From contig NZ_KE386569.1 of the NCBI RefSeq assembly GCF_000427625.1, positions 1,619,073 through 1,683,072 of the forward strand: a DNA stretch of 64,000 nucleotides, written 5' to 3'. The position numbers and the translations under genes were made by a program. This DNA comes from Methylobacter luteus IMV-B-3098. Lineage in GTDB: Bacteria; Pseudomonadota; Gammaproteobacteria; Methylococcales; Methylomonadaceae. Positions 1 to 64,000 of this stretch are shown piece by piece. Below the pieces are notes generated by a model. It made no database searches. It was not told the origin of the DNA and was given only the letters and a program-made list of their open reading frames with translations. Every line of letters begins with the position of its first letter. The stretch's first letter is position 1.

Positions 1-166
1 ATTTTCTATCCTGTTTTGCCGCGCCGGGCGCCACAAATCATGAATTTCCCCGGCCCAAAGCGCCCGAATGCGCTTGTAGGTGCGAATTCATTCGCACTAA
101 AATGACTAACAAGGCGTTTCGGGTCAAGTACCCTTTAGGACAGACCCTGCTGTGGCGTAAGATCAG
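1..166 (+). repeat. Degenerate MITE-like repeat copy (copy D)
   Basis: This stretch shares the core gtaggtgcgaattcattcgcac, the following tcgggtc block and a closing gcgtaagatcag with the three well-preserved copies at 9938, 10564 and 13401. The order of blocks is the same but spacing and many bases differ, and the left end lies outside the window. It sits downstream of the ddh-like gene. It is probably an old, decayed copy. Confidence 0.5.
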
Positions 167-191
167 TAAATCATCACAAAAAATTGACGCG

Positions 192-1088
192 TCACATCCA
201 TTCCTTCTCCTCGACCGCACCCGGTTGTCCCCATAGCGCGCTCAACGGCAGGTCTGATAACGAATATGCGCCTGCGTGCAACGTGGCTAATGATTGCGCG
301 GCAACCAGCATCATTCGTGCGGCAAGCCCGGTCTCATCAAAGCGCGCTTCCAGCAAGAAAGACGCATGGCCGGCCTCACCCGGTTTTCCGTGGCGTTCCA
401 GCACCACGCCGCGATTTGTCTCCTCCAGCGTGTCAATGCTGGGCACCGGAAACACCAGGGTTTGTTCATCCAGGAACAGCGGGTCATTTACGATGATGCG
501 CTCCACTTCGGCCGCATCGGCCGAGGCTTCCAATTCAACATACACATAGCGTTGAACGATTCCTCCTATCGGCTTGAGTTCTGTGGCCAAGGCTTTCCTG
601 ACGCCTTTTATGCCTTCCGCCGCCAAACTATGGTGCAGACTCGCTCCTGCGTGCAGAGTGGTTTCCGTATGCCCGTGCGGCGCCAGCATCGCGAAATAGC
701 CGCGAAACAATGAGAGTACGCCCGGATCGCATCCCGCGCCAACGATAGCCGGCACTTTGTGGTGCAACGCAACCCGATGAATTTCCGACTTGTTTCTGAA
801 AAAAGGTTCGCCATGAAGACGCGCGCATTCCACGATGGGAATGCGGCTTTGCAAAAGGCCTTGCGCTACGCCCAATACCGCATCGGGAGGCACGCAGATC
901 AGCGCGGCATCCACATTTTTAAGCTCGCTGATATGGGTAACGACAGGCACGTCCACACCGGGATCGGGAGATTCGTCGGTACGCTGCACAATACCGGCCA
1001 GCGCCGTGGTCTGGTCGGCGGAAATGGCCTCGACACATTTACGCCCCAGACGCCCCAGCCCGATGATGGCAAGCCGCATTTTTTTCAT
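192..1088 (-). CDS. meso-Diaminopimelate D-dehydrogenase-like oxidoreductase
   Basis: The 298-residue protein opens with a Rossmann dinucleotide motif (AIIGLGRLGRK, residues 7-17). It carries the family-like segments GCDPGVLSLFR near residue 118 and HHSLAAEGIKGVRKA near 152, which align well with the substrate-domain segments I recall from meso-DAP dehydrogenase (GWDPGMFSINR and the following GVQKA block). Ddh reversibly deaminates meso-diaminopimelate to tetrahydrodipicolinate with NADP(H) in the cytoplasm, a one-step lysine/DAP route. The protein is a little shorter than the usual 320-326 residues, so a related amino-acid dehydrogenase role is possible. The ATG is preceded by GGGG about 8 bases upstream. 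It is transcribed divergently from hsdM and has no operon partner in view. Confidence 0.7.
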   Translation of the reverse strand: MKKMRLAIIGLGRLGRKCVEAISADQTTALAGIVQRTDESPDPGVDVPVVTHISELKNVDAALICVPPDAVLGVAQGLLQSRIPIVECARLHGEPFFRNKSEIHRVALHHKVPAIVGAGCDPGVLSLFRGYFAMLAPHGHTETTLHAGASLHHSLAAEGIKGVRKALATELKPIGGIVQRYVYVELEASADAAEVERIIVNDPLFLDEQTLVFPVPSIDTLEETNRGVVLERHGKPGEAGHASFLLEARFDETGLAARMMLVAAQSLATLHAGAYSLSDLPLSALWGQPGAVEEKEWM

Positions 1089-1408
1089 AGTGTTTACCCC
1101 GTTTTGTCGTTGGGTCAGTGTTGAAACGGTGTTTCTTCACTCCCCTGTTGCGATGCAGAAGCAAAACTGATGATTATTTCCAAAGCCTGTTACAGTTCTT
1201 GAGTATATATAACTTTCATGCCAATAAAATCCGTAAAATGCATTAGCACCGGCCTATGTGTACCCGCATGAATGGTTCCGCTTCAGCCATCAAATGCGGC
1301 AAGCTGGCTTTGCCAAACAGGATTCATGCTCGAAGACCATTAAATTTGTCACGCCTGTCATCCATCACTGATAATACTCAGCATTTTCCCCAACAAGCTG
1401 AAAGGATC
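1089..1408. other. Intergenic region between divergent genes
   Basis: This 320-base spacer separates the ddh-like gene (minus) from hsdM (plus) and must hold both promoters. No clear -35/-10 pair, palindrome or small gene was found. An upstream in-frame extension of the hsdM frame exists but lacks a ribosome-binding site, whereas AAAGGA stands just before the ATG at 1409. Confidence 0.4.
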
Positions 1409-2958
1409 ATGCTCGACGACATCAAGAAAACCCTGTGGGCGACAGCCGACAAGCTGCGCGCCAACATGGACGCCGCCGAATACAAGCACCTCGTGCTTGG
1501 CCTCATCTTCGTCAAATACGTCTCCGACACCTTCGCCGCCCGCCGCGGGCCGAACTGGAACGCAAATTTGCCGACCCGGCCGACGATTACTATCTCGATG
1601 ATCCCGAACTGATTCCCGATGAACTGGAAGACCGCGACTACTACAAGGAAGTCAACGTCTTCTCGGTGCCGGAAACAGCCCGCTGGGAAGCCCTGCGCGC
1701 TTGCGCCAAACAGCCGGACATCGGCAAGCGCATCGACGAGGCGCTGGCCGTCATTGAAGCCGAAAATCCCAAGCTCAAAGGCATCCTCGACAAACGCTAC
1801 GCCCGCGCCCAGTTGCCGGACGGCAAGCTCGGCGAACTGGTCGATCTGGTCTCCACGATCGACTTCGGCGAAAACGCCAGCCAGGCCCGCGACGTGCTCG
1901 GGCAGGTCTACGAATACTTCCTCGGCCAGTTCGCCAGCGCCGAGGGCAAGAAGGGCGGGCAGTTCTACACGCCGGCCAGCATCGTCAAAACGCTGGTCGC
2001 CGTGCTCGCGCCGCACCACGGCAAGGTCTATGACCCGTGCTGCGGCTCGGGCGGCATGTTCGTGCAATCGGAAAAGTTCATCGAAGCGCACGGCGGCAGA
2101 CTGGGCGACGTGGCGATCTACGGCCAGGAATCCAACCCGACCACCTGGCGGCTGGCGGCCATGAACCTCGCCATCCGCGGCATCGACTTCAATCTCGGCA
2201 AAGAGCATGCCGACACCTTCACGCGCAACCAGCATCCGGACCTGCGCGCCGACTTCATCCTCGCCAATCCGCCGTTCAACATCAGCGACTGGTGGCACGG
2301 CAGCCTGACCGGCGACCCGCGCTGGGAATACGGCGATCCGCCGGCCGGCAACGCCAACTATGCGTGGTTGCAGCACATGCTCTACCACCTCAAACCCACC
2401 GGCCGCGCCGGCATCGTATTGGCCAATGGCTCGATGAGTTCCAGCCAGAACAGCGAGGGCGACATCCGCCGCGCCATGGTCGAGGCCGACGTCGTGGAAG
2501 TCATGATCGCGCTGCCCGGCCAGCTGTTCTTCAACACGCAGATTCCGGCCTGCCTGTGGTTCCTTACTAAACAGAAAACCAGCCGTCAGGGCGAAGTGCT
2601 GTTCATCGACGCGCGCAAACTCGGCCGCATGATCAGCCGCGTGCAGGCGGAACTGACCGATGAAGTGATCGAACGCATCGCCGGCACTGTTGCCGCTTGG
2701 CGCGGCAAGGAAAATGCGGGCGAGTATCAAGACATCCCCGGCTATTGCCGCAGCGTCAGGCTCGCCGAAATCGCCGAACACGGCCACGTGCTGACGCCGG
2801 GCCGCTACGTCGGCGCCGAAGCCATCGAAGACGACGACGAAGCCTTTGCTGAAAAGATGCAGAAACTGACCGAAAAGCTGGGCGAGCAGATGGCCAAGGG
2901 CGTGGAACTGGATCAGTTGATCCGGCAGAAGCTGGCAGGACTGGGCTATGAGATCTGA
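1409..2958 (+). pseudogene. hsdM: Type I restriction-modification DNA methyltransferase subunit HsdM (frameshifted)
   Basis: HsdM is the N6-adenine methyltransferase subunit of type I systems; two copies join one HsdS. The first frame from the ATG at 1409 gives the HsdM N-terminal helical domain ([12 protein letters not shown]...LIFVKYVSD). Near 1548 the reading moves one frame back and continues [10 protein letters not shown] to the normal end. A single missing base in CGCCGC(G)GGCCGAA would restore RREAELERKF. Downstream motifs are intact: SAM-binding [10 protein letters not shown] and catalytic NPPF (in [11 protein letters not shown]). The stop at 2958 overlaps a vestigial hsdS start. Either a real inactivating mutation or a base-calling error explains the shift; two other -1 shifts occur in this same locus. 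Confidence 0.85.
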
Positions 2959-3108
2959 TTTACCAACCAATAATTTTGTAGGTCGGGTTAGCGATAGCGT
3001 AACCCGACCTACACGGCTGATCCGGAATAAACTGGCAGGACTGGGCTATGAGATCTGACTTACCAACCAATAATTTTGTAGGTCGGGTTAGCGATAGCGT
3101 AACCCGAC
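2918..3108 (+). repeat. Tandem duplication of the hsdM 3' end / hsdS 5' start, period 100 bp
   Basis: Bases 2918-3008 recur at 3018-3108 with a period of exactly 100 bp and a handful of differences. The unit contains the last codons of hsdM, the overlapping ATGAGATCTGA start of hsdS (reading MRSDLPTN) and a REP palindrome. A third, more diverged version of the hsdS start plus REP stands at 4828 (MSSNLPTG). The hsdS start therefore exists three times, each running into a REP. Confidence 0.8.
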
Positions 3109-3187
3109 GCATCGAAGTCGTAAATGCCGGGTTACGCTACGCTAACCCGACGCGGCTGAAGGGCGTAAAAGCATAGCGTAACCCGGA
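2977..3187 (+). repeat. REP palindrome cluster upstream of the RAYT gene
   Basis: The cluster holds four palindromic units of the form tgtaggtcgggtta-loop-taacccgacctaca. Unit 2977-3013 has perfect 14-base arms around a 9-base loop. Units 3077-3108 and 3126-3152 are shorter or inverted, and a half unit lies at 3172-3187. Further copies occur at 3752/4806 (split by IS630), 4857-4959 and 7839-7920. Such palindromes next to a RAYT are the classical REP/BIME arrangement. Confidence 0.85.
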
Positions 3188-3195
3188 CAATAGCC

Positions 3196-3732
3196 ATGCA
3201 ATACCGACGCGCATTCATTCCAGGAGGGAGTTTTTTCTTTACCGTAGTCACGGAAAAACGTAGACCGGTGTTTAACAACGTGGCAATGGTCGAAGTCCTG
3301 CGCGACGCATTTCGCAACGTGCGCAAATCCCGCCCGTTCGAGATCGACGCGATGGTAGTAATGCCAGATCATTTACATTGCCTATGGACATTGCCGCCCG
3401 GCGATAGCGATTACGCTACCCGTTGGCGATTGATCAAAACCCGGTTTACCAAACATTGCGACCCGGCGTTGCGGCGATACCGCAATGCCTCTCGCCAATC
3501 GCGAGGCGAACAGGCGGTTTGGCAACATCGGTATTGGGAGCATGTGATACGTGACGAAACCGATTTTGAGCGCCATGTCGATTACATCCATTACAACCCG
3601 GTCAAACACCGTTTGGCGTCATCGCCGATCGATTGGCCGTATTCCAGTTTTCGCCGTTATGTTGAAGCAGGCATATATCCGCCCGATTGGGGGCGAGACG
3701 GCATTGATTTCGAAGGTATAGGTCATGAATAA
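3196..3732 (+). CDS. REP-associated tyrosine transposase (RAYT, IS200/IS605-like TnpA_REP)
   Basis: The 178-residue protein has the HUH nuclease motif as HLH in MVVMPDHLHCLW (about residues 53-64) and the later conserved stretch HVDYIHYNPVKHRL, where the nucleophilic tyrosine is expected; it ends with WPYSSFRRYV. RAYTs are single-strand transposases thought to mobilise REP palindromes, and this one is embedded among them. No Shine-Dalgarno is evident before the ATG. It lies exactly where hsdS should begin, between the duplicated hsdS starts, so it probably arrived with its REPs and helped destroy hsdS. Family assignment is firm; activity is unknown. Confidence 0.9.
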   Translation: MQYRRAFIPGGSFFFTVVTEKRRPVFNNVAMVEVLRDAFRNVRKSRPFEIDAMVVMPDHLHCLWTLPPGDSDYATRWRLIKTRFTKHCDPALRRYRNASRQSRGEQAVWQHRYWEHVIRDETDFERHVDYIHYNPVKHRLASSPIDWPYSSFRRYVEAGIYPPDWGRDGIDFEGIGHE

Positions 3733-3841
3733 ACAGCACCAGCACGAAAATGTCGGGTTACGCTGCGCTAGAGCAATTATCTTTTAGATAAAAACATGAT
3801 ATAAACTAACCTCTTGTTAAACGAAATGAGCCATTTTTATC

Positions 3842-4207
3842 ATGCCCAAGCCTTATTCCGAAGATTTACGCAGCCGGGTGGCTGAAGCGGTTGCCGCAGG
3901 CCACACCGTGCGGGCCGTGGCTTTACAATACAAAGTCAGTCCGGCCTTTGTCTGCCGAATGCACGCCTTGTGGCGTGAAACCGGAGCCGTTCAAGGCAAG
4001 CCCTTTGGCGGCTACAGACGCTCGCGGCTGGAACCTTATGAAGCCGCCATCAAGGAACAGTTAGCGAGTAGTCCGTCGATGACCTTGCAGGAACTGCAGG
4101 CTTGGCTGGGACGCGAACACAGCCTAAGTGTTTCGATCTCGGCCATTGATAAGTTTATTAGGCGCAAGCTGGGCTATCGCTATAAAAAAAACGCTGGTCG
4201 CCAGTGA
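3842..4207 (+). CDS. IS630 transposase orfA (N-terminal helix-turn-helix half)
   Basis: The 121-residue protein starts MPKPYSEDLRSRV and has a homeodomain-like HTH (HTVRAVALQYKVSPAFVCRM, about residues 22-41), followed by a second winged-helix-like part. It is the DNA-binding half of the IS630 transposase. The frame runs through TAT AAA AAA AAC at 4181-4192 and stops at 4207. The catalytic half continues in another frame from the same A8 run. Both copies in the window have this split, so it is the element's normal organisation and not random damage. Confidence 0.9.
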   Translation: MPKPYSEDLRSRVAEAVAAGHTVRAVALQYKVSPAFVCRMHALWRETGAVQGKPFGGYRRSRLEPYEAAIKEQLASSPSMTLQELQAWLGREHSLSVSISAIDKFIRRKLGYRYKKNAGRQ

Positions 4208-4790
4208 GCAGCAACGCGCAGATGTCGCGATGGCCCGAGAGCAATGGCAAGCCTGGCAGCAAACCTGCGATCTGTCAAAGTTGGTGTTTCTGGATGAAAC
4301 GGGCGTCTCCACGAACATGATCCGTCGCTATGGCCGGGCCTTGGGTGGCGCCCGCTGTCGGGATGCGGCACCGGCAGGCCATTGGCAAACCCTGACCTTC
4401 ATTGCCGGCTTGCGTGCCGACCGGCTCACCGCGCCCTGGTGTCTGGACCAGGCCATGACGGGCGAAGCCTTCAAGGAATATCTGCGCTCGCAACTGGGAC
4501 CGACCTTGAAGCCCGGCGACATCGTCATCTGTGACAATCTGTCCGCCCATAAGGTGGCGGAAGTCCAGTCCATTGTTGAAGCGCACGGGGCGACGATCCA
4601 ATATCTGCCGCCCTATAGTCCTGAGCTGAATCCGATCGAGCAAGTCTTCGCCAAACTGAAGGCGTTGCTGCGCAAGGCCGCCGAGCGCACTTACGACAAG
4701 CTCTGGCAACTCATTGGTAAGCTGTTGGATGAGTTTCAAGCGGATGAGTGCCTCAATCTCTTCAGGCATTCAGGCTATGTTTCTACGTAA
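4128..4790 (+). CDS. IS630 transposase orfB (DDE catalytic half)
   Basis: Read in the frame shifted +1 from orfA at the A8 run (4184-4191), this gives KTLVASEQQRAD and onward: a DDE_3 domain with D in VFLDETG, D in ICDNLSAHK and E in YSPELNPIEQVF. It catalyses cut-and-paste transposition. The nominal start at 4128 lies inside orfA and codes nothing family-like before the A run, so expression most likely needs ribosomal or transcriptional slippage on A8 giving an orfA-orfB fusion of about 315 residues. The stop at 4790 lies close to the right inverted end. Confidence 0.9.
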   Translation: MFRSRPLISLLGASWAIAIKKTLVASEQQRADVAMAREQWQAWQQTCDLSKLVFLDETGVSTNMIRRYGRALGGARCRDAAPAGHWQTLTFIAGLRADRLTAPWCLDQAMTGEAFKEYLRSQLGPTLKPGDIVICDNLSAHKVAEVQSIVEAHGATIQYLPPYSPELNPIEQVFAKLKALLRKAAERTYDKLWQLIGKLLDEFQADECLNLFRHSGYVST

Positions 4791-4827
4791 TAGATAATTG
4801 CTCTAACCCGACCTACGGGGTTGGAGT

Positions 4828-5346
4828 ATGAGTTCTAATTTACCAACGGGTAAATTTGTAGGTCGGGTTAGCCCGATAGGGCGTAACCCGACGGATCGGA
4901 GCCAAGTGGGCGCATCGGGGCACGAAAATGTCGGGTTACGCTACGCTAACCCGACCTACGGGGCTTCCCGAGCGCCAATAGGCTATTTGGCTATTACACA
5001 AATACCAGTCGCGATTAATCAAGGGTATATTGCAATGTTGCCAAGCGGAGCACTTCCACCGCTGTATCTTCTATTTTGGTGCAAGCAGAACATGGATGTG
5101 ATCAAAAATCATGCAAACGGTTCTACCTTTATGGAAATCAGCAAAAAAGTATTTCGACCATTGGCGGTAGTTATTCCTAAAGACCAGATAATTAAAGAAT
5201 TCATTGAAATTGTGGATCCGTTGTTTGTGCGTATAACTGAAAATAATAAAAAAGCCCAAACCCTTGCTACTCTCCGCGATACTTTACTGCCCCGCCTGAT
5301 CTCCGGCCAACTGCGCCTGCCGGATGACAATACCAGTCATGAATAA
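4828..5346 (+). pseudogene. hsdS: HsdS specificity subunit remnant (C-terminal recognition domain only)
   Basis: HsdS carries two target-recognition domains, normally about 400 residues; here only about 172 remain. It opens MSSNLPTGKF, a plausible HsdS start. Residues of about 11-50 are translated REP sequence (VGRVSP..., GLRYANPTY). A real HsdS second-TRD tail then follows: AINQGYIAMLP, STFMEISKKVFRPLAVVIP, the conserved helix, and TLATLRDTLLPRLISGQL at the end. The first TRD is gone. It stays open in one frame, so a short protein could be made but cannot specify a bipartite target. It lies between the IS630/REP block and the fic gene. Confidence 0.8.
4857..4959 (+). repeat. REP pair inside the hsdS remnant
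   Basis: Two REP units in opposite orientation (4857-4892 tgtaggtcgggtta..taacccgac and 4930-4959 gtcgggttacg..cgctaacccgacctac) are separated by 37 bases. They are read in frame by the hsdS remnant without a stop codon. The arrangement matches the pair inside hsdR at 7839-7920. Confidence 0.85.
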
Positions 5347-5385
5347 TGTTTCCTCTCGCCTTTGTGGTTATCGAAATCCTCTTTA

Positions 5386-5480
5386 TCTATACACATCAAA
5401 CCTGACATATATAAAAAAACCTATTTTCTATACACGTCGATGTTACTATATTTAAAAAATGGCATTTTCTATACACATCA
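5386..5480 (+). promoter_or_regulatory. Three direct repeats TCTATACACATCA at exact 41-bp spacing upstream of fic
   Basis: TCTATACACATCA stands at 5386-5398, 5427-5439 (ACGTCG variant at its end) and 5468-5480, so the start-to-start spacing is 41 bp twice, about four helical turns. AT-rich ACATATATAAAAAAA / ACTATATTTAAAAAA stretches occupy the same place in the first two units, so this is a diverged tandem array. It fills the 150-base gap before the fic start at 5499. A repressor or autoregulatory operator for fic-hsdR is the simplest reading. Confidence 0.6.
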
Positions 5481-5498
5481 TAGCCAGGGAAACAGCCG

Positions 5499-6580
5499 AT
5501 GCATTCCATTACCCCGCTTGAGCGACTGGACGCCACGCGTTTTGAGTCGCCTGCGATCCTTAAAAAGCTGGCGATCAGCAGCCGCCGTCTGGCCGAGCTG
5601 AAAGGCATCGCCGGGTCCATCCCGAATCAGGAGATCCTGATCAATACGCTGGGTTTGCAGGAGGCTAAGGACAGCTCGGAGATTGAAAACATTGTCACCA
5701 CGCATGATGAGTTGTTCAAGGACGACGTATTACCCGAGGCGTTCGCCAACCCGGCCGCAAAAGAAGTGTTGCGCTACCGGCAGGCCTTGCGCGTGGGTTT
5801 TGAGCAGGTCAGGCGCAACGGGCTGCTGACCGCGAACCATATTATCGGGATTCAGGCCGAGCTGGAGCGCAATCATGCCGGCTTTCGCAAGCTGCCGGGC
5901 ACGGCGCTCAAGGACGGCGGAGGCCAGACCGTTTACACGCCCCGCAGGAACCCGCCGAGATCGTGGCCCTGATGCGCGATCTGGAACGCTTCATCAATGA
6001 TGCCGAACTGTTCGCCGTCGACCCGTTGATCAAGATGGCGCTGATTCATCATCAGTTCGAGAGCATTCACCCGTTTTACGATGGCAATGGGCGTACAGGC
6101 CGTATCGTCAATGTGCTGTATCTGGTGAAGGAAGGCTTGCTGGATATTCCGGTGCTGTATCTGAGCAGTCATATCGTGCGCACCAAGGCCGATTACTACC
6201 GCTTGCTGCAAGCCGTGCGCGTGGACGATGGCTGGGAGGATTGGGTGCTGTACATGCTGGACGCCGTGGAGCAGACCGCCGTGCAGACTATCGCCACCAT
6301 TCAGGCGATCAAGGCGGCGCTGCTGGATTACAAGCACCGCATCCGTGCCGGTTACAAGTTTTACAGCCAGGATCTGATCAATAATTTGTTTATGCACCCC
6401 TATACCAAAATTGAATTCGTGCAGCGTGATTTGCAGGTGTCGCGCATTACGGCAACCAAGTACCTGGATGCGCTGGCGGAGGGCGGCTTTGTGCAGAAAC
6501 AAAAAATGGGCCGTGGCAATTATTATGTCAACGTCGCCCTGAATGCGATTTTGATGGGCAATGCAGGGCAAAAAGCATGA
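5499..6580 (+). pseudogene. Fic-family AMPylase-like protein (frameshifted), type I RM-associated
   Basis: Fic proteins transfer AMP or another nucleotide to hydroxyl side chains. The first frame (5499-~5940) has the N-terminal Fic_N region with an inhibitory-helix-like SSEIEN ([S/T]xxxE[G/N]). After a missing C in the ACGCCCC(C)GCAG run the second frame (from ~5945) supplies the catalytic HPFYDGNGRTGR and a C-terminal winged-helix segment ([22 protein letters not shown]). Repaired length would be about 360 residues. It starts 8 bases after AGGGA and its end overlaps the hsdR start by 4 bases (ATGA), so translation was coupled. Fic genes between hsdS and hsdR are common. The -1 shift in a homopolymer could be a sequencing error. 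Confidence 0.85.
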
Positions 6581-9500
6581 CCGAAAACCAACTGGAACAG
6601 GAAACCCTAAGCTGGCTGGCCGAGGTCGGCTATGCATCCGTCTATGGCCCGGACATCGCGCCGGACGGCGATGCGCCTGAGCGCGGCAGTTACATGCAGG
6701 TCGTTCTGGCCGAGCGTCTGCGCAACGCAATCCAGCGGCTCAATCCGCAGGTGCCTTTGGCCGCCCGCGAGGATACCTTGCAGCAGGTCCTGAATCCGGA
6801 TACGCCGGCTCTGCTGGCGGCCAATCGCCACTTCCACCGCTTGCTGGTCAACGGCGTGCCGGTGCAGTACCAGCAGGAGGGCGAAACCCGGGGCGATTTT
6901 GTGCGCTTGATCGACTTTACCGACAGCGCCGCCAATGAATGGCTGGCGGTGAACCAGTTTTCGATTAAAGGCCCCAGGCATACCCGCCGGCCGGACATCA
7001 TCCTGTTCGTCAATGGCCTGCCGCTGGTGCTGCTGGAACTGAAGAATCCGGTCGATGAGAGCGCCGATATCTGGAAGGCGTTTGACCAGATCGAGACCTA
7101 CAAGGAACAAATCCCGGATGTGTTTCAGTACAACGAGGTGCTGGTGATTTCGGACGGGACCGAGGCGAGGATGGGGTCGCTGTCCGGCACTGCCGAGCGC
7201 TTCATGCGCTGGCGGACCATCGATGGTGTCACGCTGGACCCGCTCGGCCAGTTCAACGAGCTGGAAACGCTGGTGCACGGCGTACTGGCGCCGGCTTATC
7301 TGCTGGATTATCTGTGCTTTTTCGTGCTGTTCGAGGATGACGGCGCGCTGGTCAAGAAGATCGCCGGTTATCACCAGTTTCATGCCGTGCGGTCGGCCAT
7401 CAGTCAGGTCGTGTCCGCCTCACGTCCCGGCGGCAGCCACAAGGGCGGTGTGGTCTGGCATACGCAAGGTTCGGGCAAGAGCATCACCATGACCTGCTTT
7501 GCCGCGCGCGTGATGCGCGAAGCGGCCATGGAAAACCCGACCATCGTCGTTATCACCGACCGCAACGATCTGGACGGACAGTTGTTCGGCGTGTTTTCGC
7601 TGGCGCAGGACCTGTTGCGCGAGCAGCCGGTGCAGGCGGAAACGCGGCAGGATTTGCGCGCCAGGCTGGGCAACCGTCCCTCGGGCGGCATCGTGTTCGC
7701 AACCATTCAGAAGTTCATGCCCGGCGAGGATGAGGATAGTTTTCCTGTGCTGTCCGAGCGCCGTAACATCGTGGTGATTGCCGACGAGGCGCATCGGACG
7801 CAGTATGGGTTTGAGGCAAGGCTGACAGCGAAATCCTCTGTAGGTCGGGTTAGCCCGGCGGGCGTAACCCGACAAGATGCCGGCGAAACGTCGGGTTACG
7901 CTGCGCTAACCCGACCTACAGGTCCGGGGGCCGCTGTTCAGGATGTCTGTTACCAGTCCCGCTATCAGGTTGGTTACGCCCAGCATCTGCGCGACGCTCT
8001 GCCCAATGCGACCTTTGTGGCCTTTACCGGCACGCCCGTTTCCAGCGAAGACCGCGACACGCGCGCCGTCTTCGGCGATTACATCCATGTCTACGACATG
8101 CAGCAGGCCAGGGAGGACGGTGCGACCGTCGCGATCTACTTTGAATCACGCTTGGCGAAGCTGGCCCTGAAGCCCGAGGAAATGCCTCAGATTGATGATG
8201 AGGTTGATGAGCTGACCGAAGACGAGGAAGAAAGCCAGCAGGCCAAATTGAAAAGCCGCTGGGCGGCGTTGGAAAAAGTGGTCGGCGCCGAACCGCGCGT
8301 AGCCCTGGTGGCGTCCGATCTGGTCGCGCATTTTGAGGAACGCAACAAGGCCCAGCCCGGCAAGGCGATGATCGTCGCGATGAGCCGGGAGATTTGCGTG
8401 CATCTCTACAACGAGATTATCAGGCTGCGCCCGGACTGGCATGACCATGATCCGGAAAAAGGCGCTGTGAAAATCGTGATGACCGGATCAAGCAGCGACA
8501 AGGCATTGCTGCGCCCCCACATCTACAGCAAACAGGTCAAGAAGCGCCTGGAGAAGCGCTTCAAGGACCCGGCCGACCCGTTGAGACTGGTGATCGTGCG
8601 CGATATGTGGCTGACCGGTTTCGACGCGCCGTGCATGCATACGCTCTACGTCGACAAGCCGATGAAAGACCATAACCTGATGCCGGCGATTGCCCGCGTC
8701 AATCGCGTGTTCAAGGACAAGCAGGGCGGCCTGGTGGTGGATTACATCGGCATCGCCAATGAGCTGCGCAGCGCGCTGAAGGAGTACACGGCCAGCAACG
8801 GGCGCGGACGCCCGACCGCGGATGCCCGTGAGGCTTATGCCGTGCTGGAGGAAAAACTCGATATTCTGCGCAGTCTGCTGCATGGCTTCGATTACAGTGA
8901 TTTCCTGACCGCCGGCCACAGGCGGCTGGCGGGCGCCGCCAATCATGTACTCGGTCAGAAGGATGGCAAGAAGCGCTTCGCCGATACGGCGCTGGCGATG
9001 AGCAAAGCGTTCACGCTGTGCTGCACGCTGGATGATGCCAAGGCGGTACGCGAAGAAGTCGCGTTTTTTCAGGCCGTCAAAGTGATCCTGACCAAACGCG
9101 ATATCAGTGAAAAAAAACGGACTGATGACGAACGGGAACTGGCGATAAGGCAGATCATCAACTCGGCGGTGGTATCGGAAGATGTGGTCGATATTTTTGG
9201 CGCGGTGGGTTTGGACAAACCGAACATCGGCATTCTCGACGACGCCTTTCTGGCCGAAGTGCGCAACCTGCCCGAGCGCAATCTGGCGGTGGAGTTGCTG
9301 GACCGGTTGCTGGAAGGCGAAATCAAGGCGCGCTTTGCCGGCAACGTCGTGCTGGAAAAGAAATTTTCCGAACTGCTCGCCAATGTCGTCAAACGCTACC
9401 AGAACCGCGCCATCGAAACGGCGCAGGTCATCGAAGAGCTGATCGAGATGGCCAAAAAGTTTCGCGAGGCCGCCGGACGCGGCGAGACACTGGGTCTGAG

Positions 9501-9678
9501 CGAGGATGAAGTGAGTTTCTACTATGCCTTGGCCGACAATGAATCCGCCGTCCGCGAGCTGTCCGACGAAACGCTGAAGAAAATAGCCCATGAGCTGACC
9601 GAAAAAATTTGCGCCGCAATCTTACCGTGGACTGGTCGGCCCGAGAGAGCGTACGAGCCAAGCTGCGGCTCATGGTGA
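6577..9678 (+). CDS. hsdR: Type I restriction endonuclease subunit HsdR (REP insertion, altered C-terminus)
   Basis: HsdR is the ATP-dependent translocating and cleaving subunit. Visible parts are the nuclease PD...ELK core ([17 protein letters not shown], residues 140-162), Walker A QGSGKS (about 296-301), DEAH in [11 protein letters not shown] (about 402), TGTP motif III and helicase motifs V/VI ([10 protein letters not shown]...IARVNRVF). Residues of about 421-448 are encoded by a REP pair placed in frame between DEAH and TGTP, where I recall relatives having only a short link. Near 9607 a missing A in GAAAAAATTT shifts the frame; the normal tail ([10 protein letters not shown]..., ending 9779) lies one frame back. 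The start overlaps fic. It is likely nonfunctional without HsdS; inactivation by the insert itself is uncertain. Confidence 0.9.
7839..7920 (+). repeat. REP pair read in frame within hsdR
   Basis: tgtaggtcgggtta...taacccgac (7839-7873) and gtcgggttacgctgcgctaacccgacctaca (7890-7920) form an inverted REP pair identical in type to those around the RAYT. In the hsdR frame it encodes [15 protein letters not shown] followed by [12 protein letters not shown] without a stop. It lies between helicase motifs II and III. Confidence 0.9.
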
Positions 9679-9779
9679 AACGCATCCTGCGAAAATACAA
9701 ATATCCGCCCGATCAGCAGGAGTCGGCTGTCGAGTTGGTTCTGCAACAGGCGCAGGCATTGAGTGAGAACTGGGCGTGA
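9618..9779 (+). pseudogene. Displaced C-terminal tail of hsdR
   Basis: In the frame one base back from the main hsdR frame this stretch reads [20 protein letters not shown] and continues to a stop at 9777-9779. The [18 protein letters not shown] block is the usual HsdR C-terminus. Adding one A to the A6 run at 9602-9607 would join it as [13 protein letters not shown]. Confidence 0.75.
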
Positions 9780-9937
9780 AGACGATGTTAAGCGGAGGAA
9801 TTAAGGTGCCGCAGAGGCATGGCCTGACTGGTGTAGTTCAAACCTGGTCTGGCAGGCGCCCGGTTTTTTAGCAATGTTTGTCGGGCTGAAAAATAGACCA
9901 TCAGGACAAAATCATACAAATATTTGATGTTATTTCA

Positions 9938-10198
9938 CTGATGTTACGCACGGGTAGTTTTTTATGCCGTTTGCCGCTCCCGAGCACTATAACTCTTGAG
10001 TTTCACTGACCGAAAGCGGCCCAATGCCCGCGTAGGTGCGAATTAATTCGCACTCAACAAAAGCCATATCGCTTTCTGGAAAGCTTGGCGGGCGTCTCGG
10101 GTCGAATACCCTATAGGGCACAAGTACCCAAAGGGCATAAATGAATTCGACCCTACAGAGGCGCTCGATGTACGGGCAAATTGTCTGCGCAACATCAG
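9938..10198. repeat. MITE-like repeat, copy A (261 bp)
   Basis: The ends are CTGATGTTACGCA and TGCGCAACATCAG, inverted. The flanks 9930-9937 and 10199-10206 are both TTATTTCA, a perfect 8-bp target duplication. The interior has the palindromes gtgcgaattaattcgcac and gggtcgaa, plus an extra 36-base segment (accctatagggcacaagtac...) absent from copies B and C. It has no coding capacity, so it is probably moved in trans by an unseen transposase. Confidence 0.8.
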
Positions 10199-10221
10199 TT
10201 ATTTCACAGATTGTGCCCCCG

Positions 10222-10473
10222 CTAGGCACAAGCCTTGTTACGCCACGAAGGACCACTTTTGGCGCATTTCAGAGCATTATCGAGGGTGTAAAAAACGCCC
10301 CAGCATCTGAGGCATCCGTTTATCAGGTGATGCACGGAAAATTGACGTTCCATACGGATGATGAAAGGTGATTCTAAACCCAGTCCGTTATGAAAAACCG
10401 GATTGACTAAATAACCATCGACAAGATCTTCCGCCAAATACTCAGTATTATCATCAAGTTTAAATTTATTCAT
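10222..10473 (-). CDS. Hypothetical protein
   Basis: An open frame of about 83 residues starts MNKFKLDDNTEYLAEDLVDG. It is acidic at first, with HHLINGCLRCWGVFYT in the middle and a basic tail. No Shine-Dalgarno is evident, no family is recognised, and its end runs close to MITE copy A. It may be a real small gene or a remnant; sequence alone does not decide. Confidence 0.3.
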   Translation of the reverse strand: MNKFKLDDNTEYLAEDLVDGYLVNPVFHNGLGLESPFIIRMERQFSVHHLINGCLRCWGVFYTLDNALKCAKSGPSWRNKACA

Positions 10474-10563
10474 AAGCAATCAAAGGTATCCCGTAATATG
10501 AAGTAGTATATTTTAATGTTCTTAATCAGAGAGAGATATTGTGTCTACTACTTACCTTATTAA

Positions 10564-10786
10564 CTGATGTTACGCGGGTAGCTTTTTATGCCGTTTGCCG
10601 CTCCCGAGCACTACAGCTCTTGAGCCTCCTTTACCGAAAGCGGCCAAATGCCCGCGCAGGCGCGAATTAATTCGCACTCAACAAGAGCCATACCGATTCC
10701 AGGAAAGCTTTGGCGGGCGTCTCGGGTCGAATTAATTCGACCCTACAGGCGCTTGACGTATGGGCAAATTGTCTGCGTAACATCAA
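10564..10786. repeat. MITE-like repeat, copy B (223 bp)
   Basis: The ends are CTGATGTTACGCG and TGCGTAACATCAA. TTATTAA is found on both sides (10557-10563 and 10787-10793), a 7-bp match consistent with the 8-bp TTAT-type duplication of copy A. The interior is near-identical to copies A and C, including gtgcgaattaattcgcac / tcgggtcgaattaattcgaccc-type palindromes. Confidence 0.8.
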
Positions 10787-10973
10787 TTATTAATCCAGGA
10801 TTATGCGTAAGGCCTAAATCGGAGGGAAATTGATTATGGATAATTTTCGACGCTGTGCTGGTCATATTTGTGCTCATCGAGAGCGATAACCGCAGACAAA
10901 GAGCATGAAGATTGTGAGTGAGCCTGAAAGCAGCAGGCTCAACGCTTGCTGAATTGTTTCTCTGTCAAGGTTG

Positions 10974-11032
10974 AAAAACGCCTTAGCATTATAATTAACT
11001 CGCACATAATTAAAATGTAAGGCGTTCTTTTT
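10974..11032 (-). terminator. Rho-independent terminator candidate
   Basis: On the minus strand the arms AACGCCTTA and TAAGGCGTT (11018-11026 and 10977-10985 on the plus strand) are followed by TTTTTC. It lies 60-120 bases downstream of the secreted-protein gene ending at 11096. The AT-rich loop is about 32 bases, longer than typical, and the U-run also exists on the other strand. Confidence 0.5.
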
Positions 11033-11048
11033 CAGTTGTGTCTTGCTG

Positions 11049-11095
11049 GCAGGAATGTCTCAACCGACAGAAAGAGGCATTTCCTGCTTTTTTAT
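11049..11095 (+). terminator. Hairpin plus T-run, plus strand
   Basis: GCAGGAA at 11049-11055 pairs with TTCCTGC at 11081-11087, followed directly by TTTTTTATTT. The orientation would terminate plus-strand transcription running into the convergent small gene. Confidence 0.45.
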
Positions 11096-11386
11096 TTAGT
11101 CTGCGTATGCAGAGCTACTGGATGAGGCAAATGCGACAATGCCTCTAGCACTACTCGACGCACTAGCCGCTGCAAAATCAAATTTTCTGGAATCAAAAGC
11201 AACGGCGGACGTGGAAGTGTCTACTTTACCGAACAATGCAAAGCCCACGGCGTCAGCGCTTGCCCATGCCTCGCCCGCATTGACTTTATCCATCTGGGCG
11301 TCAGTCAATGCCATGGGTTCCTCGGCAAAAGCAGACCCCATACCTAATACCAATACACTTGCAGCAATTGTTTGTAATAATTTCAT
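11096..11386 (-). CDS. Small secreted Ala/Ser-rich protein with LTDAQMDKVNAG leader-like motif
   Basis: The 96-residue protein starts MKLLQTIAASVLVLGMGSAFA, a clear Sec signal peptide with AxA cleavage near residue 21. Next comes EEPMALTDAQMDKVNAG, then an Ala/Ser-rich tail (FAAASASSSARG, FASSSSSAYAD). GAGGT stands 9 bases before the ATG. The short LTDxQMDxVxAG segment resembles the leader helix before a cleavage point in ribosomally made peptides, but here it follows a Sec signal and is not followed by GG. No transporter or maturase is nearby. Function is unknown; it is probably a periplasmic or surface peptide. Confidence 0.7.
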   Translation of the reverse strand: MKLLQTIAASVLVLGMGSAFAEEPMALTDAQMDKVNAGEAWASADAVGFALFGKVDTSTSAVAFDSRKFDFAAASASSSARGIVAFASSSSSAYAD

Positions 11387-12040
11387 AACAGAAATACCTC
11401 GCGTTAAAAATTACCTACAAATACCTTAATTGTTTAAAAGTTAAGGCGGTTTTTTTTAGCCTCTTCCGGCATAATGCCGTGAAACATGCTAAATTCTTCA
11501 ATTAGCGCTTAAGTAAATTGATTTCAATGCTTAACTGATCCATTTCCGCACCCGAAAGTAAAACAGGCTTTAATGGCATTGTTGCTGCTCCAGCAATGAA
11601 ACGCCCTTTATCGTACTGTCTCAAATCCACTCAAATAAGACGGTAAGAAGGTACAGAAATTTATTTTGAATGAGATGTATGCTCTTAGGGGAACTATTAT
11701 CCATTTTTTTGAATGGATTGTTATTCGTATGGTTACTGTCAAGCTTAGCAGTTATTGGGCCAATAGCGGTTATTCTTTAGATAATGCCTTATAAGTCTGA
11801 ATTCCAATTTCATTATTTTTTAGATTAAATACAGACTCCTACAGCCTGGATTGTGGCCGGTCCACGCTAAAAAGCCAGTGCGTTTGCCTGATCCGCCCTG
11901 CTTTTATACATGAAACAGATGTTATTCCATTCTGGTACAAGCCGCTAAAGCTATTGTTGGTTGTATATTCAAGCCTAACGTATAGACTAAGCCGAATTAA
12001 ATAGGAATTTGTTCAGCAAGGATGAGTGAATTCCAAACCT
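11387..12040. other. Intergenic region, no gene seen
   Basis: About 650 AT-rich bases with no convincing open frame. A small GCCGGCAT-type hairpin (cggcataatgccg) is near 11468. The left edge must hold the promoter of the minus-strand secreted-protein gene. The right edge runs into a decayed coding fragment (12046). Confidence 0.4.
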
Positions 12041-12045
12041 GGTGA

Positions 12046-12218
12046 TGGACGCTTACCGACCTGCCGCCCGCCGACGGCGACCCGATCGCGATCGCTGAAT
12101 CAAACTGATCGGCATTGGAGAAGGTGGAACGTTATCGCATCAGCGGCAGTCATCTGGAAATAATGGATGCGGCTGGAGCAGCAGCCTGCCATTTTAATCA
12201 ACAAGGAGCCAACCCATG
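12046..12218 (+). pseudogene. Remnant of a META-domain-like (HslJ-type) protein
   Basis: Reading from 12046 gives WTLTDLPPADGDPIAIAESN, an in-frame TGA, then SALEKVERYRISGSHLEIMD and an AAG...HF ending before the TGA at 12216-12218. The closing VERYRISGSHLEIMDAAG pattern resembles the end of META/HslJ-type domains. There is no start and there is an internal stop, so it is a fragment. The homology is judged by eye only. Confidence 0.35.
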
Positions 12219-13400
12219 AAGCAAACCGTCGACGAATCGCTGGCGTTCTCCCTGGTCAGGGATGATCTGCCGTTTCGGCTCCAACGCCGCGTGGGACTGA
12301 TTCCCGAACAGGGATTGGGCTTGAGGCGCCGGGCGGTATTTTTCGCTTTGCTCACCTGGCTGCCCATCGTCATTTGGGCCATAGCGACAGACCGAATATT
12401 GCCCGGCGCCGTGGACGATCCGCTACTGAGGCACTTCGGTGTGCATGCGCGCTTTTTGCTCGCCGTACCGCTTTTCATTCTTGGCGAGGGAATGGCGCAC
12501 CAACTGAGCACGACGCTGATTCCCTATTTTCTGACCTCGGGTCTGGTGCAACCCGCTCAAAGGCAGGATTTCGCGAACATCATTAGGGATATAACCCATC
12601 TGCGCAACCGGCCCCTGCCCTGGGTTGTGATCGTCGCGCTTATCATTGCCTGGACGGTGTTGGGGCCAGTGACCGCCAGTTCTGACTTCGGCCATGAAGT
12701 CAACTGGGCCTCAAACGACGGCGCAGGCCGTCTCGGATTCGGCGGCTGGTGGTTTATGTACGTAAGCCGCCCCCTCTTTAGCGCCCTCCTGCTGGCTTGG
12801 CTTTGGCGTCTGATCCTGGTTTTCGTCCTGCTGAAACGTATCTCCCGGCTCGATCTCGATATCGTACCCACTCATCCGGATGGAGCCGGCGGCCTGGGCT
12901 TCCTGGGACGTCTGCCGAATGCATTCAGCCTGTTCGCCTTCGCGATATCGGCGGTGCTGTCTTCGCGCCTGGCCCATGGTGTTGTTTACCATGGAGCTGA
13001 CCTTCAGGCCTTAAAGACAATGCTCACAGTTTTTCTGGTCCTCCTGGTCGTTATATGTCTGGCGCCGCTCCTGACCTTCATCGGACCTCTCGCCAGGGCC
13101 AGGCGCCGTGCTTTGCTGGAATATGGCGCCTTGATCGGCAACCACGGGCGTCTGGTGCGCCGGCGCTGGATTCTGGGGGAAACGGAAGTAGACGATCCGC
13201 TCTTGCATGCGGAGGAACTCGGGCCGGTAGCCGACACCCTGACACTTTATCAGGCGATCAGGAGTATGCGTATAACGCCTATCAGCAAGTTCTCATTGCT
13301 TGCCATCGCAATTCCGACCCTGATTCCCATAGCCGTGCTGTTCTCCATTCAAGTCCCGATCAAGGATATTCTGCTGAAGATCGTCAATATACTTATCTGA
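12216..13400 (+). CDS. Conserved multi-pass membrane protein of unknown function
   Basis: The 394-residue protein begins after AAGGAGCC. At least six hydrophobic segments are visible: about residues 42-58, 85-103, 140-158, 185-208, 237-255 and 270-295, with a last one near 365-385. A soluble stretch carries PTHPDGAGGLGFLG (about residues 219-232), a motif I associate with a family of uncharacterised bacterial membrane proteins. No catalytic signature is seen. The TGA stop is also the last three bases of the target duplication TTATCTGA of MITE copy C, so the insertion fell exactly at the gene's end. It stands alone. Confidence 0.75.
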   Translation: MKQTVDESLAFSLVRDDLPFRLQRRVGLIPEQGLGLRRRAVFFALLTWLPIVIWAIATDRILPGAVDDPLLRHFGVHARFLLAVPLFILGEGMAHQLSTTLIPYFLTSGLVQPAQRQDFANIIRDITHLRNRPLPWVVIVALIIAWTVLGPVTASSDFGHEVNWASNDGAGRLGFGGWWFMYVSRPLFSALLLAWLWRLILVFVLLKRISRLDLDIVPTHPDGAGGLGFLGRLPNAFSLFAFAISAVLSSRLAHGVVYHGADLQALKTMLTVFLVLLVVICLAPLLTFIGPLARARRRALLEYGALIGNHGRLVRRRWILGETEVDDPLLHAEELGPVADTLTLYQAIRSMRITPISKFSLLAIAIPTLIPIAVLFSIQVPIKDILLKIVNILI

Positions 13401-13626
13401 CTGATGTTACGCATGGGTAGCTTTTTGTGCCTTTTGCCGCTCCCAAGCACTACAGCTCTTGAGTCGCCTTTATCGAAATCGGCCAGATACTCGCGTAGGT
13501 GCGAATTCATTCGCACTCAACAAGAGCCAAAACGCTTTCAGGAAAGCTTGGCGAGCGTCTCGGGTCGAATTAATTCGACCCTACAGGGGTGCTTGACGTA
13601 TGAACCAATTATCTGCGTAACATCAG
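13401..13626. repeat. MITE-like repeat, copy C (226 bp)
   Basis: The ends are CTGATGTTACGCA and TGCGTAACATCAG, perfectly inverted over 13 bases. The flanks are TTATCTGA (13393-13400) and TTATCTAA (13627-13634), 7 of 8 identical. The interior matches copy B closely. The left flank includes the stop codon of the membrane-protein gene. Confidence 0.85.
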
Positions 13627-13851
13627 TTATCTAATCATGTTGGTTATCGGCGAAGAAAGCATTTCTGCCGAAGACTCCCCTGGCGGGATGGGGTTTATTA
13701 GAGCAATGTTTAGATTTTGCCAGCCAGTTTTTGATGCTACTGACTGGCAAATATTTGCCGTTATTTCAACTCGGTCTTGATAAGCATAAATCGCCCTAAA
13801 AGACTGGGAATCTTCTCATCGGGCTATGTTTTGCTCTTAAACAACAAAGGT

Positions 13852-14130
13852 TTATTTCATCATCGATCTTCTGAAACCGCTATCCAATTTGCTATTGGCA
13901 TCTTGAGCATATTGAGCCGCCCGATTAGCCGCGGCTTCTGCGGCTTCGGCCCTTGCCGCCGCGTCAGCCGCCGTGGATTGTGCGTTGGCCGCATCAGTTG
14001 ATGCCTGAGAAACTTTGGAATTCAAGCCATCAATTTGCGATTGTATATTTTCAACATCTGAAGTGGTCGCGCAAGCCGCAACCATACTGAAAACCAGGGT
14101 AATCATTAATAATTTTATTATTTTTTTCAT
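13852..14130 (-). CDS. Alanine-zipper outer-membrane lipoprotein (Lpp/OprI-like)
   Basis: The 92-residue protein has a lipoprotein signal MKKIIKLLMITLVFSMVAAC (lipobox VAAC, Cys20). A continuous heptad-like Ala-rich helix follows (AANAQSTAADAAARAEAAEA), ending in a basic FRRSMMK. This is the layout of Lpp/OprI lipoproteins, which trimerise under the outer membrane; whether the C-terminal lysine is linked to peptidoglycan cannot be told. GGGG lies 6 bases before the ATG. It is a single-gene unit. Confidence 0.85.
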   Translation of the reverse strand: MKKIIKLLMITLVFSMVAACATTSDVENIQSQIDGLNSKVSQASTDAANAQSTAADAAARAEAAEAAANRAAQYAQDANSKLDSGFRRSMMK

Positions 14131-14786
14131 ATATTTCCCCTTACTGAAGATTAACGTTAAAAAAACTTTATCTATTAAACAGTTTTAATGTTTTCCTCGT
14201 TCAGCGCCTATCTTTACCAATTTCTCTCGTCAATGGCATTCAAAAAAACAATAAACCAATGATTTTAACGCTTTTTATTGGCAAACATTGGATAAGCTTA
14301 ATTCAACAAAGTTTCATCCAATAACCCGATTATGCTTAATCCGAGTTATTTAAATACGCTTTTATCTTGAAAACTTAATGCGGGCTTGTCCAACGGATTT
14401 CAGGATATTTTATAAAATAATATATTCCGTAAAATACTATCCCTATCGCCACTAAACATCAGACAAGTATCAAGGCTAATTTCACTGATTAAGGTTATTG
14501 ATGCGAGTTGCCGTTGTAATCGTTTTTCGGGATCAAACGGCAAACCTCACCTGCCAGCATTTACCGACCAGCGCTTAATCCCGCCCTGTTTGACAAAGTG
14601 AAACAGCGGCGCGCCCGCTGCTTGACTCAGTGTTTCCGATCGCTTTTTCAGCCATCATTATCACCATCCGCCGGCATCAAGCGGGATGGGGATAATTCGC
14701 CAACTCAGTTTCTCATAGCATTTGCCCTGATGATTCAGCGCTTTATCGAAAGAAATTGACTGGTTGCTCCTGAACCAGGCTGGCTG
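14131..14786. other. Intergenic region, nothing recognised
   Basis: About 650 bases between two minus-strand genes. The right half (14500-14750) is richer in GC with scattered short frames but no start, ribosome-binding site or family match. The left half is AT-rich and must carry the promoter of the lipoprotein gene. Confidence 0.35.
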
Positions 14787-15998
14787 CTATTCATAACCGG
14801 CCCCATTCTCGGGAAAGAACCCCGGCGGGGTCTTCTGCCAGCGGTAGCCGTAGCGAGCCAGGTTGTAGCCGGTATCGAACAAGACGTTCATCACCTGACT
14901 GTTGAATTCATCGCTTCGGTTCGTATCCAGTTCATCGGGAATGTGGGCCAAATTGAAATCGAGCCCGTCCCGTTGGGCGATGACGTAAATGCGGTAGATA
15001 TCCCCAACGCCCTGGGCCTTGATGAGCGAAGCGACAGAGCGTGGGGCGATGGAACGCATAACCGGCTTCACGGCAAGCCAAGTGGGCTTGAGCCGCGTGT
15101 TGCGGATAACGAAGACCCGCGGTTTCCGGAGGGGTCGGTCATGTCCCAATATTTTCCTGCCAGCCGGCAAGTTCAACATAGGACCATAGAGAAACACCTG
15201 ATTGGTCACGCCTCCGTCGACATGCATTTCGTCGTAGCTATTCCCACCGGCTTCGACCGGAATATATATCGGGGGAAAGACCACCGGCACAGCGGCGGAT
15301 GCAATCATGACCTTACGGAACAGTTCGAGCGCATCAGAACGGCCCGACGCCGCGATGGCGCTCATGTTCCAGATCACGGGACGCTGGGCATCCAGGGCGG
15401 TGGTGCCGATATAGAGCCGCCGCCCCTTGAGATGCTCAGCGGCGATATCCTTGAGCATCTTCTCGTCGACATATTCCGTGGTGAGCTTGGCGAGGGGATC
15501 ATTCAGAGCGATGGCATCCGTCTGCACCATGCCGAAGAGGGATTTCAGCTTGAAAATCTCCTTCGAGGAAATAGTTGTGTAGATCTTCTTCAACTTATCG
15601 TCGTAGGCCGGCCCCAAAAACGCGAACGGCGCAGTCAATGCCCCGGTGCTGATCCCGGTGACCAGTTTAAAGCTCGGGCGATTGCCGGCGGCGGTCCAGC
15701 CACACAGCAAGCCCGCGCCGAAAGCGCCATCCCCGCCGCCACCGGATATCGCCAGAATGCTGACGATATCGCCCTCCCGGAACAGGCCGCTCCGCTGTTC
15801 CTGCCGTAAGGATTCGATCAAGTCCTTTTGGAACGCCGGGCTGAATTCATCGCCCCAGGCCCGCACGCCGGGCATTCCCGGCATTTTAACCTGCGCCTCG
15901 ACCTGCTGCGGCGGCGGAAAATGGGGCCGGAGAGCGGCGCAGCCGGTCAATGTCATGATCGAGGCCAAATACACCTGCAAAGAAATAAATTTGACCAT
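14787..15998 (-). CDS. Patatin-like phospholipase lipoprotein
   Basis: The 403-residue protein has a lipobox LTGC (Cys20) and a patatin domain: oxyanion loop SGGGGDGAFGAG (residues 85-96), nucleophile elbow GISTG with Ser117 and catalytic Asp261 in HVDGG. It is expected to hydrolyse acyl esters of lipids as a Ser-Asp dyad enzyme anchored to the outer or inner membrane and facing the periplasm. AAAGGAG precedes the ATG by 8 bases. It is the last gene of the six-gene minus-strand envelope run that starts at 20446. Confidence 0.9.
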   Translation of the reverse strand: MVKFISLQVYLASIMTLTGCAALRPHFPPPQQVEAQVKMPGMPGVRAWGDEFSPAFQKDLIESLRQEQRSGLFREGDIVSILAISGGGGDGAFGAGLLCGWTAAGNRPSFKLVTGISTGALTAPFAFLGPAYDDKLKKIYTTISSKEIFKLKSLFGMVQTDAIALNDPLAKLTTEYVDEKMLKDIAAEHLKGRRLYIGTTALDAQRPVIWNMSAIAASGRSDALELFRKVMIASAAVPVVFPPIYIPVEAGGNSYDEMHVDGGVTNQVFLYGPMLNLPAGRKILGHDRPLRKPRVFVIRNTRLKPTWLAVKPVMRSIAPRSVASLIKAQGVGDIYRIYVIAQRDGLDFNLAHIPDELDTNRSDEFNSQVMNVLFDTGYNLARYGYRWQKTPPGFFPENGAGYE

Positions 15999-16091
15999 TG
16001 CAAAACTCCTTTAAAATCCAGCGTCATTGAGAACATACCAATCTAACTTTGATGCCACAGCATGAATGGCTTAATTCAACCGCATCGATCT

Positions 16092-16919
16092 TTACCAGTA
16101 CCCTGTCAACCCGATAAACGGTCCGCTCATGATTACATTGGTTTCAATGATGCGCTTCTTCAAATCCAGGCGCAGAGCCCTGTAACCGGCTTCCAGCGAG
16201 GTAGGCACGCCGAACAGAGTGGTTCGGTAGCCGACCATCCCCATCACGGACCCGGCGAAATCGACGTCGTCCATGCCAAAGCCGCCGCCGTTACCGTCCA
16301 CCTGCACGAACCACTCCGGACTGAATTCCACGGTGAACCGCCCGCCGATGAGCGGGCTGGTAAGGCTTTCGCTGGCCGAGGCGCTGCCTATGCCCCTGAA
16401 CTCAACCTGATTGTCCAACCAGATGGTTCGCCCGCCGGCATAGACCTCGAGCATGTTAGACCGCGTCTTTTCCGCCCAATGGCCGACCTGTTCCTTCGCC
16501 GGAGTGCCGAACAGCCGGTACATGACTCCGTACTCCATGATGCCCAATTGGCTCGACAGTCCCTTGCTGATCCCTTGGTCAAATCTGGGCTCGAAATCCA
16601 GATCCATATAATTGCCATCCACATACAACCCCAGCCGCTCGTAATGTGTTTCAAACCTGCCCATAAAGGCTAACGGGAAGTTCCTGAGCTCTTCGGCAAT
16701 ATCGATAAAACTGGCATCGACCGACTTGTTAAACCGCCCAGCAGAGAATTTACCGTCCACACCGGGCATCCAGCCATAGAGCGTGAGATTGAAAGCCCAG
16801 GAATTTTTGACGTCGCCCTCTTCAGTAGCCATGGCGCCGTGGGGGCTGAATGTCGCCACTAAGCCTGCCACGAGAATCAACGCTTTGCAAAGCGTGAAAA
16901 AACCGGTTTTTAGGGTCAT
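16092..16919 (-). CDS. Outer-membrane beta-barrel-like protein
   Basis: The start chosen at 16919 (MTLKTGFFTLCKALILVAGL) gives a Sec signal ending near AMA and has AAGGAAGG upstream; the frame is open further upstream without such a site. The mature 250 residues are alternating aromatic/polar strands (FNLTLYGWMPGVDG, YVDGNYMDLDF, LEVYAGGRTIWLDNQ) and end in GLTGYW with a terminal aromatic, the hallmark of a barrel. Function is unknown; it may be a porin-like or lipid-handling partner of its neighbours. Confidence 0.75.
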   Translation of the reverse strand: MTLKTGFFTLCKALILVAGLVATFSPHGAMATEEGDVKNSWAFNLTLYGWMPGVDGKFSAGRFNKSVDASFIDIAEELRNFPLAFMGRFETHYERLGLYVDGNYMDLDFEPRFDQGISKGLSSQLGIMEYGVMYRLFGTPAKEQVGHWAEKTRSNMLEVYAGGRTIWLDNQVEFRGIGSASASESLTSPLIGGRFTVEFSPEWFVQVDGNGGGFGMDDVDFAGSVMGMVGYRTTLFGVPTSLEAGYRALRLDLKKRIIETNVIMSGPFIGLTGYW

Positions 16920-17004
16920 GCCAGCCTTCCTTATTTTCTGATTAAACGGTTCTTGATAAGTTTTTTTTCGAGCATCTTCGGTCTTTTCTCGATTGATGCA
17001 TGGA

Positions 17005-17904
17005 TTAAAGTCCTCCGCCGAAGCGGTATTGCCAGACAATCCCGGCCGCATCGAAATTGGTGCCGGCACGGGTAGAAACACCTGTGCTGAAATATAGCTT
17101 GACCGAATTGTATCGGGTTATCGGCAACGCGAGTGTGGCGCCCAGACGCGTATTCTCCAGCCTGTTGTTGCGTTTTATGCCGTCCACGGTCGTCTGTCCG
17201 CCTGTATAAAAGGTGCCGTCCAATGCCGCCCAGATGCCGTGACTGAAGCTGTAAATGAGGTGCCCTCGCATGGAGTAGATCGGGTCCTGTTCGCGGACCT
17301 TGCCGCCGAAGAAGTCATCATTGTCGGTGTAGAAGCGGACGCCGCCGATCAATTCCAGCGTCACCGGCCCCAGATTCTTTGAGATCCCGACCTCCGGTTT
17401 GACTGACCAGCGATTAGTGCCCAGGTTGAGCAGCTTGCCGGCATCGTACTGGCCACCGGGCGCAGTCACCTCGAGACTGGCGCCGATGATGGTGTCCTGC
17501 TGGTAATTTTTGAAGTCTTCCAGCGAAAGCGCAGGAGCGCCGTATAAATTGACCGAAAAGCGAGCTCTTGGATCGGCTAAGCCGGATACGTCGCGTTCCC
17601 GGAGCTGCCCTAGGGCAGTGGCGCTGACCGAGGCCCAGGCATAAGGCAGCACCACATCGAACTTGGCGGATTTTCCCAGGAAATCAAGAGAGCGGACATA
17701 GGCAAACGCGGCGGAATGGACTTCGACTTGCGTGTTTTCTATTGGCAGCGCCGGATCGATCGCCACGCCGCCCTCCAGGTGGCCGTAGCCGGCGATGAGG
17801 AAATTAAGCCCGACGGGCGTGTTGGCATAGGTGCGCGGTTCGAGTTCCTGACCGTGCAAATCGGACGCCATTACGGCGAGGCACACTGCGGCAAACCGAA
17901 CCAT
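17005..17904 (-). CDS. Outer-membrane transporter-like barrel (phenol/MetA-pathway family)
   Basis: The preferred start at 17904 (MVRFAAVCLAVMASDLHG) gives a signal peptide with GAAGG upstream; an upstream ATG at 17973 is also open. The mature protein begins ELEPRTYANTPVGLNFLIAGYGHLEGG and shows repeated amphipathic strands, ending in WQYRFGGGL. The opening PRxYxNxPxGxNFLxxGY is what I recall of the family annotated as putative transporters of phenol-degradation type. It follows the DUF4410 lipoprotein gene closely and precedes another barrel, so a shared envelope transport role is inferred. Confidence 0.75.
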   Translation of the reverse strand: MVRFAAVCLAVMASDLHGQELEPRTYANTPVGLNFLIAGYGHLEGGVAIDPALPIENTQVEVHSAAFAYVRSLDFLGKSAKFDVVLPYAWASVSATALGQLRERDVSGLADPRARFSVNLYGAPALSLEDFKNYQQDTIIGASLEVTAPGGQYDAGKLLNLGTNRWSVKPEVGISKNLGPVTLELIGGVRFYTDNDDFFGGKVREQDPIYSMRGHLIYSFSHGIWAALDGTFYTGGQTTVDGIKRNNRLENTRLGATLALPITRYNSVKLYFSTGVSTRAGTNFDAAGIVWQYRFGGGL

Positions 17905-17982
17905 TGCGAGCCTTCGCGCCGGGAATTCTTCTTGTATTCGGCCGGGCATCCGCCCACTGAGATAGCTTCCCATATCACTTGA

Positions 17983-18690
17983 TTAGATCCACCCCTGTTC
18001 TCTGAATTTCACCCGTAGTTGATCGGCGATCTCCTTGGCAGTTCCCTGAGCGGCGTCGCCGATCGTCGGAGGACCTTTCCTTTCTCCTTTTAGTTTCGAC
18101 GTGCCATCGCCGATAAGATCAAGGGGATTTCCGGTCTCAACGAGGGTTGCCAAGCCCGCCAGTCCACCCTGCTTTTTGCCGTTTCCGGGTTCGAGCAGTC
18201 CTTTTTCAAGCCGGTGCAGACCCTGATCCGTCTCCAGATAGCCCTCGACCACCGGCCTCAGATCGGCAGTTCCGGAATCAAAACCGATCAGCACACGCTT
18301 GCCGGCGTTACCCGAATCAATGGAGACGAAATAGCCTTTGATCACAAGGTCACCAGCCTGCGGCGCCGGTTGGCCCATGGCCTGCACAGCCGGCAACCCC
18401 ATGTCTTGAATCTCCACAACCAAGTTCCGCGCGACGTGAACGCCCAGTGTGCGACCGGTCTCGATTTGCCCCGGAGTCTGCGGTATCGGGTGTTCGACAG
18501 ACAGGCCCGCCAGAGCGGATTCAGATGGAACATCGGCGAGGGTCGCGGCAAAGTCATAGACGACAATGCGATCGGGCCGGGCAATCATTTCACCCGTGTA
18601 CGATTGGCGCTCGTTAAAAGCGGTGGACGAGCACCCAGCCAAAACGGCCAGGATGAGTAAGCTTGGCGCAGCAAGGTTAAGCTGTCTCAT
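17983..18690 (-). CDS. DUF4410-like lipoprotein
   Basis: The start at 18690 is set by AGGAGG 6 bases upstream. The 235-residue product has the signal MRQLNLAAPSLLILAVLAGC with lipobox LAGC. The mature part (RIVVYDFAATLADVPSE, then VIKGYFVSIDSGNAGKRVLI) fits the DUF4410 pattern of a FlgO/LpoB-like alpha/beta fold; the C-terminus is rich in charged residues. No enzymatic motif is seen. It is part of the minus-strand envelope run. Confidence 0.7.
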   Translation of the reverse strand: MRQLNLAAPSLLILAVLAGCSSTAFNERQSYTGEMIARPDRIVVYDFAATLADVPSESALAGLSVEHPIPQTPGQIETGRTLGVHVARNLVVEIQDMGLPAVQAMGQPAPQAGDLVIKGYFVSIDSGNAGKRVLIGFDSGTADLRPVVEGYLETDQGLHRLEKGLLEPGNGKKQGGLAGLATLVETGNPLDLIGDGTSKLKGERKGPPTIGDAAQGTAKEIADQLRVKFREQGWI

Positions 18691-18827
18691 GACACGCCTC
18701 CTATGGCAAACCAAATGCGATGAATTGAACAAGGAGCCGGGGTAATTTCCCAGCCCGATAATAGGGTTAAAAATTTCGATTCGTTTCTACAGAGCGGGAA
18801 ATCCCTCTCTGCACTTACGGTCCCTGA

Positions 18828-19601
18828 TCAGGGCGGAGGCACGGGCATATAAATTACGCCGCCGCTACCATAAGCCTGGGTATACCAGGTAGAGCCGCAC
18901 TGATAATAAGTCACGCCGGAAACGACCTTGGTAGTAGCCGCGCAAGGCAGACTCGCGTAGCCTGAGGGCGGTGGGGCGGTCTGGACTACCGTCGTGGATG
19001 GCGCGGTAGAGGCCGATGACTCACCCGCCGCGTATCCCCCGACGGCGCCCAGCGCGGCCGCGCCGATCGCCACGGCCGCGACTTCGCCATCGTCCCAGTC
19101 GTCATGGTCATAGTAATATCCTGACGGCGGATAATAGCCTGAGGGTGGATAATAACCACGAGGATAAGACTGCGCGGCTTGTTGCCGACTTTGCTGCGCT
19201 TGCTCCTGCTGCGCTTGTCGGCTCTGCTGCGCTTGTTGTCCATATTGCTGGCGGCTCTGCTGCGCCTGTTGTCCGTATTGTTGCCGGCTCTGTTGCAACT
19301 GCTGCCTGTCGTATTGCGGAGGGTTCTGCTGTAATTGTTGACGCCTCTGTTGCGCTGAGCCGGTGTATGCCTGACGGGATGCAGCGCCTGCCCTGCTGCC
19401 CTGATAGCTTGAGCCGCGGGAGGCAAAGCTGCCGCTAGCCGCTGCCCCACTTCGTGAGAAACCGCCTCCTCCGCCGCCACGGAAGCCTCCGCCGCCTCCA
19501 CGACCACGGGCGACAGCATCATCCACGGACCCCACGGACCCTATTAGTAAAACGATTGTGGCCATAGCAACTGTAACGAATATTGAAGGTCTGATGTTCA
19601 T
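18828..19601 (-). CDS. Secreted Gly-rich / Gln-rich low-complexity protein (DUF6515-like end)
   Basis: The 257-residue product starts at 19601 after GGGGGACAG. It has a signal peptide (MNIRPSIFVTVAMATIVLLI), a Gly/Arg stretch RGRGGGGGFRGGGGGGF, and a Gln-rich region built on repeats of QQSRQQYGQQA (about residues 90-135). PSGYYPPSGYYYDHDDWDD, a small Ala/Gly membrane-like segment and a C-terminal Cys pair (LPCAATTKVV..YYQCGSTWYTQ) follow. The end resembles DUF6515-type proteins by eye. The internal repeats could expand or contract. Confidence 0.65.
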   Translation of the reverse strand: MNIRPSIFVTVAMATIVLLIGSVGSVDDAVARGRGGGGGFRGGGGGGFSRSGAAASGSFASRGSSYQGSRAGAASRQAYTGSAQQRRQQLQQNPPQYDRQQLQQSRQQYGQQAQQSRQQYGQQAQQSRQAQQEQAQQSRQQAAQSYPRGYYPPSGYYPPSGYYYDHDDWDDGEVAAVAIGAAALGAVGGYAAGESSASTAPSTTVVQTAPPPSGYASLPCAATTKVVSGVTYYQCGSTWYTQAYGSGGVIYMPVPPP

Positions 19602-19621
19602 TTCTGTCCCCCGGTTTGTTC

Positions 19622-20446
19622 CTAGGCCGCTCCCCTCTGAAGCGCGGCCTGTGGCAACTGCGCAAGGAATGAGATCTTCCTCGCCCCCTCGGGCGGAGTG
19701 AATGCGAACTGGGAATCCTGGACTTCGGGCGAAAAGTTCCAATCGGCAAACTGCGCCCGGAACTGAGGCTGCCCCTCGGCGTTCTTGTAAGTCAACACCA
19801 CGCGTAGCGGCAGCGGCTGCGCGCCTTCCGTGATCCAGACCTGATAATCTACCGTCTCGGTGCGCCCTGCCAAATGATGCGCAGGCACTCCATAGATTTC
19901 AGTCCTCTCTACATAGTCGAGCGACTGGGTCCGACGCTTGAGTTCATCCGGAAACCGGCTGACCAGGAGCATGGCTAGCGGCAACCTCATGTTGAGATCC
20001 TTGAGGAAATACATGACCGCCTCATCTATGCCGCCGGGTTTGGAGGCCTGCGCATAGACGTTCTGGGACGGGTTGAATACCGTGATGTCCTTGCCGTCGT
20101 ACAGGACGACGTGCCTCTCGCCATCGCTGTGCTCCGCTTCAACGCGCAGCCCGTCGGGCCGGCTCAAGATGACCTTTCGCGTTTCGCCGAATTCAATCTT
20201 CTGGCCGGATTCCTGGACAGTGTCATAACTGGTCCGGAGGTTCACGCTGAATCGCGGGGACTTGGCCAGAAACTCGGCCATGCGCATGAGAATAGCATCC
20301 GGCTCCGCCACGGTTTGCAGCGCTGGCGCCTGGGCTGCCGGTGATTCCGGGCGCGTGACCGCCCCTTTCTCCGCGCAGCCTGCCACTACCGTCAGAAGCG
20401 CCACGCACAGCACAGTGCGTATTTCCGGATGTCGTATCGTCTTCAC
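19622..20446 (-). CDS. DUF2092 lipoprotein (LolA-like fold)
   Basis: The 274-residue product uses a GTG start preceded by GGAGGT. It has lipobox VAGC (Cys24) and a body matching DUF2092: MAEFLAKSPRFSVNLRTSYD, GETRKVILSRPDGLRVE, LYDGKDITVFNPSQNVYA and a closing QFADWNFSPEVQDSQFAFTP. LolA/LolB-type folds bind lipid or lipoprotein in the periplasm. It is first in the minus-strand run and only 20 bases before the Gln-rich gene. It is divergent from the sulfatase at 20710, with which it may share a regulated promoter region. Confidence 0.8.
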   Translation of the reverse strand: MKTIRHPEIRTVLCVALLTVVAGCAEKGAVTRPESPAAQAPALQTVAEPDAILMRMAEFLAKSPRFSVNLRTSYDTVQESGQKIEFGETRKVILSRPDGLRVEAEHSDGERHVVLYDGKDITVFNPSQNVYAQASKPGGIDEAVMYFLKDLNMRLPLAMLLVSRFPDELKRRTQSLDYVERTEIYGVPAHHLAGRTETVDYQVWITEGAQPLPLRVVLTYKNAEGQPQFRAQFADWNFSPEVQDSQFAFTPPEGARKISFLAQLPQAALQRGAA

Positions 20447-20709
20447 GGATTACCTCCTTCGAGGACAGGGGTTGAAACTTTGCCAGCTCGTTGCCTTCGT
20501 CCACTACCTTCCAGCCGATCATGGCTTCTCTGCTTTATTCCCATCATCCCTTCGAACCGTTGACACCGTACTGCACCCTTCGTTCCGATGCGATGATTTC
20601 AACTTTGACAGATCTTGCCCTCTTTCAGATGGAACCAAGCAAGAGCATGTTTGCCAAAACAAGGCGATCGTTGTTCATTTTTTGCAAACTTTTGAGATAA
20701 GGGGAAAAA

Positions 20710-22305
20710 ATGACCTACATCAAGCTTACCTCGTTCACATTGATGACTTTGGCGGTTAGTCTGACATTTACCTATGGATCAGCCGCGGCCCAGCCTGCCG
20801 CTCAATCGTCCGAAAAGAAGCCCAATATCGTTATCATCTGGGGTGACGACATCGGCCAGTCCAACATCAGCACTTATTCAAAGGGGGTGATGGGCTACCG
20901 GACCCCTAATATCGACCGGATAGCCAACGAAGGTGTCACTTTCACCGACTATTACGGCGAACAGAGCTGTACAGCAGGACGTTCCGCTTTCATCACCGGA
21001 CAGAGCGTATTCCGCACAGGCTTGAGCAAAGTGGGGATGCCGGGCGCCGACCTGGGTCTTCGCAAGGAAGACCCAACCATCGCCGAGTTATTAAAGGCCC
21101 AAGGCTATGTCACTGGCCAGTTTGGCAAGAACCACCTGGGTGACAAGGACGAGTCCCTGCCTACCGCCCATGGTTTCGACGAGTTTTACGGGAACCTCTA
21201 CCATCTCAACGCCGAGGAGGAACCGGAATCGCCGGACTACCCGAAAGAAGCCGATTTTCCCGAATTCCGCAAGAAATTCGGCCCGCGCGGCGTGATTCAT
21301 AGCTTCGCCAATCCCGACGGTACTCAGAAGATAGAAGATACGGGGCCACTCACCAAAAAGCGCATGGAAACCATCGACGACGATATTGCCGCACGCGCCG
21401 CCGAGTTTATCGACAAGCAAGCCAAGGCCGGCAAGCCTCTATTCGTCTGGGTCAACTTCACCCACATGCATTTCCGCACTCACACGAAACCCGAGAGTCT
21501 GGGCAAGGCCGGGCGCTGGCAGAGTCCGTATCACGACACCATGATCGACCACGATAAAAACGTGGGCACCGTACTGGCCAAGCTTGATGAGTTGGGCATC
21601 GCCGATAACACCATCGTCATGTACAGCACCGATAACGGCCCGCACATGAACACCTGGCCGGATGGCGCCATGACGCCTTTCCGCAGTGAGAAAAACACCA
21701 ACTGGGAAGGTGCCTACCGCGTGCCGGCCATGGTGCGCTGGCCGGGTCACATCAATCCCGGCACGATCTCCAACGACATCATTTCCCACCTGGACTGGGC
21801 GCCAACCCTGCTGGCCGCAACCGGTGTGCCCGACGTCAAGGATAAGCTTCTCAAGGGCTACAAGGCCGGCAGGAAAAACTTCAAAGTCCACCTGGACGGT
21901 TATAACCAACTGCCGCGTCTGACAGGTCAGGAACAAAAAAGCCCCCGTCAGGAGTTCTTTTATTTCTCCGACGACGGCGACCTGACGGCGTTGCGCTACG
22001 ATAACTGGAAGCTGGTATTCGCCCAGCAACGGGAACCAGGTACGCTGGCAGTATGGGGCGAACCATTCGTCAAAACAAGAATTCCGTGGCTGTACAACCT
22101 GCGCACTGATCCTTACGAGAAGGCGCCCATCACATCCAATACCTACTGGGATTGGTATCTTGATCATGCCTTCCTGCTGTTGCCAGCTCAGAGCAGCGTT
22201 GGCAAATTTCTGGCAACGTTCAAAGACTATCCGCCCCGCCAGAAAGCGGCAAGCTTCACCATTGATCAAGTCATGGAGCAATTGCAGACGCCGCCAAACA
22301 GGTGA
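20710..22305 (+). CDS. Secreted arylsulfatase (CTAGR type)
   Basis: The 531-residue protein has a Sec signal ending near SAAA, metal-binding WGDD (Asp46-47), and the sulfatase core CTAGR with Cys87 as the presumed formylglycine site. DNGPH further on completes the metal site. Sulfatases hydrolyse sulfate esters; this one would act in the periplasm. AAGGGG precedes the ATG. Cys87 needs oxidation to formylglycine by FGE or anSME, neither of which is in this window. It is divergent from the DUF2092 gene and followed by a candidate terminator. Confidence 0.92.
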   Translation: MTYIKLTSFTLMTLAVSLTFTYGSAAAQPAAQSSEKKPNIVIIWGDDIGQSNISTYSKGVMGYRTPNIDRIANEGVTFTDYYGEQSCTAGRSAFITGQSVFRTGLSKVGMPGADLGLRKEDPTIAELLKAQGYVTGQFGKNHLGDKDESLPTAHGFDEFYGNLYHLNAEEEPESPDYPKEADFPEFRKKFGPRGVIHSFANPDGTQKIEDTGPLTKKRMETIDDDIAARAAEFIDKQAKAGKPLFVWVNFTHMHFRTHTKPESLGKAGRWQSPYHDTMIDHDKNVGTVLAKLDELGIADNTIVMYSTDNGPHMNTWPDGAMTPFRSEKNTNWEGAYRVPAMVRWPGHINPGTISNDIISHLDWAPTLLAATGVPDVKDKLLKGYKAGRKNFKVHLDGYNQLPRLTGQEQKSPRQEFFYFSDDGDLTALRYDNWKLVFAQQREPGTLAVWGEPFVKTRIPWLYNLRTDPYEKAPITSNTYWDWYLDHAFLLLPAQSSVGKFLATFKDYPPRQKAASFTIDQVMEQLQTPPNR

Positions 22306-22327
22306 CAGCCGTTTGACAGGTTAATCT

Positions 22328-22361
22328 CGGCTGCCGAAAAAAACCGGCGGCTGCGTTTTTT
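22328..22361 (+). terminator. Terminator candidate after the sulfatase gene
   Basis: CGGCTGCCG, an A-rich loop, then CCGGCGGCTGCG followed by TTTTTT. The stem has a mismatch, but the position 23 bases after the stop and the T-run support it. Confidence 0.45.
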
Positions 22362-22477
22362 ACGTATGTTTTTGCGGGAGCATCCTGAAGCCGGCCCACC
22401 CCCTAAATAGACCCCCTATCATTACAGTGTGGGAATGGTTGAATGTTTGCTTGAACGTTTTAAATCTGGAGGCTTCC

Positions 22478-22876
22478 ATGCCATTCAAAATGAAGGACTT
22501 TGTTTATTGGTCGGGACTTTACAACGGCGGTTTAGCTGTGATCCTGCTGTTTCCGCCGGTCTACCGAATACTCGGCCTCAATATCCCGGCTCCTTTGTGG
22601 GGCTGGCTACTTGCCGGTTTCCTTGGATTTACCAGCGCGGTTCTGATCCTGTCCTCCCGCGACCTCAGCCATCGCGCTTCCTTTGTATACTGGGAATCAT
22701 TGTTGCGCTACGTTGCTGCACTGTTACTTGTTCCAGCGGGTCTTTTCGGTGATCTGGGCTTGATTGCCGTGCCGTTGGGGCTGACGGATCTGGTAATTGG
22801 CCTGGTTTATATGATCGGTTTGCCCAAGGAACTCGATGTTCCCCATCGTTCCTTGTTTTGGGATAGGCTTGACTGA
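22478..22876 (+). CDS. Small four-helix membrane protein
   Basis: The start at 22478 follows GGAGG. The 132-residue product has four hydrophobic segments (about residues 10-28, 38-57, 70-87 and 95-117). It starts MPFKMKDFVYWSGLYNGG and ends in a hydrophilic HRSLFWDRLD. No family is recognised. It lies between the sulfatase and the HAD phosphatase on the same strand, with over 100 bases on each side, so co-transcription is uncertain. Confidence 0.7.
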   Translation: MPFKMKDFVYWSGLYNGGLAVILLFPPVYRILGLNIPAPLWGWLLAGFLGFTSAVLILSSRDLSHRASFVYWESLLRYVAALLLVPAGLFGDLGLIAVPLGLTDLVIGLVYMIGLPKELDVPHRSLFWDRLD

Positions 22877-23063
22877 ACCCCTGCTGTTCAGATCAAGGTT
22901 TGTTTTATACACGCAGCTTAAACGAATTCTATGGCTGGCCTTTGCCAGGCAAGGCTGACACCGGTAAGCCACGGTTTGAAAAAATCCAGGGAATCCGCCT
23001 AATGTTCGAAGATAGGCTCGATTCGACTTATATTTTGCGTCGACAAATATTATAGAGACCACC

Positions 23064-24074
23064 ATGAATCAGTTATCCCGCATACATTTAATAAGTTATG
23101 GCTACCGCATTATTCTGTGGCTCTTATTGTTGTCATTCTCGATGGTTACTCATGCCCGAACCGCAGACCCCTTGCCCTCCTGGAACAGCGGACCGGCCAA
23201 GACAGCTATCGTAAAATTCGTCAAAGAGACGACTCAAAGAGGCGGCAGGCATTTCATAGCGCCCGCCAAACGCATCGCCGTGTTCGACAACGATGGCACC
23301 CTGTGGTCCGAACAGCCTCTGTATGTTCAGCTCGCTTTCGCGCTTGATCGAGTCAAGGCGCTTAGCCCTCAGCATCCTGAATGGAAAGACACGGAGCCGT
23401 TCAAATCCGTGCTTGACGGAGACCTGAAAGGGGTGATGGCAGGCGGTGAGCGCGCTTTGCTGGAACTGGTCATGGCCTCTCATGCGGGCATGACCACTGA
23501 AGAATTTGCTCAAATCGTCAAAGACTGGCTCGCTGAGGCAAAGCATCCGAAATACAACCGGCGCTATACCGAACTGGTTTATCAGCCGATGCTCGAATTG
23601 CTCGTCTATTTGCGCGGCAAAGGTTTCAAGACGTACATCTTATCCGGCGGCGGCATTGAATTCATGCGACCATGGACCGAGAAAGTTTATGGCATCCCGC
23701 CGGAGCAGGTTATCGGCAGCAGCATCAAAACCAAATTCGAATTTCAGGGCGGTAAACCGGTGCTTATGCGCCTGCCGGAAGTCGACTTTATCGACGACAA
23801 GGACGGCAAGCCAGTGGCTATCAATAAATTCATAGGTCACAGACCAATCGCCGCATTCGGCAATTCCGACGGCGATCTGCAAATGCTGCAATGGACGACA
23901 GCCGGCGATGGCCCTCGTTTCGGGCTTCTCGTTCATCATACCGACGACAAACGCGAGACGGCATACGACCGGCAATCATCCATTGGACAGCTCGACAAAG
24001 CGCTTGATGAGGCCGGGCAGAAAGGCTGGACTGTGGTTGATATGAAAAAAGACTGGAAGCGGATTTTCCCCTGA
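23064..24074 (+). CDS. Secreted HAD-superfamily phosphatase
   Basis: The 336-residue protein has an N-terminal hydrophobic signal (residues 15-31). HAD motif I FDNDGTLW has nucleophile Asp75 and general acid Asp77; motif II is ILSGGG, and motif IV GNSDGDLQML (about residue 270). The layout with an extended helical cap resembles the secreted HAD-like hydrolases found beside sulfatases. It would dephosphorylate a small molecule in the periplasm; the substrate is unknown. Confidence 0.85.
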   Translation: MNQLSRIHLISYGYRIILWLLLLSFSMVTHARTADPLPSWNSGPAKTAIVKFVKETTQRGGRHFIAPAKRIAVFDNDGTLWSEQPLYVQLAFALDRVKALSPQHPEWKDTEPFKSVLDGDLKGVMAGGERALLELVMASHAGMTTEEFAQIVKDWLAEAKHPKYNRRYTELVYQPMLELLVYLRGKGFKTYILSGGGIEFMRPWTEKVYGIPPEQVIGSSIKTKFEFQGGKPVLMRLPEVDFIDDKDGKPVAINKFIGHRPIAAFGNSDGDLQMLQWTTAGDGPRFGLLVHHTDDKRETAYDRQSSIGQLDKALDEAGQKGWTVVDMKKDWKRIFP

Positions 24075-24617
24075 AGAATCCTTGAACGGGCGCCCATTCC
24101 CGTATTTCAAGCAGCGTTTTATCTTAAACTGCCCCGCCGGAGTCCCATGGAAATCTTCAGATAATAAGTAATGAGCCTGGAATAAATCAGAAAATTGTAG
24201 GTGCGAATTTATTTATGCCCTTTAGGGTACTTGTGCCCTATAGGGTATTCGCACTGCGCGGATAAATTCGCACCTACACCGGGAAATTCTCCGCGTACTT
24301 GAGGAAGTTATTTTATGCCCATTCCTTAATTTGCAACTTAAAGTTCTGAAGTTATTGAATCCCCGTTCCTTAGTTTCTTCTATTAACCGGAACAAGATAA
24401 GCGCAATGACATCCAATGTATGACACAAAGTAACCGCTTGAAGTAGATGTTTGCTATAGGTAGTGTGAAAAGGATAGGAAGGAAGACTACAGAAATACGC
24501 CACAAAAAAGGAAGATGCTCTTCTTCAAATTGATAGAGCAGCGCAGGTATAAATGCGCTTTTCCTGTTGTAGAGAATTTATTTCCCATTAAAGCAGAAAA
24601 AACCGAGGATATAACTT
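24075..24617. other. Intergenic region with hairpin repeat
   Basis: About 540 bases. The only structured part is the palindromic repeat at 24196-24278. The rest is AT-rich without a supported gene. Open frames on the minus strand here lack a ribosome-binding site and any family resemblance. Confidence 0.4.
24196..24278. repeat. Long hairpin related to the MITE interior
   Basis: TGTAGGTGCGAATTTA at 24196 is inverted as TAAATTCGCACCTACA ending at 24278 (16 bases). The loop contains gccctttagggtacttgtgccctatagggt, which is the reverse complement, with one change, of the extra segment in MITE copy A. It looks like a solo piece of the same repeat family without the CTGATGTTACGC ends. Confidence 0.7.
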
Positions 24618-25010
24618 ATGCAACTCAAACATCTCGCCCCTTTCTTATTGCTCGCTTTATTTGCCACTGGCGCGGCAAAAGCCGACGTGACCGATAAAGA
24701 TTTCGTAGCACAGAATACACAAAACCTGATCAATCTCTGTACGGCATCGCCGCAAGACCCCCATTATCGGGATGCCATCCATTTTTGCCACGGTTATCTG
24801 GTTGGCGCTTTTCATTATTATCAGGCCGCGACTGCGGATAAACGGGAACTGAAGTTATTATGTGCTCCGGAGCCTAAGCCCTCGCGCAACGAAATAATCG
24901 ATATGTTTATTTCATGGGCTCAACGACACCCTGAATACATGAACGAAATGCCGGTCGAGACGGAATTCAGATTTTTAACCGAAAAATGGCCCTGTAAAAA
25001 AACCTATTAA
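24618..25010 (+). CDS. Rap1a/Tai-like periplasmic protein
   Basis: The 130-residue protein has a signal peptide (MQLKHLAPFLLLALFATGAA KA). A Cys-containing helical domain follows: NLCTASPQDPHYRDAIHFCHGYLVGAF, LLCAPEPKPSRNEIIDMFI and a final Cys in EKWPCKK. The pattern of paired cysteines with FCxGYLxGA is typical of the Rap1a/Tai family, some members of which neutralise type VI amidase effectors. No effector is nearby, so an immunity role is not claimed. GAGGA precedes the ATG. The next gene starts 12 bases after the stop. Confidence 0.75.
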   Translation: MQLKHLAPFLLLALFATGAAKADVTDKDFVAQNTQNLINLCTASPQDPHYRDAIHFCHGYLVGAFHYYQAATADKRELKLLCAPEPKPSRNEIIDMFISWAQRHPEYMNEMPVETEFRFLTEKWPCKKTY

Positions 25011-25022
25011 AGGGGATATGAC

Positions 25023-25301
25023 ATGAAAAGATTTTTGATTTTAGTTATGGCGGTATTGGCCACTATTAATTTGGCCGGTTGCGCCGGCATGTCGGAGACT
25101 CAGCAACGCTCTGTCACCGGAGGTTTGAGTGGTTCTGCCGCCGGAGCCGTCATCGGTGCGATGGCGGGCAATGCCGGCCTGGGGGCGGCAATCGGTGCCG
25201 CTGCCGGCACCACGGGCGGTTTTTTGTATGGCAAACACAAGGAATCCGAACAGCGGGCCTATCAACAGGGGCAAAGGGACGCCCTACAAGCACCGCGTTA
25301 G
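25023..25301 (+). CDS. Glycine-zipper lipoprotein
   Basis: The 92-residue protein has lipobox LAGC (Cys20), then a glycine zipper GGLSGSAAGAVIGAMAGNAG continuing to GAAIGAAAGTTGG, and a charged Gln-rich tail. Such proteins insert hairpins in the outer membrane (SlyB/YMGG type). AGGGG lies before the ATG, and it forms a two-gene unit with the Rap1a-like gene. Confidence 0.8.
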   Translation: MKRFLILVMAVLATINLAGCAGMSETQQRSVTGGLSGSAAGAVIGAMAGNAGLGAAIGAAAGTTGGFLYGKHKESEQRAYQQGQRDALQAPR

Positions 25302-25318
25302 ATATAAAAAAGCAGCAC

Positions 25319-25364
25319 GGCAGGATGCAGTACGATACGGTTCCTATCGTCACCGCATCCTGCC
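25319..25364. terminator. Bidirectional hairpin between convergent genes
   Basis: The outer stem GGCAGGATGC / GCATCCTGCC (25319-25328 and 25355-25364) encloses an inner stem ACGATA / TATCGT. It sits between the convergent glycine-zipper and SYLF genes. An A-run at 25305-25311 would serve as a U-run for minus-strand transcripts; the plus side lacks one. Confidence 0.5.
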
Positions 25365-25376
25365 GGTCATATCCGG

Positions 25377-25940
25377 TTACGGATTGATCCGGGTGATCTT
25401 CGACCCTTCCAGATTAATACCCGCCATCAAGCCTCTTTGCCCGAATATGAATGCATAGACATCATCCTTGAGAGTCGTGGTACTCAGATTGCCCGCCGCA
25501 CCAGCGTCCAGAACAGCCACTGTCGGACCTATGCCGAGTTCAAACCCCTCACTGCGATCAAGATAGGCAAGCGCCTCATCATTCATAAAGAACAGTGCAT
25601 AATCAAATGATTGCACCCCGGCTTGCAGACCGAACGAGCCGGCCACGATATTGTAATAGCCCGCTGTCTGGCCCCTCTTGCGCAAAGCGCCTTTCCCGTA
25701 CTGAGCGCCGCCGATGAAGCCGGCCTTGACGATATTCGGAAACACCAGGATACCCTTCGCCTTGGACGCCAGCAGTTTGGCCGAGGGCGCGGTTTCGTAG
25801 AGCTTCGCCAGGGCGGCGTCCACATCGCGGTCGATCTGAGCCGCATCTATCGCATCGGCTTGCTTGCCGCCGGTGGATTCGCAGCCGGCCAGCATCAAAA
25901 CGGCAGTCAACAACAAGTTGATCATTAGTGTCGGTTTCAT
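25377..25940 (-). CDS. SYLF/Ysc84-domain lipoprotein
   Basis: The 187-residue protein has lipobox LAGC (Cys19/20), then the SYLF (Ysc84) domain: AALAKLYETAPSAKLLASKA, KGILVFPNIVKAGFIGGAQYGKGAL, and FGLQAGVQSFDYALFFMNDE. The domain binds lipids, notably phosphoinositides in eukaryotes. Bacterial lipoprotein versions are common and uncharacterised. GGAG precedes the ATG by 8 bases. It follows the cytochrome gene's end head-to-tail on the opposite side (both minus, 47 bases apart), possibly as one unit. Confidence 0.85.
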   Translation of the reverse strand: MKPTLMINLLLTAVLMLAGCESTGGKQADAIDAAQIDRDVDAALAKLYETAPSAKLLASKAKGILVFPNIVKAGFIGGAQYGKGALRKRGQTAGYYNIVAGSFGLQAGVQSFDYALFFMNDEALAYLDRSEGFELGIGPTVAVLDAGAAGNLSTTTLKDDVYAFIFGQRGLMAGINLEGSKITRINP

Positions 25941-25987
25941 GTCTTTACTCCTTTCGTTTCGGAATATTGCATTGAATGGTGCTGCGT

Positions 25988-28240
25988 TTATCGATTGCTT
26001 ACCTCCTTCGTCAACTGAGACCTCAGTTCGTTCAGTGAAAGATCACCCGGCGTCCGCGTCAGTGCGGTCTCGACGATGGCCCTGGCCTCCCGCGCATGCC
26101 CGGCGCTTTGCAGGGCCACTGCGTAAACATAGCTAAAGCGGGCATCATCAGGCGCCAATTCCAACGCCCGTTTCAGTGAGCCCAGAGCCGCTGGCAGATT
26201 CTTCCGCCGCACCTGCAGCAACCCAAGACTGTGGTGCAGAATAGCCGCTTTCGGCTGGCGCGCCAGACCTTCTCGCAGCAGAGACTCCCCTTCTCTATCG
26301 CGGTTCGTCTGGCGGTAGAGATCAGCCAGATTGACGTAAGCCGGCAGCCAATCCGGATCGATGACGAGCGCCTCCCGGTATGACTGTTCAGCTTCCCTGG
26401 ATTCGCCGCGCGCCGCGTGGAAATTGCCCAGATTGACCTGTGCGGCCGGTTCGTCGGCGTTGAACCGTAACGACGCCAGATACTCGTCGATGGCTTTACT
26501 GAAATCAGCGCGTTCGCTCGGAGGCACCTGTTCGGCGGGAATTCCAGCCAGCGCGCCGGCAGTGAGCATACGCACCGCCCTTACCGGATCCCGTAGCAGC
26601 GGATGGACAAGTTGCCAAAGCTGCTCCGGCGGCAGCGGCGCCAAGGACTCGACTACGGCGGCGCGCACTCGAGAATCGGCGTCGCCAAGCGCTTCGGCCA
26701 GCACCGGAAGCGAATTTCCGCTCAGCCAATGGCTCAGTTCCGCAGCCGCCGTAGCCCGTGCGATAGCCGGCTGTTCCTTATCGCGCAGCAAGGCGAGCAG
26801 ACGCGCCTCGGCATCCGTAGTCCTCATCCTTGCCGCGTGCAGGGTCTCGGCATAATTCTGATAACCCTTGGGATCATGGCCGTACCATTGCCGCACTTTG
26901 CCCGCCGCCCAGCGGTCCGGCTTGTTCGCGTGACAGTTCATACAGGCATTTGGCGTCCCGAGCCGCACCGAAAGGTCCGGGCGCGGGATACGAAAGCTGT
27001 GATCGCGGCGGGGATCGGCGACCATGTAGGTCTTGGCCGGCATGTGGCAGTTGACGCACTGGGCGCCGTCAGAGCCGGTGCGGTGGAAATGGTGCTTTTC
27101 GGTAGCGTACTTGTCCTGGTTATGGCATTGCAGGCAGACCCCATTCCCGGGCGCGCGCAGCTTCAGACTGTGGGGCTCGTGGCAATCACTACAGGTCACG
27201 CCGGCCGCGTACATCCTGCTTTGCAGGAAAGAGCCGTATTCATAAACCTCGCCCTCGATCTGGCCGTCGGCATGATACAGCGTCTCCTGCAACAGCGAAG
27301 GCAAATGGGTATCCATCAGTGGGCCATGGCGGTAATCGCCGGATAGCTGAGCGCGCCGCGCGTGACAGCGGGCGCAGACCTGGATTTCCTGCTCGGAACC
27401 GCGCGCGGTACTGCGATGGGCATTGCCCGATTCCGGATCGATCGTCCATTGAACTCCCTGGCGTTCATTCAAAAGGACGGTCAGGCCCCTGGTCCCGGCA
27501 TCGATGCGCTCGTAGCCAGGCTTGCGCTCGGCCCAGGCCACATGGTGCGAGCCGGGTCCATGACAGGCTTCGCAGGCCACGTCGATCTCTGACGCGTTAG
27601 TGTTATAAGTGCGGCTGGCCGGATCGTAGTTCTTTTGCAGGTTGGTCGAATGACACTCGGCGCACATGAAGTTCCAGTTCTGCGAGCGTTTCGTCCAGTG
27701 CAGTTCGTCTGTATGATCGATTTTTTCGTTCGGATAGAGATGAAACCAGCGCTGGCCGCCCTGCTCCTTCGGCCGGCTGTCCCAGGCGATGGAGAGAGCC
27801 TGAAGCCGCCCGCCCGGAAGCTCGGCCAGATACTGCTGGAGCGGCGTAAAGCCGAAGGTGTACTTGATCTCGAAATCGTCAGGCTTGCCGTCCGGGCCGT
27901 CGGTGCGCACCCGATAGCGCTCGTCCTGACGGAAGAATCGGGTAACCACGCCGTCCTTCCTGAATTCGGCGTCGCGAAAATCGCCGAGCACCGTCTCGTC
28001 ACTCGCCTCCTGCATGGCGAGGTCGTGGTGCGAGCCTTGCCACAGGCGATCCTGTTCGGCATGGCAGCCGGCGCAGGAGTGACGTCCCACATAGCTGGCA
28101 TCGGTCTGGATCGGGGGCTGTACGAGAACCGGTGGAATGGCCGGAAGCTCGAGGTACGCGAGCCATCCCGCCGTAAGTACCGTGACCGCCAGCACGATAC
28201 TTACGGCCAGCAAGTACCTGTTACGTATGACTGCGGCCAT
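25988..28240 (-). CDS. Octaheme c-type cytochrome with HEAT-like and TPR C-terminus
   Basis: From the preferred ATG at 28240 the product is about 750 residues (an upstream ATG at 28297 is open too). One N-terminal membrane anchor is followed by eight CxxCH heme sites: CAGCH, CAECH, CEACH, CARCH, CSDCH, CLQCH, CVNCH, CMNCH. An Ala-rich HEAT-like region (LLALLRDKEQPAIARATAAA) comes next, then at least three TPRs (AAQVNLGNFHAARGESREAE, AYVNLADLYRQTNRDREG, LGLLQVRRKNLPAALGSLKR). The heme region recalls the NrfA/hydroxylamine-oxidoreductase/c554-like superfamily. The TPRs suggest a docking role. It acts in the periplasm; the redox partner and substrate are unknown. Confidence 0.88.
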   Translation of the reverse strand: MAAVIRNRYLLAVSIVLAVTVLTAGWLAYLELPAIPPVLVQPPIQTDASYVGRHSCAGCHAEQDRLWQGSHHDLAMQEASDETVLGDFRDAEFRKDGVVTRFFRQDERYRVRTDGPDGKPDDFEIKYTFGFTPLQQYLAELPGGRLQALSIAWDSRPKEQGGQRWFHLYPNEKIDHTDELHWTKRSQNWNFMCAECHSTNLQKNYDPASRTYNTNASEIDVACEACHGPGSHHVAWAERKPGYERIDAGTRGLTVLLNERQGVQWTIDPESGNAHRSTARGSEQEIQVCARCHARRAQLSGDYRHGPLMDTHLPSLLQETLYHADGQIEGEVYEYGSFLQSRMYAAGVTCSDCHEPHSLKLRAPGNGVCLQCHNQDKYATEKHHFHRTGSDGAQCVNCHMPAKTYMVADPRRDHSFRIPRPDLSVRLGTPNACMNCHANKPDRWAAGKVRQWYGHDPKGYQNYAETLHAARMRTTDAEARLLALLRDKEQPAIARATAAAELSHWLSGNSLPVLAEALGDADSRVRAAVVESLAPLPPEQLWQLVHPLLRDPVRAVRMLTAGALAGIPAEQVPPSERADFSKAIDEYLASLRFNADEPAAQVNLGNFHAARGESREAEQSYREALVIDPDWLPAYVNLADLYRQTNRDREGESLLREGLARQPKAAILHHSLGLLQVRRKNLPAALGSLKRALELAPDDARFSYVYAVALQSAGHAREARAIVETALTRTPGDLSLNELRSQLTKEVSNR

Positions 28241-28303
28241 TTCCGTGCGCCTTGTACTTCGCTCGCAATGATTCTTGCCGAACCTTGCGAACGCCATCCT
28301 GGC

Positions 28304-28663
28304 TCATGAACGTATCCATAACTCTGCCTCATCCAATGAAAGCAGCGGAAAAAACTCGATCTCGGTGGTCCGCAGTCCCTTGCCGGTAAACATGAAGACC
28401 TGCTCTTTCCAGAGTTCGTCGCCCACAATCGCCATCTTTACAATAGAATCGCCATAGCCCGTCAGGAAGCCGACATCTTCCCATTCCTCCGCCTTTTCCC
28501 AGCCTTCAAAATTCTCAGCCATCACCAGCAGCCTCGGTTTCAGGCCCTGATCAATCAAATCACGGGCCACTTGCTGCAATTCCTTCTGGTCAGCCAGCCT
28601 CATAACGCCCGAAATGCGGGCACGTATGATCTCGTTATCGATTTCCAAAATTTCGTAAGCCAT
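28304..28663 (-). CDS. SpoIIAA-like (STAS/SEC14-type) protein
   Basis: The 119-residue cytoplasmic protein opens MAYEILEIDNEIIRARISGV and contains VMAENFEGWEKAEEWEDVGF and a closing FFPLLSLDEAELWI, the pattern of SpoIIAA-like proteins (STAS/SEC14-type fold). Relatives may bind lipids or hydrophobic ligands. AGAGAGG precedes the start. It lies upstream of the cytochrome gene on the same strand and downstream of a membrane-protein gene. Confidence 0.8.
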   Translation of the reverse strand: MAYEILEIDNEIIRARISGVMRLADQKELQQVARDLIDQGLKPRLLVMAENFEGWEKAEEWEDVGFLTGYGDSIVKMAIVGDELWKEQVFMFTGKGLRTTEIEFFPLLSLDEAELWIRS

Positions 28664-28710
28664 TGATTAACCTCTCTTGTCATTATTCTTGGGAACTGAA
28701 TTCCGCCTTC

Positions 28711-29235
28711 TTATCCCTTATCCGGGGTCGGCGTCTCTTCGGGAGATGCCATGACCAGTCTGCGAAGCGTCCCTTCGCCGAGACGGCGGTCGAGCCCCGC
28801 GTACAGGTGATACGCAAAAAACGCCAAACCGACGCAGAGCACTTTGGCAAGTATGAGGTTGCGATCCTTATGCTCCCACACATACGAGATAGCCTGCGCG
28901 AGCGTGCCGGTCTCCCGATAGGCATGAAATAGTTTCTCCAGGTACAAGACGATAAACGTCACCAGGATATAGATCAGCGTCTTATACAGAGCAGCCAATC
29001 CCGGAGAATAGTTGGCGTCGAAGCGGCGGCCGGCATGAGTCTTGTCGAGAATGATCACGATTTTCGCGGCGATGAGCGCACTGATGGCCGCCGTCGAAAG
29101 GACTGAAACTTCGATCTGGTAGTCAGCCAGCAGTAGTTTCTTCAACGTGAGGAACACACTGAAACAAAAGAAAAAGTAAAGGGAAACCAAGCCTATTTCT
29201 TTGATTTCATGTTTCAACATGGGTGCCAGATTCAT
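28711..29235 (-). CDS. Membrane protein of unknown function
   Basis: The 174-residue protein has four hydrophobic segments (about residues 17-37, 45-65, 82-102 and 128-146) with a basic loop KTHAGRRFDANYSPG between the second and third. It ends in a Pro/Thr-rich tail. GGGAAGAG lies upstream of the ATG. No family name comes to mind. Its place between a sulfatase and a SpoIIAA-like gene on the same strand suggests one transcription unit 31750-25377. Confidence 0.65.
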   Translation of the reverse strand: MNLAPMLKHEIKEIGLVSLYFFFCFSVFLTLKKLLLADYQIEVSVLSTAAISALIAAKIVIILDKTHAGRRFDANYSPGLAALYKTLIYILVTFIVLYLEKLFHAYRETGTLAQAISYVWEHKDRNLILAKVLCVGLAFFAYHLYAGLDRRLGEGTLRRLVMASPEETPTPDKG

Positions 29236-29380
29236 AATTTTTTCTCTTCCCAGTGATCAGCAACTTCATTCACATGCACATGGATTTCTTTAGTCCTGCC
29301 GGGAACAGTAGAGTGGCCACAAAGCGCACCATCGAATCTCCCGGCTTTTCCTGGCAGAACTAACGCCCATTCTGCCGGGC

Positions 29381-31750
29381 TCATTTCACCTCGACAGTCA
29401 CTTTCTCGATCTTGCCGGTGAAGCGCGTTTGCGGGCCTTCGCCGATTCCGTCGGCCACCGGCGTGGCGTCATCGATGCCCACGTCGGCCGTTTCGTCGGC
29501 CGAGAATATCCTCGGTTGCGTCCGGTCGATACGGCCTTCGGCGACTTTGCTGCCGTTGACGGACAGCGTCCCGGTTCCGCCCTTGCCCACTCCTCCGCCG
29601 TCGTAGGCGAAGTCGAACACCACCGTGGACTTGCCGGTCGGCAAGGCTTCCGGTGCATCCACCGTGTATCGGTTCAGGCCGAGGAAATTGTAGGTGTAAG
29701 CGGGCTTGCCGTCCTTTAGGTACAGGCTCCAGCCGCCGAACCGTCCGCCTTGGGCGAGAATGACGCCGTTGGCGCCGCCCTCGGGAATTTCCAGCTCGGC
29801 GGTAATGCTCTTGGAATGGTTTTTTACGTCGATAAAGACATTTTCCATCATGCCGGTCATACCCTCGCCGAGGGTCAGCGAGGTGCGGCCGGCCATCACG
29901 TCGGGCCGTCCCACTACGGAGGCAGTAAAACGCTCAAGCAGACGGTCGTCGATCGGCAGGACGTTGTACTTGACCGCCTCACTCATGAACAGCTTCTGCA
30001 TTTCCGCAAGCTTCTGCGGATGCTCTTTCGCCAGGCCCTGGCTGAGGCTGAAATCCTTGCGCACATCATAGAGTTCCCAGAGGTCTTCTTTCAGGGGGTG
30101 ACGGGATTGAGACTCCCAGGGCGCCCGGTGCACGGTGCCGGCCAGCCAGCCGTCATGATAAATGGCGCGGTTGCCGAACATCTCGAAATACTGGGTGACA
30201 TGGCGGTCTTTGGCCTTGGCGTCGTCAAAGGTGTACGCCAGGCTCACCCCTTCGATGGGTTTCTGTATCGTGCCGTTAACCACTTTGGGTTCAGGAAGAT
30301 AGGCTGCTTCGAGGATCGTAGGAACGATGTCGATCACGTGATGGAACTGACTGCGGACTTCGTTTCTGGCCTTGAACCCCTTGGGCCAGTGAATGACCAT
30401 GCCGTTGCGCGTGCCGCCGAAGTCCGAGGCCACCTGCTTGGTCCACGCGAACGGCGCGTCGAAGGCTACCGCCCAGCCTGCCGCCATGTGCGGATAGGTT
30501 TCGGGCCCGCCCCAATGATCCAGATGCTTGAGTTGATCTTCCACCGTCTCCTGCACGCCGTTGAAGTAGGTCATCTCGCTGAACATGCCGTTCATGCCGC
30601 CTTCGGCGCTGGCGCCATTGTCACCTTCTATATAGATGAACAGGGTGTTGCCCAGCTCGCCCAGGTCCTCGAGCGCCTTGACCAGGCGGCCGATCTCGTG
30701 GTCCGTGTGTTCGGCGAAACCGGCGAAGACTTCCGCCTGGCGCGTGAACAGCTTCTTCTCGTCCGGCGTGAGCGTGTCCCAGTCCTTGATGGCTTCGGGC
30801 TTGCTGGCCAACCGGGTGCCGGCGGGTACGACACCGAGCTCGATTTGCCGCCTGAGCGTCTCCTCGCGCTGCTTGTCCCAGCCCTGGTCGAACGTTCCCT
30901 TATACTTATCGGCCCACTCCTTCGGCACGTGGTGCGGCGCGTGGGTGGCGCCGGGCGCGTAGTAAACGAAGAACGGCTTGTCCGGCGTCAGCGCCTGCTG
31001 ATAGCGGACCCAGGCGATGGCCTGGTTGGTCATGTCGGTGGTGAAGTGGTAGTTCGGGTCATGCGGCGGCTCTATCTTGGTCACGCCGTCGTAAATCGAC
31101 GGAGACCATTCGTTGGTTTCGCCGCCCAGGAAGCCGTAGAACTTGTCGAAGCCCTGCAGGGTCGGCCAGCGGGCGAAAGGCCCCGAAACGCTGATTTCCC
31201 AGGGTGCCGTTTCATGCCATTTGCCGAAAGCGCCGGTGCTGTAGCCGTTGAGCCGCAGTATCTCGGCCACTGACGCCACGCTGTTCGGCAATACGCCGGT
31301 ATCGCCGGGAAACGCCGTGGCGGTCTCCATGATCGAACCGGTGTTGCCGGTGTGGTGGTTGCGGCCCGTCTTCAGGGCCTGCCGGGTCGGCGAACACAGC
31401 GCCGTGGTATGGAAGTTGTTGTAGCGCAGGCCCTCCTGCGCCAGCCGGTCCATTGTCGGCATGGCGACCGGGCCGCCGAAGGTGCCTGCCGTGCCGAAGC
31501 CCATGTCGTCGATCAGCACAATGACCACATTGGGCGCACCGTTCGGCGCCTTCACTTCGAAACGCGGCGGGGCCTTGGCCTTGCGGGCGTCGAGTTCCTT
31601 GATCGGCGGGTACTCAGGTTCGATAATGGGCAGCAAGGTGCGATCAAGCTTGACCGCGCCAGGCACAGCCGCCCCAATTCCGCTTGAGTGAAGACTGGCG
31701 AAAGTAAGCAGGACAAATAAGGCCACGAACAGACATGTTTGTTTATTCAT
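29381..31750 (-). CDS. Large secreted arylsulfatase (CSPTR type)
   Basis: The 789-residue protein has a signal peptide (MNKQTCLFVALFVLLTFASL), metal ligands LIDD (Asp81-82), the core CSPTR with Cys119 for formylglycine, and TGRNHH after it. About 500 residues of sulfatase fold follow, then a C-terminal beta-sandwich (VILAQGGRFGGWSLYLKDGK, FDFAYDGGGVGKGGTGTLSV). The length and tail match the ~790-residue AtsD-like arylsulfatase group. It hydrolyses sulfate esters in the periplasm or outside; the substrate is unknown. AAGGA precedes the start. It is clearly paralogous to the sulfatase at 37612 and heads the minus-strand run toward the cytochrome. Confidence 0.92.
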   Translation of the reverse strand: MNKQTCLFVALFVLLTFASLHSSGIGAAVPGAVKLDRTLLPIIEPEYPPIKELDARKAKAPPRFEVKAPNGAPNVVIVLIDDMGFGTAGTFGGPVAMPTMDRLAQEGLRYNNFHTTALCSPTRQALKTGRNHHTGNTGSIMETATAFPGDTGVLPNSVASVAEILRLNGYSTGAFGKWHETAPWEISVSGPFARWPTLQGFDKFYGFLGGETNEWSPSIYDGVTKIEPPHDPNYHFTTDMTNQAIAWVRYQQALTPDKPFFVYYAPGATHAPHHVPKEWADKYKGTFDQGWDKQREETLRRQIELGVVPAGTRLASKPEAIKDWDTLTPDEKKLFTRQAEVFAGFAEHTDHEIGRLVKALEDLGELGNTLFIYIEGDNGASAEGGMNGMFSEMTYFNGVQETVEDQLKHLDHWGGPETYPHMAAGWAVAFDAPFAWTKQVASDFGGTRNGMVIHWPKGFKARNEVRSQFHHVIDIVPTILEAAYLPEPKVVNGTIQKPIEGVSLAYTFDDAKAKDRHVTQYFEMFGNRAIYHDGWLAGTVHRAPWESQSRHPLKEDLWELYDVRKDFSLSQGLAKEHPQKLAEMQKLFMSEAVKYNVLPIDDRLLERFTASVVGRPDVMAGRTSLTLGEGMTGMMENVFIDVKNHSKSITAELEIPEGGANGVILAQGGRFGGWSLYLKDGKPAYTYNFLGLNRYTVDAPEALPTGKSTVVFDFAYDGGGVGKGGTGTLSVNGSKVAEGRIDRTQPRIFSADETADVGIDDATPVADGIGEGPQTRFTGKIEKVTVEVK

Positions 31751-32224
31751 TTTTCTTATCCTTTTTCGGAATGTCTATGCTTCATCGATCAGGGATAAAA
31801 CTAATCCGATCTGGTGGGCTGCACGTACTTAAAACAATCTCAGCATGAGCAGTGCTAGATGAGTTGACATCCCAGCCGCCTTACCAGTTCATAGATATCC
31901 TGTCCAACTGAGCATCTGTGGCAAAAAACCGGCCTTGATCAAACTTCACATTAGTAAAGTATTTTCTCCTCCTCATCGCCATATTCTGTCACTTGATCAC
32001 CTGACTTCAAGTCAAAGCCCAATAACCGCTAAGTTAGACAGTAATGGCACGAATAGAAATCCAGCCTAAAATAGGAACAATAGCTGCTTGAAGTAATGGA
32101 AATCCAGCTTGGCCCAAGATAAATAATCACCATCCGCGCAAACTTCCTATTAAACAGCGCTTCGTCGGCAACCGGCTATAGGGTTTGTCCGACGAGAGAC
32201 CAGGATGAAAAAGGAGATAATGCA
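31751..32224. other. Intergenic region between divergent genes
   Basis: This spacer of about 470 bases separates the sulfatase (minus) from the GYD gene (plus). It holds the promoters of both and a copy of the diffuse intergenic repeat at 32020-32140. No further gene is seen. Confidence 0.4.
32020..32140. repeat. Diffuse intergenic repeat, copy R1
   Basis: Shared blocks in order are cagtaat, cgaatagaaatccag, taaaa, gaacaatag, agtaatggaaatccagcttggc and a late atc...ccgcgc. Related arrays of the same blocks stand at 34905-35020, 36708-36835 and 42467-42530, always upstream of a plus-strand gene and in the same orientation. Confidence 0.45.
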
Positions 32225-32494
32225 ATGGCGACATTCATAATGGCAGGAAAATATTCGGCTGATTCCGTGAAGCAAATCAGCGTCGACCGCATTCCAAAGG
32301 CCAACCAGATCGTTCAACAATGCGGAGGTTCCATAATAAGCACCTATGCCACGATGGGAAAAACAGACATACTGGTGATTACGGAGTTTCCCGGCATAGC
32401 CGAAGCAATGAAGGCTTCAGTTGACTTGAATAAGGCAATGGGAATTTCTTTTGCCACTCACTGTTCCAGCGCTTCCCATCGAGGATTTCGATAA
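32225..32494 (+). CDS. GYD-domain protein (C-terminal frameshift)
   Basis: The 89-residue product starts MATFIMAGKYSADSVKQISV and continues through CGGSIISTYATMGKTDILVI, the ferredoxin-like GYD domain pattern. The last residues (HCSSASHRGFR) are aberrant. In the next frame the expected ending TVPALPIEDFDKLIGG runs to a TAG at 32508-32510, so about one extra base (or two missing) lies near 32457. AAAGGAG precedes the ATG. GYD proteins are small stand-alone domains of unknown role. Confidence 0.75.
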   Translation: MATFIMAGKYSADSVKQISVDRIPKANQIVQQCGGSIISTYATMGKTDILVITEFPGIAEAMKASVDLNKAMGISFATHCSSASHRGFR

Positions 32495-32605
32495 GTTAAT
32501 CGGCGGCTAGCTGTGCCGGGATGCTGACGGATCACGGCAACTGGCAGCCACAAAGATGACAGCATGATTTAAAGAAACATCTATCACCTTTTAGCGGAGG
32601 TTCAA

Positions 32606-33160
32606 ATGAAACTATCAGCATCAGTTATCCGCATCTTAGCCTTTCTTGGTTTTTTTGTATTTGCCAGCCCAGCCCTACAGGCACAAGGCAACTTTGATTC
32701 CCCGGAGGGCAAGACGAACAGACCAGATGACACTGTGAACAGCTTCGGTGCACGAATTGCCGGTACTTACCTTGTGATACATCAACCGTCCGAAGGCCCA
32801 ACCCGAATTTTAAACCTTTTTGCGGACGGCAACATAACGGGTATGCAATCTGTTCAGTTTGGCGGGGACGTTCCCGGCGAAGGTTTCAGTAATCAACATG
32901 GTACGTGGAAAAGCGTTGGAGAGAATAAGATTGTAGCTACGGTCCTGGATTTGGACTATACCCCCTCAACGGGTGAGTTCCTTGGCACTGCAATTGCCCA
33001 CTATAACCTGCAATTCGACAACACCCTTCAAACTTTCACAGCCACCGCACAGGGACAGATTTTCAGTCCCGGCGTAGATCCGCTGAATCCTGGCGACGCT
33101 AAACCATTTTTCGAATTTAGCGATAACTTCCAGGCGAAACGCGTCACAGTCAGCAACTAA
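32606..33160 (+). CDS. Secreted protein, paralogue 1 of a duplicated family
   Basis: The 184-residue protein has a signal peptide ending near LQA, then a beta-rich body: FGARIAGTYLVIHQPSEGPT, RILNLFADGNITGMQSVQF, FSNQHGTWKSVGENKIVATV and a closing FSDNFQAKRVTVSN. It is about 55-60 per cent identical by eye to the product of 34048. Both share the leader AGCGGAGGTTCAAATG or a one-base variant. A lipocalin-like barrel is possible, but no family is certain. It lies 34 bases before the methyltransferase start. Confidence 0.75.
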   Translation: MKLSASVIRILAFLGFFVFASPALQAQGNFDSPEGKTNRPDDTVNSFGARIAGTYLVIHQPSEGPTRILNLFADGNITGMQSVQFGGDVPGEGFSNQHGTWKSVGENKIVATVLDLDYTPSTGEFLGTAIAHYNLQFDNTLQTFTATAQGQIFSPGVDPLNPGDAKPFFEFSDNFQAKRVTVSN

Positions 33161-33194
33161 GGGTTAAAGATTGTGTTGATGAAGAGTTTTGCCC

Positions 33195-33983
33195 ATGAAT
33201 GTGACCGGCAGTAAGAGCTTTTGGCCCATCCATGATGATTATCTCTTTTTTCAGGAGCAAAGTACGGAGGCAGACGAGGATTTACGTTCCTATATGCCCC
33301 ACGTGCATGCTTTAGCGACTGGAAGCGGCCCAATCCGCATGCTGGATTTTGGATCCGGCTCCGGGCGATTCACCCGCCAATTTCTCGGCTTGGCTGGCTT
33401 GCCTTCGGACCGGTTGCGGCTCTCTCTGGTGGAACCTGATGAGGAATATCGTCAACAGGCCATCGAACAACTGCAACCCTTCACTGTTCATCCAGTGCAA
33501 ACTTGGCCAGCACTGCCTCCCCATTCGGATGCCCGCTTTGATCTAGTGCTGGCGAATCATGTTTTTTATTATGTTCCGGATCTTGACGAAGTGCTGGCCA
33601 GCCTTCTTCGCGCTTTAACACCTTCCGGACTTTTTCTAGCCGCCATGGCCGGAAAGAGGAACACACTGATCCAATTCGCGACCTACTGTTTTGCCTTGAT
33701 CAACATGCCCTACCCTTACCACACAGCAGAAGACCTTGAGGCTAGCCTGGACATGCAGGGCGAAGTTTACCGCAAACAGGCCATGCATTATGAACTGGCT
33801 TTTCCGGATGCGGAGGAGAACCGATTGAAAGTCATGCGCTTCCTGATGGCAGACTATTTCGATGAAATCCCGCGCCAACCTATGGCGGATCTTTTCTCGC
33901 CTTATACCCAGACCGGCCGGATTGTGATTAAGACGGGGCATGAGCAGTTTGTTATTCAGCGCCAGGCAATGAGGGCCACGTAA
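33195..33983 (+). CDS. Class I SAM-dependent methyltransferase
   Basis: The 262-residue product starts at ATG 33195. SAM-binding motif I is MLDFGSGSGRFTRQF (about residue 49). An acidic motif follows as SLVEPDEEY, and FDLVLANHVFYYVPDLDEVL is the post-I/IV segment of Methyltransf_12-type enzymes. It is cytoplasmic with an unknown substrate. It is sandwiched between two paralogous secreted-protein genes with gaps of 34 and 64 bases, suggesting one operon. Confidence 0.85.
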   Translation: MNVTGSKSFWPIHDDYLFFQEQSTEADEDLRSYMPHVHALATGSGPIRMLDFGSGSGRFTRQFLGLAGLPSDRLRLSLVEPDEEYRQQAIEQLQPFTVHPVQTWPALPPHSDARFDLVLANHVFYYVPDLDEVLASLLRALTPSGLFLAAMAGKRNTLIQFATYCFALINMPYPYHTAEDLEASLDMQGEVYRKQAMHYELAFPDAEENRLKVMRFLMADYFDEIPRQPMADLFSPYTQTGRIVIKTGHEQFVIQRQAMRAT

Positions 33984-34047
33984 AAGGTTGGAAATATCTG
34001 AAAAGTTACTCTCCCTTTAATCAGCTTATTATCTAGTGGAGGTTCAA

Positions 34048-34599
34048 ATGAGACTATCAACATCAGCAACATCAGTTATTCGTACCTTAATGATTTTCGG
34101 CATCTTCGCACTGTCTTCCCCGACGTTTTCCGGAACGACCGAACAGATGCCGCAAGGCAACTTCGGTGCACAAATTGCCGGCACATACCTGGCGATGCCT
34201 CAATCGGCTGATGAATCAACCAGAATTCTGAACCTTTTTGCGGACGGCAATCTGGCGAGCATACAGTCCGTTCAATTTAAGGGAGAAGTGCCTCCCAATG
34301 CTTTCAGCAATCAGCATGGCACCTGGAAAAGCAATGGAGACAATAAGGCTGAGGCTATCGTTTTGAGTATTGTGTATGATGCGGCAACGGGCGCGTTCTT
34401 AGGCACCACAAAATCCCAATTCGATATGCAGTTCGATAATACGCTGCAAACTGTAACCGTCTCTGTAAGAGGGCAGGTTTTCGGCCCCGGCATAGACCCG
34501 CTGAATCCCGGTAACGTTCAGCCAACCGATGAATTCAGCCATAACTTCCAGGCGAAACGCGTCCCCGTCAGCGGCTCAGAGACTACCGCTGATAACTAA
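34048..34599 (+). CDS. Secreted protein, paralogue 2 of a duplicated family
   Basis: The start at 34048 lies after TGGAGGTTCAA, the same leader as at 32606. The 183-residue product has a signal peptide (MRLSTSATSVIRTLMIFGIF, cleavage near FSG). Its mature part mirrors paralogue 1: GAQIAGTYLAMPQSADESTR, ILNLFADGNLASIQSVQFKG, FSNQHGTWKSNGDNK and FSHNFQAKRVPVSG. It lacks the first 15-residue spacer of paralogue 1. Function is unknown. Confidence 0.75.
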   Translation: MRLSTSATSVIRTLMIFGIFALSSPTFSGTTEQMPQGNFGAQIAGTYLAMPQSADESTRILNLFADGNLASIQSVQFKGEVPPNAFSNQHGTWKSNGDNKAEAIVLSIVYDAATGAFLGTTKSQFDMQFDNTLQTVTVSVRGQVFGPGIDPLNPGNVQPTDEFSHNFQAKRVPVSGSETTADN

Positions 34600-35182
34600 A
34601 ACGCCAGCGCTGGCAGTCAAAATAATTGAATGGGCGATGAAAAGAGGCGCAGCACTCAAGGATATGCCTCCTTCCGAAGCTATACAGATCAAGTAAAAAC
34701 AAACGCTGCCGGAGGTGTGGATGCCGAGGCTGACTTTGCCCACCCGGACCGCACCCGCAGCGCTTATAGAACGTTTAAGTTTCTCCCGGGCGAATGCAGA
34801 GAATTTTTAATGTTAGACACGAACTTGTCTAACCGCTCGGCAATTTCCGTAACTCAAGCGTCGAGCTGTAATTGATGCCGCCCCTGGAATCGCGACAACT
34901 TCAGTAGGCGGTATCAGTAACCGAACGAATAGAAATTCAGGCAAAAGTGTGAACAATAGTCACCACAGTTCCGGAAATCTGACTCGGCTCCGCATCAATA
35001 ACTGACCGCCCAATCAACTCGGCCTGCGCCTTGCTCACGCTCCATTGGCGGTTGGTTATGCGGCGCGGTGCGCTGGTGTTCGGAATATTTCGTAAGCTGA
35101 ACTGTAAAGAAACAACAGAATGGAAGTGACAGCCGCAACAGACAAAAACGAAATTGCCTAAAACTTCCGAAGGAGTACGCAA
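34600..35182. other. Intergenic region with repeat copy R2
   Basis: About 580 bases. A short frame from 34630 has no ribosome-binding site or family resemblance and is not accepted. The inverted pair GTTAGACA / TGTCTAAC is at 34812-34834. Repeat R2 fills 34905-35020. Confidence 0.4.
34905..35020. repeat. Diffuse intergenic repeat, copy R2
   Basis: Blocks atcagtaac, cgaatagaaattcag, gtgaacaatag, ccggaaatctg, tcggctc, catcaata and ccgccc..atcaac follow the same order as in R1 and R3. It ends about 165 bases before the start at 35183. Confidence 0.45.
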
Positions 35183-36346
35183 ATGCCGAATGGTAACTGC
35201 TCTGCCCGCAACTTGCCGTTTCTGGACGGCTTTTCAGCAAAGGATCGTCAGTCGGTTGAAGAAGCCATCAGCCAGCAGGATGCGCAACGGTATAAAGCCA
35301 GGGAATTGCGCATCCAAAAAGCGGATGAAGCCGTTGAGGATACCCGCTGCCGATTGCATGATCTTCTGGGAGCCGACAAACTGGCTGAGTTGAGAAAGGA
35401 GATTAAACGCGAGCGCCTGGCCTTCCGTGACCTCTGGCAGCCGCCGGAAAGCTTGAATCATGACTTCACCAGGCAACATAAGGCGAGCAAATGGAAAATA
35501 GACAGGCTCATACGCAATACCGGCGCCAATCCCGAGCAATTGGAAAAGATCGGCAAAGAGTTCCGGCAAAGGCTGGAAGCAATACTGTCCGTCGTTGATG
35601 GCAAGGTAGTTCCGGGATACAACCTGCCGAAGCATCTCGACACATGGATAAACCTGTCGCCGCTGCATAAGTTTCCGCTGCCCTGGGGTTCGATTCCGCC
35701 AATAGATGACCCATCCGACCCACACCGGTGGTTCTTGTTCAGGCCGCCTTTCTTCGGGTTCCTCTTTAGCTTCGTTCCCGTGGCTAGCAACAACTTCCTG
35801 GTGGATCGGCTGCTCTTTTTGGAGCCGTCCGTCGGTCTGGTAGGAAACGAGAGCACTATGGATTGTAACGACGCCGGAAATTTTGATTATGCATCGGCAA
35901 CTGCCGAAGCTCAGATCGCATTCGGGTTCGAAGCGCCCGCGACCGGTCTCGTGGAAGTCCTCGTTGATGCTCAGAGCACAATTGACACCCACTATCTGGA
36001 AATCGATGATGAGTTCGGGTTTTCGAGTGCATGGTGCAATCAAAACAACTACCTCATGATGAACGTTCTTCACCCGAATGTGCCAGAACCTTCACTGTCC
36101 CTGATGTCCAATCTTTTTGAAGAGACCGACGGAGATGACTTATATGCGAATAGAGAAAATCTGACCCGCGGCCAGCACTACTTTGCCCATTTATTCAGTT
36201 CCGGCCCCGTGCCGGCGGGGCAATCCGTGGTCGTTACCGTAGGAACCAGGACTTTCGATATAGCGAACGCAAACGATATGGAATTACACAGCAGGACCAA
36301 TTTCCAATGGTTCATCAACTCAGTGGAGGTTCGCATCGCGCCTTGA
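35183..36346 (+). CDS. Uncharacterised protein with N-terminal coiled coil and C-terminal beta-rich domain
   Basis: The 387-residue product follows GAAGGAG. Residues of about 15-130 are charged and helical (EEAISQQDAQRYKARELRIQ). A Pro-rich centre (LPWGSIPPIDDPSDPHRWFL) and hydrophobic RPPFFGFLFSFVP come next, then a beta-rich C-terminal half with a Cys pair (MDCNDAGNFD, SAWCNQNNYL) ending VEVRIAP. There is no signal peptide. It recalls large uncharacterised proteins with jelly-roll-like ends, but I cannot name it. Confidence 0.65.
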   Translation: MPNGNCSARNLPFLDGFSAKDRQSVEEAISQQDAQRYKARELRIQKADEAVEDTRCRLHDLLGADKLAELRKEIKRERLAFRDLWQPPESLNHDFTRQHKASKWKIDRLIRNTGANPEQLEKIGKEFRQRLEAILSVVDGKVVPGYNLPKHLDTWINLSPLHKFPLPWGSIPPIDDPSDPHRWFLFRPPFFGFLFSFVPVASNNFLVDRLLFLEPSVGLVGNESTMDCNDAGNFDYASATAEAQIAFGFEAPATGLVEVLVDAQSTIDTHYLEIDDEFGFSSAWCNQNNYLMMNVLHPNVPEPSLSLMSNLFEETDGDDLYANRENLTRGQHYFAHLFSSGPVPAGQSVVVTVGTRTFDIANANDMELHSRTNFQWFINSVEVRIAP

Positions 36347-37104
36347 GGTCAGACAGAGTGAGCAAACACGAAGCGTTTTTCTGCCGTAGCAGAACGAGGC
36401 AGCGCATGGCGCTAAGCGTTTTGGATCACAGCCGGCATCATCAAGTTTTTTAGGCCATTAAACAAATAGCCGCTTTTCAATCACTATTTTACGCCGGCGA
36501 AAATAGCTGAAAGCCGCCGTTCCGGTTAAGGAGTCGGTGTCTTGAAAACATGGCATTACTGGTAACCAAGAATTATTAGGACGTGCCGGCAACAAGAGGC
36601 GCAACGAGCAAGTACGCGTTTTTTAAAGCCAGACGGGGCACGCTCTGCACTCATGCACCCTGCCCGGCTTATGTTCCACCTATCCTTACCCGCAGAATCA
36701 GAGCCATCAGTAATTGGACGGATAGTAATAGTACGGATAGAAAACCGGCTTAAAACATGAACAATGACCGATAGCCGCTACAGTAGCGGAAATCCGGTTT
36801 GGCTCAGTATCAACAACCAGCCGTCGCATCAACACGGACTATAGCCATGCGTTGCGCTTCGTCGGCAGCATGTTTTGGGATCAGGGAACCGGGACTCTCT
36901 CGCCGCCCTGCCCGCTCTTCCTAATCGAAGATGCCGACAAACCATAGCGATGCCCGTGACAGTCCAGATGGCAAATGCGAAGAGTTGCCCGATAAACTGC
37001 CAAACCTTCCGAGCCATCAGGCTGACCACTATGCGATCAGACCGTTGAGTTGCGTCACTGGAAAGCAAACATCGCTCACAACCGAAGCAGCCAGGAGGGG
37101 ACTC
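36347..37104. other. Intergenic region with repeat copy R3
   Basis: About 760 bases. The frame of the downstream lipoprotein is open back to 36931 but without a start signal. Repeat R3 lies at 36708-36835. The left part is unstructured apart from short GC-rich words. Confidence 0.4.
36708..36835. repeat. Diffuse intergenic repeat, copy R3
   Basis: Blocks atcagtaat, cggatagaaaaccggcttaaaa, tgaacaatg, agccgct, agtagcggaaatccggtttggctcagtatcaacaacc and gcatcaacacgg. It is the longest version and the clearest guide to the consensus of R1, R2 and R4. Confidence 0.45.
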
Positions 37105-37506
37105 GTGACTACGATAATCAATTTCATCAGCGGCCTGCTTGTCATCGCCATGCTTCTCCAGGCCACTGGATGCCAGACGGTAGACACAACGCATACGCAG
37201 GACGTCGGCAGTCCAAAGTATCCGCCGTCCGATCCGTCGCAGGTTCAGATTCTGCGCACGGAACCGACGCGTCCGCACGTGCGTCTGGGCGAAGTCAGGG
37301 CAGAGCCATCAAGCGAGAGTGTCGATGTGAGCAAAATTGAAGAGGCTTTGCGCCAGGAGGCAGCCAAGCTGGGCGCTGACGCTGCGGTCGTCGTCTATGA
37401 CCGCACCGAGGTCACCGGCGCCTGGGTCACCGGACCGTGGCGGGATCGGTCCGTTCAGCCGATCGAAGGTCGTGTCGTGATCGCCATAGCCATCAAATAC
37501 CAGTAA
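37105..37506 (+). CDS. Small lipoprotein of unknown function
   Basis: The GTG start at 37105 is chosen because CAGGAGGGG lies 5 bases upstream and the product then begins with a lipoprotein signal (TTIINFISGLLVIAMLLQAT, lipobox TGC). The mature ~110 residues contain PSDPSQVQILRTEPTRPHVR, LGEVRAEP, an Ala/Lys helix (IEEALRQEAAKLGADAAVVV) and EGRVVIAIAIKY. This is the pattern of a small alpha/beta domain seen in many uncharacterised lipoproteins. It lies 105 bases before the third sulfatase on the same strand. Confidence 0.75.
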   Translation: MTTIINFISGLLVIAMLLQATGCQTVDTTHTQDVGSPKYPPSDPSQVQILRTEPTRPHVRLGEVRAEPSSESVDVSKIEEALRQEAAKLGADAAVVVYDRTEVTGAWVTGPWRDRSVQPIEGRVVIAIAIKYQ

Positions 37507-37611
37507 CGTGGCCGAACTCGGGTAACGGCGATGCTCAAATAACAGCAGTACGTATCGCCGGCCGAACAAGCGCAGGGAAACAGCAGCATCAAGCAACGAT
37601 AGGAGATTGCA

Positions 37612-40059
37612 ATGCATACAACCAATCTTCAACAACAGCAGTTGGGCGCATTACTCGGGCCGTTGTTCATGGTTTTCATTTTGCTGGCGCTTTCGTTCGA
37701 CATCGCTTGGGCAAAGACGCCAAACGGCACGGTGCTACCGGCACCCGAACCGCCTTTCAAGGGCAAGATCGGACGGACCTACAAGGATTCAAAACCCGAC
37801 AAGATTCCGACTATCAAGGCACCGGCCGGAGCCCCGAACGTCCTGGTCGTTCTGATCGATGATGTCGGATTCGGCGCATGGAGTACCTTCGGCGGCCAGA
37901 TTCCCACGCCCAATCTGGACAAAATAGCGCAAGGCGGTCTGCGCTACAATAACTTCCACACGACGGCGCTGTGCTCGCCGACCCGGGCCGCTCTACTGAC
38001 GGGGCGCAACCACCATTCGGCCGGCACCGGCACGATCACGGAAACCGGCACCGCCTATCCCGGCTATAGCGGCCAGATCCCCAAGAGCACGGCAATGATT
38101 TCGGAGATTCTGCACCAGAACGGTTACAGCACCGCCTTCTTCGGCAAGAACCACAATGTCCCGGACTGGGAAACCAGCGTTTCAGGCCCTTACGACCGCT
38201 GGCCCGGCCTGCAGGGATTCGATCATTTCTATGGCTTTATCGCCGGGGAAGCGAATCAGTGGGCTCCGGCCCTTTATCGCGATCATCAGCCGGTGGAAAT
38301 GCAAATCCCGAAAGGCCAGGAAGGCCGCTACACGCTCAACGATTCGCTGGCGGACGAAGCCATCAAATACATTTTTCAGCAGAAATCGGTCACGCCCGAT
38401 CGGCCGTTCTTCGTCTATTATGCGCCCGGCGCCACCCATGCGCCGCATCACGTTCCCAAAGAATGGCTGGACAAGTTCAAAGGGCAATTCGATCAAGGCT
38501 GGGACAAGTACCGCGAAGAAGCCTATCAGCGCCAGCTCAAACTGGGCGTTATCCCGCCTGATACGAAGCTCACGCCCCGGCCCAGAGAGATACCGGCTTA
38601 CGACTCGCTGACACCGGATCAGAAGCGGGTGGCCGCGCGCCTGATGGAAGCGTTCGCGGCTTATACCGCCCAGACCGATTACGAAGTGGGGCGCGTTCTG
38701 GATGCCGTGGACCAAGTCGGCCAGTTGAATAACACCCTCGTATTCTGGATTATCGGCGACAACGGCGCGTCCATGGAAGGCCAATTGTATGGCTCCTTCA
38801 ACGAGATGGCGGCCTTAGGCGGCATACAGGAGGATTCGGCTTTTATCTTGCAGCACCTGGACGAGATCGGCGGACCCAATGCCTACAACCATTACCCGGT
38901 AGGCTGGGCCTGGGCTATGAACACGCCGTTCCAGTGGGGCAAGCAGATCGCCTCGCATCTGGGCGGCGTACGCAATCCCATGGTGATTGCCTGGCCGGAT
39001 CGCATCAAGAAACAAGGGGAGCTTCGCCCACAGTTCCACCACGTGATCGACATCGCGCCTACCATCTTGGAGGCAGCGAAGCTTCCGGCGCCTATGGAGG
39101 TGAACGGCGTCAAGCAGAAACCCATTGAAGGCGTCAGCATGCTGTACAGCTTCGATCAACCGACCGCCAAAAGCACGCGCAAAACTCAGTACTTTGAGAT
39201 GTTCGGCAACCGGGCGCTGTACGAGGACGACTGGATCGCCGCCGCTCGCCATGGGCGGCTGCCGTGGACGACTGGAACATATGATTTCGACAAGGATCAA
39301 TGGGAGCTTTACGACCTGACACACGACTTCAGCGAAGCTGACAATCTCGCCGCAAAACATCCCGGCAAGCTCAAAAAGCTGCAGGACGAGTTCTGGGTGC
39401 AAGCCAAAAAGTTTCAGGTTCTACCGCTGGACGACCGCCTGGTCGAACGCGTCGATCCCAGCTTGCGGCCCAGCTTGATCGAAGGGCGAACCCGGTTCAC
39501 CTATTATCCGGGAAGTGTACGGATTCCGGAAAGCTCCGCAGCCCCAACCAAGAACGCATCGCATGTCATAACGGCACACATCGAGGTACCCCAGGGCGGG
39601 GCTGACGGCGTTCTGGTCGCCGAAGGAGGCGTAGTCGGCGGCTTTTCCCTTTATATCAAGGATGGCCGGCCTGTCTACGAATATAATTACTTCTCTCAGA
39701 CCCGCAGCAAAGTGACCGGCTCAGAAATGCTAGCGCCAGGGCCGGCTACTATCCGCATGGAGTTTCGCTATGACGAGGGCGGCGTCGGCAAAGGCGGCAC
39801 TGCGACACTCTTCGTCAACGACAAAAAAGTTGGTGAAGATCGCATTGAAACCACCAACTGGGGACGTTTCTCGGCAGACGAAACCTTCGACATCGGCGAA
39901 GACACGGGATCACCCGTGAGTGCGGACTATGCCTCGCCGAATGCGTTCACCGGCAAACTGAAGAAAGTGGAAATAGACGTCAAGCCAGCCAACCTGACCG
40001 CTGCCGATCAAGAAAAACTCCGGAGCATGGCGTTGAAAGCGGAGCGCACTGTGGAGTAA
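37612..40059 (+). CDS. Large secreted arylsulfatase (CSPTR type), paralogue
   Basis: The 815-residue protein follows AGGAGATTGCA. The signal segment is residues 12-34, metal ligands LIDD (Asp83-84), core CSPTR with Cys121, then LLTGRNHHSAGTG. DNGAS further on belongs to the metal site. The C-terminal beta-sandwich repeats the tail of the 29381 gene (GVLVAEGGVVGGFSLYIKDG, GGVGKGGTATLFVN). It shares about half its residues by eye with that paralogue and acts on unknown sulfate esters outside the cytoplasm. Two such large genes 6 kb apart and inverted suggest an old duplication. Confidence 0.92.
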   Translation: MHTTNLQQQQLGALLGPLFMVFILLALSFDIAWAKTPNGTVLPAPEPPFKGKIGRTYKDSKPDKIPTIKAPAGAPNVLVVLIDDVGFGAWSTFGGQIPTPNLDKIAQGGLRYNNFHTTALCSPTRAALLTGRNHHSAGTGTITETGTAYPGYSGQIPKSTAMISEILHQNGYSTAFFGKNHNVPDWETSVSGPYDRWPGLQGFDHFYGFIAGEANQWAPALYRDHQPVEMQIPKGQEGRYTLNDSLADEAIKYIFQQKSVTPDRPFFVYYAPGATHAPHHVPKEWLDKFKGQFDQGWDKYREEAYQRQLKLGVIPPDTKLTPRPREIPAYDSLTPDQKRVAARLMEAFAAYTAQTDYEVGRVLDAVDQVGQLNNTLVFWIIGDNGASMEGQLYGSFNEMAALGGIQEDSAFILQHLDEIGGPNAYNHYPVGWAWAMNTPFQWGKQIASHLGGVRNPMVIAWPDRIKKQGELRPQFHHVIDIAPTILEAAKLPAPMEVNGVKQKPIEGVSMLYSFDQPTAKSTRKTQYFEMFGNRALYEDDWIAAARHGRLPWTTGTYDFDKDQWELYDLTHDFSEADNLAAKHPGKLKKLQDEFWVQAKKFQVLPLDDRLVERVDPSLRPSLIEGRTRFTYYPGSVRIPESSAAPTKNASHVITAHIEVPQGGADGVLVAEGGVVGGFSLYIKDGRPVYEYNYFSQTRSKVTGSEMLAPGPATIRMEFRYDEGGVGKGGTATLFVNDKKVGEDRIETTNWGRFSADETFDIGEDTGSPVSADYASPNAFTGKLKKVEIDVKPANLTAADQEKLRSMALKAERTVE

Positions 40060-40177
40060 GAATCAGGGCCGACGCTGGAAGACAGGTGGATGCGGAGCTG
40101 GCGGGCAAGACGGGCATCGGCAGGCCATTAACCGCCGAGCAACACTGCATTCGTCAGACAAACCACAGGGTGGTATC

Positions 40178-40489
40178 ATGAAATACCTGTGCTTGGATTA
40201 CTTAGATCCCCAAAAAGCCGAGATCGATGCTGTCATGAGTGAATGCCAACCCTACTTGGAGGAATTCCACAAGAGCGACCGGGTAATCCTTGACGCTGGC
40301 CCCGCCTTGGAGGCCAAATGCCTGTGACGCGTGAACGAATAACTGAGGATTGCCGACGGCCCTTTTGTCGAAACCAAAGAAACGACAGGCAGCGCGTTCC
40401 TTATAGAAGCGCAGGACATTGAGGAAACGGTCCGGCTGGCTTCCCTGCATCCAACCGTGCAAGTGAGTGCGGGCGAGAAGTTTGGCTAG
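40178..40489 (+). pseudogene. YCII/DGPF-domain protein pseudogene
   Basis: From ATG 40178 the frame gives MKYLCLDYLDPQKAEIDAVM onward, a TGA at 40325-40327 (codon 50) and a TAA at 40340-40342 (codon 55). It then continues in the same frame with the family hallmark DGPFVETKE, FLIEAQDIEETVRLASLHP and a final stop at 40487-40489. The spacing and 104-codon length are right for a YCII-related protein. Two in-frame stops close together make it a pseudogene with otherwise good conservation. Confidence 0.8.
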
Positions 40490-40673
40490 GGGTGAGATCC
40501 GTCCAATCCACTACTTCGAGAAGACGGAGCCGGAAGTCTAGCACTGCTGGCGTCTCGTAATAACAAGGTGCCACAAACTCTGGCCCAGCCTGAATCTTCC
40601 ATCAAGCGGACGTTTAACACCTGGCTTCACCTGCTGCTGGACGCCGCCTATATGAAACGCTAGGGATATAATA

Positions 40674-41498
40674 ATGAAGCAATCATTGAAATTCAGCCAG
40701 TTCGGCGCCGACGACGGGCAAATAGTAATCTATTTTCATGGTGCGCCTGGCGCGCCGCAAGAATGCAAAATTTTCGATCTGGACGGGAAAAGTCACGGTT
40801 TGACGTTTATTTGTTTTGATCGGTTTTCTGTCGATTCCTCGGTAAGCGGTGAAACGTATTACAAGCTTCTGGCCGGGGAAATTTCAAAGAAAGCCGCAGG
40901 GAAACGAGTAGATGTCATCGGATTTTCAATCGGCGCCTTTATTGCGCTACAGACGTGCCGTTACATGACCGATGGAGTCAAAAGTCTGCATCTGGTTTCC
41001 GCAGCCGCGCCGCTGGAGACTGGAGATTATCTTGAAGCCATGGCCGGCGGACAGGTTTTTAAGTTAGCAAAAACATTTCCTGCCTTGTTCATTTTATTGT
41101 CTTACTGGCAAAGATTAATCGCCCTGTTTTTTCCCGACGCACTCTTCCGTTTTTTGTTTGCCAGCGCCGCCGGCCATGACAAAGCATTAACGGCCGACCG
41201 TGAATTTCAATCCGGCATCACCCAGGTATTGAGGTTGTGCTTTGTTGATCGCGTCCGAGGCTACGCGAGAGATATTGAAGCTTATGTGCATCCCTGGAAA
41301 ACCATACTCCCCGATGTCTCAGCCAACACACACATCTGGCACGGCGCGGAGGACAATTGGTCGCCGAAGCTTATGGCTGATTACTTGAAATCAGCGATTC
41401 CAGGCTGCACCTCGGCCAAAATATTTAACGGCCTGTCACACTACTCCTGCCTGTACCAGGCGGCACCTGAAATATGCAATCTATTGGGCAAGGCATAA
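40674..41498 (+). CDS. Alpha/beta-fold hydrolase
   Basis: The 274-residue protein has an oxyanion-type segment YFHGAPGAPQE (about residues 20-30), nucleophile elbow GFSIGAF with the Ser near residue 85, an acid in HGAEDNW, and the closing His in GLSHYSC. It is a cytoplasmic esterase- or lipase-like hydrolase of unknown substrate. AGGGAT precedes the ATG. The gene stands alone between the YCII pseudogene and a cysteine hydrolase. Confidence 0.82.
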   Translation: MKQSLKFSQFGADDGQIVIYFHGAPGAPQECKIFDLDGKSHGLTFICFDRFSVDSSVSGETYYKLLAGEISKKAAGKRVDVIGFSIGAFIALQTCRYMTDGVKSLHLVSAAAPLETGDYLEAMAGGQVFKLAKTFPALFILLSYWQRLIALFFPDALFRFLFASAAGHDKALTADREFQSGITQVLRLCFVDRVRGYARDIEAYVHPWKTILPDVSANTHIWHGAEDNWSPKLMADYLKSAIPGCTSAKIFNGLSHYSCLYQAAPEICNLLGKA

Positions 41499-41680
41499 CA
41501 TTGCGGCAGCTTACAGACATCATTAGACAACACGAAAAACATGAAACATTTTCTCGGCAATAGGGCCCATAGGATGAGCTGAGGAACGAAGCGCATCAAT
41601 CGCGAACGGCGCGCCCTTTGCCTATACTTACAACATCAGTCAAATATTTACACACAGCAAATTTACCAGAAAGGATACTC

Positions 41681-42229
41681 ATGAATACCGCACTATTAAT
41701 TATCGACATTCAAAACGACTACTTTCCTGACGGGGAAATGGAATTGGCTGGCGCTGTAGAAGCCGGCACACTTGCCAGCCGGGCACTTGCAGCGTTTCGT
41801 GAAAAGTCATTGCCTGTCATCCATGTTCAGCACATTGCCACTCATCCTGGTGCAACGTTCTTTCTACCCGACACGCCAGGCGTCGAAATTAACGATTGCG
41901 TTTCTCCAAGGGCCGGGGAGTTAGTTATCCCGAAACACTTTCCGAATGCGTTCCGTGACACACCCCTGCTTGAGCATCTGGAAAGACTTGGCATAACTCG
42001 TTTGGTGGTTGTTGGAATGATGACGCACATGTGTATTGACACTTCAGTTCGAGCGGCGGCCGATCTTGGATTTGAGTGCTTCCTCGCACATGATGCATGC
42101 GCAACCAAAGCGCAGTCTTACGGAAGCGTCACCGTGTCTGCACAAGGTGTTCAAGCTGCATTTCTTGCAGCAATCGATGGTGCCTTTGCAAAGGTGCTTT
42201 CTGTAGATGAGATCTCTTCATTTGTCTGA
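41681..42229 (+). CDS. Isochorismatase-family cysteine hydrolase
   Basis: The start at 41681 has AGAAAGGA upstream. The 182-residue product has the catalytic triad of the family: Asp in LLIIDIQNDYF, Lys in VIPKHFPNAF and Cys in MMTHMCIDTSVRAAADLG. Such enzymes hydrolyse amides or enol ethers (nicotinamidase, N-carbamoyl hydrolases, isochorismatase). The specific substrate cannot be read from the motifs. It is followed by a strong GC hairpin at 42290-42317. Confidence 0.88.
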   Translation: MNTALLIIDIQNDYFPDGEMELAGAVEAGTLASRALAAFREKSLPVIHVQHIATHPGATFFLPDTPGVEINDCVSPRAGELVIPKHFPNAFRDTPLLEHLERLGITRLVVVGMMTHMCIDTSVRAAADLGFECFLAHDACATKAQSYGSVTVSAQGVQAAFLAAIDGAFAKVLSVDEISSFV

Positions 42230-42289
42230 TTGCTCAGTGGAATAAGAACCACTTCTGACGGGTTCCACCATGAGTTTGTACACAACCTC

Positions 42290-42317
42290 GGCCGGCTTTA
42301 AACAATTATAGCCGGCC
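42290..42317. repeat. GC-rich hairpin downstream of the cysteine hydrolase
   Basis: GGCCGGCT at 42290-42297 and AGCCGGCC at 42310-42317 form an 8-bp perfect stem with a 12-base AT loop. No T-run follows, so a transcript-stabilising or weak terminator role is possible. Confidence 0.45.
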
Positions 42318-42466
42318 AAAACCGGATGATCGGGTTGTAGATATATGGATGGGCGGAACAGCGCTGCCCAATTTCTTCAATGCCTTAATAAACGAGCCTT
42401 GAGTCAGAGAATATTTCCACGGATCAGCTGTGCAGCGGCTTTAAGGACTCAAACTCCAGGTTATCA

Positions 42467-42530
42467 GTAATAGTACCTATAGAAATCCAGTGAGCAAAAA
42501 ACAATAATCGCTGAAGCGTATGCATTTATG
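42467..42530. repeat. Diffuse intergenic repeat, copy R4 (short)
   Basis: tatcagtaatagtacctatagaaatccag, then aaaacaataatcgctgaag match the first half of R1-R3 in the same order. The second half is missing. It lies upstream of the roadblock gene at 42603. The rest of 42230-42602 holds the hairpin at 42290 and no gene. Confidence 0.4.
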
Positions 42531-42602
42531 GCTCACGCACATACTCTTCCAAGGCAGGAGTCCGATAATTATGAAAATAATAACAATAACAGGGGCTCAA
42601 TC

Positions 42603-42968
42603 ATGATAATGATCGAACAGATAAATTTTTATTTAAAAAAATTCTGCAGAGATAATCCAGAAATCCTCGGTTGCGCCGTGATTAATATCGAGGGAATGAT
42701 TACTGCCTCTGCCTTAAACCATAAGATTGATGAAGACCTAATTGGCGGGATAAGTTCTACAATGTTAGGCGTTGGAGAAAGAATCTCGTCCGAACTGATG
42801 AACTCGGATTTGGATCAGGTTTATGTTCGCTCCCCTAATGGTTATGTAATGCTCAACGCAATCGGCGATCAGGCTTTATTACTTGTCCTCGCGGCTAAGC
42901 AGGCCAAACTTGGACTGATTTTTCTGGAAATACAGAGAACAGTGCAAGAAATAAAATACGTTCTATAA
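42603..42968 (+). CDS. Roadblock/LC7-domain protein, paralogue 1
   Basis: The start at 42603 (alternative ATG at 42609) has AGGGG upstream. The ~121-residue product contains the roadblock fold: PEILGCAVINIEGMITASAL, ISSTMLGVGERISSELM, VYVRSPNGYVMLNAIGDQAL and LGLIFLEIQRTVQEIK. Bacterial roadblock proteins act as GTPase regulators (MglB type) or homodimeric platforms. No MglA-like GTPase is in view. The V4R gene follows 122 bases later. Its clear relative lies at 59533 beside a SpoIIE/STAS pair. Confidence 0.85.
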   Translation: MIMIEQINFYLKKFCRDNPEILGCAVINIEGMITASALNHKIDEDLIGGISSTMLGVGERISSELMNSDLDQVYVRSPNGYVMLNAIGDQALLLVLAAKQAKLGLIFLEIQRTVQEIKYVL

Positions 42969-43090
42969 GTCGATAAGCGGCACAATCATGACAAGCTTTA
43001 TTCATTATCCGCAACAGTTTCCGGTTTCTTTTTATAGAAGAAAGACTGAGCATTGTGGAATCTATTGATAATAAGAACAGGAATTTAAAC

Positions 43091-43573
43091 ATGGCAACTG
43101 AAGAGCGTGTTATAAAACCGCATAAAAATATTGATGTTGAAAATGCCCTTAATGTTGTACGCCCGACACTGGGAAATAACGCCGGAGTGGCTTTGTATCG
43201 TTTATTGAGGCTTGTAGCGCTGGAAGACATCATCGGCAGGGGCGCATCAGGAGCCGCTTACCTGGCAGGGAAAAAACTCGGAGTATCATTGGGACTGACT
43301 AAATTGGAAGATTTTCTTCAATTGTGTAAGGATCTCAATATTGGCATCATTGAAGTGCCTGTCGCCACAGAAACGAAAGTTCATGTTGATGTCTATGAAT
43401 GCGTCACCTGTAGCGGCCTCGAAGCGGTCGGGCGTCCAATTTGTCATTTCGAGGGCGGATTAATTGCCGGCGCAGTCCAAACCATTACTGGTCGCAGTGC
43501 GCGCGCACGGGAAGTTACCTGCATTGGCGGATTGGGCGACAAAACATGTGGCTTTGATATTGAGATCGGATAG
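43091..43573 (+). CDS. V4R (4-vinyl reductase-like) domain protein
   Basis: The start at 43091 follows AGGAA; a GTG at 43055 is also in frame. The ~160-residue product has an N-terminal helical region (NVVRPTLGNNAGVALYRLLR) and the V4R signature: VDVYECVTCSGLEAVGRPIC, FEGGLIAGAVQTITGRSA and a closing ECTCIGGLGDKTC-like Cys cluster (VTCIGGLGDKTCGFDIEIG). V4R domains bind small hydrophobic ligands. Linked roadblock and V4R genes suggest a ligand-responsive switch. Confidence 0.85.
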   Translation: MATEERVIKPHKNIDVENALNVVRPTLGNNAGVALYRLLRLVALEDIIGRGASGAAYLAGKKLGVSLGLTKLEDFLQLCKDLNIGIIEVPVATETKVHVDVYECVTCSGLEAVGRPICHFEGGLIAGAVQTITGRSARAREVTCIGGLGDKTCGFDIEIG

Positions 43574-43642
43574 TCCTTTCTAAAAGGAATTGAAGCAACC
43601 CAAGACCGACCCCGCCCCAACATTATACATAAGGGATGCTTC

Positions 43643-44146
43643 ATGCAGATTCGACACGAAAATAAGAAAGATGCGGCAAGCATACAGGCGGTGAATAAGG
43701 CGGCCTTTGAATCAGCGGCGGAAGCCGGCCTCGTTGACGCGCTACGCGAACAGGCACACCCAGTGATTTCTCTGGTTGCGGATGATGGAGGGGCAATTGT
43801 GGGACACATCTTGTTTTCGCCCGTTGCGCTCTCAGGACATCCCGAACTGAAAATCATGGGCCTCGCGCCAATGGCGGTATCACCAGCGCATCAGCGAAAA
43901 GGCACAGGTTCTGCGCTCGTGCGCGCCGGTCTTGAAGCGTGCGGAAAACTCGGATTCGGCGCCGTCGTTGTTCTCGGACACCCGGAATATTACTCTCGGT
44001 TCGGCTTCTTGCCTTCCACGCGCTTTGATATTGACTGCGAATACGAAGTGCCGGAGGATGTGTTCATGGTCATGGAATTGCAGCCGGGTTATCTCGTCGG
44101 TGCAACAGGCACCATCAAGTATCATGTTGCGTTCAGCAACCTATAA
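43643..44146 (+). CDS. GNAT-family N-acetyltransferase
   Basis: The 167-residue protein is preceded by AAGGGA. The GNAT core appears as HILFSPVALSG (beta 4), MGLAPMAVSPAHQRKGTGSAL with the acetyl-CoA pyrophosphate loop Q/RxxGxG (QRKGTG), and VVLGHPEYYSRFGF, the YhbS-type signature. It likely acetylates a small molecule or protein amine in the cytoplasm; the acceptor is unknown. It lies 69 bases downstream of the V4R gene on the same strand. Confidence 0.88.
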   Translation: MQIRHENKKDAASIQAVNKAAFESAAEAGLVDALREQAHPVISLVADDGGAIVGHILFSPVALSGHPELKIMGLAPMAVSPAHQRKGTGSALVRAGLEACGKLGFGAVVVLGHPEYYSRFGFLPSTRFDIDCEYEVPEDVFMVMELQPGYLVGATGTIKYHVAFSNL

Positions 44147-44457
44147 CAAGGCGCTCCGGCCGGCCGACCTCACTTTTCCCGGCTGAGACTGGCGTTACCG
44201 CTATTCAAAATACATACAGTCCCGACCAACAGCCGGTCAATTTCTTTCAGTAAAGCTCCAATCATCAGACCAAACACTCCGAAGTAGCCCTCAGAGTCAT
44301 GATTTCCAGAAGGCAGGGTCTTCCAGCCTACATGACATGCTACTAATAAATTTATTTTGATTGATTTTTAATCACCATTTTATGGCTATTAAAGGATTGA
44401 ATATGGAGGATATAGGTTTTGACGAAGTCAAACTGTAACTCAACAGGAGATACTCCC
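44147..44457. other. Intergenic region, nothing recognised
   Basis: About 310 AT-rich bases before the hydrolase gene. Its start at 44458 has a good AGGAGATACTCCC leader, and the promoter should lie near 44340-44420. No repeat or RNA gene is apparent. Confidence 0.35.
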
Positions 44458-45483
44458 ATGCGCATTCGAAGCCTCGCCACGATTTTGGTTTTCCTGTTTT
44501 TATTTTCTATGACACTTACCGCTCATTCCGACACTACGTCGATTGAGGCCCAGGTGTCGCCGCCACTGGGCGCGCTTGGTGGCTGTTCTCAGGAGTTCGC
44601 TGAACATCGGATCCAGCATGGAACGAACGGATTGTATGTCCGCGAGTACGCCGGCACAGAACCGCCCGTTGTTCTGATGCATGGCTTTCCCGACAACCTT
44701 CACCTTTACGACCGCATAGTGCCCTATCTGTGCGGCCGACACTTCGTCTTGTTTGATTTCCTCGGCTGGGGACGTTCGGACAAACCCAAAGGCTACAGTT
44801 ATACGTTCGACGATCAAAAAGCGCAACTCGATGCCGTTATTCAGCAACTTGCGTTACAACAACCGCTTCTGGTGGCTCATGATGCCTCCGGACCGGCCGC
44901 GATCAACTGGGCGCTCGACCACAACCAGGAGACCGGCGGCCTGGTCCTCCTCAATACCTTCTACCACCTGGCGCCTTCCCTCTCGGCGCCTGAAGCGATC
45001 GCGATATTCGGCGACCTGCTCGAATTGCGAACCGCGCCCGTCGTGCCGCCGACCAGCCCTTGGAGTTTCAAGCGCCTGAGCCAGGCGATTGCCAATGATC
45101 CGCAAATGTTTCGGTGGTTGTATTTCTGGCAGGTAGGCTCCTTTTTTCGCGACGATGGGGTGCGAGAGCGATTCCTGCCACGGCTCTATACGCAGTTCGC
45201 CCAAAAACCGAGCACCATTCCGGCGTTTGTCGAGCTTAATCACGACCTGGGAAATTCGATACAGGCCAACACGAAAAGAGCCCCAGAACTTGCCGCTTTC
45301 GATGGCCCCGTGCGGATCATCTTCGGGGCGAGCGATCCTTATTTGAATGCCGAACTCGCACAGGACTTCCATAATGTCTTTCCCACATCGGATCTGTTCT
45401 TGCTGTCAACTGCCCGTCACTACGTCCAGATGGATGAACCGGCGCAAGTCGCACATCTGATCCTGACCGCCAAGACCCGATAA
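44458..45483 (+). CDS. Secreted alpha/beta hydrolase, haloalkane-dehalogenase/epoxide-hydrolase-like
   Basis: The 341-residue product has a signal peptide (MRIRSLATILVFLFLFSMTL). LMHGFPDNLHLYD is the HGxP oxyanion loop. VAHDASGPAA places Asp where serine hydrolases have Ser, as in dehalogenases and epoxide hydrolases. The acid lies in GASDPYL and the His in ARHYVQMDEP. A halide- or epoxide-cleaving activity is inferred from the Asp nucleophile. The signal peptide is unusual for that group. The carotenoid oxygenase starts 71 bases after its stop, so the two may be co-transcribed. Confidence 0.82.
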   Translation: MRIRSLATILVFLFLFSMTLTAHSDTTSIEAQVSPPLGALGGCSQEFAEHRIQHGTNGLYVREYAGTEPPVVLMHGFPDNLHLYDRIVPYLCGRHFVLFDFLGWGRSDKPKGYSYTFDDQKAQLDAVIQQLALQQPLLVAHDASGPAAINWALDHNQETGGLVLLNTFYHLAPSLSAPEAIAIFGDLLELRTAPVVPPTSPWSFKRLSQAIANDPQMFRWLYFWQVGSFFRDDGVRERFLPRLYTQFAQKPSTIPAFVELNHDLGNSIQANTKRAPELAAFDGPVRIIFGASDPYLNAELAQDFHNVFPTSDLFLLSTARHYVQMDEPAQVAHLILTAKTR

Positions 45484-45554
45484 AATTTTTGTCGCGCACG
45501 GAGCCGGGCAATCGGGTTCCGGCGCAATCACTTGCTGTTCCAGGAGGGCAGATC

Positions 45555-47006
45555 ATGAAGCAGTCACCTTACCGGCTAGGATTCACCACGCTTGAAGCCG
45601 AGGCTAGCATCGATGATTTACCCGTCCACGGGACCGTCCCCACGTGGCTTCAGGGCACTCTTTTCCGAAACGGCCCGGCCAAGTTCGAGGTAGGCCAGCA
45701 GGGATATAATCACTGGTTTGATGGCCTCGCCATGCTTCACCGATTCGCGTTCTCCGGCGGCCGCGTTTCATACGCCAACCGCTTCCTTCATAGCCGATCC
45801 TACCGGGAGGCCATGGAATTCGGGAAGATCGGCCGGCGCGAGTTTTCGACCTGTCCCGTGCGCACGCCTCTTCAGCGCGTCGCCGACTTCTTCTTTCCGA
45901 AATTCACCGATAACTGCAGCGTCTGCATCAACAAATTCGGGGACGAGATCGTGGCTCTCACCGAAAGCCCGCAGCCTTACCGGTTCGATCCGGAAACGCT
46001 GGAGACGCTCGGCGCCTATGCCTATCAGGACGACCTCGTCGGGCATATTTCGACCGCCCACCTGCACTTCGACTTTCAGCGGATGCGCCACTATGGCTAC
46101 CTGCTGGAGTTCGGCCGGCAGAGCCGGTATCACCTCTACAGCATGGCAGCCGATACCGGGCGACGAGCGCGGGTAGCCTCCATCCCGGTGCGGAAACCGG
46201 CTTATATGCACTCGTTCGGGATGACGGAGCGCTACCTCGTTCTCACCGAGTTCCCGCTGGTGGTAAATCCGCTCAAGCTGCGTTTCAGCGGGCAGCCCTT
46301 CATCCGGAATTACGAATGGGAGCCTGAGCGCGGCATTCATTTTCACATCATCGACAAAGAGTCGGGGCGCCTGATGAAGTCGGTCCGGTCTTCACCCTAC
46401 TTCGGCTTTCACCATGCTAATGCCTTCGAAGAAAACGGCGAGGTCGTGGTGGACATCGTGACCTATCCCGACGCCGGCATCATCGACCTGCTCTACCTCG
46501 ACCGCCTTAGGTCGGGCCACCAGCCGCTGACGGCACTGGGGAAGCTGACGCGTTTCCGCATTGACATGAGCGGCGGGAAGAATGTCACGAGCGAGACGCT
46601 TTCCGAGACCCCTTTGGATTTTCCCCGTATCGACTACCGAAACCACGCCGGACATCCTTACCGCTATATTTACGGCGTAGGTACCGAAATCCCCGGCAAC
46701 TTCAACGACAGACTGGTGAAACTGGACCTCGAAGGACGGAAGACGGCATCCTGGCATCAAAACGGCTGCTATCCGGGGGAGCCTGTGTTTGTGGCCGCTC
46801 CTGATGCGTCGAAAGAAGATGAGGGAGTCATCCTTTCGGTTGTCCTGGATGCTATGAAGGAAGCTTCTTTCTTATTGATCCTGTCGGCATCCAGCTACGA
46901 GGAACTGGCTCGTGCGGAGGTGCCGCACCCTATTCCCTTCGGGTTCCATGGAAACTATCTCACCGGGGGGAGCGGGCCACTCTCGTATCGGACGCTCCAC
47001 AGTTAA
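45555..47006 (+). CDS. Carotenoid cleavage oxygenase family protein
   Basis: The start at 45555 follows AGGAGGGCA. The 483-residue product has the seven-bladed propeller's four iron-binding histidines: TAHLHFD (near 169), AYMHSFGMT (219), FGFHHANAF (286-287) and PFGFHGNYL near the end. GTLFRNGPAKFEVG at residues 34-47 and YNHWFDGLAMLHRF are family signatures. It would cleave double bonds of carotenoids or related polyenes in the cytoplasm or at the membrane; the regiochemistry cannot be told. The neighbouring secreted hydrolase may handle a product. Confidence 0.9.
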   Translation: MKQSPYRLGFTTLEAEASIDDLPVHGTVPTWLQGTLFRNGPAKFEVGQQGYNHWFDGLAMLHRFAFSGGRVSYANRFLHSRSYREAMEFGKIGRREFSTCPVRTPLQRVADFFFPKFTDNCSVCINKFGDEIVALTESPQPYRFDPETLETLGAYAYQDDLVGHISTAHLHFDFQRMRHYGYLLEFGRQSRYHLYSMAADTGRRARVASIPVRKPAYMHSFGMTERYLVLTEFPLVVNPLKLRFSGQPFIRNYEWEPERGIHFHIIDKESGRLMKSVRSSPYFGFHHANAFEENGEVVVDIVTYPDAGIIDLLYLDRLRSGHQPLTALGKLTRFRIDMSGGKNVTSETLSETPLDFPRIDYRNHAGHPYRYIYGVGTEIPGNFNDRLVKLDLEGRKTASWHQNGCYPGEPVFVAAPDASKEDEGVILSVVLDAMKEASFLLILSASSYEELARAEVPHPIPFGFHGNYLTGGSGPLSYRTLHS

Positions 47007-47084
47007 ATTTTATGGCAACGGCGCGGTGGCGAGCATAATCCAAAACGGTCTGTTATAACCCGACTATTCAACGGACCAGCCAAA

Positions 47085-47146
47085 GTGAACCGCTGACATT
47101 GGTCATTTATCACAATTCGGAATAAACACCCGAATGACCGGTTCAC
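47085..47146. repeat. Bulged inverted repeat between carotenoid oxygenase and IS110 gene
   Basis: GTGAACCG + GTCATT (47085-47092 and 47102-47107, separated by a 9-base bulge) pairs with AATGACCGGTTCAC (47133-47146). It sits just beyond the 3' end of the transposase, so it may belong to the IS right end. Confidence 0.5.
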
Positions 47147-47162
47147 GCCCTGAGTTAGTCCG

Positions 47163-48434
47163 TCAAGCTTTTTCACTGATTTCGCCGCCTGGTTTTAGCA
47201 ACGAGGAGCCCCGTTGTTCCAGCGCTTTGAGGTAAGTGGATTCATCATAGGGCTTACCGGTCTGCCAGCACCGGTAGAGGATACGTATCCATTTAAACGC
47301 CAGGGAACGCACAGCGGCTTGATAGGTTGAGCCCTTTGCGCGCTGCTGTCGGTAATATTGGCCCGCCCAGAATGATTTATTAATGGTCTGTGCCGCCCAC
47401 TCGGTGAAGGTTTGTCGAAGAAAGGTCGGGCACTCCCACCGCCAATGCACCCAATGTTTCTTACCACTGCGCTCCGTTACTGGCGCAACGCCCGCATATT
47501 TTTGTAAATCTGCCGCACTCGGGTATCGATCTCGCTGCTCGCCAAACGCCACCAATAGCCTCGGCGCGAGCGATGAACCTGCGCCTGGCAATGCGCTAAA
47601 CAAGGCATAATCAGGATGCTGACAGGCGATTTGCTCAATGGCCTGGTCAAATTGTTTAATCCCTTCCAGAGTAACGCTTAACTGTTCGATCAATACCTGT
47701 GCCTGTAGGCGATAGGGAATGATAATAGCCTCATCTAAAGTTAACGGCGTTGCAGTTTTGATCGCTGCCAGCCGCTCTTCCAACACCTGAGGAAAACGCA
47801 TGTTATGTTGATGAAAAAAGGTGGCCAGCGTATTTTTTCGGGCCCGTTTGACTTGGGCCAGCGTTGGCCATTGGCGAATGAAAGCACAGAATAACGGGGT
47901 ATCAATATGATCAAACCAGTCCAGGACTTGCGGATAATACTGCTTTAAGGCCGAACGCAGACGGTTGGTGAGACGGATTTTATCGTTAACCAAACTCCTT
48001 CTTTGCTCAACCAGGGATGACAAGGCTCGCATTTCCAGGCTTTGAGGCTGAAGGGGTTTAAAACGCTCGGGATGACGTAACAGTAGATCCACAGCGAATT
48101 CCGCATCCGTCGGATCATCCTTTGCCCTGCTCGGCGTAAAGGCTTCCCGATACTTGGCCAGCGTTCCAGGATTGATCGGATAAATGACAAAGCTATCAAA
48201 TTTCTGCAGTGCATATACAATCGGACCTTTCGACAGTTCCACGGCGACCGCAATAGGTGAGCCAAACCGTTGAATTAAGGCTTGCGCCCAATCGTTGATC
48301 GATTCAACTTGATGGGGAATCACTGAAAACTCCCGCTTCGGGCTGTCTGCCGCTTGAAGGCAAACGTCATGCTTTCTGTCGGCCCAGTCAATACCGACAA
48401 AAGCTGTAAACGATGGCTTGTTAAGGCTATTCAT
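47163..48434 (-). CDS. IS110-family transposase
   Basis: The start at 48434 is set by GGAGATCAGGT upstream. The ~423-residue product has the IS110 RuvC-like DEDD domain: GIDWADRKHDV (Asp), VAVELSKG (Glu), KDDPTDAEFAVDLL (Asp, Asp). The C-terminal Transposase_20 region contains SALPGAGSSLAPRLLVAFGE (HhH-like) and the presumed catalytic Ser in a KYAGVAPVTERSGKKH context. These recombinases move circular intermediates without usual inverted ends. The reading frame is intact and it is a single copy in the window. Confidence 0.92.
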   Translation of the reverse strand: MNSLNKPSFTAFVGIDWADRKHDVCLQAADSPKREFSVIPHQVESINDWAQALIQRFGSPIAVAVELSKGPIVYALQKFDSFVIYPINPGTLAKYREAFTPSRAKDDPTDAEFAVDLLLRHPERFKPLQPQSLEMRALSSLVEQRRSLVNDKIRLTNRLRSALKQYYPQVLDWFDHIDTPLFCAFIRQWPTLAQVKRARKNTLATFFHQHNMRFPQVLEERLAAIKTATPLTLDEAIIIPYRLQAQVLIEQLSVTLEGIKQFDQAIEQIACQHPDYALFSALPGAGSSLAPRLLVAFGEQRDRYPSAADLQKYAGVAPVTERSGKKHWVHWRWECPTFLRQTFTEWAAQTINKSFWAGQYYRQQRAKGSTYQAAVRSLAFKWIRILYRCWQTGKPYDESTYLKALEQRGSSLLKPGGEISEKA

Positions 48435-48752
48435 ACCTGATCTCCGGCGGGGTCGATTAACCAAGAGAAACATGCCTGCCTGAGATCTGCGAAAGCAATA
48501 TAGGTGAGCCGATGCCGCGGCAAGCCCTGAGTATTCGTTAGTGATCCCAAGCGCACCCGTGGGCTCGAAACCAAACCGGTGAACATCTAAATGTTGGGGT
48601 CGAATTATTCGTAGCCCGCAGGTGCATGTCCTGCTTTACTGGCAGCTACCTGCCAGCTGTGCTGAGTATCACCTAAAACAGGACGGAAGGACTATAAAGG
48701 GTTGATTTTTGCCTGTCGATTAAGAGAATGGTCACTACCTTGGCAGCAACTT
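48435..48752 (-). ncRNA. IS110 non-coding end, candidate bridge RNA region
   Basis: About 320 bases upstream of the transposase on its own strand hold no gene. They contain several short stems, for example CTGGCAG..CTGCCAG (48640-48657 area). Members of the IS110 family are known to express a structured RNA from the non-coding end that pairs with target and donor DNA. The position fits the IS110 group. The RNA boundaries and element ends cannot be fixed by eye. Confidence 0.4.
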
Positions 48753-48812
48753 AACGAATAAGGTTAGATTGTGGTTCGCTTTGCTCACACAATCTAACCT
48801 TATTCGTTATGC
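48749..48812 (-). repeat. attC-like palindrome (21-bp perfect stem)
   Basis: On the minus strand GCATAAC begins and GTTAAGT ends a site whose arms AACGAATAAGGTTAGATTGTG and its complement (48788-48808 and 48753-48773) are perfect, with a 14-base loop. GTTAAGT fits the integron core GTTRRRY and the outer AAC/GTT triplets are present. It follows the stop of the 48814 gene by 1 base. A normal attC has unpaired bases; this one does not, so the call is tentative. Confidence 0.45.
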
Positions 48813-48813
48813 A

Positions 48814-49269
48814 CTACATAAAACCACGCACCAATGTAAAAAGCGCGGCGATTGCTAGCGCCCATCTGACTACCTCACTGATCAAGCTGTGCATCCTCAT
48901 TCGTCGCTCGCTCTTAGGACTGACGGCGGACCAGTGTCGCGAGCATTCAATCTTGGAAATACTTAGCCACATGCCGATGAAATAGATGGACGTTACCGCA
49001 AACCATATGTAGCCCCAAGTTTCAGCATGTTCTTTCGTAATGTGGTTTGTTACGACCACATGCGCTACCAGTAAAGCAAAGAACCCTCCCATGAGACTGA
49101 TGGCTAGCTTCGAGATAGGCGTCCAGAGCCGTGTTCCGCAGCCAGGACAAAGCCTCACGGTACCAGATGACAGTCTGAGCCCGTACGCTTTTTCTCGGAC
49201 GACGCTGCGTCGATCGGAAAAGGCAATCGACGCTCCACAGTTGGGACAGGTGATTTGAGTCGAATTCAT
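48814..49269 (-). CDS. Zinc-ribbon membrane protein, possible integron cassette gene
   Basis: The 151-residue protein has an N-terminal zinc ribbon (CPNCG residues 9-13, CPGCG residues 41-45). Hydrophobic segments follow at about residues 55-75 and 88-108, a basic region SPKSERRMRMH, and a third helix near the C-terminus. No family is recognised. Its ATG comes 3 bases after GTTAGGC (49273-49279 on the other strand), and an attC-like palindrome follows the stop directly. That compact layout is what a promoterless gene cassette looks like. No integrase is in the window. Confidence 0.7.
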   Translation of the reverse strand: MNSTQITCPNCGASIAFSDRRSVVREKAYGLRLSSGTVRLCPGCGTRLWTPISKLAISLMGGFFALLVAHVVVTNHITKEHAETWGYIWFAVTSIYFIGMWLSISKIECSRHWSAVSPKSERRMRMHSLISEVVRWALAIAALFTLVRGFM

Positions 49270-49279
49270 GGCGCCTAAC

Positions 49280-49784
49280 TAGTAATTATATGGTTTCCCT
49301 ATATCTTCAGTCTTTCGAGTCATTTCTGCAACAAGTCTATAGTATTAGGCAAGATCGCTAACAGCCTATCATCCTAAAATCGGGTGAAACAGATCCAGAT
49401 ATCATGGCATGTAGTTGGGATCCATATGAAAAGTATAAATTAGCTGGGGAAACTGAGAGTCTGCTGACTGGTATAGAGCAGACCCTCAATCAATTAATAC
49501 GACAGGCAGCAAGGAGTTGACTCCGGGCTTTCGCAAGTAGCGCAGTTCATTCTTTTAGCGCGGCTCACATAGCCCGAAATAATGCATGAATTGGCAGTTA
49601 AAAAAACCGTAAAAGCAGTCCACCGGGCTTTTTTTGTGCTCTCCAGCAGATTCGCGAGGAATGGCGCGGATTTTTGTAGACTTTAGCTCAATCTAATGCT
49701 TTTATTTCAGCATCAGTGAGCTAAGAAAACCGACCAGACTCGGAGACTCAAACAATCCAATGAATCCAGTGTATTACATTAAGT
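49280..49784. other. Intergenic region, nothing recognised
   Basis: About 500 bases between a minus-strand and a plus-strand gene. A T7 run after CCGGGC (49638-49650) might end a transcript. No open frame with a start signal is seen; the promoter for the porin gene should be near its right edge. Confidence 0.35.
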
Positions 49785-50522
49785 ATGCCTATTCGTGACT
49801 CTTTTCGGTTAATTTTTTTAAGATTAGCTCCCTTATCCTTCATTCTTTGGCTTCCGGTTTCGCAAGCGGACTGGCATGGGGATATAAAACTCCTGTCCGA
49901 TTATGTCTATCGGGGGTATTCTAAAAGCAGAGGAAATCCTATTGTTCAGGCAAATATTGACTACCAAGATACTAGCGGATGGTTTGCCGGACTGGGCGTA
50001 TCCCAGGTTCGCTTTGATGATCAACAGTACGCCGATCGTGCCGAGATTGAAATAAAACCCTACTTGGGCTGGAGTTTGCCGCTTTCCACGGACTGGAGGG
50101 CGGAGTTATCGGTCAGCGGTTATATTTATGATAATAAAATCTTCAATCATTCCGCTGATTACGCGGAATTTTACGCATCGCTGCATTATCAGGGCTGGCT
50201 AAGCGCCAGAGCATCCATCGCGCCGAATGCCTATCAGCGGCATGCCGATGTCGCCAATTACGAACTCACTTATCGTCGTGATTTATTGGATACCGTACAA
50301 TTTTCCGCCGGCCTGGGCTATAACCAGGCCGGCGCGTTGCTTGGGCACGATTATTTCTACTGGAATGCCGGCTTCTCATGGTTTGCAACACCCTATTTAT
50401 CTATAGATGTCCGTTATGTTGATGTTGCCCTCCCTAATCAAGAGTCCGAAGATCATCATGATGACTTTTATCCCCGGCAGCAGGAAAACAAGTACCTGTT
50501 CTCTGTCACGCTCGGGTTCTAA
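49785..50522 (+). CDS. TorF-family putative porin
   Basis: The 245-residue protein has a signal peptide ending near SQA. The barrel pattern starts with DWHGDIKLLSDYVYRGYSKS, the family's typical first strand (LxSDYxxRGxS), continues with RAELSVSGYIYD and YFYWNAGFSWFATPYLSIDV and ends in YLFSVTLGF with terminal Phe. It is an outer-membrane porin of unknown selectivity. It lies 91 bases before the sigma-factor gene on the same strand and may be part of that transcription unit or its target. Confidence 0.85.
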   Translation: MPIRDSFRLIFLRLAPLSFILWLPVSQADWHGDIKLLSDYVYRGYSKSRGNPIVQANIDYQDTSGWFAGLGVSQVRFDDQQYADRAEIEIKPYLGWSLPLSTDWRAELSVSGYIYDNKIFNHSADYAEFYASLHYQGWLSARASIAPNAYQRHADVANYELTYRRDLLDTVQFSAGLGYNQAGALLGHDYFYWNAGFSWFATPYLSIDVRYVDVALPNQESEDHHDDFYPRQQENKYLFSVTLGF

Positions 50523-50613
50523 AAATATTTAAATGCGATTGAACCTTTTGCTTTATTGACGGAATATAGCTAGTAAGACAACCGATGATATCGGAAGGAA
50601 AACAGGTTAAACC

Positions 50614-51207
50614 ATGTTGCGTTTAGTGCGTAATCAAACACCACCCATACCGGATAAGACTGCAACCGAAGTCGATGAATATGCATTGCTCCAGCGTATA
50701 GTCGAAGGGGATACGCTGGCGTTTGAAACGTTTTACAAGCTTTACTATCCCAGATTGTTCCGGTTCATTTTGCGTATTACCCGTCAGCCGGACCACATCG
50801 AGGAGTTGATACAGGAAACCTTGCTACTGATTTGGGAGAAGCCGGAACGCTTCAACCATAGTAGTAAAATTTCAACCTGGGTGTTTGGCATCGCGTATCG
50901 CAAGGCGCTTAAATCAATGTCCAGAGCAGCCAGAAGCAGCAATAATCTGGATGTCGATGAATACGGAGAAACCATAGCCGATCCATTAGCCAATCTGGCC
51001 GAGAATACCGAAACTCAAGATTGGCTGAATTGCGCGCTCGATATCCTGCCTGCCGATCAGCGTGCCGTGATCGAATTAACCTTTTATCACGGCCTGCCGT
51101 ATCAAGAGATTGCCAAAATCCTCGACTGTCCGGAAAACACTATCAAAACTCGTATGTTTCATGCCCGCAAAAAGCTTCAGGCATTTGCGGAAGCAAAGGG
51201 GAATTAA
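50614..51207 (+). CDS. ECF-type RNA polymerase sigma factor
   Basis: The 197-residue protein contains region 2 (LAFETFYKLYYPRLFRFILR, IEELIQETLLLIWEKPERF, STWVFGIAYRKAL) and region 4 (LPADQRAVIELTFYHGLPYQ, EIAKILDCPENTIKTRMFHA). AAGGAA and AGG lie before the ATG. It directs transcription of an envelope or stress regulon. The anti-sigma gene follows after 4 bases and a subtilisin-like lipoprotein gene overlaps that, so the three form one operon. Confidence 0.92.
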   Translation: MLRLVRNQTPPIPDKTATEVDEYALLQRIVEGDTLAFETFYKLYYPRLFRFILRITRQPDHIEELIQETLLLIWEKPERFNHSSKISTWVFGIAYRKALKSMSRAARSSNNLDVDEYGETIADPLANLAENTETQDWLNCALDILPADQRAVIELTFYHGLPYQEIAKILDCPENTIKTRMFHARKKLQAFAEAKGN

Positions 51208-51211
51208 GACC

Positions 51212-51886
51212 ATGAACCAATTGACATCAATTAGCCAGACCCAACATCAAGAGGTCCAGTTTTTATTGCCTTGGTACGTGAACCAAAGCCTGCGGCAACA
51301 TGAACATCGTCTGGTAGAAAACCACATTCGTCATTGCCTGCCATGCCGCAGGGAACTGGATAGTCTGCGCAAATTGGCCGAAGCTGTGACAATCGCATCC
51401 GATCTGGATCTGGCCGCGGAAACATCGTTCGCGGGCCTGCGGACAAAGCTGCCGGCAAGAGCCCCTGGCAGAGCGCAATCAGCCGCATCAGCAAAAACAG
51501 CGACACCCGGCAGAATCGGCAAGTTCGCAAATCAAACCGGTGTTCGTCTTGCAATGGCCGCGTCCCTGTTGCTGGCGGTTATTCCGTTAACCCTGCATAC
51601 AGTCCAAACGAATACGACAGACCATTACTACACGCTTTCAGCCGCAAAACCCGAATCAGCTACCGGCAAGGAATTGCGAGTAGTTTTTGCCAAATCGTCA
51701 TCTTCTGCGGAAGTCGCCGCTGTTCTGGCGGAAATACACGGCCAGCGCATCGGTGAACCCAACAGCGTTGGCGCCTTGACGGTACGGCTGGAAGCCGGCG
51801 GAAGCAGTCCTCGCCTGGAGGAAGCCATCGCCTTGTTACGAAGTCGCCAGGATGTGCTGCTGGCTGAACCTGTCATGCAGCCATGA
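51212..51886 (+). CDS. Zinc-finger anti-sigma factor with a protease-propeptide-like periplasmic domain
   Basis: The start at 51212 follows AAGGGG. The 224-residue product has an N-terminal ZAS helix (HRLVENHIRHCLPCRREL, HxxxCxxC, about residues 32-49), and one membrane segment (LAMAASLLLAVIPLTL, about 113-128). The outer domain reads ELRVVFAKSSSSAEVAAVLA, GQRIGEPNSVGALTVRLEAG and LEEAIALLRSRQDVLLAEPV. That beta-alpha-beta-beta-alpha-beta spacing resembles the I9 propeptide that inhibits subtilisins. A subtilisin lipoprotein gene overlaps its stop by 4 bases (ATGA). It would hold the sigma factor at the membrane until released. Confidence 0.82.
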   Translation: MNQLTSISQTQHQEVQFLLPWYVNQSLRQHEHRLVENHIRHCLPCRRELDSLRKLAEAVTIASDLDLAAETSFAGLRTKLPARAPGRAQSAASAKTATPGRIGKFANQTGVRLAMAASLLLAVIPLTLHTVQTNTTDHYYTLSAAKPESATGKELRVVFAKSSSSAEVAAVLAEIHGQRIGEPNSVGALTVRLEAGGSSPRLEEAIALLRSRQDVLLAEPVMQP

Positions 51887-53136
51887 AACTCGTCCGGTTT
51901 ACGCTGCTGCTCGCATTGGTCGCGCTATTGACAACCGGCTGCGCCAATAAGACTGATTACTCACGCTTGGGTGACAGCCCAAACGTTGACGAAAGGCGCC
52001 TGCTAGTGACCTTTGTCGACCGGACCATCAACCGTAATTTACCCGGCAATACCCAGGACAGTTACCGGCTGCGTGGTCAATACAATAACTCCAGCTGGAG
52101 TGAACGTGTTGCCCGCCATCTTGCCGAGCGTTATCAATTGCAATTTGTCGCCCAGTGGCCAGTTACAGAATTAGGGGTCAGCTGTGTGGTTTATGGAGTC
52201 CCCGAAACATTGCCTTTGCGCCAGGTAATGGCTGCTTTGCAAAAAGATCAGGATGTTTCGTCGGTACAACAAATGCAGACTTTCAATGTGCTGGGCAATC
52301 AACATTCGGCTATCAAGCCCTACAGCGACCCGTACTTGCATTTGCAAACCGGCTTTCAATCATTGGGCATAGCGGAACTGCACAAATTCAGCACCGGCCA
52401 GGGTATACGCATTGCACTAATCGATACCGGCGTTGATGTTGATCATCCTGATTTGAAAGGTCAAATCAGCTATTCCGAAAATGTGGCGCCGGAGCCAGGT
52501 GATCACAGTCTGGCAGAGCTTCACGGAACTGCTGTGGCTGGCGTATTGTCGGCACGTGCCGATAACGGAATTGGCATTGCCGGCATCGCGCCGGAAGCCG
52601 AAATTCTGGCTTTTCGCGCCTGCTGGCCGGATAACCCGGGTTCCTTGGCTGCACGCTGCAACAGTTTTACCCTGGCCCTGGCGCTCAATCAGGCCATTCG
52701 CCTGAAAAGTCGCATCATCAATCTCAGCTTGAGCGGCCCTGAAGATCCTTTGCTGAAGATGCTGATTGAGAAAGCGCTGAGCGAAGGCATCATTGTCATT
52801 GCGGCTGTTCCAGGCAAAGATCAAATCGGAAGCTTTCCGGCCAATGTGCCTGGCGTGCTGGCAGTAGGGCGTGGTGGGGAAGCGGAAAATTTAAGCTTTA
52901 TTGCCCCAGGTCAGGACATTCTTACGACAGTCCCCCATGGGGCGTATGATTTTATGAGCGGCAGTTCTTTTGCCACACCGCATGTCGCAGGTCTCATAGC
53001 TCTACTTCTGCAACTTCATCCTGATTGGCAAATCAGCGATATCAAAAATCATCTCAATAGTGAATCAAGCTTATTAACTACACATACGCCGAATGCCTCA
53101 TCGCTTAGAGATGAGCGCAATGCCACCCCTAACTGA
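51883..53136 (+). CDS. Subtilisin-family (S8) serine protease lipoprotein
   Basis: The 417-residue protein has lipobox TTGC (Cys20) and an N-terminal propeptide-like domain (about residues 38-135: RRLLVTFVDRTIN, RHLAERYQLQFVAQWPVTEL, ALQKDQDVSSVQQMQ). The S8 catalytic domain has Asp in IALIDTGVDVDHPDL (about 180), His in LHGTAVAGVLSA (about 214) and Ser in GSSFATPHVAGL (about 361). It sits in the periplasm tethered to a membrane. The gene overlaps the anti-sigma gene, so both are made together; cutting of the anti-sigma outer domain is a reasonable inference. Confidence 0.88.
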   Translation: MKLVRFTLLLALVALLTTGCANKTDYSRLGDSPNVDERRLLVTFVDRTINRNLPGNTQDSYRLRGQYNNSSWSERVARHLAERYQLQFVAQWPVTELGVSCVVYGVPETLPLRQVMAALQKDQDVSSVQQMQTFNVLGNQHSAIKPYSDPYLHLQTGFQSLGIAELHKFSTGQGIRIALIDTGVDVDHPDLKGQISYSENVAPEPGDHSLAELHGTAVAGVLSARADNGIGIAGIAPEAEILAFRACWPDNPGSLAARCNSFTLALALNQAIRLKSRIINLSLSGPEDPLLKMLIEKALSEGIIVIAAVPGKDQIGSFPANVPGVLAVGRGGEAENLSFIAPGQDILTTVPHGAYDFMSGSSFATPHVAGLIALLLQLHPDWQISDIKNHLNSESSLLTTHTPNASSLRDERNATPN

Positions 53137-53366
53137 TTTCGTTAAATAAGGCGGATACGTTTTCCCTCGCATATTCTACTTACCGACTCTAGTAAACAAA
53201 ATATGCGGCCACAATGCCTTCAGCCGGCTCAAGGTTTACCCGCCAGATCAGATAGAATCATCCGTAGTGCCTGTGAAATCTATTATCTCTAATTAGAGCA
53301 ATTATCTTTTAGATAAAAACATGATATAAACTAACCTCTTGTTAAACGAAATGAGCCATTTTTATC

Positions 53367-53732
53367 ATGCCCAAGCCTTATTCCGAAGATTTACGCAGCC
53401 GGGTGGCTGAAGCGGTTGCCGCAGGCCACACCGTGCGGGCCGTGGCTTTACAATACAAAGTCAGTCCGGCCTTTGTCTGCCGAATGCACGCCTTGTGGCG
53501 TGAAACCGGAGCCGTTCAAGGCAAGCCCTTTGGCGGCTACAGACGCTCGCGGCTGGAACCTTATGAAGCCGCCATCAAGGAACAGTTAGCGAGTAGTCCG
53601 TCGATGACCTTGCAGGAACTGCAGGCTTGGCTGGGACGCGAACACAGCCTAAGTGTTTCGATCTCGGCCATTGATAAGTTTATTAGGCGCAAGCTGGGCT
53701 ATCGCTATAAAAAAAACGCTGGTCGCCAGTGA
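53367..53732 (+). CDS. IS630 transposase orfA, copy 2
   Basis: Its translation is identical to the orfA at 3842: the 121-residue N-terminal HTH half, ending after the A8 run. See that entry for domains. Confidence 0.9.
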   Translation: MPKPYSEDLRSRVAEAVAAGHTVRAVALQYKVSPAFVCRMHALWRETGAVQGKPFGGYRRSRLEPYEAAIKEQLASSPSMTLQELQAWLGREHSLSVSISAIDKFIRRKLGYRYKKNAGRQ

Positions 53733-54315
53733 GCAGCAACGCGCAGATGTCGCGATGGCCCGAGAGCAATGGCAAGCCTGGCAGCAAACCTGCGATCTGT
53801 CAAAGTTGGTGTTTCTGGATGAAACGGGCGTCTCCACGAACATGATCCGTCGCTATGGCCGGGCCTTGGGTGGCGCCCGCTGTCGGGATGCGGCACCGGC
53901 AGGCCATTGGCAAACCCTGACCTTCATTGCCGGCTTGCGTGCCGACCGGCTCACCGCGCCCTGGTGTCTGGACCAGGCCATGACGGGCGAAGCCTTCAAG
54001 GAATATCTGCGCTCGCAACTGGGACCGACCTTGAAGCCCGGCGACATCGTCATCTGTGACAATCTGTCCGCCCATAAGGTGGCGGAAGTCCAGTCCATTG
54101 TTGAAGCGCACGGGGCGACGATCCAATATCTGCCGCCCTATAGTCCTGAGCTGAATCCGATCGAGCAAGTCTTCGCCAAACTGAAGGCGTTGCTGCGCAA
54201 GGCCGCCGAGCGCACTTACGACAAGCTCTGGCAACTCATTGGTAAGCTGTTGGATGAGTTTCAAGCGGATGAGTGCCTCAATCTCTTCAGGCATTCAGGC
54301 TATGTTTCTACGTAA
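53653..54315 (+). CDS. IS630 transposase orfB, copy 2
   Basis: Its translation is identical to the orfB at 4128: the DDE_3 catalytic half, +1 frame relative to orfA, with D, D and E residues present. Expression is expected through slippage on the A8 run at 53709-53716. Confidence 0.9.
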   Translation: MFRSRPLISLLGASWAIAIKKTLVASEQQRADVAMAREQWQAWQQTCDLSKLVFLDETGVSTNMIRRYGRALGGARCRDAAPAGHWQTLTFIAGLRADRLTAPWCLDQAMTGEAFKEYLRSQLGPTLKPGDIVICDNLSAHKVAEVQSIVEAHGATIQYLPPYSPELNPIEQVFAKLKALLRKAAERTYDKLWQLIGKLLDEFQADECLNLFRHSGYVST

Positions 54316-54391
54316 TAGATAATTGCTCTAGCCATCTCAAGGCGGATATCTCTCTATATTCTGGTTCCACAGCCTGAAGTATTTAGCGGAG

Positions 54392-54676
54392 TTAAGTGAT
54401 GCCACTAATACCGGGCTCTTTAGATTCTCTGATTAACGCTTTGATCAATGCTCTTTGCACATCGGGATCGTTTTTATTCTGTACAAGCCATTTAGAAAGC
54501 GTTTGGCAATTACAGTCGATGAATATTGCCACCTCCATGATATTAAACCCATTCTCAATGTATTTGATAATGTCGGCTTTCTGATTATCTATGCAGCATA
54601 CCCCAATTGGCCTGCCTAATATACCGCCAAGGGCTTTTCTGGCTTGTAATGAGCTTTTTATGCGGTTTGAGATCAT
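54392..54676 (-). CDS. Small HTH protein, resolvase-tail-like
   Basis: The preferred start at 54676 (GGAACG upstream) gives 94 residues: MISNRIKSSLQARKALGGIL, RPIG, then NQKADIIKYIENGFNIMEVA and IFIDCNCQTLSKWLVQNKND. The GRP...I..yie.G.si.eiA..l..s..Tl.kwl order resembles the DNA-binding tail of serine resolvases, without any catalytic domain. It may be a truncated recombinase or a small DNA-binding protein. A copy of IS630 ends 60 bases away. Confidence 0.5.
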   Translation of the reverse strand: MISNRIKSSLQARKALGGILGRPIGVCCIDNQKADIIKYIENGFNIMEVAIFIDCNCQTLSKWLVQNKNDPDVQRALIKALIRESKEPGISGIT

Positions 54677-54688
54677 TTGTCGTTCCAT

Positions 54689-55404
54689 TTGAGCTGATGA
54701 TAGGATGAAAAAAGTTCAGCCATGCTTCTGGATAATCGGCTAATTCAAAAACAATCTAAATTACACTTAGTAAATCCCTCTAAAGATGGATAGGTTCAAA
54801 AGAGATATATAAATATTGTCGCTGCCGTTGATACATGGGTTCTACCCTTACAAAACCTGAGCTCTTGCCTGAACTGATTGATGATATGGAGCGGAAGCGC
54901 AGTAGGCCATGAGAACGATAATAGTGGACGGCATGAATAGCCTGTCTATTCTCTGGCTGGCATTGAAAAGTCATTGCCATATAAAATATAAAAGTGTGAC
55001 AACCTGCGCACAGCACGCATAAAGATTAGTCAACTATTAATGATTGACTCCACAGTAACCGATATTCTGCTCAATATTCGTTACCCTCATTCCACCCGCT
55101 GCTCGCCTTCTGCGTTTTGCCACAAGTCTGGGCCGTACGGCCATTTAGAGACCGGTATCTTTACCCGTGTTTTTTGACATTGAATGCCAAGACAACCTGT
55201 CTTGCGTGTTAGTGCATATCAAGTGTTTATACGTATTGTGTACTCAATTCACGCCATGGTAGTTTTACTGAAAATCCTATAGATTTTAAACTGCATAATT
55301 CAAAGTCATTACTGATTAATCCGTTTTCACGTAGGTCGAAAGAGCTTGCTTTTCAAGCATTTTTTACCTAAACCATCCGACAATCACAACAAAGACTTTA
55401 TTTT
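54689..55404. other. Intergenic region, nothing recognised
   Basis: About 715 bases. A minus-strand frame at 54780-55016 has no ribosome-binding site and a biased composition, and is not accepted. The right 100 bases are AT-rich before the small secreted gene. No repeat family of this window occurs here. Confidence 0.35.
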
Positions 55405-55755
55405 ATGAACATTATCAAAAACACAGCGTTAACTTTATTACTGGGTTTCTCTTCAGGCGCAACCAGCGTTATCGCTTATGCGGAAGAAGCCGCCAAAAGT
55501 TCAGTTTACAGCCCGAATGAAGCCATTATGCATATTGAAGCGGCTAAAGTCGAAATCATCAAAAACGATTTCGTGCCGCCCAGCCAGCATATAAAAGAGG
55601 CACGCGCGGCTTCCGAGAAAGTAACGGGGGATCCGGACACCGTCAAAAAAGCGCACGCATGCATCATTCAGGCGCAAATCAAAACAAAACAGGGTGATAT
55701 ACAAGGCGCGACAGAGGAGTTGAACAAGGCGTTAGAGCTGTATAAGTCACTCTAA
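55405..55755 (+). CDS. Small secreted helical protein
   Basis: The 116-residue protein has a signal peptide (MNIIKNTALTLLLGFSSGAT, cleavage near AYA). Helical repeats follow: AIMHIEAAKVEIIKNDFVPP, SQHIKEARAASEKVTGDPDT, KAHACIIQAQIKTKQGDIQG and ATEELNKALELYKSL, like one and a half TPR-type pairs. No clear Shine-Dalgarno. It is a periplasmic protein of unknown role, convergent with the large S8 gene and separated from it by one base. Confidence 0.7.
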   Translation: MNIIKNTALTLLLGFSSGATSVIAYAEEAAKSSVYSPNEAIMHIEAAKVEIIKNDFVPPSQHIKEARAASEKVTGDPDTVKKAHACIIQAQIKTKQGDIQGATEELNKALELYKSL

Positions 55756-57939
55756 TTAGAAATCGGGGATACGAATCCGCCGATAAGTTTGGGTGCTGAC
55801 GGTGACAGGGATGCTGCCCGTCGTAACGATCCAGGCCGTTGCGTCTGCGACGCTGATGCCGGGAACGGCGGCCTTGATGGCAGCATATACGCCCGCTGCG
55901 TGCGGGGCTGCCTGCGATGTGCCGGCCATCTGCCTGGTGGCGGTTTTCGAGGCCCGGTCCGCGGATCTGATCGCTGTCCCCCCGCCGCCGCCTGGAGCCA
56001 ACAGAATCGGTCCGGTGAAGCTGGCCGGGTTGCCGATGTTTGCGAAGTCATTGACGGATGTGCCGCTTGCATCGCTCATAACTGAACTTACCTTAATAGT
56101 CTGAGGGACGCAGGCCGGCCAACCGACCCCGTTACGTCTCCCTTCGTTCCCTGTAGCGACTACGACCGGAACCCCCCGGGAAGTCAGACTCTTGATAGCA
56201 CTCGTGATATAGGCATGCAAATCCGGACAATCCGCGGAAGAAAGTGAGCCACCAAAGCTCATGTTGACCACATAAGGATTATTCGTGCCCGGCTTCGTGG
56301 CCGACAATACGGCGTTGAGGACAGCCAGAATGTCCGAGCTGAATGACACCGCCTTTAAGTTCGTTGTGTCATACGAGAACACTTGAGCCGAGATCAGTTT
56401 AGCGTCGGGCGCAACCCCCTGAAGATTCGATGGCGAAACTCGAGGACTGCGGCGGCCTGCGGCAATGCCGGCAATATGTGTGCCGTGCGAGCAGTCATGA
56501 TGGGAGGAGGCAGACAACGCCAAAGATTTGCAGACTTCCAAGTCTCCGAACGGCTCTCCAGAGCCGGCCAGACCCAACGGGCTGTCGCCGGCGCCATTCT
56601 GTCTTGGGCAGATCGAACGATAACCCTGATTATTCGTGCCGAAACAAGCCTCATAGATGACCTTGGTCACACCGTTCATTTTGAAGAGCTCGTGATCTTT
56701 TCGCACGCCGGAATCGGCAATGATGATATTTTGACCGGCAGCGCGATATCCGGCGTCCCATGCGGATTGCATGTTCATCAGCCCGGTGCTGGTGGTCAGC
56801 GCTGTCCAGGCTGCGGGCCGGTTCAATTCGATGCCGAGAATTCTCGGGTCGGCATTTTTGTACAACTGCGTCAAGGAGTCATACGGAAGGCGCATATGGA
56901 GAGCCCCGATTTCGGGATAGCTCGCCACAACTGCTGATGACAGCAAAGCATCGGCATTAGCGAGGATATCGTCAAAAGCTCGCTGATTGGCGTCGGCTTG
57001 AGCCTTTAACGCTGTAGCCGACATGAAACCTGTCTTCGCGGAAAAAATTGCGCCGCCGCGCAATGTGATAACCACCTCCGCCGAACCATCCGCCTGTGCG
57101 GATGCCAGCACATCAGCCGGCCATTGGGCCGGGCGAGGGTCAACAAAGCCTATCGGCCGAATTGCCCTCACATCAACGCTTTCACGTAGCCCGTAGAATG
57201 CATTCTTGTCAATTTTTACCCGAAAACTTGGTCTGGGCACAGCAGCCAGGAACGGACTGAGATCAAAGTTCTTGAAGGTCCGGGCGAGCTCATGCGCTCC
57301 GATATCGCTCAAACGCTTGATGATCTGATCCGACAGCTCCACTGATGGTCGAAATACAGTCCTGCCGCTCCTGTCGATGTCGTAGTCGCCTTCATCGACG
57401 TTCAGAAACACCTCGACATCGGCAAAGCCTTTTGCATTGATCGCGGTTTCGATGGCGTCGAGGCTGCCGTCAATGTCATGCGCCCGGATGCGGTACATAT
57501 GCGTCACATCGGGCATGAAGGCTGCCGCGCTGGCGCTGTTGGCCAGAACGCGAAGACCATTCGTATTCACATAGACCCCAATCTGGCCGATGCCGTTATT
57601 CCAGTATCCTGATGGCAACGCGTCCTGGCCCAGCTCAGCCAGCAGAATCTCCGCTTTCGACTCCATCTCCGCTTTTACGGAGAGCGGATCGCTTTTCATC
57701 GCCTCCAGTGTCACCGTGTCATCCAGCGTCACCAGGACACGGGCCGCGCCTTTTGAATTTGCCTCATCGAGCAATTTTGCATAGTCGCCGGGGTCGGATT
57801 GAGCGCCGAAGGCAATGGACGTCGCTAGCAGGATGGACAGCGCCAGCATGGCGCGGCCGCAGGGAATCCTGCCGAACGATGAGCAAAAGGCTCGTTCTGT
57901 CGTGTCGTTACCCATTACTGTTGGTTCAAACATAGCCAT
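55756..57939 (-). CDS. Large secreted subtilisin-family (S8) serine protease
   Basis: The product is 727 residues from the ATG at 57939 (a later Met at residue 9 is possible). A signal-like segment is MLALSILLATSIAFG (residues 31-45). A long N-terminal region of about 340 residues may include propeptide-like repeats (ARVLVTLDDTVTLEAM, AEVVITLRGGAIFSAK). The S8 domain has Asp in IIIADSGVRKDHE, His in CSHGTHIAGIAAG, the oxyanion Asn in VVATGNEGRRN and Ser675 in MAGTSQAAPHAAGV. It is exported and probably self-processing. No Shine-Dalgarno is evident. It is unrelated in sequence layout to the lipoprotein S8 at 51883. Confidence 0.85.
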   Translation of the reverse strand: MAMFEPTVMGNDTTERAFCSSFGRIPCGRAMLALSILLATSIAFGAQSDPGDYAKLLDEANSKGAARVLVTLDDTVTLEAMKSDPLSVKAEMESKAEILLAELGQDALPSGYWNNGIGQIGVYVNTNGLRVLANSASAAAFMPDVTHMYRIRAHDIDGSLDAIETAINAKGFADVEVFLNVDEGDYDIDRSGRTVFRPSVELSDQIIKRLSDIGAHELARTFKNFDLSPFLAAVPRPSFRVKIDKNAFYGLRESVDVRAIRPIGFVDPRPAQWPADVLASAQADGSAEVVITLRGGAIFSAKTGFMSATALKAQADANQRAFDDILANADALLSSAVVASYPEIGALHMRLPYDSLTQLYKNADPRILGIELNRPAAWTALTTSTGLMNMQSAWDAGYRAAGQNIIIADSGVRKDHELFKMNGVTKVIYEACFGTNNQGYRSICPRQNGAGDSPLGLAGSGEPFGDLEVCKSLALSASSHHDCSHGTHIAGIAAGRRSPRVSPSNLQGVAPDAKLISAQVFSYDTTNLKAVSFSSDILAVLNAVLSATKPGTNNPYVVNMSFGGSLSSADCPDLHAYITSAIKSLTSRGVPVVVATGNEGRRNGVGWPACVPQTIKVSSVMSDASGTSVNDFANIGNPASFTGPILLAPGGGGGTAIRSADRASKTATRQMAGTSQAAPHAAGVYAAIKAAVPGISVADATAWIVTTGSIPVTVSTQTYRRIRIPDF

Positions 57940-59532
57940 AATTATTGTTATTCCATAAGGGTTATAATTATTTCTATTCCAAACTAGTCCGGAGATCTCA
58001 TAAAAAGGGAAATCCTGTGGAGTTCGATAAAATTCGGCTGCTTAAATTCAATCCAGACAAGAACCTGTCCATGACAACTTGTATCGCAGCCCAATAAATT
58101 CCTGCCGTTAAACGCTGCAAAATAACAGCCACCCTGTAGCATCCAATACAGACCTTGTTTGACCGTCACTGAACAACATTATTCGTTTTAATTCCGCTTT
58201 ATATCAATGACAATGCCATTTTGCTGATTAGCGGCCAGCAAGTGCTGTTCCCGACACGTTGATGATGGGATAAGGAAGAAGATCAGAAAGCCGAACAGCC
58301 CCGCTCAAAATGTCTTTATATAAGCCCGTTCAAAATAACCGCCCTCGCCTCGATCCGTTCGTTATTTTTAGAGGCGCGTTTCAAGAAGCCAATGAAATAC
58401 CCGAGTTAGTGTCCCAAAAACAATGTACCGATTAATCGGATCAGCCCGGGAAATGGCTCTTCCTTAAATCCCCCTTAAATCTTCCTTAATTTCAGTTGCT
58501 TACCAGGCAATCTTGACAAATTACACCATTTTTAGTAGTCCGACAGAAGCATTAAACGCCAGAAATTTTTGCTGAATTATGTATGGCAAAAACATTATAT
58601 TTAATGAGGTTAATAGCGCATTTTTTCCGACGATTGTGTGTATTATCAGAAAATAACCTTTCACAGAAAGAGGTTATTCCGTCAACTCCCCCACCTATTA
58701 AACCGGCTATTACCGACCAGAATTATCGTTACATTCATTCTTATTTTGTGATTCGGTTCACATTTTACGATTTCCATTTTAGAAAATATTTTCATTTGGG
58801 TTTATGCTCTATCCCATGTAAGGAACAGCCGCGAGAATACTTGTTATTCCTGGGATTCGGACTGGGAAGTCCAGCTATCTACATACAGATTTAAGTTGAG
58901 GTGGAAAAAGTCCATCACGGAAATGCTTTCAAGGGTGTAGATAAATAAATGAGCACTTGCCGAAAGGTTTAAGTAAAAAAACAAGTCTTGGTGAGAAGAC
59001 TTGAATGCACAAATTAGCCTCAAATAAAAAGAGAGATAAAAACTCCGACAATTTTAAAAGCCTTTTTGAAGCAACATCAGACCGTTAGTTTTGGCACTAG
59101 AACAGCCAGAGCAGTTTTCATGGAACGGGATGCGTTATGGGTGTTTCCAGAATGACCACATCCTGCCAGAAGCAGTGCTTGATTCAAAGGCTCATGAGCC
59201 GGCAAATAACCAGCCGGACATTAAAAACAAACTTGGCCCGCTCTGCATGACAGCATGACTTAAGTTGCCGGCATTAGCTTTGAAATTGTAACCGCTTAGG
59301 CGCTATGCCAGGTTACCGCTCATATAAATACAGGGTCGCAAGCCGCCTGAGGCTTGTGGATGCTACAGCAAACAGCCTGACCGCTATTTGCCCGATGCAT
59401 TCGGTTTGTCATTGCCGACATCCCCATTTTTATCAGCCGGAATTTATCGGGCAGACATCAATATGCATGCCAGACAAGCCGGAGGCAGTTTGAATTTTCC
59501 ATCAAATCGTAGTTATAAAAAATGAGGCTGAA
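57940..59532. other. Long gene-poor region
   Basis: Almost 1.6 kb without a supported gene. A plus-strand frame at 58583-58894 has no ribosome-binding site, odd composition and no family resemblance. The one structured part is the direct-repeat cluster at 58462 with TTGACA downstream. The right third must contain the promoter of the roadblock gene. It may hold untranslated RNA or decayed genes. Confidence 0.4.
58462..58518 (+). promoter_or_regulatory. Three CCTTAAAT direct repeats at 11-bp period, TTGACA downstream
   Basis: CCTTAAAT begins at 58462 and 58473, and CCTTAAT at 58484, exactly 11 bases apart, on one helix face. TTGACA stands at 58513-58518; a -10 box at the right distance is poor (TAGTCC). 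Seven-base direct repeats with an 11-bp period are typical sites of PhoB/OmpR-type response regulators. No gene follows directly. Confidence 0.4.
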
Positions 59533-59895
59533 ATGCGAGCAGATATACTGACTTCTGTATTAATTGAATTAAACGGGACTTCGACGGATATCGAAGCGTC
59601 TGGAATTATTTCAACGGATGGCTTGATGATAGCAGCCGCGTTACCGGCCGGCATGGATGAAGACCGGGTTGGCGCGATGAGTTCGGCGATGCTGTCGCTG
59701 GGCGATCGGACTGCCCAGGAATTAGGCCGCAGCACCCTGGAACAGGTTTTAATAAAAGGCGATCGCGGGTACGTATTAATGACACATGCCGGAGAGGAAG
59801 CCGTATTAACTGTGCTGGCAAAGCCCAACGCAAGACTCGGCCTGATTTTTTTGGATGTCAGCAGAGCCGCTCAAAGTATTTCCGATATGTTGTAG
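59533..59895 (+). CDS. Roadblock/LC7-domain protein, paralogue 2
   Basis: The 120-residue protein follows GAGGCTGAA. The fold is visible as TSTDIEASGIISTDGLMIAA, MSSAMLSLGDRTAQELG, EQVLIKGDRGYVLMTHAGEE and LGLIFLDVSRAAQSISDML. It matches the roadblock protein at 42603 block by block. It is followed after 231 bases by a membrane SpoIIE-type phosphatase, so it may be part of that signalling unit. Confidence 0.87.
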   Translation: MRADILTSVLIELNGTSTDIEASGIISTDGLMIAAALPAGMDEDRVGAMSSAMLSLGDRTAQELGRSTLEQVLIKGDRGYVLMTHAGEEAVLTVLAKPNARLGLIFLDVSRAAQSISDML

Positions 59896-60126
59896 AGCCA
59901 CAAAACAAGATGTTTTTATACAAATATATGTTCATTAATAACATATATCTGATGCTGAATACCGACTTGCGTGTATTTTTTCCAGATACGCATAGAGTCT
60001 GTTAAACCCAGTGTTCCGGTGATATGCATGTACTCAATGTGTTGAGATCGGGCACCCGTTATCTGTATTAATTAAAAATTATAAAAATCAGATAAGGAAA
60101 TAATAATAAAAATATGAGGAAACCCT

Positions 60127-62823
60127 ATGCAACAGACTTTTCGACGAGTAATAACTTATTTGCTGAGTCAATACATCACTGTATTGTCGATATTGGCATT
60201 AGTTAACTGTTTAACCTATTTCGTTCTCACGACCGATTTATTAGAACAGGAAGGAAATATCGCTTTAGTGAAGCTCAGCAGTGATCAAAGCCGCTTGATC
60301 AGTGATATCAATTTTCTAACCTTGCAGCTCAGCCATACTACTGACCCAGGCAAAATTACTGCTATCCGTAGTCAAATTCTTAATGACCAGGTATTACTCA
60401 GAGATACTCTTGCCACATTAGAAAACGGCGACCGCTTCGTTCGTCGAGCCGACAAAATGGTTCGTGAGAAAGGCGTATTACCCAGTGAACTTAATTCAAT
60501 ATTTTTTGGAGAACCGATCGAATTAAGCCGCCAGATTAACAACTATCTCGAAGTATCAAAAAGCATAGTCATTGCCTCAAACAAAAAAGAAGAACTGGAT
60601 CAGGCGGCATTGTTCAGGCTGCATTACGAATTGTCGCCACCCGTGCTGGAAGGTATCGAGAAAGCGACCTCAGCCTATCAAAAGCTGGGCGAGCACAAGC
60701 TGCGTAACACGATGAGTCTGCAAAACATCATCTTCATTATCGCATTAGGCACATTGGCCCTGGTTGGCTCTGTTCTACTGAGGCCTCTGATTTCAAAACT
60801 GCAAGAAACCACCTTCAGAATCCAGGAAGAGAAAAATTTTGCCGACAACGTGATTAACACGGCGGAGGCGCTCATTATCGGCCTTGATCCGGCAGGAAAA
60901 GTAACCTTATTCAACCACTATGCCGAAGAAAGCGTCGGTTGGGAAGAAGATGAAATCAAAGGTAGGGATTTCTTCGAACAGTTCATTCCAGCCCAAGAAC
61001 AGGTGGTCCTGAAACAACTGTTTAACGGCATGATGGATGGATCAATCGAATTCGCGGATGAGGTTGAAACGCAGATGATGATTCGCAGCGGCGAACACAT
61101 CAATATCGTCTGGCATACGACGGTCGTGCATGACTCAAGAACCCGCCGGCCGATCATGTTCCTGGCCACGGGTCTGGATATTACCGAACGTAAACAACAA
61201 GAACTCCAACTGCAACAGACGCATGCCGAACTGGAACAAATGAGCGCCCGTTTAAAAGGAGAAGTTGACCTTGCGGCGACATTGCAGCGTTCCATTTTGC
61301 CGAATCCCATTATCCAGCTGCCTGGCGTCCAGGGCAAAGCCAACCTGCTGACATCCAGTGAGGTGGGCGGCGACTATTATGACTATTATGTCGTTGACGG
61401 ACACAAGACTGTATTGCTGGTCGGCGACGTCAGCGGCCACGGGGTTGCGGCCGGCACCATGGTGAGTGCCGCGAAAGCCGGTGTTTATCCGCTGGTGCAT
61501 ACCGGCGTCAGCAATCCGGCTGAAATTCTGCAATCATTAAACGAAACCATGTTGGCTACAGCCCATCAATCATTATTGATGACGATGGCTTGTATTACAC
61601 TGGATGCAGTGACTGGCAAGCTCATTTTCGCCAATGCCGGACACGTATTGCCCTATCTGTGGAGACGCCAGGAACAACGATGGGAGATCCTGGAAGCTTC
61701 GGGCCTGCCGCTGGGAAAAAGTATCGATTCGGATTATTTCACGCCTTCCATTGAATTGCAGATGGAAATAGGCGACCGTATTTTCATGTTTACTGACGGC
61801 CTGGTAGAGGAAGAATCCCCTGATGGCGAAGCGTTCGGATTCGATCGGCTGGAAAACCTGCTTAACCAGTGCGGTGAAGTCGAGCCGGAAATTTTCCACA
61901 GCCGCTTGATGGGCGCATTGACCCAGCACTGCGCGGGAAGCACTTTTACCGATGACATCACCATTCTCGTCATCAACCATAGTGACCGTGTCATGCCGGT
62001 GGCCACCTCAGTGGAAGAAGCCAGCGACATCATTCGTCTCTCGGATACCTTTTATCGGCGCGGCGATCACCCTATTCCGCGCATTTCCCGTGAATTCGTG
62101 GTCTTTTTTGCGGAACAGGAATATGCGGATCTTCTGTCACGGTTCAGCCAGGATGGTATTTGCCGGGTTCTGCCGCGCAACAACAAAATCTGCCTTGATA
62201 TCGGCTGGGAAAAACTGCTGAATCAGCATCATCATTCCATTAATGATGACTTATATACCTTGCTGCCCGCCTCTTCGCTGAGAAAACAGTTTCAGCTGAC
62301 GCATACTGAAGACAAGGTCTTTATCATGGAAGAAATACAAGCCTGGCTGACCGATCAGCGAGTAGCCCAGGAAGAGCATCTTGAAAGCTTGATCGTCGCC
62401 ATGGATGAAATGATCGAAAACAGTCTGTACGCGGCGCCCCGTGACGGAAAAGGCGTCCCCTACTACAAAAAAGGTGTATCGCGCGAACTCTCGGAACACG
62501 AAGAAGTGCGCATTGACATTGTTCTGACAGATAGGCACATGGGATTAATGGTGACCGATAACTGGGGCACATTGACCCCCGCCGTTTTCCTGAAAAGCAT
62601 TTCTCATGCGATGGATTCGGGCGTTGAAGCCGGCATAGGGGGCGCCGGTCTTTATATGCTTTGGCGTTTGTCGGATTATTTTCAAATTCGCATCCTTCCA
62701 CAACAAAGAACGCAAGTTACCACAGTATGGGATCTGAGCAGTCCAGTCAACATGGACACCAGTTCCGGATTTCAGTTTCTGTACCACAGCAAATACGATG
62801 CAGAAAACAAGGTAGGAGTCTAA
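60127..62823 (+). CDS. Membrane sensor with PAS, SpoIIE-type phosphatase and HATPase-like domain
   Basis: The 898-residue protein follows GAGGAAACCCT. TM1 spans about residues 17-37, a periplasmic sensor of about 160 residues follows, and TM2 spans 198-220. A PAS domain covers about 232-350 (AEALIIGLDPAGKVTLFNHY, ending LDITERKQQE). A coiled coil leads to the PP2C/SpoIIE phosphatase (about 380-615) with GGDYYDY, GDVSGHGVAAG and FTDDITIL metal-binding Asps. A GHKL ATPase-like domain (about 740-870) has EMIENSLYAA (N-box), VTDNWGT and GIGGAGLYMLW. A phosphatase and a kinase-type ATPase in one chain are set against the adjacent STAS protein (gap 2 bases). Confidence 0.9.
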   Translation: MQQTFRRVITYLLSQYITVLSILALVNCLTYFVLTTDLLEQEGNIALVKLSSDQSRLISDINFLTLQLSHTTDPGKITAIRSQILNDQVLLRDTLATLENGDRFVRRADKMVREKGVLPSELNSIFFGEPIELSRQINNYLEVSKSIVIASNKKEELDQAALFRLHYELSPPVLEGIEKATSAYQKLGEHKLRNTMSLQNIIFIIALGTLALVGSVLLRPLISKLQETTFRIQEEKNFADNVINTAEALIIGLDPAGKVTLFNHYAEESVGWEEDEIKGRDFFEQFIPAQEQVVLKQLFNGMMDGSIEFADEVETQMMIRSGEHINIVWHTTVVHDSRTRRPIMFLATGLDITERKQQELQLQQTHAELEQMSARLKGEVDLAATLQRSILPNPIIQLPGVQGKANLLTSSEVGGDYYDYYVVDGHKTVLLVGDVSGHGVAAGTMVSAAKAGVYPLVHTGVSNPAEILQSLNETMLATAHQSLLMTMACITLDAVTGKLIFANAGHVLPYLWRRQEQRWEILEASGLPLGKSIDSDYFTPSIELQMEIGDRIFMFTDGLVEEESPDGEAFGFDRLENLLNQCGEVEPEIFHSRLMGALTQHCAGSTFTDDITILVINHSDRVMPVATSVEEASDIIRLSDTFYRRGDHPIPRISREFVVFFAEQEYADLLSRFSQDGICRVLPRNNKICLDIGWEKLLNQHHHSINDDLYTLLPASSLRKQFQLTHTEDKVFIMEEIQAWLTDQRVAQEEHLESLIVAMDEMIENSLYAAPRDGKGVPYYKKGVSRELSEHEEVRIDIVLTDRHMGLMVTDNWGTLTPAVFLKSISHAMDSGVEAGIGGAGLYMLWRLSDYFQIRILPQQRTQVTTVWDLSSPVNMDTSSGFQFLYHSKYDAENKVGV

Positions 62824-62825
62824 TA

Positions 62826-63953
62826 ATGACCATTTCAACTTCACTCACAATCAAGCAGATTTCCAAGAACAACAACCAATACAGCTTTGATTGCGCCGGC
62901 TCAATCGACGCCCATGCCACACCCGCCTTCAGCGTGTTCACTTCGTTACCGGCCGAAGCCTCTGTCACACTGGATTTCAGCAATATTGAACGCGTCAATT
63001 CCATGGGATTATCATTATTGCTGAAACTGTTCGAGGAATGGGAGCATAGCGGCACGCGCGTGGAAGTACAAAACCTCAATCGAATGGTCAGCATGCTGTT
63101 TAAAATCACCGGCCTGGGGCGATTTGTCAAAGGCGCTACAGGCCAGGACAGCTCTGGCACGAAAATGATTGACCCCGCGCCGCCCGCGCATGCGCATAAA
63201 GCCGATACCGACGGCGAAGCGCCGGCCACCAACTCAAAATTAAATTTTGTCGCCAGTTTACAGACCGGCAGTCAACTAAGCGGTTGGTACCTGTTGAATA
63301 CTTATCTGCAGCGGCGCCTGCAGAAAGTCATACATTTTGAACAGGCCCAGGACGTTAAAAACATCACGCCCGACATATTGTTCAGCAAGCCCTTTGAAGC
63401 CTGCGCCATGATGAAAAAAGGCTTCATCCCCTTGATGCGTCCCATTGCCGAAGCGGACGAGGTCGTCATTCTCTGCCGTTCCGACGATAAGCGGACTATG
63501 TCCGACATGAAAAACGTCAACGTTGTCACGGCAACGGAAGCGAGTTTTGTTTACCTGTTAGGACGGTTCCTGTGCGATGAAAGCCATGTCGATTCGTCGA
63601 AGCTCAATTACCATTTTGCCGGCAATGAAATCAAAGCGCTGCAAATGCTGATCAGAAAACAGGCCGATATATTGTTTGTGCTGAAAAAAACCTACGAGAA
63701 CCTGTCATCGCTAAGCCGCAACAGCGTACGGCAACTGGACGCCAGCGACACCAACTTTACCTTTCACTTATTCAGCATCGCCCCTCACCTGCAATCGGAA
63801 AGCGACGCTTTAGGCACTGTCCTGGAGGACATGACAAACGATGAGCAAGGCAAGCAAATACTGCAGGATCTCCAGTTTCAAGGCTGGTGCAAACCGGAAC
63901 AGGATGAACTGAACATGCTGCAAATGGTATTTGATCGCTATGTAGAGAGCTAG
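62826..63953 (+). CDS. STAS domain fused to a solute-binding-like domain
   Basis: The ATG at 62826, 2 bases after the upstream stop and with GTAGGAG before it, gives 375 residues. Residues of about 1-105 form a STAS/anti-anti-sigma domain with the phosphorylatable Ser59 in ERVNSMGLSLLLKL. A low-complexity linker (PAPPAHAHKADTDGEAPA) follows, then a region from about 140 to 375 (TGSQLSGWYLLNTYLQRRLQ, DILFSKPFEACAMMKKGF, FAGNEIKALQMLIRKQADIL) that resembles a PhnD-type solute-binding fold. There is no signal peptide, so that domain is cytoplasmic. It is the predicted substrate of the phosphatase/ATPase upstream. Confidence 0.85.
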   Translation: MTISTSLTIKQISKNNNQYSFDCAGSIDAHATPAFSVFTSLPAEASVTLDFSNIERVNSMGLSLLLKLFEEWEHSGTRVEVQNLNRMVSMLFKITGLGRFVKGATGQDSSGTKMIDPAPPAHAHKADTDGEAPATNSKLNFVASLQTGSQLSGWYLLNTYLQRRLQKVIHFEQAQDVKNITPDILFSKPFEACAMMKKGFIPLMRPIAEADEVVILCRSDDKRTMSDMKNVNVVTATEASFVYLLGRFLCDESHVDSSKLNYHFAGNEIKALQMLIRKQADILFVLKKTYENLSSLSRNSVRQLDASDTNFTFHLFSIAPHLQSESDALGTVLEDMTNDEQGKQILQDLQFQGWCKPEQDELNMLQMVFDRYVES

Positions 63954-64000
63954 GCTAACCTCAACCAAGACAGCGGTAGCATGAAAGCGGGACGGGGTTT

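What the first reader, a model, noticed from the sequence alone, without database searches (positions are those of the whole stretch)
50614..53136. Sigma / anti-sigma / subtilisin operon with a prodomain-like anti-sigma
The anti-sigma factor's outer domain (RVVFAKSSSSAEVAAVLAEI ... LRSRQDVLLAEPV) looks like an I9-type protease propeptide, and the overlapping gene encodes an S8 lipoprotein that has its own propeptide-like domain. A direct model is that the protease recognises the anti-sigma domain as pseudo-propeptide, so that free or misdirected protease activity releases the sigma factor. The TorF porin upstream may be a target. This differs from the usual site-1/site-2 protease scheme and is a candidate undescribed system.
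Basis: partly seen in the sequence, partly recalled or inferred. Interest (0 to 1): 0.75.

Follow-up and report, generated by a model that had tools for sequence, protein, structure and literature searches.

The report
Propeptide-bearing anti-sigma paired with subtilisin
A methane-eating bacterium carries a signalling cassette, also found in many relatives, in which a membrane switch protein ends in a look-alike of a protease's own "safety cap" and is encoded next to such a protease, suggesting that the protease flips the gene switch.

Summary
The window encodes an ECF sigma (50614-51207), a zinc-finger membrane anti-sigma (51212-51886) and an S8 lipoprotein (51883-53136). The anti-sigma's outer domain is predicted as the propeptide fold; subtilisin propeptides are its top PDB matches, at modest E-values. 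56 of 80 homologues hit Pfam's fervidolysin prodomain at E<=0.1.

The triad is not local. Of 81 order-level anti-sigmas, an S8 is detected by 78 and is the next gene in 77. In a phylum sample it is beside 26 of 26 hits covering the domain (window included) and none of 4 lacking it. None of 30 ordinary anti-sigmas has one.

New here: a near-invariant [Y/F]-x-T-L-S motif just outside the membrane (Y/F and T in 80/80; 0/30 controls), resembling a subtilase cleavage site; and a conserved sigma promoter before the operon (62/78), in some relatives also before exported PEP-CTERM-type genes.

Most likely the S8 docks on the pseudo-propeptide and makes the first cut in the anti-sigma. Neither binding nor cleavage is shown. 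The window S8 lacks the oxyanion-hole Asn, so slow or binding-only action remains possible. TorF has no sense-strand sigma site.

The parts
49785..50522 (+). TorF-family putative porin (TIGR02001/PF09694); conserved upstream neighbour, no sense-strand sigma site in front of it
   Evidence: 72.7 bits vs cut-off 47.15; 50 of 55 same-strand TorF genes within 350 bp upstream of sigma
50541..50568 (+). predicted promoter of the ECF sigma, GAACCTTT-N12-GGAATATA (autoregulation)
   Evidence: only exact match in the own genome; site upstream of sigma in 62 of 78 loci, against 22 of 1560 shuffles and 0 of 78 on the reverse strand
50614..51207 (+). ECF sigma factor, 197 aa, regions 2 and 4
   Evidence: TIGR02937 104.5 bits; Sigma70_r2 2.2e-12, r4_2 5.8e-18
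51212..51886 (+). membrane anti-sigma factor, 224 aa
   Evidence: zf-HC2, one hydrophobic segment, C-terminal prodomain-like domain
51323..51346 (+). zinc motif H38-x3-C42-x2-C45 of the anti-sigma domain
   Evidence: H38, C42, C45 invariant in the 80 sequences of A2
51542..51601 (+). transmembrane helix (model helix residues 111-130, low pLDDT 57-60)
   Evidence: hydropathy peak >=1.6 in 77 of 81 homologues
51626..51640 (+). juxtamembrane motif Y139-Y-T-L-S143: candidate site-1 cleavage site
   Evidence: Y/F 80/80, T 80/80, L 73/80, S/A/G 80/80 while other linker columns have 2.3-3.7 bits entropy; 0 of 30 control anti-sigmas
51668..51871 (+). subtilisin-propeptide-like (I9-type) outer domain of the anti-sigma, residues 153-220; protein ends LLAEPVMQP
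   Evidence: PF22148 in 56 of 80; fold; PDB matches
51883..53136 (+). S8 subtilase with lipoprotein-type signal (LTTGC, Cys20), 417 aa; overlaps anti-sigma stop by 4 bases
   Evidence: PF00082 6.1e-32; model vs pro-subtilisin E 1.7e-23
51982..52290 (+). the protease's own N-terminal prodomain-like domain (about residues 34-136)
   Evidence: residues 141-149 after it have pLDDT<50
52396..53067 (+). S8 catalytic domain: Asp181, His214, Ser362; oxyanion-hole Asn replaced by Gly311
   Evidence: residues 172-395; D 76/76, H 76/76, S 75/75 where aligned; Asn column is N in 2 of 77

Best explanation
A self-contained envelope-signalling cassette. The ECF sigma is held by a membrane anti-sigma whose periplasmic end is a look-alike of a subtilisin propeptide. 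The cognate S8 subtilase, a predicted periplasmic lipoprotein in this clade with its own prodomain, docks through its catalytic domain on that pseudo-propeptide. When its own prodomain is displaced or removed by an unknown signal, it cuts the anti-sigma in the linker just outside the membrane at the conserved Tyr-x-Thr-Leu|Ser motif. An RseP-type protease and cytoplasmic proteases then finish the job, sigma is freed, and it transcribes its own operon (positive feedback) and, in some relatives, exported PEP-CTERM-type surface proteins. Supported by computation: the domain and its fold, the tight pairing with an S8, the invariant linker motif, the autoregulatory promoter. Inferred: docking, the cut, its position, the later steps and the signal. 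My odds: cognate pair about 0.85; S8 as site-1 protease about 0.5.
For: Fold and family of the outer domain. S8 next gene in 77 of the 78 loci with a detected S8, of 81 anti-sigmas (L114's is only a fragment); in the phylum sample 20 of 20 fetched places and, in an overlapping set that includes the window, 26 of 26 hits covering the domain against 0 of 4 lacking it; 0 of 30 ordinary ECF-linked anti-sigmas. Linker motif 80/80 (Y/F and T) against 0/30 controls; an aromatic first residue (19 of 20 phylum loci too, Met in L150) and small fifth residue match recalled subtilisin P4/P1' preferences. In the 20 phylum loci the P1-like residue is Leu/Phe in 8 of 8 with a non-canonical oxyanion residue but Ala in 10 of 12 with a canonical Asn motif (the script's L163 match was spurious and was read by eye as FQTAS, and L157 was counted as canonical by eye). 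Asp/His/Ser kept wherever aligned. Site-2 type protease present. Promoter; exact sites in 39 of 83 carriers vs 5 of 218 non-carriers. Sigma and S8 catalytic-domain distances correlate r=0.948 over 72 loci, i.e. the cassette is inherited as a unit.
Against: No binding or cleavage shown; no complex could be modelled. The oxyanion Asn is absent in the window's S8 and in 75 of 77 order-level S8s. If the pseudo-propeptide's tail fills the active site product-like, the linker motif cannot be there too; in the window clade the tail appears to stop short of P1 (hand alignment, no call), but in other clades it is longer. The motif could bind something else. Partial distance correlations are not specific to the domain (ASIGc-S8c given sigma 0.33, ASIGn-S8c 0.27). 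S8 copies are broken in L106, L113 and L114 and missing in L076, where the anti-sigma persists. The P1/oxyanion pattern is confounded by phylogeny. Foldseek E-values for the domain are modest.
Confidence: 0.52

Rival explanations
1. The pseudo-propeptide is mainly a tethered inhibitor or folding chaperone for the S8. Occupancy by the protease, not a cut, changes the anti-sigma and so reports how much free protease is in the periplasm; the protease is the output and the loop is homeostatic.
For: Propeptide-like proteins act in trans on cognate subtilases: SUB1-ProM is an inhibitor (PMC6993865, abstract), and A. sobria ORF2 is a chaperone and inhibitor whose C-terminal residues lie at the active site (PMC5638518, passages). 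In the own genome the only exact sigma site is this operon's. 39 of 81 anti-sigmas end in Pro, mostly in the window's own clade, at a fixed distance from the last strand.
Against: The S8 already has its own prodomain, so a second chaperone is not obviously needed. Does not explain the invariant linker motif.
Confidence: 0.25
2. In this clade the S8 is a degenerate, binding-only protease used as a co-sensor (RseB-like), and another protease makes the first cut.
For: Oxyanion Asn lost in 75 of 77 aligned order-level S8s while the five other own-genome S8s keep it.
Against: Asp, His and Ser are kept without exception where aligned, and 12 of 20 phylum-level partners have a canonical Asn motif (11 by alignment, L157 by my reading).
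Confidence: 0.13
3. The outer domain is just a common ferredoxin-like fold and the S8 is simply a regulon member kept nearby; no direct contact.
For: ACT, S6 and other ferredoxin-like folds are mixed into the Foldseek list; operon membership alone keeps genes together.
Against: Pfam picks the S8 prodomain family in 56 of 80 and nothing else comparable besides the zinc finger; propeptides take ranks 1, 2 and 4; ordinary ECF-linked anti-sigmas lack the S8 (0 of 30).
Confidence: 0.08

Closest known systems
RseA-DegS-RseP (sigma-E) regulated proteolysis (PMC8103513, passages)
   Same: membrane anti-sigma with a periplasmic part; envelope signal; a first cut outside the membrane followed by a site-2 protease (for our system inferred)
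   Different: site-1 protease is HtrA-type DegS with a PDZ domain; that RseA has no propeptide-like domain and that degS is not in the sigma operon is recalled
Eukaryotic site-1 protease SKI-1/S1P (recalled, no call)
   Same: a subtilase that makes the first cut in a membrane-held transcription regulator
   Different: eukaryotic; substrate lacks a propeptide-like docking domain; different motif
Aeromonas sobria protease ASP and its external chaperone ORF2 (PMC5638518, passages)
   Same: a neighbouring gene provides a propeptide function in trans to an S8; C-terminal residues lie at the active site
   Different: ASP is propeptide-deficient and ORF2 is not an anti-sigma; ORF2's family PF18492 hits only 5 of 74 S8 partners, weakly
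Plasmodium SUB1-ProM (PMC6993865, abstract)
   Same: propeptide-like protein encoded next to subtilases, inhibits one of them
   Different: stand-alone, eukaryotic, not linked to transcription control
ECF54 group (PMC8999054, passages)
   Same: ECF sigma with subtilase-domain proteins in its context
   Different: described there as acting without an anti-sigma factor
NCBIfam anti-sigma family NF052375
   Same: window protein residues 18-166 match profile 1-150 of 217 (33.1 bits, cut-off 100)
   Different: 30 loci of its best hits have no S8 within about 1.5 kb and no linker motif

Membership tests
ECF sigma factor | regions 2 and 4, sigma70-ECF family score | tested here: met
   TIGR02937 104.5 bits vs 42.9; Pfam r2 and r4_2
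ZAS-type anti-sigma factor | H-x3-C-x2-C zinc motif in a helical sigma-binding domain | tested here: met
   H38, C42, C45 invariant in 80; zf-HC2 in 79 of 80 at E<=0.1, window below cut-off; profile matches solved ChrR (6.3e-4) and RsiW (4.8e-3)
S8 propeptide / inhibitor I9 | beta-alpha-beta-beta-alpha-beta fold | tested here: met
   (predicted model)
S8 propeptide / inhibitor I9 | sequence membership above curated cut-off | tested here: inconclusive
   window protein 17.3 bits vs 21 for PF22148; 56 of 80 homologues at E<=0.1
S8 propeptide / inhibitor I9 | binds, folds or inhibits a cognate subtilase | not testable with these tools
   needs protein work
Peptidase S8 | Asp-His-Ser triad | tested here: met
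Peptidase S8 | oxyanion-hole Asn | tested here: not met
   Gly311 in the window by alignment; N in 2 of 77 order-level S8s
RseA/DegS-type system | HtrA-type site-1 protease dedicated to the anti-sigma | tested here: inconclusive
   the linked protease is S8, but HtrA proteins of the genome were not surveyed
RseA/DegS-type system | site-2 metalloprotease available | tested here: met
   PF02163 1.6e-70 in the own genome
ORF2-ASP external chaperone | partner S8 lacks its own propeptide | tested here: not met
   S8 model aligns with full pro-subtilisin
ECF54 | subtilase context without an anti-sigma | tested here: not met
   anti-sigma present

The most novel reading that the evidence does not exclude
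A bacterial counterpart of the eukaryotic subtilase site-1 protease: a family of anti-sigma factors across Pseudomonadota that carry a second subtilisin-type propeptide as a docking module, so that competition between the protease's own propeptide and the copy on the anti-sigma sets when the membrane switch is cut, coupling the state of periplasmic proteolysis to production of exported (in some relatives exosortase-type) surface proteins.
Probability: 0.35. Interest if true: 0.85.

Novelty: new variant of a known kind. Interest (0 to 1): 0.7.

Why it matters
Anti-sigma factors differ mainly in how they sense. A propeptide used as a sensor or docking module, with its protease in the same operon, would be a new way to couple protease state to transcription, frequent in the window's order (83 of 301 genomes), present elsewhere in the phylum (36 of 398 sampled genomes at E<=1e-6, a few of them hits without the domain) and on a named Sphingobium plasmid. 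The cassette gives defined, testable parts (domain, cut motif, promoter) and a candidate regulator for PEP-CTERM-type surface proteins. I found no description in ten searches of the held library (listings, plus passages or abstracts of four papers), but the ECF classification paper I looked for (10.1093/nar/gkaa1229) was not held.

Tried and rejected
Rejected: a triad unique to this genome. Rejected: pairing as a by-product of any ECF/anti-sigma operon (0 of 30 controls). Rejected: TorF as a direct sigma target (site in 1 of 56 TorF upstream regions in the sense direction).

Led nowhere, weak or against: at two mismatches the promoter pattern is not enriched in the own genome (48 sites vs 54 for the backward control), so the window genome's regulon may be only its own operon. 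16 of 56 TorF upstream regions passed the score on the opposite strand (14 of 1120 shuffles on the sense strand), so in some genomes a divergent neighbour of TorF may be the target; not resolved. Exosortase co-occurrence is moderate (71 of 83 carriers vs 123 of 218 others; not corrected for kinship; 12 carriers lack a match, one of them a 2-contig assembly). PEP_CTERM (TIGR02595) found nothing in the own genome and nothing in its controls, so it says nothing. Partial Mantel tests are not specific to the domain. A lipobox regex found 41 of 76 S8s and misses obvious ones (L041, L042, L054, L084, L099); others show an ordinary signal peptide instead. Plasmid search of the nucleotide triad: no match; protein search: one Sphingobium plasmid. 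IMG/VR: one distant S8 relative, not followed. Of 25 S8 relatives in named genomes the distant ones in other phyla were not checked for a sigma neighbour. All searches for the system in print were by words only.

Rows dropped: of the places I fetched 80, not those weaker than about 3e-15 and not some stronger fragments or extra copies (for example in G186, G234, G289, G070). A2 leaves out L093 (anti-sigma tail fused to an unrelated regulator ORF). A3 leaves out L042 and L070 (cut by contig ends), L113 and L114 (S8 split over frames), and L076, L093, L106 (no S8 hit; L106 shows a remnant on reading). Of 44 genomes with an exact promoter site I read loci for 30 including the window's.
Full report
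What is there. Searches place a sigma gene (50614-51207), an anti-sigma gene (51212-51886) and an S8 protease gene (51883-53136) on the + strand, the last two overlapping by 4 bases. Among named species the S8's best relatives are Methylobacter sp. BlB1 (84% in the best segment) and Methylomonas koyamae (68%; uncultured Methylococcaceae bins reach 71-73%), so the window is most likely from a Methylobacter-like methanotroph (inference; the genome itself is unnamed). PF00082 finds five other S8 genes in the own genome; reading the ORFs about 1.5 kb either side of each, I saw no ECF sigma or anti-sigma (by eye, no profile).

The outer domain. In the window protein alone the sequence evidence is weak (PF22148 17.3 bits, cut-off 21), but over 80 homologues PF22148 is hit in 56 and zf-HC2 in 79 at E<=0.1, with no other family above 3. 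AlphaFold2 with 80 sequences gives a beta-alpha-beta-beta-alpha-beta domain at residues 153-220. Foldseek gives subtilisin propeptides ranks 1, 2 and 4 (best E 3.3e-3; for the free subtilisin propeptides TM normalised by target 0.70-0.74, rmsd 2.3-2.5), with a mitoribosomal protein at rank 3 and other ferredoxin-like folds after. The S8's own N-terminal domain is prodomain-like too and aligns in register with it, but few members hit a Pfam prodomain-type family (PF22148 in 2, PF18492 in 5 of 74; the matched stretch was not shown).

Distribution and controls. The anti-sigma protein finds matches in 83 of 301 genomes of the order. I fetched 80 places. With the window that gives 81 anti-sigmas: an S8 is detected in 78 (four of them fragments: L042 and L070 at contig ends, L113 and L114 split) and lies within 50 bp downstream in 77, overlapping by 1 or 4 bases in 32; the sigma is on the same strand in 77, within 300 bp in 75, and on the opposite strand in 2; a same-strand TorF is seen in 55, within 350 bp upstream of sigma in 50, an opposite-strand one in 4, none in 22. 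The exceptions were read: L113, L114 and L106 have broken S8 genes, L093 is a fused fragment near transposase-like ORFs, and only L076 shows no trace of an S8. With profile A2, 36 of 398 phylum genomes match. All 20 fetched places have sigma, anti-sigma and S8, in two with the S8 ahead of sigma; a TorF hit is seen in 7 of the 20, in either orientation. Among the 30 loci returned with that search (an overlapping set, one of them the window's own), the S8 is beside 26 of 26 hits that cover the C-terminal domain and 0 of 4 that do not. Of 30 loci from the best hits of NF052375, all sit by an ECF sigma and none by an S8 within about 1.5 kb. On a Sphingobium plasmid the match (26% identity over 99% of the protein) lies between genes annotated sigma factor and serine protease; the hypothetical protein annotated there is shorter than the match.

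A candidate cleavage site. In the linker just after the membrane helix, low-confidence in the model, position 139 is Tyr or Phe in 80 of 80, 141 is Thr in 80 of 80, 142 is Leu in 73 (Val 6, Ala 1), 143 is Ser 63, Ala 16, Gly 1, while the other linker columns have entropies of about 2.3-3.7 bits. No control anti-sigma has it (0 of 30 strict, 0 of 30 loose). In the 20 phylum loci a looser form is present in all on reading, with an aromatic first residue in 19 (Met in L150). The pattern, aromatic P4, Leu or Ala P1, small P1', is what I recall of subtilisin preference. The P1-like residue follows the protease class: Leu or Phe in 8 of 8 partners with a non-canonical oxyanion residue, Ala in 10 of 12 with a canonical Asn motif (L157 counted as canonical from its AAAGN, L163 from the visible FQTAS). 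These are essentially two clades, so this is suggestive only.

The protease. Asp and His are present in 76 of 76 aligned order-level S8s and Ser in 75 of 75. The column of the oxyanion-hole Asn (by alignment to subtilisin) holds N in 2 of 77, while the five other own-genome S8s all have it and the more distant partners have it in 11 of 20 by alignment. From recalled enzymology, losing this Asn slows subtilisin strongly without abolishing it. A slow, single-substrate regulatory protease would fit, and so would a binding-only one.

Promoter and regulon. A site GAACC-TTT-N12-GGAAT lies upstream of sigma in 62 of 78 loci (22 of 1560 shuffles; 0 of 78 reverse strand). The exact pattern occurs 56 times in 44 of 301 genomes against 7 for the backward control, in 39 of 83 carriers and 5 of 218 others (Fisher p 1.9e-20, no correction for kinship). 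In the own genome the only exact site is this operon's. I read the loci of 30 of the 44 genomes. Nine besides the window's are in front of sigma. In front of exported proteins whose family passed its NCBIfam cut-off: PEP-CTERM (TIGR02595) in L201 and L202; NF038132 in L221, L222 and L226; TIGR03118 PEPCTERM_chp_1 in L209 and L198 (scored as L112, the same place). L203 falls below the cut-off and L204 only resembles L202 by eye. These come from few genera, so they are not independent. Other sites precede a multicopper-oxidase-like (L199), a PQQ-dehydrogenase-like (L223) and two unnamed exported proteins (L217, L220), an anti-sigma fragment (L200), doubtful ORFs (L208, L225), or no ORF (L211-L214). 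Weaker sites (score 10.5) precede TIGR03118 genes in L061 and L075. Exosortase is commoner in carriers (71 of 83 vs 123 of 218). So sigma probably activates its own operon and, in some relatives, surface proteins.

Mechanism and limits. Taken together the S8 and the anti-sigma are very likely a cognate pair. I think the S8 is a site-1 protease that uses the pseudo-propeptide to find its substrate (about even odds); tethered inhibition, or a binding-only S8, are the serious rivals.

Literature. Ten searches of the held library listed no paper that I recognised as describing such an anti-sigma; I saw listings, passages of PMC8999054, PMC8103513 and PMC5638518 and the abstract and outline of PMC6993865. 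PMC8999054 mentions subtilases near ECF54, a group without an anti-sigma. The NAR ECF classification paper was not held, so an S8 context may be tabulated there.

Noticed in passing
55756-57939 (-): A second S8 subtilase (727 aa, PF00082 4.6e-28) lies 2.6 kb from the triad, with a canonical TGN oxyanion motif; no ECF pair seen beside it.
   Followed up: partly
53367-54315 (+): Transposase-like gene in two overlapping frames (121 and 220 aa) directly downstream of the S8, of the kind that uses a frameshift (family name IS630-like is recalled).
   Followed up: no
47163-48473 (-): IS110-type transposase (name recalled from sequence) upstream of TorF.
   Followed up: no
L211, L212, L213, L214: Pairs of exact sigma sites 134 to 242 bases apart with no ORF of 70 aa or more starting within 400 bases downstream (none within 900 in L211 and L214); possible RNA or repeat.
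   Followed up: partly
upstream of TorF, opposite strand, e.g. L056:6379, L077:6291, L085:6354, L090:2406, L115:6541: Sigma-like sites pointing away from TorF in 16 of 56 loci at the score; a divergent neighbour may be a target.
   Followed up: partly
L095 and L104: Rearranged cassettes: TorF, anti-sigma and S8 on one strand, sigma convergent on the other.
   Followed up: no
L040:6128-7693, L096:3-1055, L220:2-1423: An unnamed secreted family (motif NFDxxNxxGQxAxGFE) behind a sigma-like site in three genomes.
   Followed up: no
S8 family, alignment A3: Invariant Cys101, Cys247 and Cys259 in the S8; C247-C259 may form a disulfide near an ACW motif.
   Followed up: no
own genome C1:1613595-1614320: Another S8 gene lies about 5 kb upstream of the window's start.
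   Followed up: no
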